Source: Candidatus Fermentibacteraceae bacterium
GTDB taxonomy: Bacteria > Fermentibacterota > Fermentibacteria > Fermentibacterales > JCC-6
Length of the DNA stretch: 61,963 nt
Direction of reading: 5' to 3'
Assembly (NCBI GenBank): GCA_016936235.1
Contig: JAFGPK010000108.1
Coordinates: forward strand, 1-61,963
Shown here: piece by piece, positions 1-61,963 of the stretch
How the letters are laid out: each line of letters begins with the position of its first letter
Numbering within the stretch: the first letter of the stretch is position 1
Made by a program: the position numbers and the translations under genes
The notes under the pieces: generated by a model
Told to the model about the DNA's origin: nothing
Database searches by the model: none
Seen by the model: the letters and a program-made list of their open reading frames with translations, nothing else

Positions 1-71
1 CCGGGAGGGGGATCGGCCAGGAGGGTTCCGGTGATCAGCAAAATAAGGGACGTATTAATGATCTTGCTCAG
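1..71 (-). CDS. Partial secreted protein, N-terminus only
   Basis: Reading leftwards, the frame gives about 22 residues that look like a signal peptide: a lysine, then a run of I, L, T and an Ala before the acid/proline region, running off the window edge. A GGAGGG Shine-Dalgarno lies at 79-84, just after the stop of the upstream gene. There is no ATG, GTG or TTG between the in-frame stop and the hydrophobic core. CTG at 69-71 has the best spacing (7 nt); ATT at 72-74 is the alternative. It is probably the third gene of the minus-strand secreted-protein operon. The product is unknown because only the leader is inside the window. Confidence 0.4.
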   Translation of the reverse strand, partial: MSKIINTSLILLITGTLLADPPP

Positions 72-88
72 AATAAAACCCTCCGTCC

Positions 89-1078
89 CTATTTATTGTT
101 GCGCAGTATGGTAAACCGGTGCTCGGAGATTAAATTATCAAGACCCGCTCTGAGCAGGTACACTCCCGCGGGCAGACCTTCAACTTCAAGAGGTATGGTG
201 TGTTCCCCCCTGTCCAGATATCCGAGGAAGACCTGGTCGAGCAACCTCCCTGCTACATCCAGAAGCATCACCGAGACCTCCCCCGCCATGGGAAGATGAA
301 GCTGGATCTGCGTGTTGCCGGTTACCGGGTTTGGAATGCCCATCACCATACCGGGGATTTCCGGATCGGTACGCGAGACACTGCCCATGTCGCAGCAGTA
401 CCTGTGTATCATTCCCATATCCGGATCGCTGAACCAGAACCTGTTCCCCTCCGAACAGGTTCCGACACCGACGGCCGATTCGCATTCCCCTGTCTGGAAG
501 TCAATGGGCATGTATTCCGTTGGGCTGAAGTATATCCTGACAGGTGAGACCGGATCTTCACAGGCAACGGCCACCATGTCGTAATAGACCATTCCGATGT
601 CGTGTATTCGAGGGCAGTACTGCAGATTAAGGAACTCGGTCAATGGTCCGGCTCCGAGAGGCAGGTCGGTCCTCCAGATGGTGTTCGTGGAATCGTCGGC
701 GATGTACAGGTCCTCCCATGGGCAGCTGAGGCCGGAAATGCTGTATATGCCACTGTCGGAGAAGTCATAGGTCCCTACGGAGTCACCGTACACTGACATT
801 ACGAATATCATGGCAGTGCCTCTGCCGGCGAACATCAGGCTGTCGGCCCTGCGCGCCAGGCCAACCGGGCTGCAGCCGCTGAACGGTATGGGGATAGTAT
901 CGTAGACCTCACCTGTCCATCCGTTCATATCGTACACCACCTTGAGCATCGAGTCTACGACGAAGACCCCTTCGGTGATGCCCGTGATGTGATCACTCGG
1001 CGCCGGGCAGCTGTTCTCGATGAACTGGGCCGACGCAGATGCAGCCACTGCAGCGACTATCATGATTGAGCACTTCAT
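89..1078 (-). CDS. Secreted protein with C-terminal sorting-like domain
   Basis: 329 residues. The N-terminus is a short signal peptide ending in ASA-Q. The middle (about 25-245) has repeated short beta-rich segments with W/Y-aspartate turns, like a small beta-propeller, but I cannot name a family. The last 80 residues match the type A C-terminal sorting or FlgD-Ig-like pattern: NPVTG start, VSVMLLDVAGR, a GLPAGVYLLR core, and a basic end. In Bacteroidetes such tails direct export by the type IX system; here that route is inferred. It lies 14 nt downstream of a lipoprotein gene on the same strand, so the two are likely co-transcribed from the promoter at 1976-2005. Confidence 0.75.
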   Translation of the reverse strand: MKCSIMIVAAVAASASAQFIENSCPAPSDHITGITEGVFVVDSMLKVVYDMNGWTGEVYDTIPIPFSGCSPVGLARRADSLMFAGRGTAMIFVMSVYGDSVGTYDFSDSGIYSISGLSCPWEDLYIADDSTNTIWRTDLPLGAGPLTEFLNLQYCPRIHDIGMVYYDMVAVACEDPVSPVRIYFSPTEYMPIDFQTGECESAVGVGTCSEGNRFWFSDPDMGMIHRYCCDMGSVSRTDPEIPGMVMGIPNPVTGNTQIQLHLPMAGEVSVMLLDVAGRLLDQVFLGYLDRGEHTIPLEVEGLPAGVYLLRAGLDNLISEHRFTILRNNK

Positions 1079-1092
1079 TCTGTTTCCTCCCG

Positions 1093-1935
1093 CTATTCCA
1101 GGCCGTAGAAAGCGGTCAGATACGATATCAGGCTGTCGGGAGAGATGCCCGTATCGCTGAAGCCGGCGGAGATGGATGCAACGTTGCCGCCTTCCCTCAC
1201 AATTCGGAACTCCAGTAAGAGACCTGCCGGGTCTCCCTCCGTAACGTCGGCGCTGATTCTTGCCGCCGCTACTCCAAGGTCTGCGATAATTCTCCTTGCG
1301 ATGTTCAGATATGTTATCTGGCTCCTTGTGAGCATGCCGGTGGGTATGACGGAGAGGAAGCTGATTGAGTTGCGGGAGATGAGGATATTGAGATCGGCGT
1401 CGGACCCTGATATTGCCACAAGGTCAGTATCCGCCGCAAGGGAACCGTCCTCGTCCATTTCCAGCCATCTCCCGGTGGAGCGGTCGGAACCGCTTCCAGT
1501 GATGAGGCATGCCCAGCCGTCCCTGCCGGCGACGGAACCGAGGATTCCGCCCCTCCCGTCCACCAGGTCGAAACCCGATCCGGTCTGCACGGCGCTGCAG
1601 CCGAAGCCGGAAGCTCCAATTCCGGCCATCTCCTCCGGGCTCACATGCCTGGAGAGGAAGAGCAGCTGCGGGGAGAGGTCGGTGAGGTTCACGCCCAGGA
1701 GGCTGATCCCCAGAGCACCCTTCGCGTGAAGGGAATCCACCAGCCAGATGGGAATTGCCGCGCCCGCACCGGAAGGCAGAAGCGAGACGTCCAGTTCATC
1801 ATCCAAGTGCACGTGCAGGAAGCACAGCCCCGGAACCATCTTCAGTTCGTCCGAAATGGAAGGACCGCCCCCGCAGCCCACGGAGACAGCGAGAAGGGCC
1901 ACTGCCGCTGAAAGAAATAGCTCGGACCTGTTCAT
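1093..1935 (-). CDS. Hypothetical lipoprotein
   Basis: 280 residues from the ATG at 1935, which has GGAGTG just upstream; an earlier in-frame start at 1953 has no ribosome site. The N-terminus is a lipoprotein signal with lipobox A-V-S-V-G-C at about residue 20, followed by Gly residues, so the mature protein should be lipid-anchored. The rest is a soluble alpha/beta chain rich in Gly, Ser and Asp with no motif I recognise. Its length and anchoring suggest a periplasmic or surface protein. It is first in the minus-strand operon, ahead of the sorting-domain protein. Function is unknown. Confidence 0.7.
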   Translation of the reverse strand: MNRSELFLSAAVALLAVSVGCGGGPSISDELKMVPGLCFLHVHLDDELDVSLLPSGAGAAIPIWLVDSLHAKGALGISLLGVNLTDLSPQLLFLSRHVSPEEMAGIGASGFGCSAVQTGSGFDLVDGRGGILGSVAGRDGWACLITGSGSDRSTGRWLEMDEDGSLAADTDLVAISGSDADLNILISRNSISFLSVIPTGMLTRSQITYLNIARRIIADLGVAAARISADVTEGDPAGLLLEFRIVREGGNVASISAGFSDTGISPDSLISYLTAFYGLE

Positions 1936-1975
1936 TGACACTCCTTCCTGCACCTTGCATTTTACATCCCCACTA

Positions 1976-2005
1976 ATGCTACAGGGTACCTTTTGTCTGC
2001 GTCAA
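1976..2005 (-). promoter_or_regulatory. Sigma70-like promoter of the left operon
   Basis: On the minus strand TTGACG (2000-2005) is followed after 18 nt by TAGCAT (1976-1981). Transcription would start near 1968, leaving a leader of about 30 nt before the lipoprotein ATG at 1935. Inferred from consensus only. Confidence 0.5.
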
Positions 2006-2060
2006 TGTTCCGGGCGCTGGAAGGCCTGGAAGAGTCTGGAGTTCCTTCATGGACTCCCAA

Positions 2061-2097
2061 GCTCATTAACGCATGTACATGCCTACGCTTAATGAGC
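2061..2097. promoter_or_regulatory. Nested palindrome upstream of stable-RNA promoter
   Basis: Outer 9-bp arms GCTCATTAA (2061-2069) and TTAATGAGC (2089-2097) enclose a perfect 12-bp palindrome GCATGTACATGC (2071-2082). The element ends 7 bp before the -35 box of the tRNA/tuf promoter, the place where activators or UP elements act. It has no T-tract, so it is not an obvious terminator. It could be an operator or a cruciform-forming site. Confidence 0.5.
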
Positions 2098-2104
2098 CGG
2101 AATC

Positions 2105-2133
2105 TTGACAGCAGCAGAGGGTTTCTTTATGCT
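2105..2133 (+). promoter_or_regulatory. Strong sigma70-like promoter of tRNA-tuf operon
   Basis: A perfect TTGACA (2105-2110), a 17-nt spacer and TATGCT (2128-2133). The predicted start is near 2140, only a few bases before the first tRNA at 2147. This is the best promoter in the window, as expected for stable RNA and translation factor genes. Confidence 0.8.
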
Positions 2134-2146
2134 TCAGGTTCGCTTC

Positions 2147-2222
2147 GCTGGCGTAGCTCAACTGGTAGAGCAGCTGATTTGTAATCAGCAGGTTATGGGT
2201 TCAAGTCCCTTCGCCAGCTCCA
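2147..2222 (+). tRNA. tRNA-Thr (anticodon TGT)
   Basis: A 76-nt cloverleaf. The acceptor arms GCTGGCG and CGCCAGC pair fully, the anticodon stem GCTGA/TCAGC encloses the TGT anticodon, and a GGTTCAAGTC T-loop and an encoded CCA end are present. It is the first gene of the Thr-Tyr-Gly-Thr-tuf cluster, equivalent to thrU in E. coli. Confidence 0.97.
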
Positions 2223-2262
2223 AAGGGGATAAGTGCCTGGAAGATAGATATCAGGAGGAGCT

Positions 2263-2348
2263 GGCGAGGTTCCCGAGCGGTCAAAGGGGGCAGACTGTAA
2301 ATCTGTTGGCAATGGCCTTCGGTGGTTCGAATCCACCCCTCGCCACCA
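2263..2348 (+). tRNA. tRNA-Tyr (anticodon GTA)
   Basis: An 86-nt class II tRNA with the long variable arm typical of bacterial tRNA-Tyr. The acceptor arms GGCGAGG and CCTCGCC pair, the anticodon is GTA, and CCA is encoded. It occupies the tyrU position of the conserved cluster. Confidence 0.97.
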
Positions 2349-2404
2349 TTCCTGAAGAAGCGGCAGATTACTATTAGGCCCGTTGGCTTGAAAATCGATA
2401 CGGT

Positions 2405-2480
2405 GCGGGAGTAGCTCAGTTGGCAGAGCATCAGCCTTCCAAGCTGAGGGTCGCGGGTTCGACCCCCGTCTCCCGCTCCA
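2405..2480 (+). tRNA. tRNA-Gly (anticodon TCC)
   Basis: A 76-nt cloverleaf with acceptor arms GCGGGAG and CTCCCGC, anticodon TCC in a CAGCC/GGCTG-like stem, and an encoded CCA. It equals glyT in the E. coli order. Confidence 0.97.
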
Positions 2481-2532
2481 GTCGCTTGAGGAGTTAGAGG
2501 GGCGGCAGGTGCCGCGCTAATTCTACTGCCGG

Positions 2533-2608
<76 letters not shown>

Positions 2609-2690
2609 CGCAGGATTGGCATGCAGAAAAATGATCGACAGGTAAACAGGACATCCATGGATGTAGGGATGAAGTAGAAAAGGAGAGATC

Positions 2691-3890
<1,200 letters not shown>

Positions 3891-3925
3891 GAAAAGACAA
3901 GATACGGAAACAGACAGGATAAACA

Positions 3926-4075
3926 GTGAGGGTAATAATCACACTTGCCTGCCAGGAGTGCAGAAGGCGGAACTACACCACCACGAAGAACCGCAGGACC
4001 ACAACGGGCAGACTGGAGCTCTCGAAGTATTGCAGGTTCTGCAGTAAGCATACCCTTCACAGGGAAACGAAGTAG
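3926..4075 (+). CDS. rpmG: Ribosomal protein L33, zinc-binding type
   Basis: 49 residues from a GTG start. It is a 50S subunit protein near the E site. The zinc-ribbon pairs C9-x2-C12 and C36-x2-C39 are present, with a basic [12 protein letters not shown] segment between them and the KHTLHRETK tail usual for L33. It sits 35 nt after tuf and 20 nt before tRNA-Trp, the common rpmG-secE-nusG context. With Cys-type L36, S14, L33 and L24 all present, this ribosome uses zinc-binding forms in several places. Confidence 0.93.
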
Positions 4076-4095
4076 TTATTCGCAGGAGATTGCGC

Positions 4096-4171
4096 AGGGC
4101 AGTAGCACAACTGGTAGTGCACCGGACTCCAAATCCGGGGGTTGAGGGTTCAAGTCCTTCCTGCCCTGCCA
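4096..4171 (+). tRNA. tRNA-Trp (anticodon CCA)
   Basis: A 76-nt cloverleaf with acceptor arms AGGGCAG and CTGCCCT, discriminator G, anticodon stem CGGAC/ATCCG around the CCA anticodon, and an encoded CCA. Placement between rpmG and secE is seen in many bacteria. Confidence 0.97.
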
Positions 4172-4213
4172 CGATCTTCAACAGGAACTGGTCATCGGGG
4201 AAGAGGACGGACA

Positions 4214-4450
4214 ATGGCTCGTAAGAATACCGGGGAGGGCAACTTCATCGTAAGAGGCGTAAAAGCCGCCATACAGTTCCTCGGAGAGGTCAGGGCCGAG
4301 CTTATCAAGGTAGCCTGGCCCACAAAGCAGGAAGTGGTGGCTTCCACATGGGTGGTTCTCTTCGCTGTTGGCATAACGGCTGTATGGATATTCGCTTCCG
4401 ATCAGTTCTCCGCCTTGCTCATCAACGGCCTCATCAGACTGATTCACTGA
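4214..4450 (+). CDS. secE: Preprotein translocase subunit SecE
   Basis: 78 residues from the ATG at 4214. It is a small clamp around SecY in the inner-membrane Sec channel. An amphipathic stretch with the conserved EVRAELIKVAWPTKQEV signature at about 25-41 precedes one transmembrane helix near 44-62. This is the single-span form rather than the three-span E. coli form. nusG follows after 38 nt, the usual order. The longer frame reaching back into tRNA-Trp is not credible. Confidence 0.96.
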   Translation: MARKNTGEGNFIVRGVKAAIQFLGEVRAELIKVAWPTKQEVVASTWVVLFAVGITAVWIFASDQFSALLINGLIRLIH

Positions 4451-4488
4451 GATAACGGCAGCTGCGGCTCTTCATTGAGGACAGGATT

Positions 4489-5097
4489 ATGGTAGAAGAC
4501 GAGAACGTACGGGACGGAAACGGCGAACATATGGAAGAAGAGGACTCCGGCTCCACGGAGGAGAACGAGCGGTTTTCCTGGTACGTGGTCAATTCCTTTT
4601 CCGGATACGAGAAACGGGTCATGAAGTTCCTTGAGGGACAGCTCAGCAGGAAGTACCCCGGCAGGGTCGGAGAAGTACTCATTCCGACCCAGGACGTGAC
4701 TTCCAATGTTCGCGGCAAGAAGACTTCACGGAAGAAGAAGCTCTACCCCGGATACGTATTCGTCCAGCTGGAACTTGATCAGGAAATGATCATGGACATC
4801 AGGGCGATGAGCAACGTCAGCGGGTTCCCGCCCATGAACCAGGGCAGACCGGAACCGCTGAGCGATGAGGAGATAAACCGCCTGAAAGGTCAGGCTGAGG
4901 GCTCCGACAAGGCCAAAGTGGTCAGGGTACCTTATTCCGTGGGACAGACCGTCAGGGTCACGGAAGGCCCCTTCAACAATTTCACCGGGGTTGTGGAATC
5001 CATCAATCCCGAACGCGGCAGGGTAAGGGTGATATTCACCATATTCGGCCGCAAAGCTCCTGTGGAGATAGATTTCTCCCAGGTCCGTCCGGTCTAG
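4489..5097 (+). CDS. nusG: Transcription antitermination protein NusG
   Basis: 202 residues. It binds RNA polymerase and couples it to Rho or the leading ribosome. After an acidic N-terminal extension of about 25 residues, the NGN domain begins at FSWYVVNSFSGYEK, and the KOW domain carries VGQTVRVTEGPFNNFTGVVE and ends in VRPV. The acidic extension is longer than in E. coli. An internal ATG at 4531 could skip part of it but lacks a ribosome site, so the upstream ATG after AGGACAGG is preferred. Confidence 0.97.
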   Translation: MVEDENVRDGNGEHMEEEDSGSTEENERFSWYVVNSFSGYEKRVMKFLEGQLSRKYPGRVGEVLIPTQDVTSNVRGKKTSRKKKLYPGYVFVQLELDQEMIMDIRAMSNVSGFPPMNQGRPEPLSDEEINRLKGQAEGSDKAKVVRVPYSVGQTVRVTEGPFNNFTGVVESINPERGRVRVIFTIFGRKAPVEIDFSQVRPV

Positions 5098-5172
5098 ACA
5101 GGACCGGAAACTCGACGCGCGCTGCCCTGACCAGTATGGGGAGGTCAAGGCGGCGGGAAAGGAGTGCTTACC

Positions 5173-5598
5173 ATGGCCAAGAAGGTTATTGGTATGGTAA
5201 AGCTTCAGCTGCCTGCAGGTCAGGCTACGCCGGCGCCTCCCGTGGGTCCCGCACTGGGACAGTACGGGATCAACCTTGCCGGCTTCTGTAAGGATTTCAA
5301 TGCCCGAACCCGGGGCAGCGAAGGCCTTATAATTCCTGCGGTGGTAACCGTGTACAAGGACAGAAGCTTTACTTTCATCCTGAAATCCCCTCCTGCAGCG
5401 GTTCTCCTGAAAAGGGCCGCCGGTCTTGCGAAGGGATCTCCGGAATCCAACCGGGAAAAGGTCGGTACGGTTACCAGGGCCCAGCTCCGCGAGATAGTCA
5501 AACTCAAGGAAAAGGACCTGAACGCAGCTTCCATGGAGACCGCGATATCCATGATAGCCGGGACCGCCAGGAGCATGGGGCTGGAGGTGGTGGATTGA
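5173..5598 (+). CDS. rplK: Ribosomal protein L11
   Basis: 141 residues. It is the GTPase-centre protein of the 50S subunit. The N-terminal [20 protein letters not shown] region holds the conserved proline-rich loop, and the C-terminal half ends with the [11 protein letters not shown] rRNA-binding segment. ATG 5173 is chosen over a GTG at 5164 because AAAGGAG (5157-5163) is 9 nt from the ATG and abuts the GTG. A small TGACC/GGTCA hairpin lies in the 75-nt leader, where L1 autoregulation acts in other bacteria; that role is a guess here. Confidence 0.97.
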
Positions 5599-5599
5599 T

Positions 5600-6304
5600 A
5601 TGGCTACCATGAGCAGAAGATTCCGCCAGGCCCGTGAGAAGATAGAGAGCGACAGGAGATACAGCCTCGAGGAGAGCTGTCAGCTTGTCAAGGAGCTTGC
5701 AACGGCGGGTTTCGACGAGACAGTGGAAGTGGCCGTATCCCTCAATGTCAATCCCAAGCACGCCGACCAGATGATCCGCGGTTCATGCGTCCTGCCCAAC
5801 GGAACGGGCAAGACGGTGCGCATCGCCGTCTTCGCAGCCGGGGAGAAGGCCGACCAGGCCAGGGAAGCCGGGGCGGACATCGTTGGAGATGACGAGCTTG
5901 CCGATAAGATACAGGGAGGATGGCTGGAGTTCGATGTGGTCATCGCCAGCCCTGACATGATGAGGATAGTCGGAAAACTGGGCAGGGTACTTGGCCCCCG
6001 CGGTCTCATGCCCAATCCCAAGACGGGTACGGTCACCGAGGATGTGGCTGGAGCCGTGATGGAAGCAAAGGCCGGAAAGATCAGTTTCCGGGTTGACAAG
6101 ACCGGCAACCTTCACGTACCCGTGGGGAAGGCCAGCTTCGACGAGAAAGCCCTGGCCGAGAACATCATGTCCTTCTACGAGAAAGTTCTTCAGCTGAAGC
6201 CGTCCAGCGTGAAGGGCCAGTACATGAAGAACCTCTCCGTCTCATCAACGATGGGACCGGGTATCAAGATCGACGTCAACGATCTTCGAACCAGAACCCG
6301 ATAG
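5600..6304 (+). CDS. rplA: Ribosomal protein L1
   Basis: 234 residues, full length. It forms the mobile L1 stalk and in many bacteria represses its own operon by binding the L11 leader. The signature [21 protein letters not shown] is clear around residue 117, followed by GTVT and the C-terminal [11 protein letters not shown] segment. Only one base separates it from rplK, so translation is coupled. Confidence 0.97.
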
Positions 6305-6318
6305 GTGGTGATGATCTA

Positions 6319-6852
6319 ATGGCTGTTTCAAGAAAACAGAAGGAAAAGGTAGTAGCCACCCTGATCGGTGATCTTGGAGAGGCGAGATCGGTAATACTTG
6401 CCGACTTCACAGGGATAAATGTTGCCGACATGACGGACCTGAGGGTCCAGATGCGGGAGAACGGCATCACTTTTACCGTTGTCAAGAACACACTTCTCAG
6501 AAAGATCTTCAAGGAGATCGAGATCGGGAAGGAACAGGATGTCTACAGTATGATGGAGGGCCCCACGGCCCTTGCATACTCCAGTGACGAAGTCATGCCC
6601 ATAAAGGTCATAAAGAAGTTCGCTGAGGATCATGACGGACTTCCCCAGGTGAAGGGCGGCCTTGTGTCCGGTGTGACCTACGAGGTCGGAAAGCTCATGA
6701 AGCTGGCCGACATCCCCTCGAGAGATGAACTGCTGGCAAAGTTCATGGGTTCCGCCCTTTCACCTCTTCAGGGCTTCGTTTCCGTAAGCAGTGGAATAAT
6801 CAGGAAATTCTTCTACGCGCTCAATGCCGTCAGGGAGAGCAAGGAGAACTAG
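6319..6852 (+). CDS. rplJ: Ribosomal protein L10
   Basis: 177 residues. It is the base of the 50S stalk that carries L7/L12 dimers. The N-terminal rRNA-binding domain contains [18 protein letters not shown] and [11 protein letters not shown]; the C-terminal helix that binds L7/L12 ends in [13 protein letters not shown]. The gap to rplA is only 14 nt, so the long L10 leader of gamma-proteobacteria is absent. An ATG follows a GGTGGTGAT ribosome site. Confidence 0.97.
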
Positions 6853-6901
6853 CAAGAAGGTGGCGGACCCGGGCGGGTACCGCAGCAAATGGAGGATGAA
6901 A

Positions 6902-7282
6902 ATGAGTGAACTCAAGAAGGCTGATATCATTGAGGCTATTTCTAGCATGACCGTTCTGGAACTGGCCGAGCTGGTGGAAGAGATGGAACAGAAGTTCGGC
7001 GTTTCGGCCGCCGCTCCGGCAGCCGCAGCGGTCGCCGCCCCTGCTGTTACAGCAGGTGCAGTCGAGGAGAAGACCGAGTTTGACGTCATCCTTGAGGACT
7101 TCGGGTCCAAGAAGATCCCGGTTATCAAGATAGTGAAGGACGCCCTCGAGTTGAATCTCAAGGAAGCCAAGGAACTGGTTGATAACGTTCCCTCCAAGCT
7201 CCGCGAGGAGATGGACAAGGATGAGGCGGAAGCCCTCAAGAAGCAACTGGAGGAAGCTGGAGCCACGGTCAAGCTTCAGTAG
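6902..7282 (+). CDS. rplL: Ribosomal protein L7/L12
   Basis: 126 residues. It is the multicopy stalk protein that recruits translation GTPases. The N-terminal dimerisation domain ([23 protein letters not shown]), an Ala/Pro/Val hinge at about 36-58, and the C-terminal domain with [15 protein letters not shown] and [15 protein letters not shown] segments are all present. ATG 6902 is 6 nt after GGAGG; the ATG at 6896 overlaps that site. The 114-nt gap to rpoB is where an attenuator sits in some bacteria. Confidence 0.97.
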
Positions 7283-7396
7283 CATCAATCTGAAAAAAGC
7301 GGCGGGGGATGGTTATGAGACCTCTCTCGCCGTTCGTGCCGTAGCGTTTTTGTCAATTTCTAGCTTCACTTCCTAGCAAGTGTGAGGAGTGATCAG
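7283..7396 (+). promoter_or_regulatory. rplL-rpoB gap with attenuator-like elements
   Basis: This 114-nt gap contains GGCG...CGCC pairing (about 7301-7331) and a GCGTTTTTG run (7344-7352). Further on, TTGTCA (7351-7356) is followed after 18 nt by TAGCAA, a weak promoter-like pair. In E. coli this gap holds an attenuator that lowers rpoBC expression relative to rplJL. The role here is inferred and weakly supported. Confidence 0.3.
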
Positions 7397-10300
7397 GTGA
7401 AGGTTAACAGACCTGTAAGAAACTTTTCAGAAGTACAACCGGTCATAGACATCCCTGATCTGCTGAAGATACAGAGGGAGTCATTCAGCAGATTTCTTCA
7501 GGATGAGGTCCAGCCGGACGAGAGACTTCCGCAGGGGCTTCATAAGATATTCCAGGATACGTTCCCCATCGAGAGCAGCAACCGCGAGTTCTCCCTGGAG
7601 TACGTTTCCTACGAACTTGGCACGCCAAAGTACACCGTACAGGAAGCCATGGACAAGGGGCTGAGCTTCTCCGCTCCGCTCACCGCCATGCTGAGACTCG
7701 TCTTCAGGAATGTCACCGAAGCAGATGATGGCAAACCTTCTCCCGAATCCTGGAAAGTGTCCAGGATCATCGACCAGTCTGTGTTCCTCGGCGAGCTCCC
7801 TCTCATGACCAGGACCGGCTCCTTCGTCATCAACGGCGCCGAAAGGGTCATAGTCAACCAGCTGCACCGGAGTCCAGGAGTGTTCTTCGAGGAGACCACC
7901 ATGCAGCGGGGGAACAGGATATACCAGGCCAGGGTCATACCCCAGAGAGGGTCCTGGCTGGACCTGAAGCTTGATCACAACGACATCATCTATGTGAACA
8001 TAGACAGGCGTCCGAAGAGGATACCCGTCACCATGCTACTCAGGGCCCTGGGCCTGGGGACCGATTCGGAGATCCTCTCCCGTTTCTACCCGAAGGTGAC
8101 GAAGGACCTCGAGAGCGCCCTGAAGAGCCGATCGAAAGCCATAGAGCTGGTCCTGAAATCCTTTGCCCAGGAAATAATCGATACTGAGACCGGAGAGCGT
8201 CTTGTCCGGTGCGACGAGCCCGTGGAGAGCATAGAGAAGATAGAGATGCTGGTGGAGCACGGCATAAAGTCGGCTGACTTCCTCGCCCCAAGAATGGAGA
8301 CCAACGATTTTGACGGCATAAGGAAGACACTGGCAAAGGAGGAGACTTCCCTCGGCGCCGGAATCACCAAGAACGAGGATTCCGCCACAATGTGGATATA
8401 CGAAGCCCTCAGGGGGACTGAAGCTCCCAACCTTGATCACGCCAGGAGCTACCTCAGGTCAATGTTCTTCGATTCCAAGAGGTACAGCCTGAGCGAGGTC
8501 GGACGCTACAAGCTGAACGAGAGGCTCAACATCTCCACCTCCATGGAGAAACTCACCCTCACCGTCCCCGATCTCGTGGCCATTGTGGAGAATCTCATCA
8601 AGCTTCGGGAAGGTCGGAATACCTCCGATGACATAGACCATCTGGGGAACAGAAGGGTAAGGACAGTGGGCGAGCTGCTGGGCCAGGAATTCTCCAAGGG
8701 TCTCAGCAGGATGGCAAGGACCATACGGGACAGGATGGGTCAGCAGGACAGAGAGAAGCTCACACCCCACGACCTTGTAAACTCCAGGACGCTTTCCAGC
8801 GTTATAAACACCTTCTTCGGTTCCAGCCAGCTCTCCCAGTTCATGGAGCAGACGAACCCCCTGGCCGAGCTGACCCACAAGAGGAGGACCAGCGCCCTGG
8901 GTCAGGGGGGCCTGACAAGGGAACGGGCGGGATTCGATGTCAGGGACGTTCATCATACGCATTACGGCAGGATGTGCCCCGTGGAAACCCCCGAGGGTCC
9001 CAATATCGGTCTGATAACGACTCTGGCGGTGTTCGCCACCATCAACCGGTTCGGGTTCCTCGAGACTCCCTATCGAAGGGTGATAGACGGCTTCGTCACA
9101 GACGAGGTCGTGTACCTTTCGGCTGACAGGGAGGACCGCACCACCATCGCCGAGGCTGATGCCCCGATAGATTCGAAAGGGTACCTCACCGGGAACCTGG
9201 TGAGAACTCGAAGGGCCGGGACCTTCCCCATGGTCACACCGAAGGAAGTCGAGTTCATAGACGTAAGCCCGAGGCAGCTGATAGGAGTCTCAGCGGCACT
9301 CATACCGTTCCTTGAGCACGATGACGCGAACAGAGCGCTCATGGGCTCGAACATGCAGAGACAGGCGGTTCCCCTTCTCCATCCCAAGGCACCCATAGTC
9401 GGGACGGGAATGGAGAGAAGGGCTGCGCTGGATTCCGGTACTCTCCTCACCGCTCGAAGGGCCGGCACCGTTGAGGAGGTGGATGCCGATCACATAGTCG
9501 TGAAGGCCGACTCCGAAGTACATGACTTCAACAGGTTCGACACCTATCCCCTTCACAAGTTCAAGCGTACGAACCAGGACACATGTTTCAACCAGAGGCC
9601 CCTGGTGAGCGTCGGGGACGATGTGAAGAAGGGCGACGTGCTGGCGGACGGAATGGCCACCGACTACGGCCAGCTTGCCCTGGGAGTGAACGCCACCGTG
9701 GCCTTCCTTCCCTGGAACGGCTACAATTTCGAGGATGCCATCGTAGTGAGCGAAAGGGTGATTCGGAACGATATGTTCACATCGGTTCACGTGGTTGAGC
9801 TGGAGACCCAGTTCAGGGAGACCAAGCTCGGCCCGGAGGAACTCACCAGAGAACTGCCCAGCGTCGATAATCCCGAAGAGATAGAGAACCTGGACGATGA
9901 CGGAATTGTCAAGATCGGCTCCAGGATACGGGAGAGGGACATACTCGTGGGCAAGATAACTCCCAAGGGAGAGCAGGATCTCTCCCCATCGGAGCGTCTG
10001 ATCAGAGCCATCTTCGGCCAGAAGGCCGGGGACGTGAAGGACGCGTCCCTCAGGGCACCCACCGGGATGGACGGGGTTGTCATCGACGTTAAGGTCTTCT
10101 CCCGCAAGGACAAGACGGAGAGGACCCGTCGGGAGGTCGACGAGAAGAGGGACCACTACCGGGAGGAGTTCGAGGACAAGGAAAAGCGTCTCTTCGAGGA
10201 GCGGGACAGCCTGATCAAGGAGATCCTCAAGGGGATGAAGGCCGTCAGCTTCGTGGACAGAATGACCGGAGAGGTCCTTGTACCCTCGGGCCGCAAGCTG

Positions 10301-11236
10301 TCAGCCGCTTTTCTCAACAAGGTGAACTTTTCGGACATAGATGCGAGCCAGCAGCTGGTGGAAGACCTTCAGGCCGATGACAAGGTCAGACAGGTACTCA
10401 GGAATGCCACCAGGGAGCACAAGAGGCTGGAGAACGAACTCGAGACCAATGAGGACAAACTCATGCGGGGAGACGACCTTCCTCCCGGAGTCATAAAGAC
10501 GGTCAAAGTGTACATAGCAAAGAGAAGGAAGCTTCAGGTCGGTGACAAGATGGCCGGCAGACACGGCAACAAGGGCGTTGTCAGCATCATCGTGGCACAG
10601 GAGGACATGCCCTACCTGCCGGACGGCACTCCGGTGGACATCTGCCTGAACCCCCTCGGCGTCCCCAGCAGGATGAACGTGGGTCAGATAATGGAGACCA
10701 ACCTGGGCTGGGCTGCGAAGAAGCTGGGGTACGATGTCGTCACCCCCGTTTTCGATTCCGCCACGAATACAGAGATAGAGGATGCCCTGGAGGAGGCAGG
10801 TTTCGACAGGGACGGCAAGACTGTCCTGTACGACGGCAGGACCGGGGAGCCCCTCGATCAGAAGGTTACAGTGGGCTGCATGTACATGATGAAACTGGCC
10901 CATCAGGTGGAGGACAAGCTCCATGCCAGGGCAACCGGTCCCTACGCCATGGTGACGCAGCAGCCCCTGGGCGGAAAAGCCCAGAACGGCGGGCAGAGAC
11001 TCGGGGAAATGGAAGTGTGGGCTCTTGAGGCCTATGGAGCCGCCCACTGCCTGAGGGAGATGCTCACCATTAAGTCCGACGATGTTGACGGAAGGGCCAG
11101 GGCCTACAGCGCCATGGTCAACGGCGAGAACATTCCCGAATCCCTTACACCGGAATCCTTCAACGTTCTTCAGAACGAGATGAGGAGTCTGGCCCTGGAC
11201 GTGGAACTGCTGCCGGATGAGGGGGAGGAGATATAA
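7397..11236 (+). CDS. rpoB: RNA polymerase beta subunit
   Basis: 1279 residues from the GTG at 7397, which lies 7 nt after AGGAG; an upstream GTG at 7382 overlaps that site. It forms half of the catalytic cleft. The rifampicin region reads FGSSQLSQFMEQTNPL then THKRRTSALGQGGL, keeping H, R and S of the pocket but with Glu for Asp516 and Ala for Ser522 (E. coli numbering). VETPEGPNIGLI, the GDKMAGRHGNKG active-centre segment and the C-terminal GGKAQNGGQRLGEMEVWALEAYG clamp region are intact. The last base of its stop codon is the first base of rpoC. Confidence 0.98.
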   Translation: MKVNRPVRNFSEVQPVIDIPDLLKIQRESFSRFLQDEVQPDERLPQGLHKIFQDTFPIESSNREFSLEYVSYELGTPKYTVQEAMDKGLSFSAPLTAMLRLVFRNVTEADDGKPSPESWKVSRIIDQSVFLGELPLMTRTGSFVINGAERVIVNQLHRSPGVFFEETTMQRGNRIYQARVIPQRGSWLDLKLDHNDIIYVNIDRRPKRIPVTMLLRALGLGTDSEILSRFYPKVTKDLESALKSRSKAIELVLKSFAQEIIDTETGERLVRCDEPVESIEKIEMLVEHGIKSADFLAPRMETNDFDGIRKTLAKEETSLGAGITKNEDSATMWIYEALRGTEAPNLDHARSYLRSMFFDSKRYSLSEVGRYKLNERLNISTSMEKLTLTVPDLVAIVENLIKLREGRNTSDDIDHLGNRRVRTVGELLGQEFSKGLSRMARTIRDRMGQQDREKLTPHDLVNSRTLSSVINTFFGSSQLSQFMEQTNPLAELTHKRRTSALGQGGLTRERAGFDVRDVHHTHYGRMCPVETPEGPNIGLITTLAVFATINRFGFLETPYRRVIDGFVTDEVVYLSADREDRTTIAEADAPIDSKGYLTGNLVRTRRAGTFPMVTPKEVEFIDVSPRQLIGVSAALIPFLEHDDANRALMGSNMQRQAVPLLHPKAPIVGTGMERRAALDSGTLLTARRAGTVEEVDADHIVVKADSEVHDFNRFDTYPLHKFKRTNQDTCFNQRPLVSVGDDVKKGDVLADGMATDYGQLALGVNATVAFLPWNGYNFEDAIVVSERVIRNDMFTSVHVVELETQFRETKLGPEELTRELPSVDNPEEIENLDDDGIVKIGSRIRERDILVGKITPKGEQDLSPSERLIRAIFGQKAGDVKDASLRAPTGMDGVVIDVKVFSRKDKTERTRREVDEKRDHYREEFEDKEKRLFEERDSLIKEILKGMKAVSFVDRMTGEVLVPSGRKLSAAFLNKVNFSDIDASQQLVEDLQADDKVRQVLRNATREHKRLENELETNEDKLMRGDDLPPGVIKTVKVYIAKRRKLQVGDKMAGRHGNKGVVSIIVAQEDMPYLPDGTPVDICLNPLGVPSRMNVGQIMETNLGWAAKKLGYDVVTPVFDSATNTEIEDALEEAGFDRDGKTVLYDGRTGEPLDQKVTVGCMYMMKLAHQVEDKLHARATGPYAMVTQQPLGGKAQNGGQRLGEMEVWALEAYGAAHCLREMLTIKSDDVDGRARAYSAMVNGENIPESLTPESFNVLQNEMRSLALDVELLPDEGEEI

Positions 11237-14200
11237 TGTTAGAGAACATTTCCCGACGCGATGCCAGGGTTCTGCTCTCCGACTTTGGAGGCATGAAGAT
11301 CAGTCTCGCTTCCCCCGAGACCATCAGGAAATGGTCCCACGGAGAAGTTACCCAGGCGGAGACGATAAACTACAGGAGCTACAAGCCCGAGGCCGAGGGC
11401 CTTTTCTGCGAGCGCATATTCGGTCCCGTGAGGGACTGGGAGTGCAGCTGCGGTAAATACAAGAGAATAAGGAACAAGGGAATAGTCTGCGACAGGTGCG
11501 GAGTGGAAGTTACCCATTCCAGGGTCCGTCGCGAGAGGATGGGCCACATAGACCTCGCCGTACCCGTTGTCCACATATGGTACTTCAAGTCCCGCAAGAT
11601 ATCCAAGCTTCTCAACATAACCAATCTCAAGCTGGAGCGGGTCATCTACTACGAATCCCACATCGTGACCAGGTCGGACCATCCCGATCTTCCGGTGGGC
11701 ACCATACTCACCGACGAGGAGTACAGGGCTGCAAGAAAGGAATACGGTGACGTATTCAAGGTTGGCATGGGCGCGGATGCGATAAGGACCATGCTCGGCG
11801 ACCTCGACCTCGAGGATCTGGCCACCGCGCTGAGGACCAGCATTGCCAACGAGACCACCTACTCCAGAAGGAAGAAGAACATCAAGAGGCTGAAGGAGGT
11901 GGAGGCCTTCAGGCTCTCCTCCGACGACAATAAGCCCGAGTGGATGATACTGCAGATCCTTCCGGTATTGCCGCCCGACCTGAGACCCCTTGTTCCGCTG
12001 GACGGCGGGAGATTCGCCTCCAGCGACCTGAACGACCTCTACAGGAGAGTGATCAACCGGAACAACAGACTCAAGAGATTGCTGGACCTGCAGGCGCCTG
12101 ACGTCATCCTCAGGAACGAGAAGAGGATGCTTCAGGAAGCCGTTGACGCGGTTCTGGACAACAGCTCCAGGCGCAAGCCGGTCAAGGGAGCCGGGATGCG
12201 ACCGCTGAGGTCCCTTTCCGACCTCCTCAAGGGCAAGCGGGGCAGATTCCGCCAGAACCTGCTCGGCAAGCGCGTGGATTACTCCGGCCGAAGCGTCATA
12301 GTGGTGGGTCCCGACCTGAGGCTGAACCAGTGCGGTCTCCCGAAGAACATGGCCCTCGAGCTTTTCAAACCCTTCATAGTAGCCCGTATCAGCGAGCTGT
12401 TGGACGAGTCGGTCAAAAAAGCCACAAAGAGATGGGAAGAGGCCGACGACATTGTCTGGCCGGTGCTGGAAGAGGTCATACAGAACCATCCCGTCCTCCT
12501 GAACAGGGCTCCAACCCTTCACAGGCTTGGGATTCAGGCTTTCGAGCCGGTCCTGGTGGAAGGCAAGGCCATACAGCTCCATCCTCTTGCGTGCGCTGCG
12601 TTCAACGCCGACTTCGACGGAGACCAGATGGCCGTCCATGTACCTCTTTCCGCCGAAGCCCAGGTGGAGGCCCGCATGCTCATGCTGGGCAGCAAGAACA
12701 TCCTCCGACCCGCAAGCGGTGAGCCGGTGGCCACGCCCAGCCATGACATGGTAATAGGGGCCTACTACCTCACCAAGCCGCTTCCCGGGGCCAGGGGAGA
12801 GGGCATGGTATTCATGTCAAGGGACGAGGTCAGGGGTGCCTACGATGCAGGCAAGGTGGAGCTTCACGCGAAGATCAAGGTGAGGGGGCTCAACAGGATA
12901 GTGGAGGAGAACGGAAGGAAGGAGCGCATTACTCCGCCCTTCTGGAAGGACTACACCACCGTCGGGCAGGTTCTCTTCAACGAGATAATCCCGGAGGAGC
13001 TGGGCTTCATCATGGCCAACGCCAGGATCCCCCACGAGAAGATCTTCAGCAAGAAGGGCCTCAACCAGATAGTGGGCAGGTGCTTCAACGAGCTGGGCGC
13101 AGTCAGGACCGCCGTATTCCTGGATAATCTGAAAGAGCTTGGTTTCCACTACTCCACCACCTCGGGTCTGACCGTCGGGATGAGCGACATGCTCATACCG
13201 GAGAGCAAGAAGGAGATCATAGCCAAGACCGCCAGAGAGATAGAGCTTATCGAAAAGAGTTCCAAGAGGGGCGAGCTGACGGAGGCTGAAAGATACAACA
13301 GGGTCATAGACAACTGGGCCAAGGCCACCGAAGAGGTTAAGAATGCCATGATGGAGGGGCTGAGCCATGACAATCACGGCTTCAATCCCATCTATATGAT
13401 GGCCAACTCCGGAGCACGGGGAAGCGTTGACCAGATGAAGCAGCTCGCAGGCATGCGGGGACTCATGGCGAAACCCAGCAAGAAACTGACTGGAGAGCTA
13501 GGAGAGACCATAGAGACTCCCATCATCTCTTCCCTGAAGGAAGGCCTGTCCGTAATTGAGTACTCCATCTCCACCCACGGTTCCAGGAAGGGTCTTGCCG
13601 ACACCGCCCTCAAGACTGCGGATGCCGGTTACCTGACCCGGAGGCTGGTGGACGTCTGCCAGGACGTGATAATCACACTGGAGGACTGCGGCACCATAAG
13701 GGGCAGGGTCATAACCGCCCTGAAAGAGGGCGAGGAGATAATCGAACCCCTCAGGGACAGGATCCTCGGCCGGGTGGCTGCAGAAACCATATACAGACCA
13801 GGTACCGATGACGTGGTCTGCGAGGCGGGTCAGGAGATAACGCTGGATCTTGCCACGGAGATCGACATGATAGGTGTGGAATCCGTGCGGATCCGCAGCG
13901 TCCTCGCCTGCGAGGCCAAGAGGGGTCTCTGCGCCAAGTGCTACGGCTGGGACCTTTCGAGGAACAGGATGGTCACGGTCGGCGAGGCAGTGGGCGTCAT
14001 AGCGGCCCAGAGCATCGGAGAACCCGGCACCCAGCTCACTCTCCGTACTTTCCACACCGGCGGAGTGGCCGGCAGGGAGACAAGGGAATCCGAGGTGGTG
14101 GCAAGGCATGAAGGTTTCGTAAGCTACCGCATCCCCTGCATCGTGAAGAGTACCGACGAAAGCGGCAAGCCCATAATGGTAAGCACCCGCAACACTCAGC

Positions 14201-16008
14201 TGGACATCCTTGACGGTTCAGGCGAGGTCCTCTCCACCTACGACATAGTGGTAGGATCCCACATGATGGTGGATGACGGCCAGAAGGTGGACAGGGATGA
14301 TGTCATCTGCAGGAGCGATCCCTTCATAATCCCCATAGTGGCCGAGCAGGAGGGCAGCATCCATTACGTGGACATCGAGGAGGACACAACCCTCAAGGAG
14401 GAGATAGACAGCGAGCAGCGGAAACAGATGGTGATAGTGGAGGATCGGAGCAAGACCCTCCATCCGCACATCTTCATCCTCCCCGAACAGATAGTGGTCC
14501 TGAGCGGACGCCCCAGAAGGCGTGAGGAGGAGCTCTACACACTCGGCGAGCTCGAGAAGGAGATGATGGACGGTCACGGCCGTATCATCTACACCTACCA
14601 GGAAGTGAGCACCTACCGGACCGATACTCTTGCCGAGGAGTTCGCAAGCAGGATGAAGGGCCAGAACATCCCGGTTGTCACCATCAACTGCAAGAAGGCC
14701 GGAACCGGAAGCTATGCCGCCCTCGTCAACGCAGCCAGGGAGGTTATCAAGACCTTCGGCGGCAAGGCGAAGAAGGAGATCAAGGCGCTGGAGAAGACCA
14801 TCGAGGAGCTGGAGGAGACCAAGAGGCGCAAGAACACCGAGCTGGAGGAGGCCTTTGCCGGCAACCTGGCCGACCTCAGCAGGGTGGGACCCTTCATCAT
14901 GATCATCGAGTCCCTGGACAGGGGGCACCAGGGTACCAGGAACCTGGTACAGAAGGTGCAGGAGATAGTCCATCAGGGATCGATGATGCTCATCTCCGAC
15001 TTTACCACAAGGGGTATTCGGAGCCACATTGCCCAGCGTGGCAGAAAGAAGCTGGAGAAGGATCCGGTGGAGGAGTACATTTCCGAATCGGTGAAGGGCA
15101 AGTACCCCATTCCCAGCGGAGCCCACCTCAGGGTGAACGATGGGAGCCTGATCAAGCAGGGTGTCCATATCGCCAGGATCGAGCGGAAACTCGGCCAGCA
15201 GAGGGACATCACCGGCGGACTTCCCAGGGTGGACGAGCTGTTCGAAGCCAGAATACCCAAGGACGCCGCCAGCATCGCCGAGATAGATGGTGTAGTATCC
15301 CTCAGCCCCATCAAGGCCGGCATAAGGACCGTGACCATCCGTGGCGACCATGGTCAGGAGTCCGCCATCAAGATACAGGCCTCAAGGCACATAAGGGTCA
15401 GGGAGGGAGACAGGGTCAAGGCCGGTGACAGGCTCACCGAGGGACCCCTCTCCCCGCACGATATACTGCGGATCAAGGGAACCGAAGCCGCGGAGAAGTA
15501 TCTGCTCAACGAGATACAGGAAGTGTACCGTCTGCAGGGCGTCAACATCAACGACAAGCACATAAGCATCGTTGTCAGACAGATGCTGTCCAAGGCGAAG
15601 ATAGACGACCCGGGAGACACCCAGTTCCTGGAGGGGGCTCAGGTGGACAGACTGGTGCTCCAGAGGGATAACAAGGCCATGATGATGCAGGGCAAGAAAC
15701 CCGCGACATCCGCCGTGCTCCTCCTCGGAATCACCAAGGCTTCCCTCGCCACGGACAGCTTCCTTTCCGCCGCCTCCTTCCAGGAGACGAACAGCGTTCT
15801 TGCGGACGCCGCCACCGCTGGAAAGGTGGATTACCTGTACGGCCTCAAGGAGAACGTCATCGTAGGCCACCTGATCCCTGCCGGTACAGGCATGAAGAGA
15901 TATCGCCGGATATCCCTTGCCCTTCCCGACGGTGAGCCCCTTCCGGAACCCGCGTTCACGGAGGACATGGAAGATCTCGATATTGACGAAACCGATTTTG
16001 ATGTATAG
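11236..16008 (+). CDS. rpoC: RNA polymerase beta-prime subunit with large insertion
   Basis: 1590 residues, longer than the usual 1200-1420. Zinc site 1 is C70/C72/C85/C88. The catalytic NADFDGD is at 457-463 with all three Asp present. The trigger loop starts at [18 protein letters not shown] (from 786), and zinc site 2 is C818/C892/C899/C902. Between GRETRES (946) and DITGGLPRV (1324) there are about 378 residues, roughly twice the E. coli SI3 span. The extra part (about 1095-1285) includes a Lys/Glu coiled coil near 1177-1210. The frame is open and highly conserved on both sides, so this is a true insertion rather than an error. It is co-translated with rpoB. Confidence 0.98.
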
Positions 16009-16021
16009 ACTTAAGGCCCCT

Positions 16022-16039
16022 TGCACCGATTTTGGTGCA
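16022..16039 (+). promoter_or_regulatory. Hairpin between rpoC and rpsL
   Basis: TGCACC (16022-16027) and GGTGCA (16034-16039) form a perfect 6-bp stem with a GATTTT loop, in the 57-nt gap before the TTG start of rpsL. No T-tract follows, so it is more likely an RNA-processing or r-protein control element than a terminator. Confidence 0.4.
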
Positions 16040-16065
16040 TAAGATGTTCTTTGAAAGGAGTTGGT

Positions 16066-16434
16066 TTGACGACTATCAATCAGCTTGTGCGTAGAGGGCG
16101 CAAGAAGCAGAAATCCAAGACCAAGGCACCTGCCCTTACCGGGTGTCCTCAGAAGAGGGGCATCTGTACCAGGGTCTATACCTCGACTCCAAAGAAGCCC
16201 AATTCGGCCCTTCGGAAGGTGGCCAGGGTCCGCCTCAGAAACGGTTTTGAAGTAACGGCATACATACCCGGTATCGATCATAACCTCAACGAGCACTCCG
16301 TTGTCTTCATCAGGGGCGGAAGGGTCAAGGACCTTCCCGGAGTGAGGTATCACATTATTCGCGGCGTGGAAGACACTTCTGGAGTAGAGGGCAGAAAACA
16401 GGGCCGCTCCAAGTACGGCACACGAAAAGCATAA
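16066..16434 (+). CDS. rpsL: Ribosomal protein S12
   Basis: 122 residues. It is the decoding-centre protein of the 30S subunit. The TTG start 5 nt after AAAGGAG gives the standard N-terminus [11 protein letters not shown]; the next upstream ATG-led reading would add an unrelated 15 residues. The streptomycin-related segments [13 protein letters not shown] and [13 protein letters not shown] carry the sensitive-type Lys residues. It heads the str group rpsL-rpsG-fusA, directly after rpoC. Confidence 0.97.
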
Positions 16435-16496
16435 GATGAAGCGTTCCGCAGGATGCGCTGATCCTTGCGCACCCGCGCGGATCTCTGGGAGGACGA

Positions 16497-16970
16497 ATGG
16501 CTAGACGTTCAAGGCCAAAGAAGCGGGAAGTCGCACCGGACAGGAAGTACGGCAATCTGCTTATGGCGAAGTTCATCAACAAGCTCATGGAGAAGGGCAA
16601 GAAGTCCATCGCGGAGAAGATATTCTACGATGCCATGGACATCATGACCGAGAAGACGGGTCAGGATCCCGTAACGGTCTTCAACAGGGCGCTGGGCAAT
16701 GTCCGGCCTCAGCTCAAGGTTAAGTCAAGGCGTGTGGGAGGATCCACCTACCAGGTTCCTATGGAGGTAAAGCCCCACGAGAGGGATTCCCTCGCCATAA
16801 GGTGGATAATCCAGTTCGCGAACTCCCGCAACGGCAGGGGCATGTCCGAAAAACTCGCGGCCGAGATAATGGATGCGGCCAGGGGTGAGAACGCCGGCAG
16901 CGTCAAAAAGAGGGAAGATACCCATAAAATGGCGGAAGCCAACAAGGCCTTCGCTCACTACCGCTGGTAG
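16497..16970 (+). CDS. rpsG: Ribosomal protein S7
   Basis: 157 residues. It nucleates 30S head assembly on 16S rRNA and lies at the E site. The start [14 protein letters not shown] and the [17 protein letters not shown] beta-hairpin are typical, as is the C-terminal [20 protein letters not shown] end. The ATG follows GGGAGGACGA. It sits 62 nt after rpsL and 72 nt before fusA. Confidence 0.97.
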
Positions 16971-17042
16971 GACCACTCCGTCAATAAGGTTCCTCCAGCG
17001 ACTTGGCACAACAGGAATAGTAACTGGAGGAATTCGCTTACC

Positions 17043-19115
17043 ATGGGCAGTTACCAGACCGACAAAGTCCGGAACATCGGCATCATGGCCCATATCGATG
17101 CAGGCAAGACGACGGCCACGGAGCGCATTCTCTTCTATTCCGGAAGAGTCCACCGCATGGGTGACGTGGACCATGGGACCGCGGCCATGGACTGGATGCC
17201 CCAGGAGAAGGAAAGGGGCATCACGATACAGTCCGCCGCCACTACCTGCACCTGGAAGAAGCACAAGGTCAACATAATAGATACCCCCGGACACGTTGAT
17301 TTCACCGCCGAGGTCGAGAGGAGTCTCAGGGTCCTGGACGGAGCGGTGGCGATCTTCTGCGCTGTTGGAGGGGTGGAGCCCCAGTCCGAGACGGTATGGC
17401 ACCAGGCGGACCGGTACGGCGTGCCGAGGATAGCCTTCGTGAACAAGATGGACCGTCAGGGGGCGGACTATCCAAGGGTGCTTTCGATGATGAGGGACAT
17501 GCTCGGGGCCAAGCCCCTTTCGGTGATGCTTCCCATAGGCAGCGGCAGCACCTTCTCCGGGATAATAGACGTGATATCCGGGAAAGCGGTCCATTTCGAC
17601 GAGACTTCCTTCGGAGCCACCTACACCCTGGATGACATACCTGATGCTTATGCCGGGCAGTTCGATGAGGCGAGGCACATCCTGTGGGAGTCCGCCGCCA
17701 TGCTGGAGGAGTCCGCGATCGAGGAGTACTTCCAGGGCACTCTCACTCCCGAGAGGGTGAGGAAACTGCTGAGGAAGGGCACCATAAACGGCGATTTCGT
17801 GCCCGTCCTCTGCGGGGCCGCGCTCAAGAACATCGGAGTACAGCAGCTCATGGACGCAATTGTGGACTGGCTCCCTGCTCCCTCGGAACTGCCCCCCATC
17901 AGCGGTCATCTCAAGGACGGAACCCCCGTGCTGGTCGAGAGAAGCATCATGGAGCCGTTTACCGCCCTTGTCTTCAAGGTCCAGTGCGATCCCCACCTGG
18001 GAAGGCTTGCCTTCATGAGGGTCTACTCGGGACAGGTCGAGGACGGTCAGCATGTTTTCAACAACCGTACGGGCAACCGGGACAGACTGACCAGGCTTGT
18101 AAGGATGCACGCCAATAAGAGGACCCACCTTGATTCCGTGATGGCCGGCGACATAGCAGCCGCGGGTCTCAAGGATGTGGCTACCGGCGATACACTGACT
18201 TTCCAGGACAACCAGCTGGTGCTGGAGTCCATTCAGTTTCCCGAACCGGTGATGCAGATGGCCATCGAACCCATGAGCACTTCGGACGAGAAAGCCCTGG
18301 AAGATGCCCTTGCGGAGCTTACCAGCGAGGATCCCAGTTTCCGGGTGGGGACCGATGAGGAATCAGGGCAGACTCTCATCATGGGGATGGGTGAGCTTCA
18401 CCTCGAGATAATCGCCAGCAGGATACAGCGGGAGAAGGGGGTCGAGGTGAGGACCGGCCGACCGCAGGTCTCCTACCGGGAGAGCATTTCCGTCAGGACC
18501 GAGGGAACCGGTGACTTCAGCAAATCCATTCAGGGCAGGGGACATTTCGGTCATGCCCGTCTGATGGCCGTTCCCGTGGCCACGGGCGTCGAATTTGTCA
18601 ATATGCTGGCTGACAAGGACTTTCCCCATCATTACATCGAGGCGGTACAGAGGGGTGTGATGGGTTCAGTGGGAGCCGGTCCACTGGCAGGCTATCCCGT
18701 TGACGGTATCCGGGTGGAATTGCTCGAAGCTCAGCTCCACGAGACTGATTCCTCGGACACCGGCTACGCCTACGCCGGAGCAATGGCTTTCAGGGAATGC
18801 CTCAGGCAGGGGAAGCCCGTTCTGAAGGAGCCTGTGATGCGTCTTGACATCATTTGTCCCTCAGACTACGTAGGTGAGGTCATAGGGGATGTCAACGCCA
18901 GGAGGGGCAGTGTCCTGAACATGGAACCGAGGGGAGAGGTGCAGTCCATAAAGGCAAGGGTACCCCTTGCGGAACTTTTTGGTTATAGTAGCGCCCTACG
19001 TTCTTTAACGCAGGGTCGCGCCGGGTTCTCCATGCAGTTCAGCTCGTACGACAGAATGGCGGAGAACATAACACGGGGCATACTGGAACAGATGGGTATA
19101 CTCGGGCTCGGTTAG
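17043..19115 (+). CDS. fusA: Elongation factor G
   Basis: 690 residues, full length. It is a GTPase for ribosomal translocation and, in recycling, subunit splitting. The G1 loop AHIDAGKTT, the [12 protein letters not shown] switch I, DTPGHVDF and NKMDRQGAD are intact in the G domain, followed by domains II-V with the domain [10 protein letters not shown] loop. The C-terminal stretch 18976-19015 (residues about 645-658) is conserved in protein but uses TTT, AGT, CTA, CGT, TCT and TTA codons that are scarce elsewhere in the gene. A GGAGG site lies upstream. No tuf follows it; rpsJ starts 32 nt later. Confidence 0.98.
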
Positions 19116-19147
19116 GGCCCGGCTTGGATTGAGAACAGGAGATTGTA

Positions 19148-19459
19148 TTGAAAGCTAACAGGTTGAGGATCAAGCTCAGGGCATACGACCACAGGCTTCT
19201 CGACCGCTCTGCCACGGCCATCGTCCGTAGCGTTGTGAAGACGGGGGCCAGCGTATCCGGGCCCATTCCTCTTCCAACCAGGAGATCCATGGTCACTGTG
19301 CTGAGAAGTCCTCATGTGAACAAGAAATCCAGGGAGCAGTTCGAGATGAAGGTGCACTCGCGTCTCATCGAGATAGAGGATCCCAATGAAGAGACCGCGG
19401 CCGCTCTGAGGTCACAGGACGTGCCCTCCGGAGTGGATGTGGAGATGAACGAGATTTAA
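19148..19459 (+). CDS. rpsJ: Ribosomal protein S10
   Basis: 103 residues from a TTG start 6 nt after AGGAG. It is a 30S head protein and NusG/NusE partner in antitermination. The [15 protein letters not shown] start, [29 protein letters not shown] loop and [10 protein letters not shown] region are typical. The tail of about 15 residues after the usual end is slightly unusual ([10 protein letters not shown]). It opens the S10 operon with only 32 nt from fusA, so it is read through from the str group. Confidence 0.96.
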
Positions 19460-19604
19460 CCTTACTGTTCTTTCTGACTGACCCGGCAGTGCCGGGTTAA
19501 GAGAAACGACGCTTCACCGGTCAATGGCGGTTGTCCGGTAAGCGGGACAAAGAAACGCTCGTCCCCCCGCCTGCAATGGGGACTTCAGCGATGGGAAGTG
19601 ATCT
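19460..19604 (+). promoter_or_regulatory. Structured leader between rpsJ and rplC
   Basis: This 145-nt gap is the longest within the r-protein operons here. It holds three perfect hairpins in a row: ACCCGGC/GCCGGGT at 19481-19497 (3-nt loop), TTGTCC/GGACAA at 19531-19550, and GTCCCC/GGGGAC at 19561-19583, the last ending about 20 nt before the rplC ATG. None has a T-tract. L4 controls the S10 operon from a leader upstream of rpsJ in E. coli; a displaced leader of that kind is my inference. Confidence 0.5.
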
Positions 19605-20237
19605 ATGAGCGGAATAATGGCTCGTAAGATAGGTATGACCCGTGTCTTCAGGGATGACGGCAAAGCTGTGCCCGTGACCGTTCTGGAGGCCCAGCCCAAT
19701 CCTGTCACCCAGATCAAGACGGTTAAGACAGACGGCTACGATGCACTTCAGATAGGCTACAGAAACCAGAAGAAACAGCGTCTGATCAAACCTGTGCTGG
19801 GTCATCTCGAAAAGAGCGGGGCTCCCCCGGTCGCACGGTTCCGCGAAGTTCCGATGCCTTCCAGGGAGGTGTCATTGGGTGACTTTCTCGATGTCTCCAT
19901 GTTCGTTCCCGGAGAGAAAGTGAACGTAACAGGACTTTCCAAGGGCAAGGGCTTCCAGGGTGTGGTGAAGCGCCACGGTTTCTCCGGCGGCGACACGACC
20001 CATGGCTGCAAGTCCCACAGGGTCCCCGGTTCCATCGGACAGTGCGCCACCCCCTCAAGGGTATGGAAGAACAAGAAGATGCCCGGCAGAGATGGCGGCA
20101 AGAAAGTGACCGTATGCAATCTGGAAGTCGTACAGGTCGACACTGAAAAGAACCTCCTGGTACTCAAGGGAGCGGTTCCCGGGTCCAGGAACGGTTACCT
20201 TCTGATTAGGAAGCAGAGATCGGGGGGTGAGATCTAG
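19605..20237 (+). CDS. rplC: Ribosomal protein L3
   Basis: 210 residues. It is an early 50S assembly protein whose extension reaches the peptidyl-transferase centre. GIMARKIGMTRVF at the start, FSGGDTTHGCKSHRVPGSIGQC in the extended loop (with the glutamine methylated in some species) and KMPGRDGGKKVTVCNLEVV are typical. It starts after the structured 145-nt leader and is 2 nt from rplD. Confidence 0.97.
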   Translation: MSGIMARKIGMTRVFRDDGKAVPVTVLEAQPNPVTQIKTVKTDGYDALQIGYRNQKKQRLIKPVLGHLEKSGAPPVARFREVPMPSREVSLGDFLDVSMFVPGEKVNVTGLSKGKGFQGVVKRHGFSGGDTTHGCKSHRVPGSIGQCATPSRVWKNKKMPGRDGGKKVTVCNLEVVQVDTEKNLLVLKGAVPGSRNGYLLIRKQRSGGEI

Positions 20238-20239
20238 TC

Positions 20240-20863
20240 ATGGCAGATGCAAGGGTATACACCATGGCGGGTGAGGAGGTCGGCAACACCGACCTGCCTG
20301 AGGAGATGTTCGGGATGAACGTCTCTACCCACATCCTGTGGGAGGCTGTCAGGGCCGAGAGCCTCAACTCCCGTCAGGGAACGGTTTCCACACTTGGAAG
20401 AAGTGAGGTTCAGGCATCGGGCAGGAAGCCGTGGCGACAGAAGGGTACCGGGAACGCCAGGTCCGGCTCCCTGACCTCCCCCATCTGGAGGGGCGGCGGT
20501 GTCGCCTTCGGGCCGAAACCAAGAAAATGGAACATCAGGCTGAACCGAAAGGTTCGCAGAAAGGCTCTGGCCGGTATTCTCAGCGAGAGACTGGCCGAGG
20601 GCAATCTCAGGGTGGTCAGGGACCTGAAATCCACCGGCAGGACCAGGGAAATGGCGGACATGCTCTCCAATCATGAGTGCCGGGACAGGAGGACGCTTCT
20701 CCTGGTGCAGGATGGTGATCAAATGATCAAGAGGGCATCCCGAAACATTCCCAACCTGAAGGCTGCGGACGCTTCCAGCGTCTCAATTCACGACCTGGTC
20801 AATTCTGAAGTGGTTCTTCTTTCCGAAGAGGCCATAGAACTGCTGAAGGAGAGACTGATATGA
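20240..20863 (+). CDS. rplD: Ribosomal protein L4
   Basis: 207 residues. It lines the nascent-chain tunnel with a long loop and in E. coli represses the S10 operon. The loop has [33 protein letters not shown], close to consensus, then NRKVRRKAL. The C-terminal alpha/beta fold ends in [13 protein letters not shown]. Its stop overlaps the rplW ATG by 4 nt (ATGA). Confidence 0.96.
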
Positions 20864-21150
20864 AAGACGCAAGGCAGATAGTCATCAGACCGCTGATGAC
20901 GGAGAAGAGCACTCTTCTCAGGGAGGGGGCGAACAAGTACGCCTTCAGGGTCATCCCCACCGCCACAAAGAGGCAGATCGCCCAGGCCGTGGAGGAGCTC
21001 TTCGATGTCCACGTGAGAGATGTAAGGACAATGAGGATGCAGGGAAAGAAGAAGCGCCTGGGCAGGAATATCGGTCGCAGGCCGTCATGGAAGAAAGCCA
21101 TAGTCACCCTCGCCGAAGGTGATACGGTCGATTTCTTCGAGGGGGTGTAA
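20860..21150 (+). CDS. rplW: Ribosomal protein L23
   Basis: 96 residues. It lies at the tunnel exit and docks trigger factor and [26 protein letters not shown] and the [19 protein letters not shown] helix are typical, then a basic [20 protein letters not shown] loop. It overlaps rplD by 4 nt. Confidence 0.96.
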
Positions 21151-21156
21151 GCTGAT

Positions 21157-21996
21157 ATGAGCATGAAGCGATGGAAGCCGTCCACTCCTGGAACTCGATT
21201 CAAGGTCTCGCCCGGGTTCGATGATATCACCAGAGACCACGGCGAGAAATCTCTCATGGCCCCCATGAAGAGCAACGCCGGAAGGAACAATCTGGGCCGG
21301 GTGACCTCGAGGCACAGGGGAAGCGGTCACAAGAGGCGCTACAGGAGCATTGACTTCAAGAGGGACAAGTTCGGCGTGCCGGGCAGGATCGCCACCATAG
21401 AGTACGATCCCAACCGCTCAGCCAGGATAGCCCTGGTGCACTACGTTGACGGAGAGAAGAGGTATATGATAGCCCCGGAGGGGCTTCAGGTCGGACAGAC
21501 GGTCGTGTCGGGACCCGGGTCCCCCCCGGAGAACGGCAACCATCTCCCCCTCTCCAGGATCCCCCTTGGATCAACGATACATAATGTGGAGCTGAAGCCT
21601 GGGAAGGGCGGACAGATAGCCCGTTCCGCCGGCACGTCGATCCAGCTGATGGCCCGCGAGGGCAGTTACGCCACATTGAAGATGCCGTCACGGGAGACCA
21701 GGATGGTTCCCGTGAATTGCATGGCCACAATGGGAACTGTGGGTAATCCCGAACATTTCCTGGTGGTGCTGGGCAAGGCGGGAAACAGCCGCTGGAAGGG
21801 ACGCAGGCCCAAAGTGAGGGGCGTGGCCATGAACCCCATCGACCATCCCATGGGAGGCGGGGAAGGCAAGTCCAGCGGAGGCCGGCATCCGTGCTCTCCC
21901 TGGGGCCAGCTGGCCAAGGGCCTGAGAACCAGGAGAAAAAAGCCGTCCGACAAGCTGATAACCAGGCGGAGACCCACAGGAAAAAGGAGGAAGTAG
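21157..21996 (+). CDS. rplB: Ribosomal protein L2
   Basis: 279 residues. It is a core 50S protein near the peptidyl-transferase centre. [22 protein letters not shown] and [19 protein letters not shown] are clear. The second site has DHPM where E. coli has DHPH (around His229, long discussed as functionally important); DHPMGGG is the form I associate with Bacteroidetes/Chlorobi-type bacteria, so it helps place the organism. Its tail is basic. 3 nt separate it from rpsS. Confidence 0.97.
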
Positions 21997-21999
21997 GTT

Positions 22000-22293
22000 A
22001 TGGCCCGTTCATTGAAGAAGGGTCCCTATATCCAGGAAAAGCTGGCCGAAAAGGTCAACGTGATGGAGGCTTCCGGAGAGAAGAAGATCATTCGGACCTG
22101 GTCCAGAAGATCCACCATCCCTCCCGAATTCGTGGGGCACACTTTTGCCGTCTACAACGGTCGCAAGTTCGTTCCGGTCTATGTCGTCGAGAACATGGTC
22201 GGTCATAAACTGGGCGAGTTCGCCCCAACCAGGACCTTCCGGGGACATCGGGACTCCGACTCCGGAGGAAAGCCGAAAAAGGCTAAGGTATAG
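22000..22293 (+). CDS. rpsS: Ribosomal protein S19
   Basis: 97 residues. It is a 30S head protein that contacts S13 and the B1a bridge. [14 protein letters not shown] at the start, [30 protein letters not shown] and [16 protein letters not shown] are near consensus, with a short Lys-rich tail. AGGAGG upstream of the ATG lies in the end of rplB. Confidence 0.97.
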
Positions 22294-22304
22294 GGAGGGA
22301 AAGG

Positions 22305-22676
22305 ATGAAGGCGATAGCTAGAGCCAGGTTCGTTAAGGTCCCTCCCCGCAAGGCCAGGTACATTGCCGACCTTATCCGCGGAAAGACGGTCAACCAGGCT
22401 CTTTCGATCCTGATGACCGTTCCCAGGAGCGCCTCGCGAATAATTGAGAAGACACTGGATTCCGCCGTTGCCAATGCGATTGTCAAGGCGGAGGGACAGC
22501 GTCTGGATGTTGATGAGCTGGTCGTTCAGAACGTAATAGTCGATGAGGGTCCCACCACCATGAGATGGAAACCCAGGGCACGCGGACGTGCGACCAAGAT
22601 CAGACACAGGACAAGTCACATATCGGTGACGGTTGTCAACACTGAAGAGACAACCGAACAGGGACGAGAGGAATAG
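22305..22676 (+). CDS. rplV: Ribosomal protein L22
   Basis: 123 residues. It contacts all domains of 23S rRNA and lines the exit tunnel with a beta-hairpin. PPRKARYIADLIRGKTVNQALSIL and the hairpin MRWKPRARGRATKIRHRTSHI are typical; macrolide-resistance changes occur in this hairpin in other species. The tail is slightly longer and acid-rich (TEETTEQGREE). Confidence 0.96.
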   Translation: MKAIARARFVKVPPRKARYIADLIRGKTVNQALSILMTVPRSASRIIEKTLDSAVANAIVKAEGQRLDVDELVVQNVIVDEGPTTMRWKPRARGRATKIRHRTSHISVTVVNTEETTEQGREE

Positions 22677-22677
22677 T

Positions 22678-23340
22678 ATGGGTCAGAAAACCAATCCTGT
22701 CGGCCTCCGTCTAGGTATCAGCCGCGGCTGGGATTCCACGTGGTTCGCAAAGGGCAGGAAGTATTCCGAGTATCTGAAGGAAGATACAGACATTCGCAGA
22801 TACCTGGGATCCAGGCTGGAGAAGGCAAGAGTATCCAGAATAGAGATACTGCGCAAGCCCCAGGAAGTGGAAGTCGTCATCTGGACCGCCAGACCCGGCC
22901 AGGTGATAGGCAGCAAAGGATCCAACATAGACAGGATAACCAACGAGCTGAAAGTGCTGGTTGGCGGCAAGACGGTGAGGACGAAGGTTCAGGAGATCAG
23001 GAAAGACAGATGTGACGCGGTACTGGTGGCTGACAAGATCGCCCGTCAGATCGAGGGAAGGGTTTCCGTCAGACGGGCAATGAGAATGGCCATAAGGGAC
23101 GCGATGACAGACGGCGCGGAAGGCGTGAAGATCTCCTGCGCCGGCCGTCTCGGCGGCGCGGAGATGTCCAGGGTCAACACCTACCACGAAGGAAGGGTGC
23201 CCCTGCACACGCTGAGGGCGGACATTGATTTCGCAAGAGACGTCGCCTGCACAACCTACGGCACCATCGGTGTCAAAGTATGGGTTTACCATGGAGAGGT
23301 CCATGAGCCCCCCGTATCCGGCGCCACGGACGGCAGGTGA
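22678..23340 (+). CDS. rpsC: Ribosomal protein S3
   Basis: 220 residues from the ATG at 22678 (MGQKTNPVGLRLGI), one base after rplV. It lines the mRNA entry tunnel. The KH domain carries GQVIGSKGSNIDRITNEL, and the C-terminal domain has RRAMRMAIRDAM, GVKISCAGRLGGAEMSR and GTIGVKVWVYHGE. A reading from 22633 would overlap rplV and is rejected. Confidence 0.97.
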   Translation: MGQKTNPVGLRLGISRGWDSTWFAKGRKYSEYLKEDTDIRRYLGSRLEKARVSRIEILRKPQEVEVVIWTARPGQVIGSKGSNIDRITNELKVLVGGKTVRTKVQEIRKDRCDAVLVADKIARQIEGRVSVRRAMRMAIRDAMTDGAEGVKISCAGRLGGAEMSRVNTYHEGRVPLHTLRADIDFARDVACTTYGTIGVKVWVYHGEVHEPPVSGATDGR

Positions 23341-23346
23341 TCAGAG

Positions 23347-23766
23347 ATGTTGATGCCGAAGAGGACCAAATACAGAAAGCAGCACAGGGGTCGCATGAAG
23401 GGCCAGGCCAAGGGTGGCGGCGCCGTATCCTTCGGGGAGTACGGCCTTCAGGCCCTGGAGCCGGGCTGGATCACCAGCGCTCAGATCGAGGCGGCCAGGG
23501 TAGCCCTCACCAGGCATGTGAAGAGGGGCGGCAAGGTCTGGATCAGGGTCTTCCCTGACAAGCCCGTTACTTCCACCCCTGCTGAGACGAGAATGGGCAA
23601 GGGCAAGGGTGCCGTCGACCACTGGGTAGCTGTCGTCAAGCCCGGACGAGTGATGTTCGAGCTGGAAGGCGTGCCCGTCGAGCTGGCCAAATCGGCCATG
23701 AGGCTGGCGGGACACAAGCTCCCCATCAAGACCAGGTTCATGGTGCGAGACAGAGAGGAGCTTTAG
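23347..23766 (+). CDS. rplP: Ribosomal protein L16
   Basis: 139 residues. It is at the A-site side of the 50S and aids tRNA accommodation. [44 protein letters not shown] and [19 protein letters not shown] are consensus. The start at 23347 follows a stop-adjacent 6-nt gap from rpsC. rpmC begins immediately after the stop. Confidence 0.97.
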
Positions 23767-23994
23767 ATGAAAACTCACGAGCTTCGATCCATGAGCCGGG
23801 AGGAACTGACGGAGCATGCGAGGGAACTCAGACAGGAACTGTTCAACCTTAGGTTCCGGAGCACCACTCAGCAGCTTGACAATCCCCTGAGGATAAGGAC
23901 CGCGAGAAAGGATCTGGCCAGGACCCTCACAGTTCTCAGAGAGCTGGATCTGGGACTTGAATCCAGTACCGGGGAAGGAATACAGAATGGCTGA
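23767..23994 (+). CDS. rpmC: Ribosomal protein L29
   Basis: 75 residues. It is a two-helix protein by the tunnel exit. [55 protein letters not shown] matches the family pattern; a 10-residue extra tail overlaps rpsQ by 8 nt. Confidence 0.95.
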
Positions 23995-24250
23995 AGCAAG
24001 AGTTGGAAAAAGAAGGGTCCTGACCGGGACCGTGATCTCCAACGCCATGGACAAGACGGTCGTCGTCGAGGTGGCGTCGGTCAAGGCGCACCCGGTTTAC
24101 AAGAAGCGCTATCACACAACAAAGAAGTACTACGTTCACGATGAAGAGAATCAGTGCGGCATTGGGGACAGGATAACCATCGCCGAGACCAGGCCCCTGT
24201 CCAAGACTAAGCGCTGGAGGGTTCTCGATATCGTGGAACGGGCTCGGTAG
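23987..24250 (+). CDS. rpsQ: Ribosomal protein S17
   Basis: 87 residues from the ATG at 23987 ([14 protein letters not shown]), which has AAGGAA upstream inside rpmC. It is a primary 16S rRNA binder with an OB fold. [35 protein letters not shown] and [28 protein letters not shown] are typical. Confidence 0.96.
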
Positions 24251-24261
24251 GAGGAGTCGCG

Positions 24262-24627
24262 ATGATTCAGAGTGAGACCAGACTGAAGGTTGCGGACAAC
24301 TCCGGCGCTCGGACCGTCATGTGCATCAAGGTCCTCGGAGGGACCAGGCGCAGGTACGCATCCATAGGTGACGTCATCGTGGTCTCGGTGAAGGACGCTC
24401 TTCCCGATGGAGCCGTGAAGGCGAAGGAAGTAAGAAGAGCCGTCATCGTCAGGACCAGGAAAGAACTCAACAGGAAAGACGGTACGTCCGTCAGGTTCGG
24501 TGACAACGCTGTTGTCATCCTAGACGATTCCTACCAGCCTGTGGCCACGAGGATCTTCGGGCCCGTCGGGCGGGAACTCAGGGAGCATTTCATGAAGATA
24601 GTGTCCCTGGCTCCGGAGGTGATATGA
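24262..24627 (+). CDS. rplN: Ribosomal protein L14
   Basis: 121 residues. It sits at the subunit interface (bridge B5) and is a binding platform for Rsf[28 protein letters not shown] and the C-terminal [22 protein letters not shown] are near consensus. It opens the spc-type segment without an extra gap and overlaps rplX by 4 nt. Confidence 0.97.
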
Positions 24628-24944
24628 TGCATATCAGAAAAGGAGACAAAGTCCTCGTGATCACCGGAGAGGACCGGGGCAAGCAGGGCAAGGTCCTGAA
24701 AGTCTTCGGCAAGGAGAACCGGGCCATAGTCGAGGGACTGAACATGATCAAGAGACATACGAAACCATCCTCCCGCAATCAGCAGGGGGGCATAATAGAG
24801 AAGGAGGCGCCTATACACGTCTCCAATCTCAAGGTCGTCTGCCCCGGCTGCGGAGAAGCTGCAGGCATCTCTCACAAAAGGGATGAAGAGGGCAGGATAC
24901 AGCGCCACTGCAAGGCGTGCAACGAGACCATCTCGACCGGATAG
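24624..24944 (+). CDS. rplX: Ribosomal protein L24, zinc-ribbon form
   Basis: 106 residues. It is an early 50S assembly protein with a KOW fold: [27 protein letters not shown], then [14 protein letters not shown]. The C-terminal half has CPGC...CKAC, a four-Cys zinc ribbon found in part of the L24 family. The ATG overlaps the rplN stop by 4 nt. Confidence 0.96.
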
Positions 24945-24954
24945 GAGGTGACCA

Positions 24955-25515
24955 GTGAGGACGCTGCCAAGACTTGAGAAGGTCTACGAAGACGAGCTGC
25001 GGAACAGGATGAAGGAGCGGTTCGATTACGACAACATCCATCGTATCCCCCGCATTCTGAAAGTGGTGGTCAACATGGGGCTCGGAAGAGAGGCCATGGA
25101 GAACGCCAACAATCTGAAGAATGCCACGGAACAGCTGGCCACGATCACCGGTCAGATGCCGGTCGTGTCCAAGGCCAAGAAATCAGTCGCCGGGTTCCGC
25201 CTCAGGGAAGGCACCCCCATTGGAACCTTCGTCACGCTCAGGGGCGATCGCATGTGGGAGTTCCTTGACAGACTCATTACCTTCTCCATACCCCAGGTCA
25301 GAGACTTCAGGGGACTTTCACCCAGGGGTTTCGACGGGCGAGGCAACTTCAACTTCGGAGTAGAGGAACAGGCGATATTCCCCGAGATAAACGTCGACAG
25401 CATCGACAAGTTCAGGGGAATGAACATTACAATAGTGACCAGTGCCGATACTGATGAGGAAGCCCTGGAGCTTCTCAAGCTCCTGGGCATGCCCTTCCGT
25501 AAGAGCACGGGATAA
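24955..25515 (+). CDS. rplE: Ribosomal protein L5
   Basis: 186 residues from GTG after a strong AGGAGGTGA. It binds 5S rRNA in the central protuberance. [51 protein letters not shown] and [30 protein letters not shown] are typical; the end GMPFRKS is normal. Confidence 0.97.
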
Positions 25516-25532
25516 CAGGGGGTGGTGATAAA

Positions 25533-25718
25533 TTGGCTAGAAAAGCTCTGGTAGAGAAACAGAAGAAGACCCCCGCGTTCAAGGTCAGGAAGTACAACAG
25601 GTGCTCCATCTGCGGACGGCCCAGGGGTTACCTGAGAAAATACGGCATTTGCAGGATTTGCTTCCGGGATATGGTCAACAGGGGCCTTCTTCCCGGTGTG
25701 CGCAAGGCCAGCTGGTAG
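25533..25718 (+). CDS. rpsN: Ribosomal protein S14, zinc type
   Basis: 61 residues from TTG after GGGGGTGGTGAT. It is a 30S head protein. This is the short zinc-binding (C+) form with C23-x2-C26 and C39-x2-C42, [24 protein letters not shown], ending in VRKASW. The position after rplE is conserved. Confidence 0.96.
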
Positions 25719-25730
25719 GGAGGCGAAACA

Positions 25731-26126
25731 ATGTCGATGACAGATCCTATAGCTGATATGCTTACCCGGATCAGGAATGCTTCCCGGGCTGAACACAAGA
25801 TCGTTGATATTCCCGCTTCGAAACTGAAGACCTCGATAGCCAGAACCCTCTACAACAGAGGTTTCATCAGGGGCTTCCGGCTGATCGAGGACGACAAGCA
25901 GGGAATACTCAGGGTCTATCTGGCTTACAGGAATGACCAGCCCCTGATAGTAGGGCTTAAAAGAGTATCCAAACCCGGGTGCAGGGTGTACACCAACGCC
26001 GACAGCATCCCCAGGGTCATGGGCGGAAAGGGAATAGCCGTTCTCACGACTCCACGGGGTGTTCTGACCGACGCTGAGGCCCGGAAGCAGCATGTTGGCG
26101 GCGAAGTGCTCCTGCATGTCTGGTAA
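25731..26126 (+). CDS. rpsH: Ribosomal protein S8
   Basis: 131 residues. It binds the 16S central domain and in E. coli represses the spc operon. TDPIADMLTRIRNA, the central LRVYLAYRNDQPLI strand and RVMGGKGIAVLTTPRGVLTDAEARKQHVGGEVLLHVW end match consensus. Confidence 0.97.
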   Translation: MSMTDPIADMLTRIRNASRAEHKIVDIPASKLKTSIARTLYNRGFIRGFRLIEDDKQGILRVYLAYRNDQPLIVGLKRVSKPGCRVYTNADSIPRVMGGKGIAVLTTPRGVLTDAEARKQHVGGEVLLHVW

Positions 26127-26140
26127 GGAAAGGTAAGAGG

Positions 26141-26683
26141 ATGTCACGAATAGGAAGACTGCCTATTCCCATACCAGAGAAGGTCACCGTCAAGACGGAG
26201 AAGGACCTGATCAAGATCAAGGGGCCGAGGGGCGAGATGGAACTGACCATACCCCGGGGTATCAAGGTGGAGATAGGCGACGAGATCCTTGTGAGCAGGG
26301 AAGCGGACACCAGGGAGCTGACAAGGCTTCACGGAACCATCCGTGCTCACCTGGCCAATCGCGTTCAGGGGGTATCCGATGGCCACAGCAAGACGCTGGA
26401 GGTCCAGGGAAAGGGATACCAGGCGGAAGTGAAGGGCAAGATTCTTGAAATGCAGCTGGGATTCTCGCACAAGGTGCTCTTCGAGATCCCCAATGGCCTG
26501 GAGATAGAGGTAAAGCCGGGTCAGAATGCATTCACACTGATCGTGGCCGGCAATGACAAACAGCTGGTGGGCGCATTCAGCGCGGAGCTCTACGGCATAA
26601 AACCCGTGGAGCCCTACAACCTCATCGGATTCAGGTATTCCGACCAGTTTGTCAAGCGCAAGGCAGTAAAGACCATAACCTAG
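26141..26683 (+). CDS. rplF: Ribosomal protein L6
   Basis: 180 residues. It is a two-domain 50S protein next to the sarcin-ricin loop. MSRIGRLPIPIPEKV, GPRGEMELTIPRGI, the central LEVQGKGYQAEVKG and the C-terminal FSAELYGIKPVEPYNLIGFRYSDQFVKRKAVKT are typical. Confidence 0.97.
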   Translation: MSRIGRLPIPIPEKVTVKTEKDLIKIKGPRGEMELTIPRGIKVEIGDEILVSREADTRELTRLHGTIRAHLANRVQGVSDGHSKTLEVQGKGYQAEVKGKILEMQLGFSHKVLFEIPNGLEIEVKPGQNAFTLIVAGNDKQLVGAFSAELYGIKPVEPYNLIGFRYSDQFVKRKAVKTIT

Positions 26684-26703
26684 TGTCAGGAGGAGACTGA
26701 GAA

Positions 26704-27066
26704 ATGGCGAATCTGACCAGGAAGCAGCGCCTCCGACGTCGGCATTTTCATATCAGGAAAAGGCTGTATGGAACGGACGAGAAACCAAGGCTGCTAGTCA
26801 GGAAATCACTGAAGCATATGGAAGCCAGTCTTATTAACGATCTTACCGGGGAGACCCTGCTCACCCTCACCACCAAAGCAGGTAGTTTCTCAGCGGTCAA
26901 GAAGGAGACGAAGACCGAGCAGGCTTCAAGGCTTGGCAAGCTTCTTGCCGACAAGGCCAGGGAAAAGGGCATCGAGCAAGCGGTATTCGACCGCGGCGGT
27001 CATCCCTACCACGGACGGGTCAGGGCTCTGGCCGAGAATGCCCGTGAAGCCGGGCTCAGGTTGTAG
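26704..27066 (+). CDS. rplR: Ribosomal protein L18
   Basis: 120 residues. It binds 5S rRNA with L5. The basic N-terminus [27 protein letters not shown] is followed by the Rossmann-like domain and the standard [26 protein letters not shown] end. The ATG follows AGGAGG. Confidence 0.97.
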
Positions 27067-27083
27067 AAGGGACAGGCTGGACA

Positions 27084-27683
27084 TTGGATAACAGGAATAA
27101 GGACAGCAGGGACGGCAGGGACAGCCGGGACAGCCGGGACAGCAAGGACAGCAAGGACGGTTCCAACAGGAACAAGAGGGAATCAAAGCTTGAAGAAGCT
27201 GGTCTCATAGACAGGCTCATAGCCATCAACAGGGTGGCGAAGGTAACCAAGGGCGGAAGGAATTTCGGCTTCAACGCGATAGTAGCCGTGGGCGACGCCA
27301 AGGGCAAGGTCGGAGTAGGACTGGGCAAGGCCACCGAACTTCCGGAGGCTATCAGGAAAGCCCAGGATGACGCGAGGAAGAGCATGATCAGCATCCCTCT
27401 CATAGACGAGAGGACCATCCCCCACAAGATCCTGGGGAGGCACGGAGCGGGTAAAGTGATGCTCCGTCCCGCCAGCCCCGGTACCGGTGTGATAGCCGGA
27501 GCCACGGTCAGGGCAGTGATGGAGTGCGCAGGCATCAAGGACGTGCTGACGAAATCCCAGGGCTCCAATAACCCCCACAATGTGGTCAAAGCCACAATGG
27601 AAGGCCTCAAGGACCTGGTCCTGATTGACAGGGTCGGCGGCCTCAGGCAGGCTGCAGTGGCCAGGAGGGGAAATGATGGCTGA
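27084..27683 (+). CDS. rpsE: Ribosomal protein S5 with repetitive N-terminal tail
   Basis: 199 residues; the usual length is about 165. It lines the mRNA entry and affects accuracy. TTG is the only plausible start, as no ATG/GTG lies before the S5 core. Residues 5-27 are a charged tract of DS(R/K)D units encoded by a GACAGC-type 6-nt DNA repeat (about 27101-27161). The core then begins at [23 protein letters not shown] and ends normally with [14 protein letters not shown]. The tail is odd for the family; it may have grown by slippage. Confidence 0.94.
27101..27161 (+). repeat. GACAGC-type microsatellite in rpsE
   Basis: About 10 imperfect copies of a 6-nt unit (GACAGC or GACGGC joined with AGG, CGG or AAG), in phase with the codons so that it encodes alternating Asp-Ser-Arg/Lys. 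It lies wholly in the 5' end of rpsE. Confidence 0.7.
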
Positions 27684-27867
27684 CAGGAAACTGAGAATTA
27701 CACAGGTAAAGAGCGCAATCGGCCGGCAGGAAGTTCAGAAGCTCACCCTTGAAGCCCTTGGTATCAAGAGGCTCAATCAGACGGTGGTTCACCGGGACAG
27801 GCCGGAGATACGCGGCATGATTAACAGGGTTGCTCATCTGCTGGAGGTCGAGGAGGTTGACAAATGA
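27676..27867 (+). CDS. rpmD: Ribosomal protein L30
   Basis: 63 residues from the ATG at 27676, 7 nt after AGGAGG; the adjacent ATG at 27673 is also possible but too close. Short 50S protein with an alpha/beta ferredoxin-like fold: [56 protein letters not shown]. It overlaps the end of rpsE by 8 nt and rplO by 4 nt. Confidence 0.95.
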
Positions 27868-28307
27868 GACGCTTGCAGCACCTGAGACCCGCCAGAGGAG
27901 CCACTTCGGACACCTCCAGGAGAGGTCGCGGCAGAGGCTCCGGTAAGGGCGGGACGAGCGGCAAGGGCCACAAGGGACAGAGGGCCAGGGCCAGTATCCA
28001 GCCGTGGTTCGAGGGCGGCCAGATGCCCATACAGAGGCGTATGAGCCACAAGGGTTTCAACAACACCCGCTTCGCTACCACGTACCAGATAGTGAATCTT
28101 GAAAAACTGGACAGGTTCGAAGCCGATACCGTTGTCACAGTTGACGTGATGAAGGATTCGGGTCTCATTTCCTCCAGGTTCAAGCCGGTCAAGGTCCTTG
28201 GCAAGGGTGAGATACATAAGTCTCTCACCGTCTGCGCGCACTCCTTCAGCTCCAGTGCGGCCGCCCAGATAGAGGCCGCCGGGGGCACCGTGGAGGTGCT
28301 TGACTGA
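27864..28307 (+). CDS. rplO: Ribosomal protein L15
   Basis: 147 residues. It is a late-assembly 50S protein with an extended N-terminus. LRPARGATSDTSRRGRGRGSGKGGTSGKGHKGQRAR and FEGGQMPIQRRMSHKGFNN are typical, then the globular C-terminal domain to VEVLD. The stop shares a base with the secY start. Confidence 0.96.
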   Translation: MRRLQHLRPARGATSDTSRRGRGRGSGKGGTSGKGHKGQRARASIQPWFEGGQMPIQRRMSHKGFNNTRFATTYQIVNLEKLDRFEADTVVTVDVMKDSGLISSRFKPVKVLGKGEIHKSLTVCAHSFSSSAAAQIEAAGGTVEVLD

Positions 28308-29611
28308 TGCGTGGCTTCGAGAACGTCCTGAAGATACCGGAGCTGAGGAAGAAGATATTCTACACCTTCCTCCTCCTTGCGGTCTACAGGATAGGGGGCC
28401 ACATACCCGTCCCCGGTATCGACGGGGACGCACTGAGCCGCGCATTCGCCCAGGGCGGCGGGCTCATGGGAATGTACGACCTGTTCGTGGGCGGAGCCCT
28501 GGCAAGGGCATCCGTCTTCGCCCTTGGAATAATGCCCTACATCTCCGCATCCATCATCATCCAGCTGCTCACCTCCGTCTTCCCCTACTTTGAGAGACTC
28601 AAGAAGGAGGGCGAGGCGGGCAGGCAGAAGATGACTGAGATAACGAGGTACGGGACGGTAGTGCTGGCACTGATACAGGGCCTTGGGATATCCCAGTACC
28701 TTATCGGTCTGAACAGCCAGGGGATGATGATAGTGCCGCATCCCGGCATCGGCTTCACCATTCAGACGGTGGTCACTCTGATAACGGGAACCATCTTCGT
28801 CATGTGGCTCGGAGAGAGGATAACGGAGAGAGGCATTGGCAACGGCATCAGTCTGATCATCTTCGCCGGCATAGTGGGCAGACTCCCGGGGGCAATGGTA
28901 TCCCTCTATCAGGATGTGTTCGTTCTCCAGCAGACCGGATTCATAACCGCCATCTTCCTCGGTGTGTTCATGTTCGCGGTGGTTGCCTTCGTGGTCCTGA
29001 TGACCGAGTCGCAGAGGAAGATCCCTGTCACTTACGCCAAACAGGTAAGGGGACGTAAGGTCTACGGTGGCCAGAGTACGCATATACCACTGCGTTTGAA
29101 CACCGCCGGCGTCATACCCGTTATCTTCGCCCAGGCGTTCATGATGTTCCCCAGCAGCATAGCCATGTTCTTCCCCAATTCGGGGATAGACACATGGGTG
29201 AATACGCACCTCGCACCGGGAGGCGCCATCTACATAACAATCTACAGCCTTCTTATAATTCTCTTCGCCTACGTCTACACCGCCATCACCTTCAATCCCC
29301 AGGACCTTGCGGAGAACATGAAGAAGTACGGCGGCTTCATCCCGGGGAGAAAACCGGGCAAGAGCACGGCGAAATACATAGAGAAAGTGCTTGTCAGGGT
29401 GACACTGCCGGGATCGATATTCCTGGCTGCTGTGGCGGTCCTGCCCATGTTGATGACCAGGTACGTGAACGTCAACTTCATGTTCGGCGGAACGAGCCTG
29501 CTCATCGTCGTGGGTGTCGGGCTTGAGACCCTTCGTCAGATAGAGACCCATCTTATGATGAGGCATTACGACGGCTTCCTCAGCAAGGGCAAGATAAGGG
29601 GAAGAAGGTAG
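28307..29611 (+). CDS. secY: Preprotein translocase subunit SecY
   Basis: 434 residues with ten predicted transmembrane helices. It is the channel through which secreted proteins cross the inner membrane. The start MRGFENVLKIPELRKKIFYTFLLL, the plug-side GIMPYISASIIIQLL, cytosolic loop motif QRKIPVTYAKQVRGRKVYGG (SecA/ribosome contact) and C-terminal IETHLMMRHYDGFL are typical. It partners with SecE (4214) and SecG (38506), all in this window. adk starts 1 nt after its stop. Confidence 0.97.
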   Translation: MRGFENVLKIPELRKKIFYTFLLLAVYRIGGHIPVPGIDGDALSRAFAQGGGLMGMYDLFVGGALARASVFALGIMPYISASIIIQLLTSVFPYFERLKKEGEAGRQKMTEITRYGTVVLALIQGLGISQYLIGLNSQGMMIVPHPGIGFTIQTVVTLITGTIFVMWLGERITERGIGNGISLIIFAGIVGRLPGAMVSLYQDVFVLQQTGFITAIFLGVFMFAVVAFVVLMTESQRKIPVTYAKQVRGRKVYGGQSTHIPLRLNTAGVIPVIFAQAFMMFPSSIAMFFPNSGIDTWVNTHLAPGGAIYITIYSLLIILFAYVYTAITFNPQDLAENMKKYGGFIPGRKPGKSTAKYIEKVLVRVTLPGSIFLAAVAVLPMLMTRYVNVNFMFGGTSLLIVVGVGLETLRQIETHLMMRHYDGFLSKGKIRGRR

Positions 29612-29612
29612 G

Positions 29613-30242
29613 ATGAGGATCACCTTCTTCGGGCCCCCGGGATCGGGAAAGGGCACACAGGCCGAAAGGATATCCGAATACTACGGCCTCGAGCACATTT
29701 CCACCGGGATGCTCCTGAGGGAGGAGATAAGAAGCGGTTCGAAACTGGGTGTCCGGATCAGGAAGATAGTCGAGTCGGGGCATCTGGTCAGTGACGACAT
29801 CGTGAACCGGGAAGTCATCGACAGGATAGAAAGGATCGAAGACTACCTGCTTGATGGTTATCCAAGGAACCTGAGTCAGGCGAAGCGCCTTGACCGATTC
29901 CTGGAGGAGACCGGAAAACCGCTCTCCGGTGCGGTCTTCATCCAGGTGCCAGTGGAAGAAGTGCTGAAAAGACTGACCGGCAGGCTGGTATGTGCCTGCG
30001 CCGACGGGACAGGGTTCAGCTCGGAGTACCGTGAAGGTGATATCTGCCGGATATGCGGGAAGCCCTTCGTCAGGAGAAGCGATGACAGCAGCGAGGTGGT
30101 GAGGAACCGGCTTGATCACTACCACAACCTCACCATGCACCTGGAGGAGTATTACCGGGGCAGGCTTCTGTCAGTCGACGGCGTGGGGACCGTAGAGCAG
30201 GTCTTCCAGAGGATCATGAGAGCTCTGAGACCATGGGCATAG
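29613..30242 (+). CDS. adk: Adenylate kinase, zinc LID type
   Basis: 209 residues. It converts ATP and AMP to two ADP. The P-loop FGPPGSGKGTQ is at residues 5-15, and the AMP site EHISTGMLLREE and the DGYPRNLSQA motif follow. The LID has CACADGTG...CRICGKPF, a Cys set like the zinc-binding LID of Gram-positive adenylate kinases, with the usual first Cys spacing altered. The secY-adk-map order is conserved. It overlaps map by 10 nt. Confidence 0.95.
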   Translation: MRITFFGPPGSGKGTQAERISEYYGLEHISTGMLLREEIRSGSKLGVRIRKIVESGHLVSDDIVNREVIDRIERIEDYLLDGYPRNLSQAKRLDRFLEETGKPLSGAVFIQVPVEEVLKRLTGRLVCACADGTGFSSEYREGDICRICGKPFVRRSDDSSEVVRNRLDHYHNLTMHLEEYYRGRLLSVDGVGTVEQVFQRIMRALRPWA

Positions 30243-30976
30243 TAACAGGCGGCGACCTGGAGCATATGCGCGAGTCCGGAAGAATAGTACGGAAGGCCCT
30301 TGAGGAGATGAAATCCCTCATCGCTGCGGGTATGAGCACAAAGGAACTGGAGATGGTGGGCAGGCGGGTCATAGAGGCCGAGGGGGCGATCCCCTCCTTC
30401 CTGGGCTACAACGGTTACCCGGCGGCCGTCTGCGTGTCGATCAACAGCGAGGTGGTGCACGGGATACCGTCAACCTCAAGGATGATAAGCGAGGGCGACC
30501 TTGTGAGCATCGATGTCGGAGCTTTCAAGAACGGCTTTCACGGGGATGCGGCGGATACCGTGGTCGTCGGTCTGGCTGATCCGAGAGCCATGCTTCTGGT
30601 CAGGACGGCTTACGAGGCCAGGGACAGAGGCATTGCCGCCGCCAGGGCGGGAAGCACGCTGGGAGATGTGGGTGCTGCAATTCAGGATGCTGTGGAAGCC
30701 CAGGGGTTCAGTGTGGTCCGGGCCCTTGTGGGCCATGGCATAGGCAGGAAGCTTCACGAACCCCCTCAGGTCCCGAACTTCGGTCGAGCCGGCAAGGGAA
30801 TGAAGCTGACGGAAGGGCTGGCCATAGCAGTGGAACCCATGGTGAACATCGGCGATTTCAGGGTGAACACCATGGATGACAACTGGACGATCGTAACAGC
30901 GGACGGAAGCCTTTCGGCCCACGCGGAGCACACAATAGTGGTAAGCGGCTCGGAGCCGCTGATACTGACGGCGTGA
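30233..30976 (+). CDS. map: Methionine aminopeptidase, type I
   Basis: 247 residues. It removes the N-terminal Met of new proteins using a two-metal site. Ligands can be seen as D (VSIDVGAF), D (HGDAADT), H (GHGIGRKLHEPPQVPNF), E (VEPMVN) and E (HAEHTI), all in their family positions; the substrate His is in EVVHGIPS. No N-terminal zinc-finger extension, so it is the short class. Its stop lies within the first copy of a near-repeat described at 30963-30999. Confidence 0.96.
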   Translation: MGIVTGGDLEHMRESGRIVRKALEEMKSLIAAGMSTKELEMVGRRVIEAEGAIPSFLGYNGYPAAVCVSINSEVVHGIPSTSRMISEGDLVSIDVGAFKNGFHGDAADTVVVGLADPRAMLLVRTAYEARDRGIAAARAGSTLGDVGAAIQDAVEAQGFSVVRALVGHGIGRKLHEPPQVPNFGRAGKGMKLTEGLAIAVEPMVNIGDFRVNTMDDNWTIVTADGSLSAHAEHTIVVSGSEPLILTA

Positions 30977-30999
30977 TGTTCAATATTGACGGCATGATG
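30963..30999 (+). repeat. Tandem 16-nt near-repeat at map 3' end
   Basis: Positions 30963-30978 and 30984-30999 match at 14 of 16 bases (period 21). The first copy contains the map stop codon; the second supplies the TTGACG box of the infA promoter candidate. It looks like a recent small duplication. Confidence 0.5.
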
Positions 31000-31014
31000 A
31001 TAATTACCAATGAT
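30986..31014 (+). promoter_or_regulatory. Candidate promoter before infA
   Basis: TTGACG (30986-30991), 17-nt spacer, AATGAT (31009-31014), in the unusually AT-rich 72-nt gap between map and infA. It could boost infA-rpmJ-rpsM-rpsK-rpoA-rplQ. Consensus match is fair only. Confidence 0.4.
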
Positions 31015-31048
31015 ATGCGTTCTGTTACGAATATGGAGAGGATAAACA

Positions 31049-31267
31049 GTGGCTAAGAATGTTCCCATGGATGGAACCGTAATTGAGACGCTGCCGAATT
31101 ATCAGTGCCGTGTTGAGCTTGATGGAATGAACGGTCATGTGGCCCTGTGCTACATATCAGGTAAGATGCGAATGAACAACATACGGATCCTTGTGGGTGA
31201 CAGGGTCACGGTGGAGCTGTCGCCCTACGACCTCCGCAGGGGCCGTATCACCTACAGGTACAAGTGA
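31049..31267 (+). CDS. infA: Translation initiation factor IF-1
   Basis: 72 residues from GTG (GGAGAGGATAAACA precedes it). It is a small OB-fold protein that blocks the A site during initiation. [64 protein letters not shown] is the family pattern. Met at 16 etc. and a Cys in place of Ala in the strand are minor changes. rpmJ follows 10 nt later. Confidence 0.96.
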
Positions 31268-31277
31268 GGGTCGAACA

Positions 31278-31394
31278 ATGAAGGTACGCAGCTCGGTAAA
31301 GAAGATATGTGAATACTGCAGGATAGTGCGGCGTCGCGGGAAGGTACTCGTGATCTGCTCCCGCAACCCCAAGCACAAGCAGAGACAGGGATAG
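31278..31394 (+). CDS. rpmJ: Ribosomal protein L36
   Basis: 38 residues. It is the smallest 50S protein and binds zinc through C11-x2-C14, C27 and H32, all present ([17 protein letters not shown]...KHKQRQG). It is between infA and rpsM as in most bacteria. Confidence 0.95.
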
Positions 31395-31424
31395 CGATAA
31401 TTCAGTAAAGTACGGAGGTAATTA

Positions 31425-31790
31425 GTGGCAAGAATCGCAGGCGTTGATCTTCCACCCAACAAGCATGTTCTGTATGCACTGCCGTATATCTATGGAATAG
31501 GACTGGCCTCCTCCAGGGAGATACTCGATAAGGCTGGAATAGATAACGACGTGAAGACGGACGACCTTACGGAATCAGAGGTGGCGACACTCAGAAAGAT
31601 CATCGATTCCGAGTACAAGGTCGAGGGTGCTCTCAGGGCGGAGATCAATCAGAACAAGAAGAGGCTCATGGACATTCGCTGCTATCGCGGAATAAGGCAT
31701 CGAAGAGGGCTTCCGGTCCGCGGCCAGAGAACCCGAACAAACGCCCGGACCCGCAAGGGACCCAAGTTCGGGCGTAAGAAAATCCGATAG
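31425..31790 (+). CDS. rpsM: Ribosomal protein S13
   Basis: 121 residues from GTG after GGAGGTAATTA. It forms the B1 bridges in the 30S head. [33 protein letters not shown], then [26 protein letters not shown] near the end are consensus. rpsK begins 10 nt later. Confidence 0.97.
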
Positions 31791-31799
31791 GAGGCTGCC

Positions 31800-32210
31800 G
31801 TGCCAAAAGGAGCCAAGGCCAAGAGCCGAAAAAAGGTTGCGAAGAAAGCCCTGAAGGTTTCGGATGTTCAAGGCATCGCTCATGTGAAGTCCTCGTTCAA
31901 CAACACGATGGTGACCATCACCGACAGGAACGGGAACGTGATCACCTGGGCCAGCGGCGGGACAACCGGCGTGAAGGGAACTCGAAAGGGTACCGCTTTC
32001 GCGTCCGGCCAGGCCGCGGTGCAGGCAGCCGAAAAGGCCATAGAGGCTGGTCTGAAGAAGGTGGAGATCTGGGTCAGGGGCCCGGGGTCCGGGCGGGAAG
32101 CCGCGGTACGGGCTCTGCAGTCTACCAATCTCGAAGTTACGGCAATAAAGGATCAAACCAGGATACCGCACAACGGGTGTCGCCCGTCAAAGCGTCGCCG
32201 ACGCGGATAA
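31800..32210 (+). CDS. rpsK: Ribosomal protein S11
   Basis: 136 residues from GTG after AGGAGGCTGCC. It is a 30S platform protein near the E-site m[51 protein letters not shown] and the basic [16 protein letters not shown] end are typical. The next gene would normally be rpsD; here a 62-nt gap leads straight to rpoA. Confidence 0.97.
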
Positions 32211-32218
32211 ATGGGAAT

Positions 32219-32238
32219 TGGGATCCGTAAGGGTCCCA
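32219..32238 (+). promoter_or_regulatory. GNRA-type hairpin between rpsK and rpoA
   Basis: TGGGATCC and GGGTCCCA form an 8-bp stem (one T-G wobble) closed by a GTAA (GUAA) tetraloop, in the gap where rpsD is usually found. No T-tract follows. It may be a translation control or processing site for rpoA. Confidence 0.45.
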
Positions 32239-32272
32239 CATCGTCCGGGTTGCGGCCTGGGAGGAGGATCAG

Positions 32273-33223
32273 ATGGTATTCAAGAGTCTTTATCTTCCGG
32301 ATATGATCAAGTGGGATGAGGAATCCAGAACGGATACTTACGGCAGACTGGAGATAGTGCCCCTGGAAAGAGGTTTCGGACGAACACTGGGAAACGCTCT
32401 CAGACGAGTCCTTCTTTCTTCGCTGGAAGGTTTCGCCCCGGTCTCCATAAGCATCGAGGGTGTCGATCACGAGTTCTCCACCATCCCGGGTGTGGTGGAG
32501 GACGTGCCGGAGATAGTCCTTAACGTGAAATCCCTGATCGTAAACCTTCAGGACGAGGACCGGTGCGTCCTCAAACTGAATGCCTCTGAGAAGGGAAAGT
32601 ACACGGCCAAGGATCTCACAGGGGACAAGAACATCAGGGTGATAAACAAGTCACAGGTGATCGCCCGGCTTGGCGATTCGGCGAAGCTATCCATGGAGAT
32701 AGTGTTCGAGAAGGGAAAGGGTTTCATACCGGCTGACGAGTGGGGTCTTCACGGCAAGGAGGACAAAGTCGGCATAATCCTGCTTGACTCATGGTTCTGC
32801 CCCGTCAGGATGGTGAACTTCCAGGTGCAGAGCGCAAGGGTGGGCGACAGGACCGACTACGACCGCCTGATAATGGATGTGACAACCGACGGCAGCATAG
32901 GCCCCGAAGAGGCTGTAAACGAAGCCTGCGAGATTCTCATCGAGCATCTGCGGATGATCCCCGGGGGGCTGGAGCCGGCGGAGAAGCCGGACCTCATCGA
33001 GGAGGAGAAGGAAAGCAGGGAGGACATCATGTCCATCCCCATTGATGATACTGAGATACCCACCAGGATAGCCAACGTGCTCAAATCCGGCGGAGTGAAG
33101 ACACTGGGCGACCTGGCGGGCATGAATGCGGACGAGATACTTGGGATAAGCGGGTTCGGCCCCTCTTCCCTGGACACTGTCAGAGAGGTACTGGAGAACC
33201 AGGGTCTCAAAATCAAGGATTGA
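32273..33223 (+). CDS. rpoA: RNA polymerase alpha subunit
   Basis: 316 residues. It dimerises to scaffold RNA polymerase, and its C-terminal domain binds UP elements and activators. The N-terminal domain has LERGFGRTLGNALRRVLLSSLEGFAP, the dimer core; the C-terminal domain begins near 250 with IPTRIANVLKSGGVKTLGDLAGMNADEILGISGFG, keeping the Arg equivalent to E. coli Arg265. That makes UP-element use (for example upstream of 2105) plausible. It begins after GGGAGGAGG. Confidence 0.98.
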   Translation: MVFKSLYLPDMIKWDEESRTDTYGRLEIVPLERGFGRTLGNALRRVLLSSLEGFAPVSISIEGVDHEFSTIPGVVEDVPEIVLNVKSLIVNLQDEDRCVLKLNASEKGKYTAKDLTGDKNIRVINKSQVIARLGDSAKLSMEIVFEKGKGFIPADEWGLHGKEDKVGIILLDSWFCPVRMVNFQVQSARVGDRTDYDRLIMDVTTDGSIGPEEAVNEACEILIEHLRMIPGGLEPAEKPDLIEEEKESREDIMSIPIDDTEIPTRIANVLKSGGVKTLGDLAGMNADEILGISGFGPSSLDTVREVLENQGLKIKD

Positions 33224-33247
33224 CGAAAGTCATTTTGGAGAGCTGAT

Positions 33248-33631
33248 ATGCGACACAGAAAGAACGTCGCCAAGCTGGGGAGAAAGCCCGACGCGAGGAG
33301 GAGGATGCTCCGCAATCTCATAACCTCGCTGGTATTGGAGGAGAGGGTAAGGACCAGCCTGGTGAGGGCGAAGGCTGTGCGAAGCGCAGCCGAGAAGATC
33401 ATAACCAAGGGCAGGACGGATACCGTTCACTCGAGAAGGATCGTGGCCGGAAGCGTCTACGGCAGCGAGGCTGTCCAGAAGATCTTCAACGAACTCGGGC
33501 CGAGGTACGCCGACAGACCCGGGGGCTATACACGTATTCTAAAGCTGGGGCCCAGGAAGGGCGATGCAGCGGAGGAAGTGATCCTCGAGCTGGTGGATTC
33601 CCCGTTGCCCGTAACCCAGGAAAGCAAATAG
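33248..33631 (+). CDS. rplQ: Ribosomal protein L17
   Basis: 127 residues. It is at the tunnel exit. MRHRKNVAKLGRKPDARRRMLRNLITSLVLEERVRTSLVRAKAVRSAAEKIITKGR and GGYTRILKLGPRKGDAAEEVILELV are consensus. It is the last ribosomal gene of the supercluster; pfkA follows after 13 nt and is probably in the same transcript. Confidence 0.97.
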   Translation: MRHRKNVAKLGRKPDARRRMLRNLITSLVLEERVRTSLVRAKAVRSAAEKIITKGRTDTVHSRRIVAGSVYGSEAVQKIFNELGPRYADRPGGYTRILKLGPRKGDAAEEVILELVDSPLPVTQESK

Positions 33632-33644
33632 CGGCGGGAACGGT

Positions 33645-34607
33645 TTGGAGAGAATAGCGGTCCTCACAAGCGGGGGCGATTCCCCGGGGATGAACGCATG
33701 CATCAGGGCCACGGTCAGGCGAGCGCTGGGCCGTGGCCTTTCCGTGCTCGGAGCGAAAAAGGGCTACGAAGGACTGATCGACGACGAATTCACGGCGATG
33801 AGTTCCTCTGATGTGAGCAATATTATCCAGAGGGGCGGGACCATTCTTCACACCGCCCGCAGCCCTCGCTTCCTCGAGGCCGAAGGCAGGGCAAGGGCTG
33901 CGGAGAACCTGAGGAATCGCTCGGTTGACGGGCTTGTGGTAATCGGGGGCGACGGGAGCTTCCGGGGAGCCAGCGACCTGTTCAACGAGCATTCCATTCC
34001 CGTAGTTGGAGTACCGGCCACCATCGATAACGACATATGGGGTTCAGACCTCACCATCGGCTATGACACCGCCGTTAACACCGCCCTGGAAGCGGTGGAC
34101 AAGATCAGGGACACAGCCGCGGCCCACGACCGCCTGTTCATAATAGAGGTCATGGGAAGGTCCGCCGGCTTCATCGCACTTGAAGTGGGCATCGGGACCG
34201 GGGCCGAGGCGGTGCTGATACCCGAGACACGAACCGATCTCCAGGCCGTCTGCGACAAGATACAGGGACGGATCAGAAGGGGAAGGACCTCGAACATCCT
34301 GATTGTGGCAGAGGGCGACGAGGCCGGGAACGCCTTCGAGATAGCCGCCAAAATATTTGACCTTTCAGGTCTGAAGAGCAGGGTCACAGTGCTGGGCCAT
34401 GTGCAGCGCGGCGGCTCCCCCACGACGGCGGACAGGGTCCTGGCCTCGAAGCTGGGATGGGCCGCGGTGGAAGCTCTTATGGATGGAGCCTGGCCCTGCA
34501 TGGTGGGCGAGGTGGACAATACCGTGGTGCGCCACCCCCTTGCGGATTCCTGGACCAACCGCAAAGCCCTCGACCCCCTGCTTCTTACCCTCTCCGACAA
34601 CCTCTGA
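33645..34607 (+). CDS. pfkA: 6-phosphofructokinase, ATP-type
   Basis: 320 residues from TTG. It phosphorylates fructose 6-phosphate in glycolysis. TSGGDSPGMNA at the N-terminus, GGDGSFRGA (Gly, not Asp, at the position that marks ATP rather than PPi use), PATIDNDIWG with the catalytic Asp, MGRSAGFIAL and HVQRGGSPT are present. The ATP preference is from these family rules. It is an unusual last passenger of the ribosomal supercluster. Its TGA lies in a 12-bp inverted repeat. Confidence 0.95.
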   Translation: MERIAVLTSGGDSPGMNACIRATVRRALGRGLSVLGAKKGYEGLIDDEFTAMSSSDVSNIIQRGGTILHTARSPRFLEAEGRARAAENLRNRSVDGLVVIGGDGSFRGASDLFNEHSIPVVGVPATIDNDIWGSDLTIGYDTAVNTALEAVDKIRDTAAAHDRLFIIEVMGRSAGFIALEVGIGTGAEAVLIPETRTDLQAVCDKIQGRIRRGRTSNILIVAEGDEAGNAFEIAAKIFDLSGLKSRVTVLGHVQRGGSPTTADRVLASKLGWAAVEALMDGAWPCMVGEVDNTVVRHPLADSWTNRKALDPLLLTLSDNL

Positions 34608-34646
34608 ATGTCCCATTCTGGTGCCGGACCTGAAAATGGGACATTC
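34606..34646. repeat. 12-bp inverted repeat between pfkA and convergent gene
   Basis: GAATGTCCCATT (34606-34617) and AATGGGACATTC (34635-34646) are perfect arms around a 17-nt loop that itself can pair GGT/ACC. The left arm includes part of the pfkA stop codon; the right arm ends 4 nt before the stop of the minus-strand gene. It may terminate both transcripts, though there is no T-tract, or be a REP-like mobile palindrome. Confidence 0.55.
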
Positions 34647-34650
34647 CCCA

Positions 34651-34833
34651 TCAACCCTTCCTGTCCTCCGCCAGCTTCCTGAAAGACCGGTCCCAGGTTC
34701 TCTCAGCTTCCTTGGAAAACATGCATGCGGTGAACTCCCCCATCTTCCTGTGATATGCTATGCACTCCCTGCATATCCCGTGCCTGGGGCATCCGGGGTA
34801 TGTGCAGGGGCAGTCGGGATTTCTGTCGGTCAT
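34651..34833 (-). CDS. Small Cys-rich protein, DUF6485-like
   Basis: 60 residues. The pattern CPCTYPGCPRHGICRECIAYHRKMGEFTACMF, with seven Cys and two His, resembles the short domain catalogued as DUF6485, presumably metal-binding. No function is known to me. GGGAGACTCCC lies just before its ATG, so the ribosome site GGAAGGGAG may be partly in a hairpin. It is convergent with pfkA and has a weak promoter candidate at 34882-34910. Confidence 0.65.
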   Translation of the reverse strand: MTDRNPDCPCTYPGCPRHGICRECIAYHRKMGEFTACMFSKEAERTWDRSFRKLAEDRKG

Positions 34834-35189
34834 CCGGGAGTCTCCCTTCCTCTATTCTGTCCACCGTCTATCCGATTCCCTATTCTGCTCCATGTCCCCT
34901 GTTTCATCAAGTACTCTTCAGGAGCACCTACTCAGGGGACGCTCACGGGAGTATCATACCGAAGATCTGACGGTTTCTCCTGAAGGGTCTGCACAATGAA
35001 CAGAATCAGGTTCATGCCGGTATTCCTTGCTGTGTTCATCACAGCCGTGCATGAGAATCCAGCCCCAGTTGGTGAAGCTTGCCGGAAGCGAACCCGTAGG
35101 GGAAGAGATCGAGAGGATGCAAGTCTGCCCTGTACCTGGGCGCCAGGCTGGATCTTTTCTGAGCCAGGTGTATCGACAGGAACCATCGG
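34834..35189. other. 356-nt stretch with no certain gene
   Basis: Between the small Cys-rich gene and the HAD gene. It holds a weak minus-strand promoter candidate (34882-34910) and, from an ATG at 34996, a frame with a good signal-peptide-like start (MNRIRFMPVFLAVFITAVH) that turns into unlikely sequence after about 25 residues, while the +1 frame from about 35060 to 35250 stays open. It may be a frameshifted remnant of a small secreted protein, or chance. Confidence 0.35.
34882..34910 (-). promoter_or_regulatory. Weak promoter candidate for the DUF6485-like gene
   Basis: On the minus strand TTGATG (34905-34910), 17-nt spacer, CAGAAT (34882-34887). Each box has four matches to consensus. 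Start near 34875 would leave a leader of about 42 nt. Confidence 0.3.
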
Positions 35190-35873
35190 ATGACCCTGGA
35201 AGCAGTGGTCTTCGACCTGGACGGGACTCTCCTCGATACGCTGGACGATATCAATGAAGTCGTAAACAGGGTATTCAAGGACCATGGCCTCTCCAGCAGG
35301 ACCAGGGAGGAGGTCAGGTTCGCTGTCGGCAGAGGTGTGGAGCACCTGGTTCTGGAGCTCACTGAGGGTGAAGTCATCGAGCCGGGCATTCTCCCGCTGC
35401 TCTCTGATAACATCAGGAGGGTCTATCTGGAGATGGGCTCGGTCATGACTCGTCCGTATCCGGGAATACCCGAAGTGCTGGAGGAGCTGGCCGGGATCGG
35501 TGTTCCCATGGCCGTCCTGACCAACAAGCCCCAGGCCTCCGCTTTTGAATCAGTTGCGAGGTTCTTCCCCTGTATCGGGTTCGTGACGGTCAGAGGCGCC
35601 AGCGGGAGACATCCCCTCAAACCCTCCCCTGAAGCCTCGAAACCTGTTCTGGAAGCCCTTGGATGCCCGCCTGAAATGGTTGTCTTGATAGGCGACAGCG
35701 ACGTGGACATGGATACAGCGGTAAACGCCGGCATGGTCCCGGTAGGCGTCTCCTGGGGTTTCAGAAGCACACGACTTCTGCTGGAGCACGGGGCCGAAAG
35801 GATCATCCGGTCTCCGTCAGAGATCCCGGGCCTTCTGTTGATGGACCATGGCGAGGAACGCCGAGGGGATTGA
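35190..35873 (+). CDS. HAD-superfamily phosphatase, phosphoglycolate-phosphatase-like
   Basis: 227 residues. HAD motif I is VVFDLDGTLLDTLDDI (nucleophile Asp near residue 8), motif II is MAVLTNKPQ, and motif IV is VLIGDSDVDMDTAVNAGM. The alpha-helical cap follows motif I, as in Gph/PGPase and PpaX. It probably hydrolyses a small phosphate ester such as 2-phosphoglycolate; the substrate is not decided by sequence. AGGAA precedes the ATG. Its 3' end overlaps the convergent lipid kinase gene by 57 nt. Confidence 0.85.
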   Translation: MTLEAVVFDLDGTLLDTLDDINEVVNRVFKDHGLSSRTREEVRFAVGRGVEHLVLELTEGEVIEPGILPLLSDNIRRVYLEMGSVMTRPYPGIPEVLEELAGIGVPMAVLTNKPQASAFESVARFFPCIGFVTVRGASGRHPLKPSPEASKPVLEALGCPPEMVVLIGDSDVDMDTAVNAGMVPVGVSWGFRSTRLLLEHGAERIIRSPSEIPGLLLMDHGEERRGD

Positions 35874-36782
35874 ACGGAGAAAGACGGAAGAGTTCTCCGG
35901 CAGGTCAACGATCGGTTCTCCGTCCAGCTCCATCTTCAACCTTCCTCTTGCCCGAAGCACCATCTCCCTGCCTCTCCAGGACGATACCGCCGGATGCTCT
36001 AGAAGATTGCCCCTGTAGACCATAGGAAGGCTCTTGAGAAGATTCACCCTCGATACGGGCCTTATCAGGGCAGTGTCAAGCATGTCATCCACCGGTGTCG
36101 ATGAGGGCGAGAGTCTCATCCCGCCTCCCATGTAGGGACCCACACCACAGGTCATGCTGAGGTAGGGACCTTCGAAGACCGTCTCTCCATCCACATCCAC
36201 TTTCCCTATCCACTCCGGCATCGCCGCGACCGTGGAGAGAAGCGAGGTGATGTAGCCCATCCTTCCGAGTCTCAGCCTCCTTCTGAGGACCAGGGTCTTC
36301 TGAAGGACATGCGCATCCAATCCAATGCCCGCGGAATTGACGAATATGCTGGATTGGATGTTGCTCCCTTCACGGTCCCGGACCAGGCATTCTGCGGCGT
36401 CCAGCCTGATAGAGGTCCCTCTGTTTATCGCCTCGATGGTCTGACGCAGCGAGGAGACGCCTACGGCACGGGCCCAGTCGTTTCCGTTGCCATGGGGGAT
36501 GATCGAGATAGGGATGGTCGATTTCGCTCGTATGAGTCCCGTGGCCACGTGGCTGAGCGTACCGTCCCCGCCATGGGCTATGATCCCCGAGTACCCCCTG
36601 CTGGATGCCATCGCCGCATAATCAACAAGCTGACCGGGTGAATCAGTCAACACCGTCTCATGGCTGATACCGGCATTCTTGAGATGAGCGGAAACCCATC
36701 TCAGACCTGCCTTTGAGATGCCTGAACCGGCCCTGGGGTTTACCAGCAGGAGCCACTGGCCATCTCCGGAGGCCGGTTTCAG
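35817..36782 (-). CDS. Diacylglycerol/lipid kinase family protein
   Basis: Family signature HGGDGTLSH, then PHGNGNDWARAVG, a glycine-rich stretch and FVNSAGIGLDAHV, as in YegS/DgkB kinases that phosphorylate lipids with ATP. The conserved N-terminal strand VNPRAGSG is encoded upstream of the first GTG (36653), so the gene must begin earlier. The only candidate between the preceding in-frame stop and that motif is CTG, best at 36780-36782, giving 321 residues with VNPRAG at 14-19 and GGDGT at 71-75. No ribosome site is seen; coupling to the upstream gene, whose stop is 10 nt away, or a one-base shift from the nearby ATG are the options. Confidence 0.85.
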   Translation of the reverse strand: MKPASGDGQWLLLVNPRAGSGISKAGLRWVSAHLKNAGISHETVLTDSPGQLVDYAAMASSRGYSGIIAHGGDGTLSHVATGLIRAKSTIPISIIPHGNGNDWARAVGVSSLRQTIEAINRGTSIRLDAAECLVRDREGSNIQSSIFVNSAGIGLDAHVLQKTLVLRRRLRLGRMGYITSLLSTVAAMPEWIGKVDVDGETVFEGPYLSMTCGVGPYMGGGMRLSPSSTPVDDMLDTALIRPVSRVNLLKSLPMVYRGNLLEHPAVSSWRGREMVLRARGRLKMELDGEPIVDLPENSSVFLRSIPSAFLAMVHQQKARDL

Positions 36783-36792
36783 ACCATTGCCG

Positions 36793-37497
36793 CTAAAGCC
36801 CGATATAGGTCCCAGCCTTCAGGAAGGGTCCTGAGAAATCGAGCTGGAAGTTCTCAGCCTCTTGGTCGTCGATATCAACGCTGTTCATCCTGTAGCCCGC
36901 TTCGAGACCGAACATCAACGGCAGGCATCCCAGTTCCCATACGGATTCCTGGTCGAGCCTCAGGGAAGCGATCATGCCGATGCCGGAACCGCTGCCCTTC
37001 GTCACCGTGTTTGGGGAAGCCAGGCTTCTGTTGGCGAAGGTGAACACAGGCCCGACACCCGCCGACAGAGAAAAGCCGGAGGTCCGGCTGAACAGGTAGT
37101 AGGCCTCCGCCTCCACCGAGACGGCCTCATCGTCAAGGTCGATCACATCCTCGCTCTGAGACAGGAAGAAACCCAGTCCCGCGGTGAAGAGCCCTATCAG
37201 CACGTAACTCAGAGGATCGTATCCCTCGGTGTAGGCTCCATGAAGCCTCGATACGCTGACGCCACCCCTTATCCTGAACCTGTCGCCGAGGTCTCCAAGA
37301 ACCTCGACACTGCCTCCCCAGGCGGTGCTGCCGAGATCGAAATCCAGACCCGAGGCGTTGGTCATTTCCGCGAAATCCTTCTCGTCATCCATCGAAGGGA
37401 AGGAGACTATGAAGGACAATCCCAGCCTGACCGAAGGGGAATCCTTCGCCGGGGCCAGCTGGACCAGAACGCATAGGAGTATGACAACGTATTTCAT
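36793..37497 (-). CDS. Outer-membrane beta-barrel-like protein
   Basis: 234 residues. The signal peptide ends near residue 18 (LAPA-K). The rest alternates short beta strands with aromatic and Gly residues (GSTAWGGSVEVLG, SGFSLSAGVGPVFTF, LKAGTYIGL), typical of a small beta-barrel in the outer membrane. No family is recognised. Its ATG overlaps the stop of the upstream lipoprotein gene (ATGA), so the two are coupled, and the lipid kinase follows 10 nt later. Confidence 0.7.
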   Translation of the reverse strand: MKYVVILLCVLVQLAPAKDSPSVRLGLSFIVSFPSMDDEKDFAEMTNASGLDFDLGSTAWGGSVEVLGDLGDRFRIRGGVSVSRLHGAYTEGYDPLSYVLIGLFTAGLGFFLSQSEDVIDLDDEAVSVEAEAYYLFSRTSGFSLSAGVGPVFTFANRSLASPNTVTKGSGSGIGMIASLRLDQESVWELGCLPLMFGLEAGYRMNSVDIDDQEAENFQLDFSGPFLKAGTYIGL

Positions 37498-37826
37498 TGG
37501 TGTACCTCGTACATCTGCGTATCGATGAGTTCGTCGTTGAGAATGATGCGTATGTAGTAGAGACCGTCAGGGACCCTCTGACCTTCAGCGTCCAGCAGGT
37601 CCCACTGCAATGAATGGCTGCCCGCGGACTGACTTGAATCCGACAGCAGCGTCCTGACGGTCACGACGTAGCAGTTCAGCACAAGAACATCGACCGAACC
37701 ACTCTCCTGCAGGTCGTAGATGAAAGTGAAGGGATCGGTGACGATGTCGAAGGGGTAGGTGTTATCGTCGCATCCGGGCAACAGCATCAGCAGGACCGGA
37801 AACAGCAGTATCCAATGTGTTTTCAT
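37494..37826 (-). CDS. Small lipoprotein with FlgD-like fold
   Basis: 110 residues from the ATG at 37826 after GGAGG. The signal peptide ends in lipobox LLPGC. The mature part (LLDAEGQRVPDGLYYIRIILNDELIDTQMY) resembles the FlgD Ig-like or T9SS sorting-domain beta sandwich: a GLYYIRI core and a Ser-rich WDLLDAEG loop. It heads the minus operon with the barrel protein and lipid kinase. Function is unknown. Confidence 0.7.
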   Translation of the reverse strand: MKTHWILLFPVLLMLLPGCDDNTYPFDIVTDPFTFIYDLQESGSVDVLVLNCYVVTVRTLLSDSSQSAGSHSLQWDLLDAEGQRVPDGLYYIRIILNDELIDTQMYEVHQ

Positions 37827-37892
37827 TGTTCCTCCCTCTTTGAAGCACACCCCTTTGAACCAGACTATATTATGTATGAAAGGTGGTGCCTT

Positions 37893-38438
37893 ATGCAATC
37901 CTGCGCTGAATGGCTGAGGAAAAACTGCAAAGAAACGCCTGCAATTGGTGATGGGGAGATTGAGCTGGCGGGGGAGCCGCCCCCTTTGTCAGTGTACCGG
38001 CCGCTTGCGGAAGTGGGAAGGATAATTATCCACCACTCGGCCACCGAGACCGGTTGCGCACGCGTCTTCCGGGCTCTTCACAGGGGCGTGAACGGATGGG
38101 TTGATATCGGGTACCATTTCGTGATAGGCAACGGCACACTCTCCGCAGACGGGGAGATAGAGCCGGGCAGGCCTGAATGGGCCGTGGGGGCCCACGCCAG
38201 GCGCAACAACGATGATTCTCTGGGAGTATGCCTCGTGGGGGACATGAACCACCATCCTCCGACGGAGGCTCAGCTCTTTTCACTTGCAGGACTGCTCGAG
38301 AAACTCATGGCGAAGTACGGGCTTTCAGCAAAGGACCTTGCCCTCCATGGGGATCTTCCCCATTGCAGCACCCTGTGTCCGGGCAGGTACCTGACCCTGG
38401 AAAAGGTCAGAAAACTCCTGGATGGCCCTCGTATATAG
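37893..38438 (+). CDS. N-acetylmuramoyl-L-alanine amidase, PGRP/amidase_2 type
   Basis: 181 residues from the ATG at 37893, 6 nt after AGGTGG. It cuts the bond between MurNAc and the stem peptide. The zinc ligands are visible as IIIHHSAT, LALHGDL and STLCPG; YHFVIGNGTL and SLGVCLVGD are the usual strands. No signal peptide is seen, so it may act in the cytoplasm (recycling) or leave another way. It is divergent from the lipoprotein operon. Confidence 0.88.
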   Translation: MQSCAEWLRKNCKETPAIGDGEIELAGEPPPLSVYRPLAEVGRIIIHHSATETGCARVFRALHRGVNGWVDIGYHFVIGNGTLSADGEIEPGRPEWAVGAHARRNNDDSLGVCLVGDMNHHPPTEAQLFSLAGLLEKLMAKYGLSAKDLALHGDLPHCSTLCPGRYLTLEKVRKLLDGPRI

Positions 38439-38447
38439 CCCCGGGAC

Positions 38448-38476
38448 TTGCCAGGAGGCTGGGTGTTTTGTATATC
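38448..38476 (+). promoter_or_regulatory. Promoter for secG-tRNA-Leu
   Basis: TTGCCA (38448-38453), 17-nt spacer, TATATC (38471-38476), just after the amidase stop. The start would fall near 38483, 23 nt before the secG ATG. Confidence 0.55.
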
Positions 38477-38505
38477 TGCGTCCTCTGGAAGGGACATGTT
38501 TATAA

Positions 38506-38730
38506 ATGAATACGATCCTTACAATAGTGCATTTCGTGATATGCGTCCTGCTCGTATCAGTCGTGCTTCTGCAGAAGTCGAAGGGTGACGGGCTGTCGGG
38601 CGCATTCGGCGGCGGCGGGGCCCTGACGGCTTCCTTCGGCAACCGCGGAGCCGCTACGGTGCTTTCGAAGGCGACATCGGTGCTTGCGGTGCTTTTCATG
38701 TCGACCTCATTCCTGCTGGCCATATTCTGA
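38506..38730 (+). CDS. secG: Preprotein translocase subunit SecG
   Basis: 74 residues. It is the third core protein of the SecYEG channel and aids SecA cycling. Two transmembrane helices (about 4-22 and 52-72) flank the typical cytosolic loop LLQKSKGDGLSGAFGGGG with the conserved QKS/GL signature. The tRNA-Leu gene follows 17 nt later and is probably co-transcribed. Confidence 0.95.
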   Translation: MNTILTIVHFVICVLLVSVVLLQKSKGDGLSGAFGGGGALTASFGNRGAATVLSKATSVLAVLFMSTSFLLAIF

Positions 38731-38747
38731 CATAATCCGAATACGGG

Positions 38748-38834
38748 GCCGGGGTGGTGGAATTGGCAGACACGCTAGGTTAAGGACCTAGTGGGCAATT
38801 GCCTGTACGGGTTCAAGTCCCGTCCCCGGTACCA
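38748..38834 (+). tRNA. tRNA-Leu (anticodon TAA)
   Basis: An 87-nt class II tRNA. The acceptor arms GCCGGGG and CCCCGGT pair with one G-T, the anticodon stem CTAGG/CCTAG encloses the TAA anticodon (reads TTA/TTG), the variable arm is long, and CCA is encoded. Confidence 0.96.
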
Positions 38835-38837
38835 TGG

Positions 38838-38874
38838 CTGAAGGGCCCGATGCGAAAAGCATCGGGCCCTTCAG
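38838..38874 (+). terminator. 16-bp perfect hairpin after tRNA-Leu
   Basis: CTGAAGGGCCCGATGC (38838-38853), loop GAAAA, and the exact reverse complement (38859-38874). It begins 3 nt after the CCA end. It is followed by CTTGGG, not a T-run, so it is an atypical terminator or a processing signal. Confidence 0.6.
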
Positions 38875-38878
38875 CTTG

Positions 38879-38900
38879 GGAGTCTGCGAGAGCAGACTCC
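38879..38900 (+). terminator. Second hairpin after tRNA-Leu
   Basis: GGAGTCTGC (38879-38887), loop GAGA, GCAGACTCC (38892-38900): a 9-bp perfect stem with a GNRA-type loop, 4 nt after the first hairpin. No T-tract. The pair of hairpins together probably ends the secG-tRNA transcript. Confidence 0.5.
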
Positions 38901-39038
38901 ACGGCCCGGGCATGTTGAGTCTGGTCGGGTTTGATTGTAGAATCTAGCCGGCTCTGCGTATTATCTCTGTTTTCATGTGTTCTCGTCGTTACTGGATTTG
39001 ACTCGAACTGCAAGATACGGGAGATTCCGGAGGTGGGT

Positions 39039-40412
39039 ATGGAGGAATCCAGGATGGGTGGCGGAGCGGTGAGGATGCTGCGGAGGGTGGCAGCCGCCCT
39101 GGGCGCCCTTCTGATAATGATCGCCGTCTTCGCAGACCTGCTGGGTCTCAGCGCCGGAGGAGGAATCAGCGGGAACCAGATTGTGCTGGCGGCTGTGGGG
39201 ATGATGCTGATGGCGGCTGGAATACTCGGTCGCAGGTTCCCTCGTATCTACAGGGGCGCCGCCCTCCTGCTCCTGAACGTGATCGTACTGCTGGCGCTGG
39301 TGGAGCTTGCTTCCATCGCGCTTGTCAAGGTGATGGACAGGGAAAGGTTCGCCGTCATGGCCCGCAAGAGGGAGGTGGGGGGAGACGCGATCCGGGAGTG
39401 GAGTGTTATCGTCAGCGAGTACGTTCCATGGGTTCTCTGGAGGTCCACCCCTTCCTATCCCGGAGACCTGGTGGGTGTGAACGGGGAAGGCTACAGGATC
39501 ACTCCCGGAGCGTCGGATTCGGAGGATGCCTTCAGGGTATTCACCTTCGGCGGATCAGCCATGTGGGGCTCGTGCGTGGAGGACTCCTGCACCATTCCGG
39601 CCCATCTCCAGAGGGAACTGGACGGGCTCCTTGACCGCCCCGTCTGCATATCCAACATGGGCCAGAACGCGTTCACCACCACCCAGGAAGTAATAGAGCT
39701 GATCCTGCAGCTCCGGCGCGGTAACGTACCGGATTACGTTGTCTTCTACGACGGCTTCAACGACGTGTGGGCAGCCTACGAGTCCGGTATCGCCGGAGTC
39801 CACCATTCCTTCGACCCGATATCCTCGCGCATTGAGGGCAGGGACCCTTTCATGCAGGAATCCCCCCTGGTACAGCTTCTTCACAGGACCAACACATGGA
39901 CGCTCATCTCCATCCTTCGCGAAAGGGGCATCCTCTCGACTTCCGAAGGGGAGACGGCGCTTCGCACTTACCTCACAATGGGTCTCGACAGGGACTCCCT
40001 GGCGGCCGAGGTGGTGGATATCTGTTTTCAGAACTACTCTCTGGTGGAGCACCTGTCAGATGCGTACGGTTTCGACTATCTGATGGCATGGCAGCCGGTG
40101 ATATGGTGCGGGGGCAAGGAGCTTACGGAGCGGGAGCTTTCGATATACAACGGGGAGTTCGATTCCTATCCTGCCGGCGGGGATTCCGCTCTTACGGAAC
40201 TCCTCAGGGCCTCCTACCGGGATTTCCGCCTGTCAATGCCGGACACAGTCCATTACGCGGACCTGACCGGTGTCTTCGATGAGGTCGAAGGGGATGTCTA
40301 CATTGATCATACCGGCGTCCACATCGGAAGGGATGCGAACGGGATCGTAGCATTCGAGCTTCTGGCCAGGATGAGCATCCCCGACAGCCTTGAGGAAGGA
40401 TCACAGGAATGA
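39039..40412 (+). CDS. Membrane-anchored SGNH-hydrolase-like protein
   Basis: 457 residues from the ATG at 39039 (GGAGGT 4 nt upstream); the ATG at 39054 is nearly as good, while the further upstream frame lacks a site. The first 105 residues are hydrophobic with three or four membrane spans (for example LGALLIMIAVFADLLGL). The rest has SGNH-type blocks: FTFGGSAMWG (block I, Ser), SNMGQNAFTT (Gly/Asn), DYVVFYDGFND (Asn) and DHTGVHIG with the catalytic-type Asp/His. Such proteins act as acyl-transferring or esterase enzymes on glycans; the substrate is unknown. It is coupled to the glucosaminidase gene by ATGA. Confidence 0.75.
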   Translation: MEESRMGGGAVRMLRRVAAALGALLIMIAVFADLLGLSAGGGISGNQIVLAAVGMMLMAAGILGRRFPRIYRGAALLLLNVIVLLALVELASIALVKVMDRERFAVMARKREVGGDAIREWSVIVSEYVPWVLWRSTPSYPGDLVGVNGEGYRITPGASDSEDAFRVFTFGGSAMWGSCVEDSCTIPAHLQRELDGLLDRPVCISNMGQNAFTTTQEVIELILQLRRGNVPDYVVFYDGFNDVWAAYESGIAGVHHSFDPISSRIEGRDPFMQESPLVQLLHRTNTWTLISILRERGILSTSEGETALRTYLTMGLDRDSLAAEVVDICFQNYSLVEHLSDAYGFDYLMAWQPVIWCGGKELTERELSIYNGEFDSYPAGGDSALTELLRASYRDFRLSMPDTVHYADLTGVFDEVEGDVYIDHTGVHIGRDANGIVAFELLARMSIPDSLEEGSQE

Positions 40413-40960
40413 GGCTGATGCCCGTCTTCGCTCTGCTGGTCCTCGTCTCGACTCACGTTCGCGCCGAGCAGCCTCCGGAACTGATAATGGGCCGGGGTCT
40501 CATGAGTCTCGACCGGCTGGTGTCCTTCTTCATGGAGAGCAATCCTTCGGCTGATGAGGAGAGGGTGGCCCGACTGGCGGCGCTCTACATTGAAGAGGCT
40601 GACTTCGAGGGGGTCAACGCCGATGTGGCCTTCGTGCAGATGTGCCTTGAGACAGGGTTCCTCCGTTTCGGAGGTCTGGTAACGGAAGACATGAACAATT
40701 TCTGCGGTCTCGGGGCTGTAAGCCCCGAACAGCGTGGTCATTGCTTCCCCGATGAGCGTACCGGTATCCGGGCCCACATTCAGCATCTGAAAGCCTACGG
40801 CTCCTGCGAACCGCTTGAGGGTGAGCTGGTGGACCCCCGTTTTCACTACGTGAGTCCCAGGGGGAAGTCACCCGACATCATGGGACTTGCGGGTACCTGG
40901 GCGGCAGATCCGCAGTACGGGGTGAAACTGGCCGATCTGCTTGAAACACTGTACAGGTAA
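40409..40960 (+). CDS. Exported glucosaminidase-domain protein
   Basis: 183 residues. A signal peptide ends near VRAEQ. The rest matches the glucosaminidase (GH73/FlgJ-like) fold: ADVAFVQMCLETGFLRFGGLV with the catalytic-type Glu, DMNNFCGLGA, GIRAHIQHLKAYG and FHYVSPRGKSPDIMGLAGTWA. It should cut N-acetylglucosamine links in peptidoglycan. Overlap with the upstream SGNH-like gene by 4 nt suggests they work together on the wall. Confidence 0.85.
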   Translation: MRLMPVFALLVLVSTHVRAEQPPELIMGRGLMSLDRLVSFFMESNPSADEERVARLAALYIEEADFEGVNADVAFVQMCLETGFLRFGGLVTEDMNNFCGLGAVSPEQRGHCFPDERTGIRAHIQHLKAYGSCEPLEGELVDPRFHYVSPRGKSPDIMGLAGTWAADPQYGVKLADLLETLYR

Positions 40961-41057
40961 AGGTCCGCCCCCGGGGACTCGTTACCGGACCGCCAGAGCT
41001 GGAATACCGGGATGCAGTGCAGTGATCATGCTTCACGCAGTCCCTGCGACGGCCAGG

Positions 41058-41086
41058 TTGTACCGGTCACGATTCGTATCCATATT
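41058..41086 (+). promoter_or_regulatory. Promoter candidate placing the kinase start at +1
   Basis: TTGTAC (41058-41063), 17-nt spacer, CATATT (41081-41086). The ATG of the kinase is at 41093, where transcription would start, and there is no ribosome site before it. This suggests a leaderless mRNA. Boxes are only fair matches. Confidence 0.35.
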
Positions 41087-41092
41087 TAGCCC

Positions 41093-43615
41093 ATGAAGCT
41101 GACGAAGAGGGTGCCCCGAAAGGGCTCGATCCGCTTCCAGACCTGGAAGCAGATTATCCTCGCCATTCTGCTGATCACTGCCGTCACTTTTCTCTACGAC
41201 GGTTACAAGCGGACCAGAAGGGCGGCGCTGGAGAACTACTCCGAGCAGCAGAGGATATACGCCGATCAGATAATCAACGGTGTCCGCTTCAGGTTCGATC
41301 TCATCAGGAATGTCCTGGAACTCTGGAGCACCACATCCGAGATCAGACACATGTCGGAAGAGACCCAGGGATCGATGGAGAGACTCCTGGAAGCACACGG
41401 CAGCTACATTTCCAGCATAACCAGAATGGACGAGAACGGTATCATCAGATATACCGTCCCGCTCTACGCGGGAACCGTGGGAGCCGACATTTCCTACCAG
41501 GCCCATATCCAGAAGCTGCTCGAGCCTCAAACAGCCGTCATGAGCGACGCCTTCCTCACGGTACAGGGTTACTGGGCGATCGCCTACCATGTGCCATGCT
41601 TCGATAAGGAGGGCGGGTTCCGCGGGTCGCTGGCTTTCCTTGTTCCTTTTCGGGAGATGTTCCGCGAGCTCTTCACCCAGCTTCTGCCGGAGAAGGACAT
41701 TGTACCCCTCGTCCTCGACAGCCAGGGGCAGGTACTCTACTCGCCTCTGGAGGAACACGAAGGAAGGCATTATACTGATGCTCTGGCAGGTTTGGAAGGT
41801 CTTCTCGGGCTGATATCCGGAGCCGATTCCCTTGCCGGTGGATTCAGTGTCATAGAATCCCGCCGTGGTTTCGACGAGTCCCTGCCCCGGGCGAACATGC
41901 TCTGCACAGTGGTTCCCTTCGATTTTCAGGGGACGGAATGGACCATGATACTGTCCGTACCTGAATCCACGATCATGAGGAACATCGCGGACCTGAGCAA
42001 CAGGTGGCTCATCGGCATGGCGGCCATAATACTGCTTGCCATGATCTACAGCACGCTGAAGCTCAGGGTATGGATCACGTCCAGCGAGGAGAAGAAGTGG
42101 CAGGATGTGGCCCGGTTGAAGGACATACTCATTCGCACCGTTGACCAGGCCAGGGAGGTCATTCTCATACTGGACGACAAGGAGAGGATAGTCTACTCCA
42201 ACCGTACCTCCACCAGTGTAACCGGCTATGGGGGGAATTACTTGGGCAGAAGGGTCAGCAGGGTACCTTTCCTGGAACTCGAGCCATCCATCGCGGAGAT
42301 CAGGAAGAAGGTGATGCTCAAGGGCAGCTGGAGCGGAAGGGTCATGGGAGTCGCCCTGGAGAACCACCCGTTCAGGCTGGACATAACGGCTTCCGCTGTG
42401 ACCGATGACGATGGCGGCATCACAAACTTCATCATCATCGGCAGGGACGTGACCGAGCAAATGGAGATGGAGCGGAGGCTGCTTGAGCAGCAGAAGATGG
42501 AGGCCATCGGGCAGCTTGCGGGGGGAATCGCCCATGATTTCAACAACCTACTTGTCGGTGTCCTCGGCTACGCGGAACTGCTCAAGGAGCATCACTCACC
42601 GGACAGCGACGTCTCAAGGGCCGCCGACGTGATAATCGCCGCGGTCCATCAGGCCTCAGAGCTCACCCGCCAGCTCCTCGGGTACGCCAGGAAGGGCAAA
42701 CACCAGGTGGCCAGGATCGATGTGGCGGAATGTGTCAGGAAAGTTAACAAGCTCCTCATGAGGACGCTTGACAGACGGATCGCTGTCAACCTCCAGCTGG
42801 AGGAGGGCATATTCGTCAAGGGCGACGAGTCACAGATCGAGCAGGTCGCCCTGAACCTGGCCGTCAACGCCAGGGACGCAATGCCCGAAGGGGGAGAGCT
42901 CAGGTTCTCGCTGGAGAAACAGACACTTGCACCAGGCATCACCGGGCAGCCATCCGAGGAGGAACCTCAGGAGCTGGCCGTTCTCAAGACCTCTGATACG
43001 GGATCAGGAATTCCGGAGGAGTACCTGGAGAGGATATTCGAGCCCTTCTTCACCACAAAAGCCGAGGAGGGAACAGGGATGGGCCTGGCCACTGTCTACG
43101 GGATAGTTATCAACCATGGCGGATGGATTGACGTGGACAGCCAGCCGGGAAGGGGATCTGTTTTCACCGTCTACCTCCCGGTTGACCGCGGCGGTGAGGT
43201 GGACGGACAGGAGGAGACGAAACCACCCTCCAACGCCGGACGGGGCAGCGGCAGGGCCGTGATGGTGGTTGACGACGAGTTCGTAGTGGTGAACACCCTG
43301 ATGGAACTCCTGAAGGAACTGGGCTACACAGTCGTGGCAGCTTCCGGAGGTGAGGCGGCACTAAGACTGTTCTCAGATGAACCCCAAGCCTTCGACGCGA
43401 TTATACTGGACCTGTCCATGCCGGAGATGGACGGAAAGGAGTGCTTCCTGAGGCTGAGGGAGATCGATCCCGGTGTGAAGGTCATCCTGGCCACCGGTTT
43501 CAGCAGGGACGGCAGGGTCCAGGAACTGCTGAACATAGGTGTGAGGGGTTTTCTTCAGAAACCCTTCAGGCTCAAGGAGCTTGCTGAAATGCTGGAAAGT
43601 GTTCTTGAATCCTGA
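41093..43615 (+). CDS. Membrane hybrid histidine kinase (Cache-PAS-HisKA-HATPase-REC)
   Basis: 840 residues. Transmembrane helices near 19-37 and 304-321 bracket a Cache-type sensor domain of about 260 residues outside the cytoplasm. Then come a PAS domain (about 350-450), the HisKA helix with [21 protein letters not shown] and phospho-acceptor His481, the ATP-binding domain ([39 protein letters not shown]) and a receiver domain ([23 protein letters not shown]). The cognate output is not here; a phosphorelay to a distant partner is likely. It lies in tandem with a second hybrid kinase. Confidence 0.93.
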
Positions 43616-43660
43616 CGGGCGCCGCTGCCCGAAGCCGTTGTTTACCGATTGGACCTCAGC

Positions 43661-45964
43661 ATGAATGATAGACCCGATAGAGAAGAGTATCCCGGGAACA
43701 TAGGCGAGGAGAAGCTTCTCACCATCCTTGAGAGCATGGATGAGGTTATCTACGTTGCCGATCCCGATACTTACGAGCTGCTCTACCTGAATCCTCCGGC
43801 CATCCGTCACTGGGGTGACAGGACAGGTGATAAATGCCATGTGGTCCTGCAGAACAGGGAAGAGCCGTGCCCGTTCTGCACCAATCCCCTGATATTCGGT
43901 GAGAATGCCACTCTGCCTTACATCTGGACGTTCAAGAACCAGGTGAACAACCGCTGGTACAAATGCACGGACCGGACCATAACCTGGTCCGATGGTCGGC
44001 TGGTCAGGTTCGAGATGGCTGTTGACATCACTGACAGGGTCCAGGCGGAAGAGGCTCTCAGGGAGAGCGACGAGAGGTACAGGATAATGGTTGAATCCTC
44101 CCTTGACGCCATTTACCTAGAGTCATTCGACGGCGAGATACTGGACTGCAACCGGGCGGCCTGCGACATGCTGTGCTACTCGAAGGACGAACTGTTGGGG
44201 ATGAAAACCAGCGATCTCATTCCGAAGGATAAACTGGATATACTGCCGCAAATCCTGAACGACCTCATGACCAGTGGAAAGTCGTTCGTCGAGGGAGAGA
44301 ACATAAGGAAAGACGGGGTTTCGATACCTGTGGAGTCGTGGGCAAGAGTCATAGATACGTCTTCCGGCAGGAGAGTGGTGGTCTACGTGCGGGATATCAC
44401 CGAGAGGAAGAACGCACAGATGGAGCTGGTGGAGAGCGAGAAGAGGTTCCGATCGTTCATGGACCAGCTCCCGGCCGCGGTATTCCTCAAGGATGCAGAC
44501 AGCAGGTACGTCTACATCAATCCTTTCATGAGAGACGTGTTCGCCGCCGACGACAGCTGGATAGGCAGCCATACGTCACAGTGTTTCAGCGAGGATGAGG
44601 CGGATTCCCTCACCCGGGACGACCGGGAAGCGCTTGACAGGCATTACAGCATCAATATCCAGAGAGTGGTGGACTCCAATGGAAGGAAGAGAGTTTTCCA
44701 GACTCACAAGTTCCGCATCTCCAAGGGCAGGGACAACGGCGATATGCTGGGCGGCATAGCCCTTGACATAACCGACAAAGTCATCGCCGAGGAGACGAGG
44801 AAGAACCTCGAAGCCCAGATACAGCATACCCAGAAGCTTGAGAGCCTGGGAGTGCTTGCCGGGGGAATAGCCCACGACTTCAACAATATACTCATGGCTA
44901 TTCTCGGGTATGCTGACCTGGCCCTGCTGGACAGTGAGCCGGGGAGTCCCTCTCGGTCTTCCATCGAGGAGATCGAGAAGGCGGCAAGGAACGCGGCTGA
45001 CCTCACCAAGCAGATGCTGGCGTATTCCGGCAAGGGCAAGTTCCAGATAGCCAAGCTGGACCTCAACAAGATAATAAGGGAGATGACCCATCTCCTCGAG
45101 ATATCCATCTCGAAGAAGGCGGTGATCAAGTTCAACCTCGCCGCGAAATTGCCCCCCATAGAGGCCGATCCCTCACAAATCAGACAGATCATAATGAACC
45201 TCATTACGAACGCTTCGGACTCAATGGAGGACACAAGCGGGGTTATTACCATTACCACCAACATCATGGACTGCGATTCCGACTACCTCGGCACCGTATA
45301 CCTCAGCGACAGGGTGGAGGAGGGCACCTACGTGTACATGGAAGTGGCGGATACCGGCTGCGGCATGGACGACCAGACCCTGAAGCGGCTGTTTGATCCG
45401 TTCTTCACCGCCAAGTTCACCGGAAGGGGACTGGGGCTCTCGGCGGTGCTGGGAATAATCAGGGGTCACGGGGGGACCATAAAGGTTTACTCGGAGGAAG
45501 GCAGCGGCTCCTCCTTCAAAGTACTCCTTCCAGCCGTGAAGGGCGAAGCGGAGTCCGGGGCCAGGAAGGATGTATGCCGGCTTGAGGAATTCCGGGGAGG
45601 CACCGTCCTGCTGGTGGACGATGAGGTTTCCGTGAGGGAAGTGGGAATGTCCATGCTGGAGCGGAAGGGATACGATGTACTCGTAGCCGGGGACGGGCGG
45701 GAAGCCCTTGAGATATTCAGAGAGAAACACGATGAGATAGACTGCATCATTCTTGATCTGACCATGCCCCACATGGACGGGGACGAGACGTTCAGGGAGA
45801 TGCGCAAGATAGACAGCTCCGTTAAGGTCATCATTTCCAGCGGCTACAACAAGCAGGATGTAACGCAGAGGTTCGTGGGCAAGGGACTGGCCGGGTTCAT
45901 ACAGAAGCCCTACAGGCTCAGCGAGCTGCACGCCAAGGTGCAGGAAGTCATCAATAGAGAATAG
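43661..45964 (+). CDS. Soluble hybrid histidine kinase with three PAS domains
   Basis: 767 residues from the ATG at 43661; a TTG at 43649 is in frame and possible. No membrane span. PAS1 has a Cys set (CHVVLQ...CPFC) seen in a subset of PAS domains that may hold metal or redox groups; PAS2 (DERYRIMVESSLDAIY) and PAS3 (KRFRSFMDQLPAAVFLKD) follow, then HisKA with [22 protein letters not shown], HATPase (DTGCGMDDQTLKRLFDPFFT, GLGLSAVLG) and REC (LLVDDE, IILDLTMPHMDGDE, FIQKPY). It is arranged like the preceding kinase, 45 nt apart, so both are probably one transcript. Confidence 0.93.
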   Translation: MNDRPDREEYPGNIGEEKLLTILESMDEVIYVADPDTYELLYLNPPAIRHWGDRTGDKCHVVLQNREEPCPFCTNPLIFGENATLPYIWTFKNQVNNRWYKCTDRTITWSDGRLVRFEMAVDITDRVQAEEALRESDERYRIMVESSLDAIYLESFDGEILDCNRAACDMLCYSKDELLGMKTSDLIPKDKLDILPQILNDLMTSGKSFVEGENIRKDGVSIPVESWARVIDTSSGRRVVVYVRDITERKNAQMELVESEKRFRSFMDQLPAAVFLKDADSRYVYINPFMRDVFAADDSWIGSHTSQCFSEDEADSLTRDDREALDRHYSINIQRVVDSNGRKRVFQTHKFRISKGRDNGDMLGGIALDITDKVIAEETRKNLEAQIQHTQKLESLGVLAGGIAHDFNNILMAILGYADLALLDSEPGSPSRSSIEEIEKAARNAADLTKQMLAYSGKGKFQIAKLDLNKIIREMTHLLEISISKKAVIKFNLAAKLPPIEADPSQIRQIIMNLITNASDSMEDTSGVITITTNIMDCDSDYLGTVYLSDRVEEGTYVYMEVADTGCGMDDQTLKRLFDPFFTAKFTGRGLGLSAVLGIIRGHGGTIKVYSEEGSGSSFKVLLPAVKGEAESGARKDVCRLEEFRGGTVLLVDDEVSVREVGMSMLERKGYDVLVAGDGREALEIFREKHDEIDCIILDLTMPHMDGDETFREMRKIDSSVKVIISSGYNKQDVTQRFVGKGLAGFIQKPYRLSELHAKVQEVINRE

Positions 45965-45978
45965 GGGAGTTGCGAATA

Positions 45979-47067
45979 ATGCTGAGAATGATCATCGCCG
46001 GAGTCCTTTTTCTGCAGGTGGATATCTACGATCCAGGGTCGGGAGCCTTCCTTGATTCGATGCCCGACGCTGAGGTGCTGTTCATGCAGGCCGATTCGGC
46101 ATACGGGGAGGGCGATTACGAGACTTCCGCCGCTTTCTACCTCCAGGGGCTTCACGCCCAGCCGTGGAACTCCGGTTCCATATACAATCTCGCCTGCTGC
46201 TACGGTCTCCTGGGGGAAGGGCAACTTGCGTCGTTCTACCTTGAGAGGGCGTGGAAAGCCGGATTCGACGATATCGGGCATATACTGTGGGACCCTGACT
46301 TCGATAACGTAAGGGAGATGCAGGTGTTCTCCTCCCTGGTGGACAGCCTTCAGGAAGCGGCGGCCCTGAAGGATGAGCAGATGGGCGAAGAGGTGTTCTT
46401 CACGGCCAACGGCCCCTTCCGTTGCCGTGTTCAGCTTCCCGAGGGATACGACGGTTCGGAACCGGTCCCTCTGGTCCTGGGCATACACGGACTCGGGGAC
46501 TCACCCGACCGCTTCATCGGTCTGTGGGACGTGATCAGCGATTATGGATGCATCTTTGCCGTTCCGCAGGCTCCCACGCCCTTCCTTGTGGGTAACCGAA
46601 TCGGTTACACCTGGTACGTCGGCGAGGACGATGCTTCATGGACCGCAAGCGCCATCCAGGCCAGGGACTACCTGCTCACACTTCTGGACAAGATGGAATC
46701 GGATTACAGCATAACGGAGGTTTACCTCTTCGGCTACTCTCAGGGGGGCGGAATGACCTATATGGCTGGTCTTCATTCACCTGGCAGGTTCGCGGCCCTG
46801 GCTGCCTTCAGCGGCTGGCTGGACCTGTCGGTGCTGACGGAGGAGGAAATAGACGCCGCTTCAGCCGTCCCGGTAAGGATAGTCCACGGTGAGCAGGACA
46901 GAGTGGTGGAGTACGGGGCCGCGCTGTTCGCCGATTCCCTGCTCTCCGACCGGGGCTACGACGTTGAACTCATCACGTTCCAGGGTCAGCACATGTTCCA
47001 CAGGGAAGCTCTCGCGGCCTTCCTCGAGGAGTTCGTTGGAAGTGGTCCTCAAGAAACCGGTGAGTGA
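45979..47067 (+). CDS. TPR plus alpha/beta-hydrolase esterase-like protein
   Basis: 362 residues from the ATG at 45979, 9 nt after GGGGAG; a TTG at 45970 abuts that site. The N-terminus is a hydrophobic leader, then a TPR-like region (about 25-115: ADSAYGEGDYETSAAFYLQG). The hydrolase part has VLGIHGLGDSP (oxyanion), the nucleophile elbow FGYSQGGGMTY (Ser), GEQDRVVEY with the acid Asp and GQHMFHRE with the His: the phospholipase/carboxylesterase group. Likely a periplasmic esterase. TPR fused to such a hydrolase is not common. Confidence 0.82.
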   Translation: MLRMIIAGVLFLQVDIYDPGSGAFLDSMPDAEVLFMQADSAYGEGDYETSAAFYLQGLHAQPWNSGSIYNLACCYGLLGEGQLASFYLERAWKAGFDDIGHILWDPDFDNVREMQVFSSLVDSLQEAAALKDEQMGEEVFFTANGPFRCRVQLPEGYDGSEPVPLVLGIHGLGDSPDRFIGLWDVISDYGCIFAVPQAPTPFLVGNRIGYTWYVGEDDASWTASAIQARDYLLTLLDKMESDYSITEVYLFGYSQGGGMTYMAGLHSPGRFAALAAFSGWLDLSVLTEEEIDAASAVPVRIVHGEQDRVVEYGAALFADSLLSDRGYDVELITFQGQHMFHREALAAFLEEFVGSGPQETGE

Positions 47068-47133
47068 TCCGGGCATCTACTCTTTACAGTCTTTTTTAGT
47101 TAGATTACCAGGGTGGCCTGAAACTGTACAACA

Positions 47134-47151
47134 CTGCTCCTCAAGGGGCAG
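47134..47151 (+). promoter_or_regulatory. Hairpin in gdhA leader
   Basis: CTGCTCC (47134-47140), loop TCAA, GGGGCAG (47145-47151): seven pairs, one of them T-G. It lies about 70 nt before the gdhA ATG in a 153-nt gap. A terminator for the esterase gene or a leader control site would fit; no T-tract. Confidence 0.3.
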
Positions 47152-47220
47152 TACACCCTCCCCGGAAAATCATGCAGAGATAATTCAGGGGGGCTTTCTT
47201 TCTCGTGAGAGGAGTCTCGA

Positions 47221-48507
47221 ATGGCCGGAGATAACTTCAATCCCTTCCGGATGGCCCAGGAACAGTTCGACAAGGTTGCAGATTTCCTGGATCTGGACGA
47301 GGGAGCAAGGGGTTTGTTGAGAAATCCCATGAGGGAGTACCATTTCAACATACCCATCCGTATGGATGACGGTTCGGTGAAAGTCTTCAGAGGTTTCAGG
47401 TGTCAGCACAACGATGCCAGAGGTCCCAGCAAGGGTGGCATCAGGTTCCACCCGCAGGAGACCATCGATACCGTCCGAGCCCTCTCCATGTGGATGACCT
47501 GGAAGTGCTCCGTTGTAGACATTCCGCTTGGCGGCGGCAAGGGAGGGGTCATCTGCGACCCCCACAATCTTTCCATGAGAGAGCAGGAGCAGATATGCAG
47601 GGGATGGGTACGCCAGCTGGTCCGTAATGTGGGCCCCCTGCAGGATGTTCCCGCTCCCGATGTCATGACCAGCGCCCAGCACATGCTCTGGATGATGGAC
47701 GAGTACGAGGCCATAACGGGTGCCAAGTACCCCGGCTTCATCACCGGCAAACCCGTAGGAATGGGTGGAAGTCTGGGCAGGACCGAGGCAACCGGTTTCG
47801 GACTTATCTTCACTGTGAGGGAAGCTCTGAAACAGCTCGATATAAGGCCCCAGGACACCATCGCGAGCGTGCAGGGATTCGGCAACGTATCACAGTACGC
47901 GATCCGGCTCTACAACCAGATGGGTGGGACTGTGATATGCGTATCCTGCTGGGACCAGGCGGACCAGAAGAGCTACGCATTCCGACGCAAGGACGGGATC
48001 GATCTTGATCAGCTCCTTTCAATAACCGACAAGTTTGGCGGCATCGACAGGCAGAAAGCCCTGGACCTCGGCTACGAGATACTGGAGGGTCCTCAGTGGA
48101 TAGAGCAGGATGTGGACATCCTCCTGCCCTGCGCCCTGGAGAACCAGATCAACGCCGACAGCGTAAAAAAGATCAGCAGCAGAGTGAAGATAATCGGCGA
48201 GGGCGCCAACGGCCCCACAACTCCCGAGGCGGACAGGGTGATCGAGGAGATGGGTATCTTCAATATCCCCGATTTCCTTGCCAATGCCGGAGGAGTTACC
48301 TGCTCCTACTTCGAGCAGGTCCAGTGCAACATGAACTACTACTGGACCAAGGATGAGGTCCTCGGGAAGCTTGACCAGAAGATGACCGAGGCGTTCATTG
48401 CGGTCAGCGAACTTGCTCAGAGGCACGGCATCTACATGCGCGACGCCGCCTACGTTATCAGCGTCGGGAGGGTCGTGGAGGCCTGCAGGGCCAGGGGCTG
48501 GATCTAG
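47221..48507 (+). CDS. gdhA: Glutamate dehydrogenase
   Basis: 428 residues. It interconverts glutamate and 2-oxoglutarate plus ammonia with NAD(P). GGIRFHPQET, MTWKCSVVDIPLGGGKGGV with the substrate and catalytic Lys residues, DVPAPDVMTS with the catalytic Asp and the Rossmann turn GFGNV (219-223) are present. The end has the usual QIN...GEGANGPTTPEAD segment. Cofactor choice cannot be called. GAGAGGAGT precedes the ATG and a clean terminator follows. Confidence 0.95.
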   Translation: MAGDNFNPFRMAQEQFDKVADFLDLDEGARGLLRNPMREYHFNIPIRMDDGSVKVFRGFRCQHNDARGPSKGGIRFHPQETIDTVRALSMWMTWKCSVVDIPLGGGKGGVICDPHNLSMREQEQICRGWVRQLVRNVGPLQDVPAPDVMTSAQHMLWMMDEYEAITGAKYPGFITGKPVGMGGSLGRTEATGFGLIFTVREALKQLDIRPQDTIASVQGFGNVSQYAIRLYNQMGGTVICVSCWDQADQKSYAFRRKDGIDLDQLLSITDKFGGIDRQKALDLGYEILEGPQWIEQDVDILLPCALENQINADSVKKISSRVKIIGEGANGPTTPEADRVIEEMGIFNIPDFLANAGGVTCSYFEQVQCNMNYYWTKDEVLGKLDQKMTEAFIAVSELAQRHGIYMRDAAYVISVGRVVEACRARGWI

Positions 48508-48528
48508 CTTTCGCTCTTAAGATCGAAA

Positions 48529-48564
48529 GAGGCGCCCGATATCATCGGGCGCCTCTGTTTTATT
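48529..48564 (+). terminator. Rho-independent terminator of gdhA
   Basis: GAGGCGCCCGAT (48529-48540), loop ATC, ATCGGGCGCCTC (48544-48555), then TGTTTTATTT. Perfect 12-bp stem with a T-rich run. It is the most classical terminator in the window. Confidence 0.92.
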
Positions 48565-48570
48565 TATATT
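48565..48570 (+). promoter_or_regulatory. -10-like TATATT just before the metallophosphoesterase
   Basis: TATATT at 48565-48570 is 8 nt from the ATG at 48579 with no ribosome site in between. A start at the ATG, thus a leaderless mRNA, is possible. No -35 is seen, as the terminator occupies that place. Confidence 0.25.
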
Positions 48571-48578
48571 GAAAACAT

Positions 48579-49439
48579 ATGAAGAACTGTTTTTTCTGCT
48601 CTGATCTGCACGGAAGCGAGCGAAAGTACTCGGAGCTTTTCCGGGCCATCGGTGAGGAAGCTCCACGTGCTGTGTTCATCGGTGGCGACCTCCTCCCGGG
48701 GGCGGTAGCCATGCTTGCCTCCACCACGTCTCAGCTGGATTTCATCCGGGAGGTGCTTGCCGCCGGCTTGCTCCGTCTCAAGGATGCCATGGACGACTCC
48801 TATCCGGAAGTGTTCATAATTCTGGGGAATGACGACGGAAGGTTTGAGGAGACGGTCATGCTGGAGTGGGAATCAAAGGGCCTGTGGCACTACGCACACA
48901 ACCGGGTGTTCAAGATGGACTCCTTTCAGGTTTATGGCTATTCCTTCGTCCCGCCAACCCCCTTCAGGCTGAAGGACTGGGAGAAGTACGATGTCTCCAG
49001 GTTCGTCGACCCCGGGTGTGTACATCCCGAAGACGGGATCCACACCGTTCCCGTATCCGATAACGAGCTGCGCTACTCCACCATCCGGGATGACCTGACG
49101 GAACTCACGGCCCGAAGCGATCTTTCCCGCGCCATCATGCTGTTCCACTCGCCGCCCTACGAAACCTGTCTCGACAGGGCGGCACTGGACGGTGTCAAGG
49201 TGGACCATGCCCCGGTGGACCTTCATGTGGGGAGTATCGCCATAGCAAGGCTGATAAGGACACGTCAGCCTCATATTACCCTGCACGGGCATGTTCACGA
49301 ATCGGCGGAACTGACGGGCAGGTGGATGGATCGGATCGGCAGGACCTTCATGTTCGGAGGGGCTCACAGGGGCCCTGAGCTGGCACTTGTGAAATTCCAC
49401 GCGGATGACCCTGGATCAGCCGTCAGGGTGTTGCTCTAG
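48579..49439 (+). CDS. Metallophosphoesterase
   Basis: 286 residues. Calcineurin-type fold: FFCSDLHGSERK (first metal ligands), FIGGDLLPG, ILGNDDGRF (Asn-Asp/His-like ligand set), MLFHSPPYETC and ITLHGHVHES with the last His ligands. It should hydrolyse phosphoester bonds; the substrate is not known. Converges with the long PPDK_N-type gene: the two stops overlap by 17 nt, so antisense effects on ends are possible. Confidence 0.88.
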   Translation: MKNCFFCSDLHGSERKYSELFRAIGEEAPRAVFIGGDLLPGAVAMLASTTSQLDFIREVLAAGLLRLKDAMDDSYPEVFIILGNDDGRFEETVMLEWESKGLWHYAHNRVFKMDSFQVYGYSFVPPTPFRLKDWEKYDVSRFVDPGCVHPEDGIHTVPVSDNELRYSTIRDDLTELTARSDLSRAIMLFHSPPYETCLDRAALDGVKVDHAPVDLHVGSIAIARLIRTRQPHITLHGHVHESAELTGRWMDRIGRTFMFGGAHRGPELALVKFHADDPGSAVRVLL

Positions 49440-52400
49440 ATGCTCCCCCTCCTCCCATCTGCAGCGGACGGGCGGCGTCGTTCACGGCGCCTATCTTGAC
49501 AGCGTAGGACTGTTTCTCTTCTATGTCCCTGTCGGTGATCACGTGGATATCCAGCATTTTGTCCGTCTTGAGCCCGGTTCTTATGAAATTGAGCTCCACT
49601 AGGCACTTGTCCCAGCCGTCAAGATAGGATTCCAGACGGGCGCGCTGTCCTTCATCCCCCTCGAAATGCACAAGTATATCTATATCGCTTATGGTCCCCG
49701 CCGTGGCGTTCTTCGTGCTTCCGAACAGGTACAGGCCCCTGACCCCGTATTTCGCGGGATCCATACCCCCGGCAAGGGTCTCCACCATCCTCTGCCTCCA
49801 GAGCCAGTGGTCGTCCGAACTGGAGTCCAGTGTTCTGTGACGCTGCGGAAGACGGTCGCGATCGCCCTTGATGACACCTTCCTCCGAAGCGAAGTAGGCT
49901 ACGGCCTCTCCCTCGTCCCCGCTCATGGCTATCCTCAGGATCTTACCGCCGGTGCTGGCCTTCACATCGATGACCCTGACCACATCGGCCAGGGCACCGC
50001 AGTCCGGCAGAAGCCGGCAGAGCACATTCTCGCTCTCCGCGAAGAATTCCTTCCGAAAGACGATGCTCCTGTCGTCGGGATAGAGCGGCAGATACCTGAT
50101 ACCCGCTTCCACCAGGTCCTGGAAGAAATGCGTCCCGAAGGACAGGTCAGGAAGATAGCTGCCTTTCTGGAATGCCATCTCGATCAGTGCCGCCGTGTTG
50201 TTGATGTCCGAGTAGGTCACCTGTACTCCGAGCTTGATGTCACCGCGGCTTCCCCATCTGCCGGGACCCATGAGTATGAAACTGCGCTTCTTGAGGATGC
50301 CGTTGAGCCTTCCCACTATCTTCCCGACCTCCACCAGCTGATCGAGTTCCTTAAGGGAATCGTAATGCTCCGGATCGACGAATACGATATGGGTCACATT
50401 CTGAACGAAACCGTCGGACACGTACCTGTCAGCCGTGAAAAGGACATCCCCCGAGTCGGGCTTCTCCTTGAGGTGGACCTCTTCAGTTTTGGCCCAGGAG
50501 CTCTGCGCCCTGCACTGGAGTATGTATATGTCCCTTCCATCAGCCGCGAACTCGATGTCCACAGGGAAACCGCATCCATGCTCCAGCACTTCCAGCATCC
50601 TGCGCATCGTCTCCAGGAAGTCGCTGCCCGAACCCAGAAGGCCCTCGAAGGTGGGTATTACATACTCCTTCCCGAAATCCGTGAACCTGTTCACCCTGTA
50701 TATCATCCCGTCCCGGTGAGTGGAGAACACCTTCTCCACCTGGGGGTACTGAGCGCCGTACTCCGATACGATATCCTCCACCTTGACGGTCTCTATCCTT
50801 TTCTCCTGCAGATTGATGACGTCCATGAACCTGGGGGCGTACCTGACCGTTTCATCCACGCTGGTGTTCACCCTGAGACCGGGCTGGCCGGGGGCGGCGA
50901 GTACGGGGTAATCGTCACCAAGCCTGTCGACGGCCCTGGTTCCCAGACCAGGTACGAGCCTGAGCAGCCCGTCCTCCCTGCTTATCCTGGAGGACCACCT
51001 GAACTCGTTCCTGCTGAAGGCGACACCGCTGAAGGCCGGCATGTAGTATTTTCCGACCTTGATTCCCACAACCTGCTGGATCAGGATGCCCATCTCCTCC
51101 TGGAAATCAAGAAGGTTCCTCTCCTTGCGGTACTCGATGGCATCGGGACCGAACATCGAGGCGTAGACCTCGGCTATGGCGTCCATGAGGGCTTCCAGTC
51201 GATCGCTCTTGGAGCCCTGGTTGGCAAGGAAAAGGCTCTTGTACTTACCGCTGAACGCTGCCTCGATGCTGTCCTCGAGCAGACTGGAGCTTCTGACTAT
51301 CAGGGGGTACTCACCCATTGAATCCAGAGTGACCGAGAGTCCCCGCTTCATCTCAGGGCTGAAGGCGCAGTTCTTGAAAAGCTGGATCAGGTTGGGGTAT
51401 TCGAGCCTGATCTCCCCCAGGTATCTGTACCTGTACTCCAGCAGCTCCTCCAGCCTGTTGTGGTGGACGAAGTCCAGGATACCGTCACTGCTGATGTACC
51501 AGGTGGCCGGTGTTCTGATACCCGCAAGAACCGGGTCCTCGCTTCCCACATGCGCGAGTATCTTCTCCGCCATGAACAGCCCCGCTCCCTTTCCTCCCAG
51601 CTGACCATGGCTTCTGGTCGGAAGCACCAGGGAATTGGTCAGGCTGTAGAAATCCCCAATGGAGACAAGCTCCTTCAGTCGACTGATGTAGTCCAGCCTC
51701 CTGCTCACCAGCCTCCTTATCAGAGAAACCTTGAGGGCGTTCGTCACAGGTCGCGAAAGGCTGTCCTCGTCGCTCACCACGCCCCTGTGGGTTTCCATGG
51801 CCTGAATGATCTCGGTGAGGGAACTGGCGTGATCGTCAAGCACATTTATAAGGTGCTCTATCCGATTCTCGCCTATCCACCTCTGAAGCAGTCCAAGGAT
51901 CTGTTCGCCGCTCAGTTCCCTTCCGGCTATGGCCAGGATCTCCTGGACCAGCTCGTAGCTTACTTCGAACTGGTGCCTGGGTATGGGCTGGTTGATGCCA
52001 TGGTGATCAAGGTCGGTATCCTTGGCCGTGGTCTGTCCCGCCCACCTGTTCAGGAGGGATGTGGCATCGGGGATACCTATGAAGCTGAGGTAGTTGAGGA
52101 GTCTGCGGGAAAGGGTCTGATACAGCTTCCTGTCCGTAATGAGAAGCATGTCCAGGATCGTTCTCCAGGATTCCGTGCCTCCCTGCCAGTCTGCGAGTTC
52201 AGCCCTGTCTTCCTCGAACATCCGGGACAGGCTGTCATGGAGTATCGTATGCGCTATCCTCCTGGCCAGAGTCCTTATAAGTCTCTTCTCCTCCTCCAGG
52301 AAGGCTCCACCCTTGTCCAGCTCCGGCACCTTTTCCGGGTAGGTGACGGCGATGTTACCCACAATACTGCCGTTTATCACAAGGTTCTCGGAGAGGACCG

Positions 52401-52638
52401 GTCCGCCATCGCGGTAGTCGCCGGACTTGTACTCCCTGCCCATGTAGATGATCCGGGCTTCGCAGTGCTGGGGATTGTACCAGCCCTGGGGCATGGCGTC
52501 GGCGACAGCCTGCAGCTTCTTGCCCAGGGGTTCGTCGGTCATGAGTATCTCGTCGGCCATGTAGAGGCAGTTCAGCTCCTTGGCCCTCTCCCTGAGAGAG
52601 TTAAGCAGCTGATGTGAATCGTGTCCCTTATCATTCAT
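49423..52638 (-). CDS. GAF-PPDK_N-nucleotidyltransferase fusion protein
   Basis: 1071 residues from the ATG at 52638, next to the stop of the upstream paralogue. Order: a GAF-like sensor region (about 15-165: ELNCLYMADEILM...ENLVINGSIVGNIAVTY); a helical linker; the PEP/pyruvate-binding ATP-grasp module (about 340-720) with HGQLGGKGAG and YPLIVRSSSLLEDS; a second shared segment with MGPGRWGSRGDIKLGVQVTYS near 788 and FGTHFFQDLV; and a C-terminal nucleotidyltransferase domain (about 965-1060) with LYLFGSTKNATAGTISDIDILV, keeping GS and DxD. The phospho-His and PEP-barrel parts of PEP synthase are absent, so this cannot be that enzyme. Function is unknown; kinase, adenylyltransferase or signalling use is inference. 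Confidence 0.85.
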   Translation of the reverse strand: MNDKGHDSHQLLNSLRERAKELNCLYMADEILMTDEPLGKKLQAVADAMPQGWYNPQHCEARIIYMGREYKSGDYRDGGPVLSENLVINGSIVGNIAVTYPEKVPELDKGGAFLEEEKRLIRTLARRIAHTILHDSLSRMFEEDRAELADWQGGTESWRTILDMLLITDRKLYQTLSRRLLNYLSFIGIPDATSLLNRWAGQTTAKDTDLDHHGINQPIPRHQFEVSYELVQEILAIAGRELSGEQILGLLQRWIGENRIEHLINVLDDHASSLTEIIQAMETHRGVVSDEDSLSRPVTNALKVSLIRRLVSRRLDYISRLKELVSIGDFYSLTNSLVLPTRSHGQLGGKGAGLFMAEKILAHVGSEDPVLAGIRTPATWYISSDGILDFVHHNRLEELLEYRYRYLGEIRLEYPNLIQLFKNCAFSPEMKRGLSVTLDSMGEYPLIVRSSSLLEDSIEAAFSGKYKSLFLANQGSKSDRLEALMDAIAEVYASMFGPDAIEYRKERNLLDFQEEMGILIQQVVGIKVGKYYMPAFSGVAFSRNEFRWSSRISREDGLLRLVPGLGTRAVDRLGDDYPVLAAPGQPGLRVNTSVDETVRYAPRFMDVINLQEKRIETVKVEDIVSEYGAQYPQVEKVFSTHRDGMIYRVNRFTDFGKEYVIPTFEGLLGSGSDFLETMRRMLEVLEHGCGFPVDIEFAADGRDIYILQCRAQSSWAKTEEVHLKEKPDSGDVLFTADRYVSDGFVQNVTHIVFVDPEHYDSLKELDQLVEVGKIVGRLNGILKKRSFILMGPGRWGSRGDIKLGVQVTYSDINNTAALIEMAFQKGSYLPDLSFGTHFFQDLVEAGIRYLPLYPDDRSIVFRKEFFAESENVLCRLLPDCGALADVVRVIDVKASTGGKILRIAMSGDEGEAVAYFASEEGVIKGDRDRLPQRHRTLDSSSDDHWLWRQRMVETLAGGMDPAKYGVRGLYLFGSTKNATAGTISDIDILVHFEGDEGQRARLESYLDGWDKCLVELNFIRTGLKTDKMLDIHVITDRDIEEKQSYAVKIGAVNDAARPLQMGGGGASRATP

Positions 52639-54305
52639 ATGGTGATCACTCCAAGTCCTCTTCTGCCGTCGATCCTGACGCGCAGCCCCCCGGGCGCCCT
52701 TACGCACCGGACATGATCCGATTCGTGGACCACTTCATCCCATGATTCAATGAGTTCCCATCTCACAGGGCCGTCAAGGGTCTCGCTCACGGACAGGTAG
52801 CTTACGCCGAAGCTGGAAAGGTTGTGAAAGAAATGGGATCCCTGGCTGAGTTCCACCCTCATGTTCGGTCCCGAGATCTCCAGTATCACCCTGGCGCCCG
52901 AGATGTTTCCCCATGTGACCGGGATTCCCAGCCAGGGGTCGGTGCTTCCCCATCGTCCGAATCCGATGAGAAGATAATCAAGCCCCAGCTCCGCCATTTT
53001 CCTGTTCGCAAGGGCTATTTCCGACGCTATGGCCCTTGTCAGGGACGTGCTGAACGCTTCAGGTTTCACGAAGACAACATGGCTAACACCCATCTCACCG
53101 TTGCCAAGGGCTTTCCTGGAAACCGCCAGGGTCCCGGGGCCTTCCAGCTCATCGGCGGATATCTCTACGCTGTCACCGGCCGCCGAGATGGGCCTTACCT
53201 GAAGGAGGCCAAGATCAGGCTCGCCGCCTCTGATCGGACCTTTCATGGCGAACTCCACCTCCACAGGTGAACCTGCGGAGCCGGCGCAGATATCCAGGAC
53301 CTTCCTGACCGTCTCGTTCAGCGGGATGACCCTGTCCTGGAGTATGGGAGCGAAATTCACCACCCTTGGTCCCTCCCTGCCGGTTCCGCTCACCATCATG
53401 TCGGACCCGGGCAGATACGTTGAAGCGACGAACTTAAGCGTATCATCGTAATAAGAGTCACTCAGGGGGCACGAGAGCATGAACTCAGTCTCGCGAATGG
53501 GGTCGAATTCCGTCACCCTCTCCATGTTCACGCACCAGAAGCTGTTCTGGGTGTTCTTCATCATGTCGTTCGACGAGCCGAAAGGCGGTGGCGTGCCCGG
53601 GCTTCTGGGGCTGTAAGACCAGCACAGCCCTCCGTCAACGATTGTCTTGCCCAGTCCCAGTGCCAGATTCACCACACCGTCCTCCGGCCTGGACTTGCCG
53701 AAGGCGTAGAAATTGAATGTCCTGGCCACTCCGGAGACAACGGGGTAGAACCTGTCTCCGTACCTTGCTCCCACGATGTCCTGAAGCACGACGGCCATGG
53801 CCTCATCCTGGAGCTCTGATCCGATCCCCCTGTGGAACTCCCGGGAATCGGAGAAATAAGTGCTTGCCCAGACCAGCTTTACCGCTTCCATCAGCTTCCG
53901 GAACCGTATTTCGTCCGAGGGCTGGTTATTGGGTATCATCTTCGTCTGGTAGATGCCTGCCAGCGGTGTTCTGAGATCATCCTCCAGCAGGCTGGAAGAT
54001 CTGACGGCTATCGGTTCACGGGCACCACGGACGAACTTCCAGAGATCCCCCGAGAGCATCGGAGAGACCTCTCCCCCCATGAACGCCATGGCTATGCGGT
54101 CATCGGGCTCGCAAGTGGAGGCGTAGCGGTCCAGGTCGTTCCTCTTCACGAAGTCCCTGAAGAATTCGGTCCCTATGACGGAGAAACGCGGGACTGATAC
54201 CTTCATCGGGAAAGTCCCCCCCGGATCCGTGTCCCTGAGAGCATCCACGATGCTGAACAGCCCCGAAGCCTTGCCCCCGACTCCGCCTCCACCGTAGATC
54301 TCCAT
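52635..54305 (-). CDS. PEP/pyruvate-binding (PPDK_N) domain protein, short paralogue
   Basis: 556 residues from ATG 54305 (GGAGG at 54316-54320); GTG at 54308 is possible. The ATP-grasp blocks are GGGGVGGKASGLF (near 6-18) and PIAVRSSSLLEDDLRTPLAGIYQT. The C-terminal segment has LIGFGRWGSTDPWLGIPVTWG and QGSHFFHNL, which match the long neighbour block for block. So both proteins share one core, while the long one adds GAF and nucleotidyltransferase parts. Its stop overlaps the neighbour's ATG by 4 nt: tight coupling. No catalytic His or PEP domain is seen. Confidence 0.85.
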   Translation of the reverse strand: MEIYGGGGVGGKASGLFSIVDALRDTDPGGTFPMKVSVPRFSVIGTEFFRDFVKRNDLDRYASTCEPDDRIAMAFMGGEVSPMLSGDLWKFVRGAREPIAVRSSSLLEDDLRTPLAGIYQTKMIPNNQPSDEIRFRKLMEAVKLVWASTYFSDSREFHRGIGSELQDEAMAVVLQDIVGARYGDRFYPVVSGVARTFNFYAFGKSRPEDGVVNLALGLGKTIVDGGLCWSYSPRSPGTPPPFGSSNDMMKNTQNSFWCVNMERVTEFDPIRETEFMLSCPLSDSYYDDTLKFVASTYLPGSDMMVSGTGREGPRVVNFAPILQDRVIPLNETVRKVLDICAGSAGSPVEVEFAMKGPIRGGEPDLGLLQVRPISAAGDSVEISADELEGPGTLAVSRKALGNGEMGVSHVVFVKPEAFSTSLTRAIASEIALANRKMAELGLDYLLIGFGRWGSTDPWLGIPVTWGNISGARVILEISGPNMRVELSQGSHFFHNLSSFGVSYLSVSETLDGPVRWELIESWDEVVHESDHVRCVRAPGGLRVRIDGRRGLGVITI

Positions 54306-54499
54306 CACCGATGGTCCTCCATTCCAGTCCCAGCCATGGATAGGGACTGTTGGCAAACTATAACAGGGATATATGGGCAAGAACAGCATTCCGGCCCTGT
54401 TCCGGAACCCGCCGCCTGCATCGGACACTGGTACCCTGACTGTGGGAGCAGATGGGAAATCAAGCTGGATCAAAAGCTTAGAGAATCCCATCAGGGAAT

Positions 54500-54528
54500 T
54501 TGACAAGGTCCCCGGGCAGGACTATCAT
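54500..54528 (+). promoter_or_regulatory. Sigma70-like promoter of the glycosyltransferase operon
   Basis: TTGACA (54500-54505), 17-nt spacer, TATCAT (54523-54528). Start near 54535, before the ATGs at 54562 and 54577. Two good boxes at ideal spacing. It supports the internal ATG as the gene start rather than the frame opening at 54373. Confidence 0.65.
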
Positions 54529-54576
54529 CACCGGACACCGATCGGGACCCCTGGTCTCAGGATGGAAGGCAAGTGC

Positions 54577-55824
54577 ATGGTAAAGGGCAGGATAACCTAT
54601 TTTCTCGGATTCCTTCCCACTTATGTTCTGAGGGAAATCATGGAGCTCGGCTCAAGGGGTTTCCCGGTGGACGTGTTCCTCCCTGAATCCGACGGGACCT
54701 CGGATTTCTGGATGGATATCATTTCCGATCAGGAAATAGACGGGACCATTGCCATCCGCAGGGACATCCGGGATCATGTCGCCAGATGCCGGCCCTGGCG
54801 GCTCACCGGTTTTTTCCTCGGAAGATGCCTGCCCGTTCTATTCCTCCATCCCTTCAGGTTCCCCAGGCTTGCCGCCGCCTCCATCAGGGTCCGCTCCTTC
54901 AGGTTCTTTCTTCTCGGGGCCTCTCTTTCACGGCGGATCAGACGAGATACCCTTCTCATACATTCACACTTCGCAAGGAGCAAGGCATTCACAGGGATGT
55001 GGGCTGCGAAGCTTCTGGGAATTCCCTTCTCCGTCACCACCCACGCTGTGGATATCTTCGTTCCCAGGAGGGAGGAGCTGGTACGCTACATGCTCCATGA
55101 AGCCGACTCCGTCCTGACCATCTCCCTGTTCAACAGGGACTACATGGCTCGGAGGTATGGAGAATATCTCAGGGAAAAGGTGCGGGTGACCCACCTGGGA
55201 CTGGACCAGGACTCGCTGCCTCCCAGAAGGAGCGAAACCGGGTCCCGGCCTCTTGTGGTATGCACCGCCAGCGGCCTCGGGGAGAAGAAGGGAGTTCCTG
55301 TCCTTGTGGAAGCGTGCAGGATCCTGGTTTCCAGGGGCCTGAGCTTCGGATGCAGGGTGATTGGTTCCGACATGTCGGGGGAACTGCTGGAGCGGTTCAG
55401 GTCCCAGGCGGTTTCCTCAGGTCTTTCCGGCATTCTCGAGTTCACGGGCAAGGCAAGGTCTGACGAAGTGTTGGAATGCGTGGCCGGCGCTGACATCTTC
55501 GTCCTCCCCTCCGTACGGGCGGCCAACGGCGACATGGACGGGATACCCGTGTCGCTCATGGAATCGATGTCCATGGGGGTGCCTACGGTATCCACCAGTA
55601 TATCGGGCATCCCTGAGCTTGTGGAGAACGGCGTGAGCGGGCTTCTCGTGACCCCCGGAGACCCGGAGGAGCTGGCTGATGCCCTGGCGAGTCTCATTTC
55701 AGATCCCCTTCTGGCATCGAAGCTTGGTGAAGCCGGCATGCTGAAGGCGAGAAGCGGCTTCAGCGTGTCCGCTTACGTCACCCGTCTCCTGGAATCCTGG
55801 CCGCTCTCAGCGAGCCGGGACTGA
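54577..55824 (+). CDS. Glycosyltransferase, GT4-like
   Basis: 415 residues from the ATG at 54577 (GGAAGG 7 nt upstream); the ATG at 54562 is possible. N-terminal GT-B half with TYFLGFLPTYVLREI; C-terminal half with VVCTASGLGEKKGVPVLVEA, FTGKARSDEVLECVAGADIFVLPSVRAANGDMDGIPVSLMESMSMGVPTVST, the EX7E-type sugar-nucleotide site, and DPEELADAL. It should move a hexose from a nucleotide sugar in capsule or O-chain synthesis. Followed by a flippase 2 nt later. Confidence 0.88.
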   Translation: MVKGRITYFLGFLPTYVLREIMELGSRGFPVDVFLPESDGTSDFWMDIISDQEIDGTIAIRRDIRDHVARCRPWRLTGFFLGRCLPVLFLHPFRFPRLAAASIRVRSFRFFLLGASLSRRIRRDTLLIHSHFARSKAFTGMWAAKLLGIPFSVTTHAVDIFVPRREELVRYMLHEADSVLTISLFNRDYMARRYGEYLREKVRVTHLGLDQDSLPPRRSETGSRPLVVCTASGLGEKKGVPVLVEACRILVSRGLSFGCRVIGSDMSGELLERFRSQAVSSGLSGILEFTGKARSDEVLECVAGADIFVLPSVRAANGDMDGIPVSLMESMSMGVPTVSTSISGIPELVENGVSGLLVTPGDPEELADALASLISDPLLASKLGEAGMLKARSGFSVSAYVTRLLESWPLSASRD

Positions 55825-55826
55825 TC

Positions 55827-57107
55827 ATGGGCTTTCTGAGCCAGATATACGACTTCCGTCACAGGATACTCCAGGTGGGCCTTCCCGCACTTGTAAGCAG
55901 GGGGACGATGGTCGTCTGGGGCTTGGTGACCATCTTCATAATCAGGGTGCTTCCCGAAGAGGCCTACGCCATATACGCCGTTGCCAAAAGCCTGGAGATG
56001 TTCGGCATACTGCTGGGCGGCGGGTTCATACAACAGGCGATCATGAAGCTCGTGGCGGAAGGGGATACCGAGAGGGAGAAGCAGCTTGCCAACGCCGGCA
56101 TGGTCATGGCTCTCTGTTTCGCAGTACTATCCGCCGTATTCCTGATGGCCGGAGGCGGACTGATACAGTCATTCTACGGTTCACTGGACATGTCGGGAAT
56201 CCCTCTTCTGCTGGCGGGTGTTGTAGTCACGGGAACTCTGAGCGGTCTTCCAAGGTGCCTGCTTCTCTCGAGGCACCGCACCAAGGATGTCATGTTGTCG
56301 GATATCCTTCAGTTCCTGGTCAAGAGCTGCATCATCGGGACCCTTCTGATAATGGGCACCCTCCGCACTCCCCATCAGATATTCTTCGCCGTGATCCTGG
56401 CCAATATTGCGGCTTTCATTCTCAGCTCCTTGCTTGCGAGGGACCTGTTCTTCCCCGGAGCAGGCATGAAATGGAGCGGAGTGTCCCTGGTGATGAAGTT
56501 CGCCTTCATTACCCTTGGAACCTCCCTGGCAAGCTTCATCTACTCCAGGACCGACATTCTCATGCTGGGCAAGATAGCGCCGGGTGATGTGGCAGCCTAC
56601 GGCGCCGCAAGATCGCTGTCGGGAATGATCCTTGTGGTGGTGGCTGCCGCGAACATGGTCCTTCTGCCCCTGATATCCAGGATGTGGAAGCAGGGACAGA
56701 GGGGCAGCATCATGTCCAGGGTATGGAGCACGGTCCTTCTGGCCGAGGTCCTGATGGCTCCGGTGATACTTCTCTATGTGCTGTTCCCCAGGTGGCTGAT
56801 GGATTTCATATACAGCGGGAAGTACAACGATGGATGGCAGATAATGCTGGTCCTGGGAGCCCTTTCCTTGGTCAGACCTCTCGGCAGCTTCTTCTCTACG
56901 GCGTCCGCCGCGGTGGGCAAACCGCAGTATTCGCTATACAGCGTTATCATCTCATCGATTTTTAACATAGGCCTGAATATTATCCTCATCCCCAGGCTGG
57001 GAGGTTTCGGGGCCGCCCTTGCCACTGCCGCGGCAGTGATCTTCGGAACCCTCTGGGTGGTCTGGGCCACCGTAAGGTACATGAACGCCAACAGCCGGAC
57101 TCCTTGA
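55827..57107 (+). CDS. Polysaccharide flippase, Wzx/MOP family
   Basis: 426 residues with about twelve membrane spans. It should move lipid-linked oligosaccharide across the inner membrane. The N-terminus LPALVSRGTMVVWGLVTIFIIRVLPEEAYAIYAVAKSL and the SRTDILMLGKIAPGDVAAYGAARSL middle are typical MOP repeats; the C-terminus has GGFGAALATAAAVIFG. It starts 2 nt after the glycosyltransferase, the common order for glycan export. Confidence 0.85.
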   Translation: MGFLSQIYDFRHRILQVGLPALVSRGTMVVWGLVTIFIIRVLPEEAYAIYAVAKSLEMFGILLGGGFIQQAIMKLVAEGDTEREKQLANAGMVMALCFAVLSAVFLMAGGGLIQSFYGSLDMSGIPLLLAGVVVTGTLSGLPRCLLLSRHRTKDVMLSDILQFLVKSCIIGTLLIMGTLRTPHQIFFAVILANIAAFILSSLLARDLFFPGAGMKWSGVSLVMKFAFITLGTSLASFIYSRTDILMLGKIAPGDVAAYGAARSLSGMILVVVAAANMVLLPLISRMWKQGQRGSIMSRVWSTVLLAEVLMAPVILLYVLFPRWLMDFIYSGKYNDGWQIMLVLGALSLVRPLGSFFSTASAAVGKPQYSLYSVIISSIFNIGLNIILIPRLGGFGAALATAAAVIFGTLWVVWATVRYMNANSRTP

Positions 57108-57257
57108 GCCTCGTCCCGCCATTCCCGGATAGTGATAGCATTTGCTCTGCGTTTCGTATATTCTATCCCGAAGCGGTGGAATGGAACAGAATCCTGTTCT
57201 CATGTGTATATATTCCTGAAACCGGGAACGACCGGGACTTTCGCAGTAAGGACAGAC

Positions 57258-57659
57258 ATGAGGAGAACAGTGAGGACCGTCGGGGCGCCTCTGCCGGTGG
57301 GGGCTTACAGCCAGGCAGTGATCTCCGGCGACCTTGTCTTTACGGCGGGACAGATAGGTATAGACCCGTCGACGGGGATGCTTGAGGATGGGCTTTCGGC
57401 CCAGACGGCAAGGGCTCTGAGCAACGTCCGGGAGATACTCAGGGAGGCCGGGACGGATATGGATGGGGTTCTGAAGCTGAATCTGTATATTACTGACATG
57501 TCAGATTTTGATCTTGTAAACAGGATCTACTCCAGCTCTTTTGAGGAGCCGTACCCCGCCCGGTCCATAGTCCAGGCCGCCGCTCTTCCGCTGGGGGCAC
57601 TGATCGAGATCGAGGCGGTCGCCGTAATCCATGAGGGGGGAATGAAAAGTGATAGGTGA
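57258..57659 (+). CDS. ridA: RidA/YjgF family enamine deaminase
   Basis: 133 residues from the ATG at 57258. It removes reactive enamine/imine intermediates from PLP enzymes. APLPVGAYSQAV, DLVFTAGQIGIDPSTGML, the family segment PYPARSIVQAAALPLGALIEIEAVAV with the conserved Arg and the carboxylate at the end are present. It overlaps tolQ by 11 nt, so it leads the Tol-Pal operon, an unusual partner. Confidence 0.93.
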   Translation: MRRTVRTVGAPLPVGAYSQAVISGDLVFTAGQIGIDPSTGMLEDGLSAQTARALSNVREILREAGTDMDGVLKLNLYITDMSDFDLVNRIYSSSFEEPYPARSIVQAAALPLGALIEIEAVAVIHEGGMKSDR

Positions 57660-58317
57660 GGTTCTGAATGTTGTCGCCAGCGCCGATCTGGTGACCAAGC
57701 TAATACTGATCGCCATAGCAGTGCTCTCCATCGGCTCCTGGGCCGTGGCCATCGCCAAGATACGGGAGTTCAGGACCATTCTCAGTTCTTCAAAGATATT
57801 CATGGACGCTCTCCGCACTACCGGAAGACCTCCTGGAGGCGATTTCTGGAGCAGGAGCAACGAAGTCGGACCGCTTGCCAGGATGTACGCGGAAGCCGGA
57901 AGATTCCTTCAGCGCAGGATGGACAGGGGGATACACGATCCACTGACCCCGCAGGAGGTCAGCAGTCTGACCAGCGCCCTGGAGAGGGAAGCAGGGGAGG
58001 ACCTCGCCCAGAGGGAGAGGAACATCGGCCTTCTGGCCACCGTTACCAGCGTATCCCCTCTTCTAGGGCTTCTAGGAACCGTATGGGGCGTGCTGACCAG
58101 CTTCATAGGGATGAAGGAGCTTGGAGTGGCCGACCTGAGTGCAGTGGGAGCCGGTATAGCAGCCGCGCTCACAACCACTGTGGCCGGTCTGCTGGCCGCC
58201 ATACCGGCCAACATCTTCCATAACTTCGTTGTGGGCAGGATAAATTCCCTGGCAGGCGACATGGACAGGTTCCTTTCCGAGCTGGTCGACGTATGCAGGA
58301 GGGGCAGCCTGGAATGA
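57649..58317 (+). CDS. tolQ: TolQ/ExbB/MotA-type proton channel protein
   Basis: 222 residues from GTG. It is the inner-membrane motor that couples proton flow to envelope work. Spans at about 13-33, 134-160 and 170-195; the conserved segment LGLLGTVWGVLTSFIGM and AAALTTTVAGLLAAIPANIFHN with the Thr of the ion path are typical. Its context with tolR, tolB and pal favours TolQ over ExbB. Stop overlaps tolR by 4 nt. Confidence 0.92.
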   Translation: MIGEVLNVVASADLVTKLILIAIAVLSIGSWAVAIAKIREFRTILSSSKIFMDALRTTGRPPGGDFWSRSNEVGPLARMYAEAGRFLQRRMDRGIHDPLTPQEVSSLTSALEREAGEDLAQRERNIGLLATVTSVSPLLGLLGTVWGVLTSFIGMKELGVADLSAVGAGIAAALTTTVAGLLAAIPANIFHNFVVGRINSLAGDMDRFLSELVDVCRRGSLE

Positions 58318-58736
58318 TAAGGACCAGGTACACCCGCTTCTCCGGGATCAACGTCACCAACCTGGTGGATGTCACCCTGGTCCTTCTGGTGATCTTCATG
58401 CTCACCTCGCCGGTGATGCAGAGAAGCGCGGATGTAACTCCCCCGTCCTCCAGCGAGGGAAGGATAGTCAACAGCCTGGATCCCACGGAATCGCTCGTCG
58501 TTGAGATAGACGCCTACGGCAACATATCTGTCTCCGGAGAGCCAGTCCTCATGGAGAGCCTGGCCTCGCTGGCCGAAGCCGCCTACGCTTCCGGCAGGAA
58601 CGAGGCCTTCGTGAGAGCCGACAAGGATGTAAGGTACGAGGTGGTGGCGAACGCCCTGACCCGGCTGGGAAGCGGAGGCTACCTCAGTGTCGGGCTGATA
58701 CAGGAGAGCAGGAGCGAGGATATTGAGCTTCAATGA
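58314..58736 (+). CDS. tolR: TolR/ExbD-type protein
   Basis: 140 residues from ATG 58314 (AGGAGG at 58298). One membrane helix with the proton-binding Asp in INVTNLVDVTLVLLVIFMLTSPV, then a periplasmic domain with VVEIDAYGNISVSGEPV and FVRADKDVRYEVVANAL. ATG overlaps the tolQ stop; its own stop is inside the next gene. Confidence 0.92.
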   Translation: MIRTRYTRFSGINVTNLVDVTLVLLVIFMLTSPVMQRSADVTPPSSSEGRIVNSLDPTESLVVEIDAYGNISVSGEPVLMESLASLAEAAYASGRNEAFVRADKDVRYEVVANALTRLGSGGYLSVGLIQESRSEDIELQ

Positions 58737-59472
58737 CCGTGAACCCCTCCTCGGGAAGGATTACTCGCCCCGAAGGCTGGATTACATCCTGGCTGGCGCC
58801 GGGCATCTGATACTGCTTCTGGTCGGTGCCATCACCTTCTCGAGCAGCGCCAGCACCCTCACCGGGGGAGATGACGCAGTGATGGTCCATATGGTGACCA
58901 TGTCATCGTCCTCGGAGGCTGTTCCGGAGGAATTGACCGTCCCCGAGGAGGTCCAGGAGGCGGTCATACAGGAAGAGGTGCAGGAGAACCCCGAGGAAGT
59001 GCAGGAGGAGATCTCGATTCCGGAGGAGGTCCAGGAAAACCCCGAGGAGACTCCCGAGGAGAATCCCGAGGAGGTCCCCGAGGAAGTAACGGAGGAAACT
59101 CCCCAGGAGGTTATCGAGGAGAATCCAGAGGAGGTTCCCGAGGAAGTACAGATTGAAGCGGAGGGCTTTGCCGCCGTCAGTTCCCAGGGAGATGCCGGAG
59201 CGGGGGCTCCGGGCCCCGGCACCTACGAGTCCAGGGTCTTCAACGCGGTAAGAAGAGGCTACAGGACCTCGGTGAGCCCTCAACAGTCCTACAGGATAGT
59301 GCTGACCGTCTACCCCGACGGATCCACCGATGTCGAAATCGTAAGGAGAAGCGGGACCTCAGCCTTCGACAGGGCTGTGGAGAACGCGCTCAGCATGGCC
59401 CAGATACCACCCATGCCGCCTGGACGGACCAGCCCGGCGGTCATCAACATAGAATTCCTTGGACCGGAGTGA
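58723..59472 (+). CDS. TolA/TonB-like energy transducer with acidic linker
   Basis: 249 residues from TTG. One N-terminal membrane helix (about 21-41). Residues 66-150 are a PEE/PEEV-type repeat almost without Lys or Arg, in place of the Pro-Lys linker of TonB or Ala/Lys helices of TolA. The C-terminus (about 165-249) is a TonB domain with YESRVFNAVRRGY, RIVLTVYPDGSTDVEIVRRSG and PPMPPG. It should span the periplasm to reach TolB/Pal. It overlaps tolR by 14 nt. Confidence 0.85.
   Translation: MSFNDREPLLGKDYSPRRLDYILAGAGHLILLLVGAITFSSSASTLTGGDDAVMVHMVTMSSSSEAVPEELTVPEEVQEAVIQEEVQENPEEVQEEISIPEEVQENPEETPEENPEEVPEEVTEETPQEVIEENPEEVPEEVQIEAEGFAAVSSQGDAGAGAPGPGTYESRVFNAVRRGYRTSVSPQQSYRIVLTVYPDGSTDVEIVRRSGTSAFDRAVENALSMAQIPPMPPGRTSPAVINIEFLGPE
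58920..59163 (+). repeat. PEE(V) coding repeat in the TonB-like gene
   Basis: Many copies of a 9-12-nt unit around GAGGAGGTCC or CCCGAGGAG, encoding Pro-Glu-Glu-Val and Glu-Asn-Pro-Glu-Glu units. Copy number is likely to vary among strains by slippage. Confidence 0.7.
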
Positions 59473-59476
59473 CGGC

Positions 59477-60655
59477 ATGAGATACATATCATTCATTCTT
59501 GTTCTTGCAGCGGCATTGACCGGTTCGGACTTCATTCCCATGACACCCATCGGGGCCGAGTGCATTCCTGTTTCCCTTACGGTGGAGGGAGACCGTGACC
59601 TGTCGGATACCGCTTTCGAGCAGATAAGGGATGACATAGATTTCTCGGGACTGCTCATCACCTCCGACGAGGGTTACGCAAGCGCCGAGATAGAAGTCGG
59701 CAGTTCGCCCGACGGGTACCAGCTGAGGGCCAGGGTGTCTTCGGGCGGTGAACCGCTCATGACGAGGAACTACTCGGGAGAGAGTCTGTACTCCCTCTGC
59801 CATGCCTTCGCCGATGACCTGGTTTTCGACCTCACGGGGGAAGAGGGTATCGCGTCCACCTGGGTCGCCTACATCAGACGGACCGGCGACGGCTATGCGC
59901 TGGCCGTCAAGTCCCTGGACCCGAGAACAGCCAGGACCGTGATGTTCGACGGAGATGTGATAACCACTCCCGCATGGTCGCCGGACGGCGACAAGATAGT
60001 GTTCACCTCCTACAGGTCCGGCAACGCCGACCTCTGGAGTTACAGCTTCTCGACTTCCTCAGCCGGGAAGATTCTCAGCATCCCGGGGTTGAACTCGTCC
60101 CCCGCCTGGAGCCCCGACGGGACCACAGTAGCCCTTACTCTCTCCAGGGACGGCAATTCCGACATATACCTGCTGGACACCGAAACCTCGCGGACCACGC
60201 GACTCACCCTCCGGGAGTCCATAGAGACCTCTCCCAGCTTCTCCCCCACAGGCAGGCAGATCGTCTTCACCAGCGACAGGATCGGGTACCCCCAGCTCTA
60301 CGTCATGGACAGCTCCGGGGGGACCTCCATGAGGGTCACAAGTTCCCATGGGTACTGCGACAGCCCTTCCTGGTCGCCGGACGGCGACAGAATAGCCTAC
60401 ACCGCCATGGCAGGGGGGGACTTCCACATCTTCGTGATGGACGCTGACGGTTCAAACATCCGTCAGCTCACGTTCGACGGCACCCTCAACGAGGATCCCG
60501 TCTGGGGCCCCACCGGCAGGCACATTGCCTTCAGCAGCGACATGGACGGCGGGCGGGGCATATACATGATCGAACTGAACGGACTGACCGTAAGAAAGCT
60601 TTCCGGGGACGGAGAGTGCTACTGCCCGACATGGTCGCCCCTGGGATTCAAATGA
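59477..60655 (+). CDS. tolB: TolB-like beta-propeller protein
   Basis: 392 residues from ATG 59477, after GGAG. Signal peptide ending near TGS. The TolB N-terminal domain is about 22-140. Then five or six PD40/WD-like blades, each with PxWSPDGxxIxFTS-type motifs (TPAWSPDGDKIVFTSYRSGN, SPAWSPDGTTVALTL, PSWSPDGDRIAYT). Periplasmic partner of Pal. Its stop overlaps the upstream reading of pal by 4 nt. Confidence 0.93.
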   Translation: MRYISFILVLAAALTGSDFIPMTPIGAECIPVSLTVEGDRDLSDTAFEQIRDDIDFSGLLITSDEGYASAEIEVGSSPDGYQLRARVSSGGEPLMTRNYSGESLYSLCHAFADDLVFDLTGEEGIASTWVAYIRRTGDGYALAVKSLDPRTARTVMFDGDVITTPAWSPDGDKIVFTSYRSGNADLWSYSFSTSSAGKILSIPGLNSSPAWSPDGTTVALTLSRDGNSDIYLLDTETSRTTRLTLRESIETSPSFSPTGRQIVFTSDRIGYPQLYVMDSSGGTSMRVTSSHGYCDSPSWSPDGDRIAYTAMAGGDFHIFVMDADGSNIRQLTFDGTLNEDPVWGPTGRHIAFSSDMDGGRGIYMIELNGLTVRKLSGDGECYCPTWSPLGFK

Positions 60656-60690
60656 GCGTGCGCAAAACCTTCAGAGGGAGGATGAGCATT

Positions 60691-61233
60691 GTGAAATCAA
60701 GATATCCTTTGGTCCTTGCAGCGGTGGTCCTGGCCGCCGCCATTGCCTCGTTGTCGGGATGCCGGCCGGACGACACCACAACCAACGGCCACGACACCAC
60801 GACAGTGGTGGTGGACGAAGTCCCGGACACCCTGACAGGTGTCTGGGAATCCGACACCCTTTCCGCTTACAACGACATGATGATGTTCCACCAGGACAAT
60901 CTGGACGACATCTACTTCGAATACGACAGCTACGATCTCTCCACCTCCGCACTGGACATACTCATGGAGAACGCTTCGTACATCATGGACACCGAGGGCT
61001 ACCGGGTCCTCGTCGAGGGCCACTGCGACGAGAGAGGCACCATAGACTACAACCTCTCACTGGGCGAGAAGAGGGCCCTGGCCGTCTACGACTACCTGGT
61101 AAACTACGGGATAGCAAGGAGCCGCCTGGAGTACATCAGCTACGGCAAGGAGAGACCCTTCGATCCCGGTCACAACGAGCAGGCCTGGGCCGGCAACAGA
61201 AGGGCGCACTTCAGAGTCCTTCCGGGCAACTGA
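60691..61233 (+). CDS. pal: Peptidoglycan-associated lipoprotein Pal
   Basis: 180 residues from the GTG at 60691, 9 nt after AGGGAGG; ATG at 60682 abuts that site and ATG 60652 gives a longer N-tail. The chosen start yields a neat lipoprotein signal ending in lipobox LSGC (residue 24), then a Thr/Asp-rich linker. The OmpA-like domain has DIYFEYDSYDLS, VLVEGHCDERGTIDYNLSLGEKRA and NRRAHF, the residues that bind the diaminopimelate of peptidoglycan. Confidence 0.93.
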   Translation: MKSRYPLVLAAVVLAAAIASLSGCRPDDTTTNGHDTTTVVVDEVPDTLTGVWESDTLSAYNDMMMFHQDNLDDIYFEYDSYDLSTSALDILMENASYIMDTEGYRVLVEGHCDERGTIDYNLSLGEKRALAVYDYLVNYGIARSRLEYISYGKERPFDPGHNEQAWAGNRRAHFRVLPGN

Positions 61234-61235
61234 TC

Positions 61236-61910
61236 ATGCTCAGGTTATCAGTTGCGGCGGTCACCGCATTCCTCCTCCTCACGGGCTGCCTTGGATTCTG
61301 GGTCCATACTCCCAAGGAGATCGAGGACATCCAGACGGACCAGCAGGAGATGAAGACCGACATTCAGACCCTGACCGCGGCCGTGGAAGCCAACGAGACT
61401 CTTCTTCGAAGTCTGCAGGCCCAGTCCGGCAGCAGGACGTCGGACCTGATAGAGAGACTCACGGCCCTTGCGGACGAGCTTGACATGACCCTGATGAGGC
61501 TAAACAGCACTGGAGCCGCAGCGGTGCAGGATACCGTGGCCGGTCCAGGTGCCCAGCTACTCTTCGACGAGGCATACAGGCAGTTCCAGCAGGGCAGCTT
61601 CGATATCGCCGCACAGGGCTTCCTGGAACTCCATGACAGGCACCCGTCCTCGTCGCTGGCGGACGATGCCCTCTACTATATGGCCATCTGCTGGGAGGAA
61701 GCCGGCTATTCACATCGCGCCATTGAAGACCTCGTGGCGCTGTACTACATGTACCCCGGTTCGGAGTGGGCTTCCGGCGCGCTTTTCAGGGCTGCCGACA
61801 TATACGCGACCCACGGGGCCGAAGCGGAGAAGAACAGGCTCTTCGACCTGCTCCTGAACAGGTACCCTCAGAGTGACGAGGCCGCACTAGTCCGAGAACT
61901 GCAGGACTAG
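61236..61910 (+). CDS. cpoB: CpoB/YbgF-like lipoprotein
   Basis: 224 residues from ATG 61236, 2 nt after pal. Lipobox LLTGC at about residue 18, so it is a lipoprotein; E. coli CpoB is soluble. A short coiled-coil region (about 30-95: IEDIQTDQQEMKTDIQTLTA) then TPR repeats (LFDEAYRQFQQGSFDIAAQGFLEL, ADDALYYMAICWEEAGYSHRAIEDL). It should modulate Tol with peptidoglycan synthesis as in other bacteria. Confidence 0.9.
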   Translation: MLRLSVAAVTAFLLLTGCLGFWVHTPKEIEDIQTDQQEMKTDIQTLTAAVEANETLLRSLQAQSGSRTSDLIERLTALADELDMTLMRLNSTGAAAVQDTVAGPGAQLLFDEAYRQFQQGSFDIAAQGFLELHDRHPSSSLADDALYYMAICWEEAGYSHRAIEDLVALYYMYPGSEWASGALFRAADIYATHGAEAEKNRLFDLLLNRYPQSDEAALVRELQD

Positions 61911-61917
61911 TGCTTCG

Positions 61918-61963
61918 AAGGCCGCAAGGCCCGAAGGCCCCAAGGCCCCAAGGCCCCGAGGCC
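61918..61963. repeat. 8-bp tandem repeat at right edge
   Basis: Units AAGGCCGC, AAGGCCCG, then AAGGCCCC three times, and GAGGCC at the window end. It lies in the gap after cpoB and runs off the edge, so its full length is unknown. Confidence 0.8.

Follow-up and report, generated by a model that had tools for sequence, protein, structure and literature searches.

The two coupled ATP-grasp genes described here, LONG and SHORT, may constitute a control module that is driven by ATP and dedicated to the glutamate dehydrogenase (GDH) encoded next to them, a reading to which we assign a probability of about 0.45. It is favored because both genes travel beside one type of GDH across many phyla. GDH sits where carbon and nitrogen metabolism cross, and an ATP-using partner would mean a layer of GDH control that is hidden from standard annotation, since the proteins match only the generic PPDK_N profile and, below threshold, profiles of the PEP synthase type. 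LONG occurs almost always with one GDH subclass, and the proposal gives a widespread family a concrete and testable function. A literature search by title and start of abstract, with most subscription journals outside its coverage, found no paper on the LONG family or on a GDH-linked PPDK_N protein among the matches listed.

A coupled gene pair beside a glutamate dehydrogenase gene

The window, by which we mean the whole stretch of 61,963 nucleotides analyzed from a Candidatus Fermentibacteraceae bacterium, contains a coupled ATP-grasp gene pair at 49423..54305, as the initial annotation had reported; it had missed the constant partner of LONG, which is GDH. The genes and domains are listed in Table 1. 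SHORT lies upstream of LONG, and the two share 4 nt (ATGA) at the SHORT stop and the LONG start, while LONG and the metallophosphoesterase gene (MPE) overlap by 17 nt at their 3' ends. The cores of LONG and SHORT align with 29% identity (E 3e-32). A contig scan showed that the best relative of LONG is 81% identical, and that the nearest named relatives are in Candidatus Aegiribacteria and Fermentibacteria genomes.

Table 1. Genes and protein domains of the LONG/SHORT locus in the window.
Feature	Residues	Coordinates	Strand	Length	Description
GDH		47221..48507	+	428 aa	Glutamate dehydrogenase, ELFV type; just before MPE
MPE		48579..49439	+	286 aa	Calcineurin-like metallophosphoesterase; convergent with LONG
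LONG		49423..52638	-	1071 aa	ATP-grasp protein with extra N- and C-terminal domains
LONG, GAF-fold domain	about 10-146
LONG, helical region	about 157-334
LONG, PPDK_N ATP-grasp	346-725
LONG, GRWGS/GTHFF domain	about 730-917	49834..50493 (segment 716-935)	-		Swivel-like
LONG, nucleotidyltransferase domain	about 945-1060	49459..49833 (segment 936-1060)	-		MNT type
SHORT		52635..54305	-	556 aa	PPDK_N ATP-grasp (9-380) and GRWGS/GSHFF domain only

Linkage of LONG to a subclass of glutamate dehydrogenase

Scanning contigs with LONG alone yielded a first set of 32 loci. These belong to Fermentibacteria, Aminicenantes, Acidobacteria, Zixibacteria, Syntrophomonas-type Firmicutes, Planctomycetes, Riflebacteria and proteobacterial MAGs. 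In 29 of them LONG is accompanied by a GDH of the same type as in the window; in two of the exceptions the contig is cut in or at LONG (L025, L037), and the third (L008) is a short contig with no GDH within 1.9 kb upstream of SHORT or 3 kb downstream of LONG. A second set of 19 LONG-type loci was drawn from genomes outside the window's order and shares no DNA match at 95% identity with the first set. GDH is present in 14 of these, four of the others being contig ends (L204, L206, L215, L218) and one, L219, a true miss. Both sets together therefore have GDH in 43 of 51 loci, with 59–91% identity to the window's GDH in 37 loci and 47–52% in six. No GDH was found in 30 control loci around PEP-utilizer genes, albeit these are short (median 3.2 kb), and the chance expectation is ∼0.004–0.01 per locus if two GDH genes per genome are assumed. 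The LONG core and GDH have correlated pairwise distances (r 0.83, 38 loci), which may reflect common descent. Among the gene clusters listed, the core spans 41 loci, GDH 34 and MPE 14, and the others eight or fewer.

The arrangement of the genes changes among the 51 ordered loci, yet LONG and GDH stay together. In the commonest form (20 loci) LONG comes immediately after GDH, and the fetched stretch contains no SHORT; GDH-SHORT-LONG><MPE is seen in some phyla and SHORT-LONG><MPE<GDH, the form of the window, in Fermentibacteria, and L213 has a further member of the family between GDH and LONG. SHORT is likewise present in 20 of the 51 loci. The initial annotation viewed the paralogues as a possible two-protein system and would have taken a lack of linkage between them in related genomes as evidence against it. 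The 20 GDH-LONG loci in part provide such evidence, and we reject a two-protein requirement as a general rule. It had also allowed that the metallophosphoesterase might be there by chance; this is not so, since it is present, convergent with LONG on the opposite strand, in 18 of the 20 SHORT loci (at about 7 kb in L205). Only L008 and L204 have SHORT without MPE, and the sole MPE without SHORT is in L030, where the SHORT side runs off the contig. The nucleotidyltransferase domain, judged by match range, is present in 35 of the 51 LONG loci. Because SHORT, MPE and the nucleotidyltransferase vary among loci, the ATP-grasp and GRWGS core with GDH is the constant part, and the GAF domain, nucleotidyltransferase, SHORT and MPE are layers upon it. 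We note that in a Zixibacteria genome a second LONG copy lacking the nucleotidyltransferase (L027 11472-14261) adjoins a complete GDH-SHORT-LONG-MPE cluster.

Co-occurrence was determined across 242 genomes, nearly all of which were at least 90% complete, calling LONG-type cores at a score of at least 229 bits and the GDH subclass at about 60% identity or more. The GRWGS domain is present in 64 genomes, the LONG-type core in 35 and the GDH subclass in 34; 32 genomes have both core and GDH, three the core only, two GDH only and 205 neither, and the three core-only genomes carry GDHs at 50–53% identity. When the window's genus-to-order group of 24 genomes is left out, the LONG core is found in 15 of 218 genomes, and the counts become 12, 3, 1 and 202. 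A laxer core cut adds three more divergent LONG-type genomes, whose GDHs have about 48–54% identity, giving 32, 6, 2 and 202 overall and 12, 6, 1 and 199 outside the group; Fisher p-values on such tables ignore relatedness. In a smaller set of 20 genomes, with GDH type assigned by score, 12 have both, one (a 67%-complete genome) has LONG alone and seven have neither, including G005 and G011, which are fairly complete and of the same genus. Two genomes, G044 (L282) and G186 (L263), keep the GDH subclass with no LONG core detected in the genome, and no family gene was found in the vicinity of the G044 GDH.

Comparison of 33 LONG-linked GDHs (the window's included) with 19 from genomes without a family match identified nine subclass-specific positions: R30, C126, M149, G180, A280, W293, V322, C361 and N370. 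Among these, C126, M149, W293, C361 and N370 are rare or absent in the 19 GDHs from family-free genomes. None of the nine is an obvious acceptor, and we rejected the idea of a hallmark modification site on GDH.

Related proteins with PPDK_N and GRWGS domains are less tightly linked to GDH, judging from how often an NADP-type GDH lies within the fetched stretch: at 10 of the 18 loci of a SHORT-like class sampled from other genomes, and at two of 11 loci of a divergent class, which is mostly without GDH there. The proximity of the SHORT-like class to NADP-type GDH nevertheless counts in favor of the control-module reading. The SHORT-like class is represented in the window's own genome (L069 7784-10783, G000:C25) by a 999 aa protein with receiver-like and DUF5752 N-terminal parts, the second receiver-like part keeping, by eye, the phospho-Asp motif. 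Its gene is convergent with an NADP-type GDH gene, followed by genes similar to those for NfnAB-type oxidoreductase subunits. The divergent class, 30–35% identical to LONG, comprises L227, L228, L232, L238, L241, L245-L247 and L249-L251.

Domains and conserved residues of the encoded proteins

Both proteins match PF01326 (PPDK_N) in Pfam, LONG with E 3.7e-53 and SHORT with E 1.1e-29, and the domain was found in all 28 LONG-type proteins. The catalytic motifs of the LONG ATP-grasp are conserved, with K350 in 26 of 26 rows reaching that position, and R449, E696, Q708 and R710 in 28 of 28 aligned rows. The GRWGS domain follows the ATP-grasp, the position that the swivel domain occupies in PEP synthase. 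Four of its residues (R794, D800, E820 and H837 in LONG numbering) are invariant in 37 aligned LONG and SHORT domains, and H491 of SHORT is kept in 15 of 15 aligned. Segment 716-935 of LONG was predicted alone (pLDDT 86.6, pTM 0.86), and the best structural matches of this isolated model, though weak, are phospho-His swivel domains.

The initial annotation had stated that a phospho-His domain is absent. By sequence this holds: the PF00391 signature has no match at E 1 in LONG or SHORT, nor at E 0.1 in the 28 LONG-type proteins, and an hhalign comparison with 28 phospho-His domains was negative. The weak structural resemblance and the place of the domain after the ATP-grasp limit the statement to sequence. 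Pfam also gave no match to the PEP/pyruvate barrel family in LONG, SHORT or the 28 LONG-type proteins, and recognized no acceptor-substrate domain in SHORT or LONG in scans of whole proteins, which covered the helical region of LONG only as part of the full chain. SHORT stops after its GRWGS domain, and the C-terminus of LONG is the nucleotidyltransferase. The named PPDK_N profiles listed from NCBIfam are those of PEP synthase, PPDK, rifamycin phosphotransferase and prodigiosin ligases, and the PEP synthase profiles all score far under their cut-offs.

A variant PEP synthase or PPDK of central carbon metabolism is thus barely credible, in spite of the PPDK_N domain and the sub-cut-off PEP synthase profiles. 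The barrel and the PF00391 signature are missing from LONG and SHORT in these searches, and the same genome encodes elsewhere a separate PPDK with a GGMTSHAA phospho-His motif; here the initial annotation, which had set the pair apart from central metabolism, is upheld.

In the nucleotidyltransferase, residues G973, S974, D985, D987 and D1030, the last of which is probably the third Asp of the motif, are kept in all 22 aligned proteins having the domain. Its Foldseek matches (prob 1.00) are to HEPN-MNT 8xeh (E 0.03) and the MNT antitoxin 8xeo (E 0.09), and the NCBIfam MntA profile scores 20.9 bits on LONG with a cut-off of 60. MPE matches PF00149 (E 1.9e-9) and retains the metal ligands D9, H11, D37, N84 and H190 in 12 of 12 aligned sequences, the window's included, and H236 and H238 in 11 of 12, the remaining sequence having masked bases there. 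The N-terminal domain of LONG has a GAF fold. A role for it as a sensor is supported by matches of this part of the LONG profile (about residues 5-160) to two proteins of the same genome, a 664 aa PAS histidine kinase (L071 4140-6134) and a 1065 aa TPR-PAS-GGDEF protein (L070 6823-10020). An ATP-using regulatory or modifying module with a GAF sensor, as proposed in the initial annotation, is still the best reading.

Proposed function and comparison with known systems

The core common to LONG and SHORT would be a dikinase-like phosphotransferase, in which the PPDK_N ATP-grasp splits ATP and a phosphoryl group passes to the invariant His of the GRWGS domain (H837 in LONG, H491 in SHORT), as in PEP synthase and rifampin phosphotransferase; phosphorylation of H837 from ATP would follow established dikinase chemistry (PMC4844700, PMC12167813). 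The phosphate would then pass in trans to another molecule, GDH being the simplest candidate, or might be used to drive a conformational or assembly change of GDH. Transfer in trans is probable because the acceptor-binding domain of ordinary dikinases is not recognized in LONG or SHORT. The GAF-fold domain could gate the activity of the LONG core in response to a small ligand, the nucleotidyltransferase could add AMP or UMP as a second modification, as GlnE and GlnD do, and MPE could reverse one of the two modifications. The fullest form of this proposal is a dikinase-derived protein phosphotransferase (ATP to swivel His to enzyme) that, with GAF input, nucleotidyltransferase and phosphoesterase, reversibly sets GDH activity in many phyla as the GDH counterpart of the glutamine-synthetase/PII circuit; we advance it tentatively, the odds being against so complete a scheme. 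Dikinase chemistry could in that case extend from small molecules to the control of proteins.

PEP synthase, PPDK, rifamycin phosphotransferase and the prodigiosin ligases, the named PPDK_N enzymes, act on small molecules, and LONG and SHORT could similarly phosphorylate or ligate a GDH-related metabolite such as glutamate, 2-oxoglutarate, ammonia or a derived amide. Linkage to GDH suits a pathway as well as regulation, and there is a precedent in HpeHI, described as a two-component dikinase with ATP-grasp and swivel on separate chains and a small-molecule substrate (PMC12167813). Nonetheless, SHORT has PPDK_N only with no acceptor-substrate domain recognized, the GAF fold, nucleotidyltransferase and receiver-like fusions indicate regulation, and besides the core, GDH and MPE no listed gene cluster spans more than eight loci; we regard a metabolic partner as a real but less probable rival. 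The close co-occurrence with one GDH subclass would also be expected if LONG and SHORT bound GDH as assembly, activation or complex factors, using ATP binding or hydrolysis with no covalent modification, but this would leave the conserved catalytic residues of the nucleotidyltransferase and phosphoesterase unexplained, and we think it unlikely, though a real rival. A conflict system, either defense or toxin-antitoxin, built of an MNT nucleotidyltransferase, a phosphoesterase and an ATP-grasp protein is brought to mind by the MNT antitoxin structures closest to that part of LONG and by PADLOC matches to the candidate families PDC-S09 (nucleotidyltransferase, E 3.7e-7) and PDC-S10 (MPE, E 1.2e-6). 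These matches are weak and partial, spanning only about 40–60 residues of generic domains, and we rejected the defense reading on this account; the stable cross-phylum association with GDH and the correlated distances are also unlike a defense island, making it very improbable.

Control of GDH by genes in its neighborhood may have a parallel in Bacteroides thetaiotaomicron, where, to judge from the title of Baggio and Morrison 1996 (cited in PMC4539542), trans-acting genes downstream of gdhA affect GDH activity; this would favor an assembly or activation role if those genes belong to the LONG/SHORT family. Among characterized enzymes, LONG and SHORT resemble PEP synthase and PPDK in having PPDK_N with the ATP-site residues and in the order of ATP-grasp and swivel-like domain, and the whole model aligns with residues 12-467 of Neisseria meningitidis PEP synthase (2ols) over 355 residues with an rmsd of 4.0; they differ in lacking the barrel and the PF00391 signature. 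Rifampin phosphotransferase (RPH) and HpeHI share with them an RPH-type ATP-grasp, whereas in LONG and SHORT no rifampin-binding-like acceptor domain is recognized, the swivel is unrecognizable by sequence, and the LONG system adds the GAF fold, nucleotidyltransferase, MPE and GDH linkage. The GS...DxD...D motif of MntA antitoxins and other MNT nucleotidyltransferases is kept in LONG, which differs from them by fusion to an ATP-grasp protein. GlnE and GlnD are the nucleotidyltransferases of nitrogen control, adding AMP or UMP; their architecture is different from that of LONG and the likeness is one of role, in that the LONG nucleotidyltransferase, too, would have as its target an enzyme of nitrogen assimilation or the regulator of such an enzyme.
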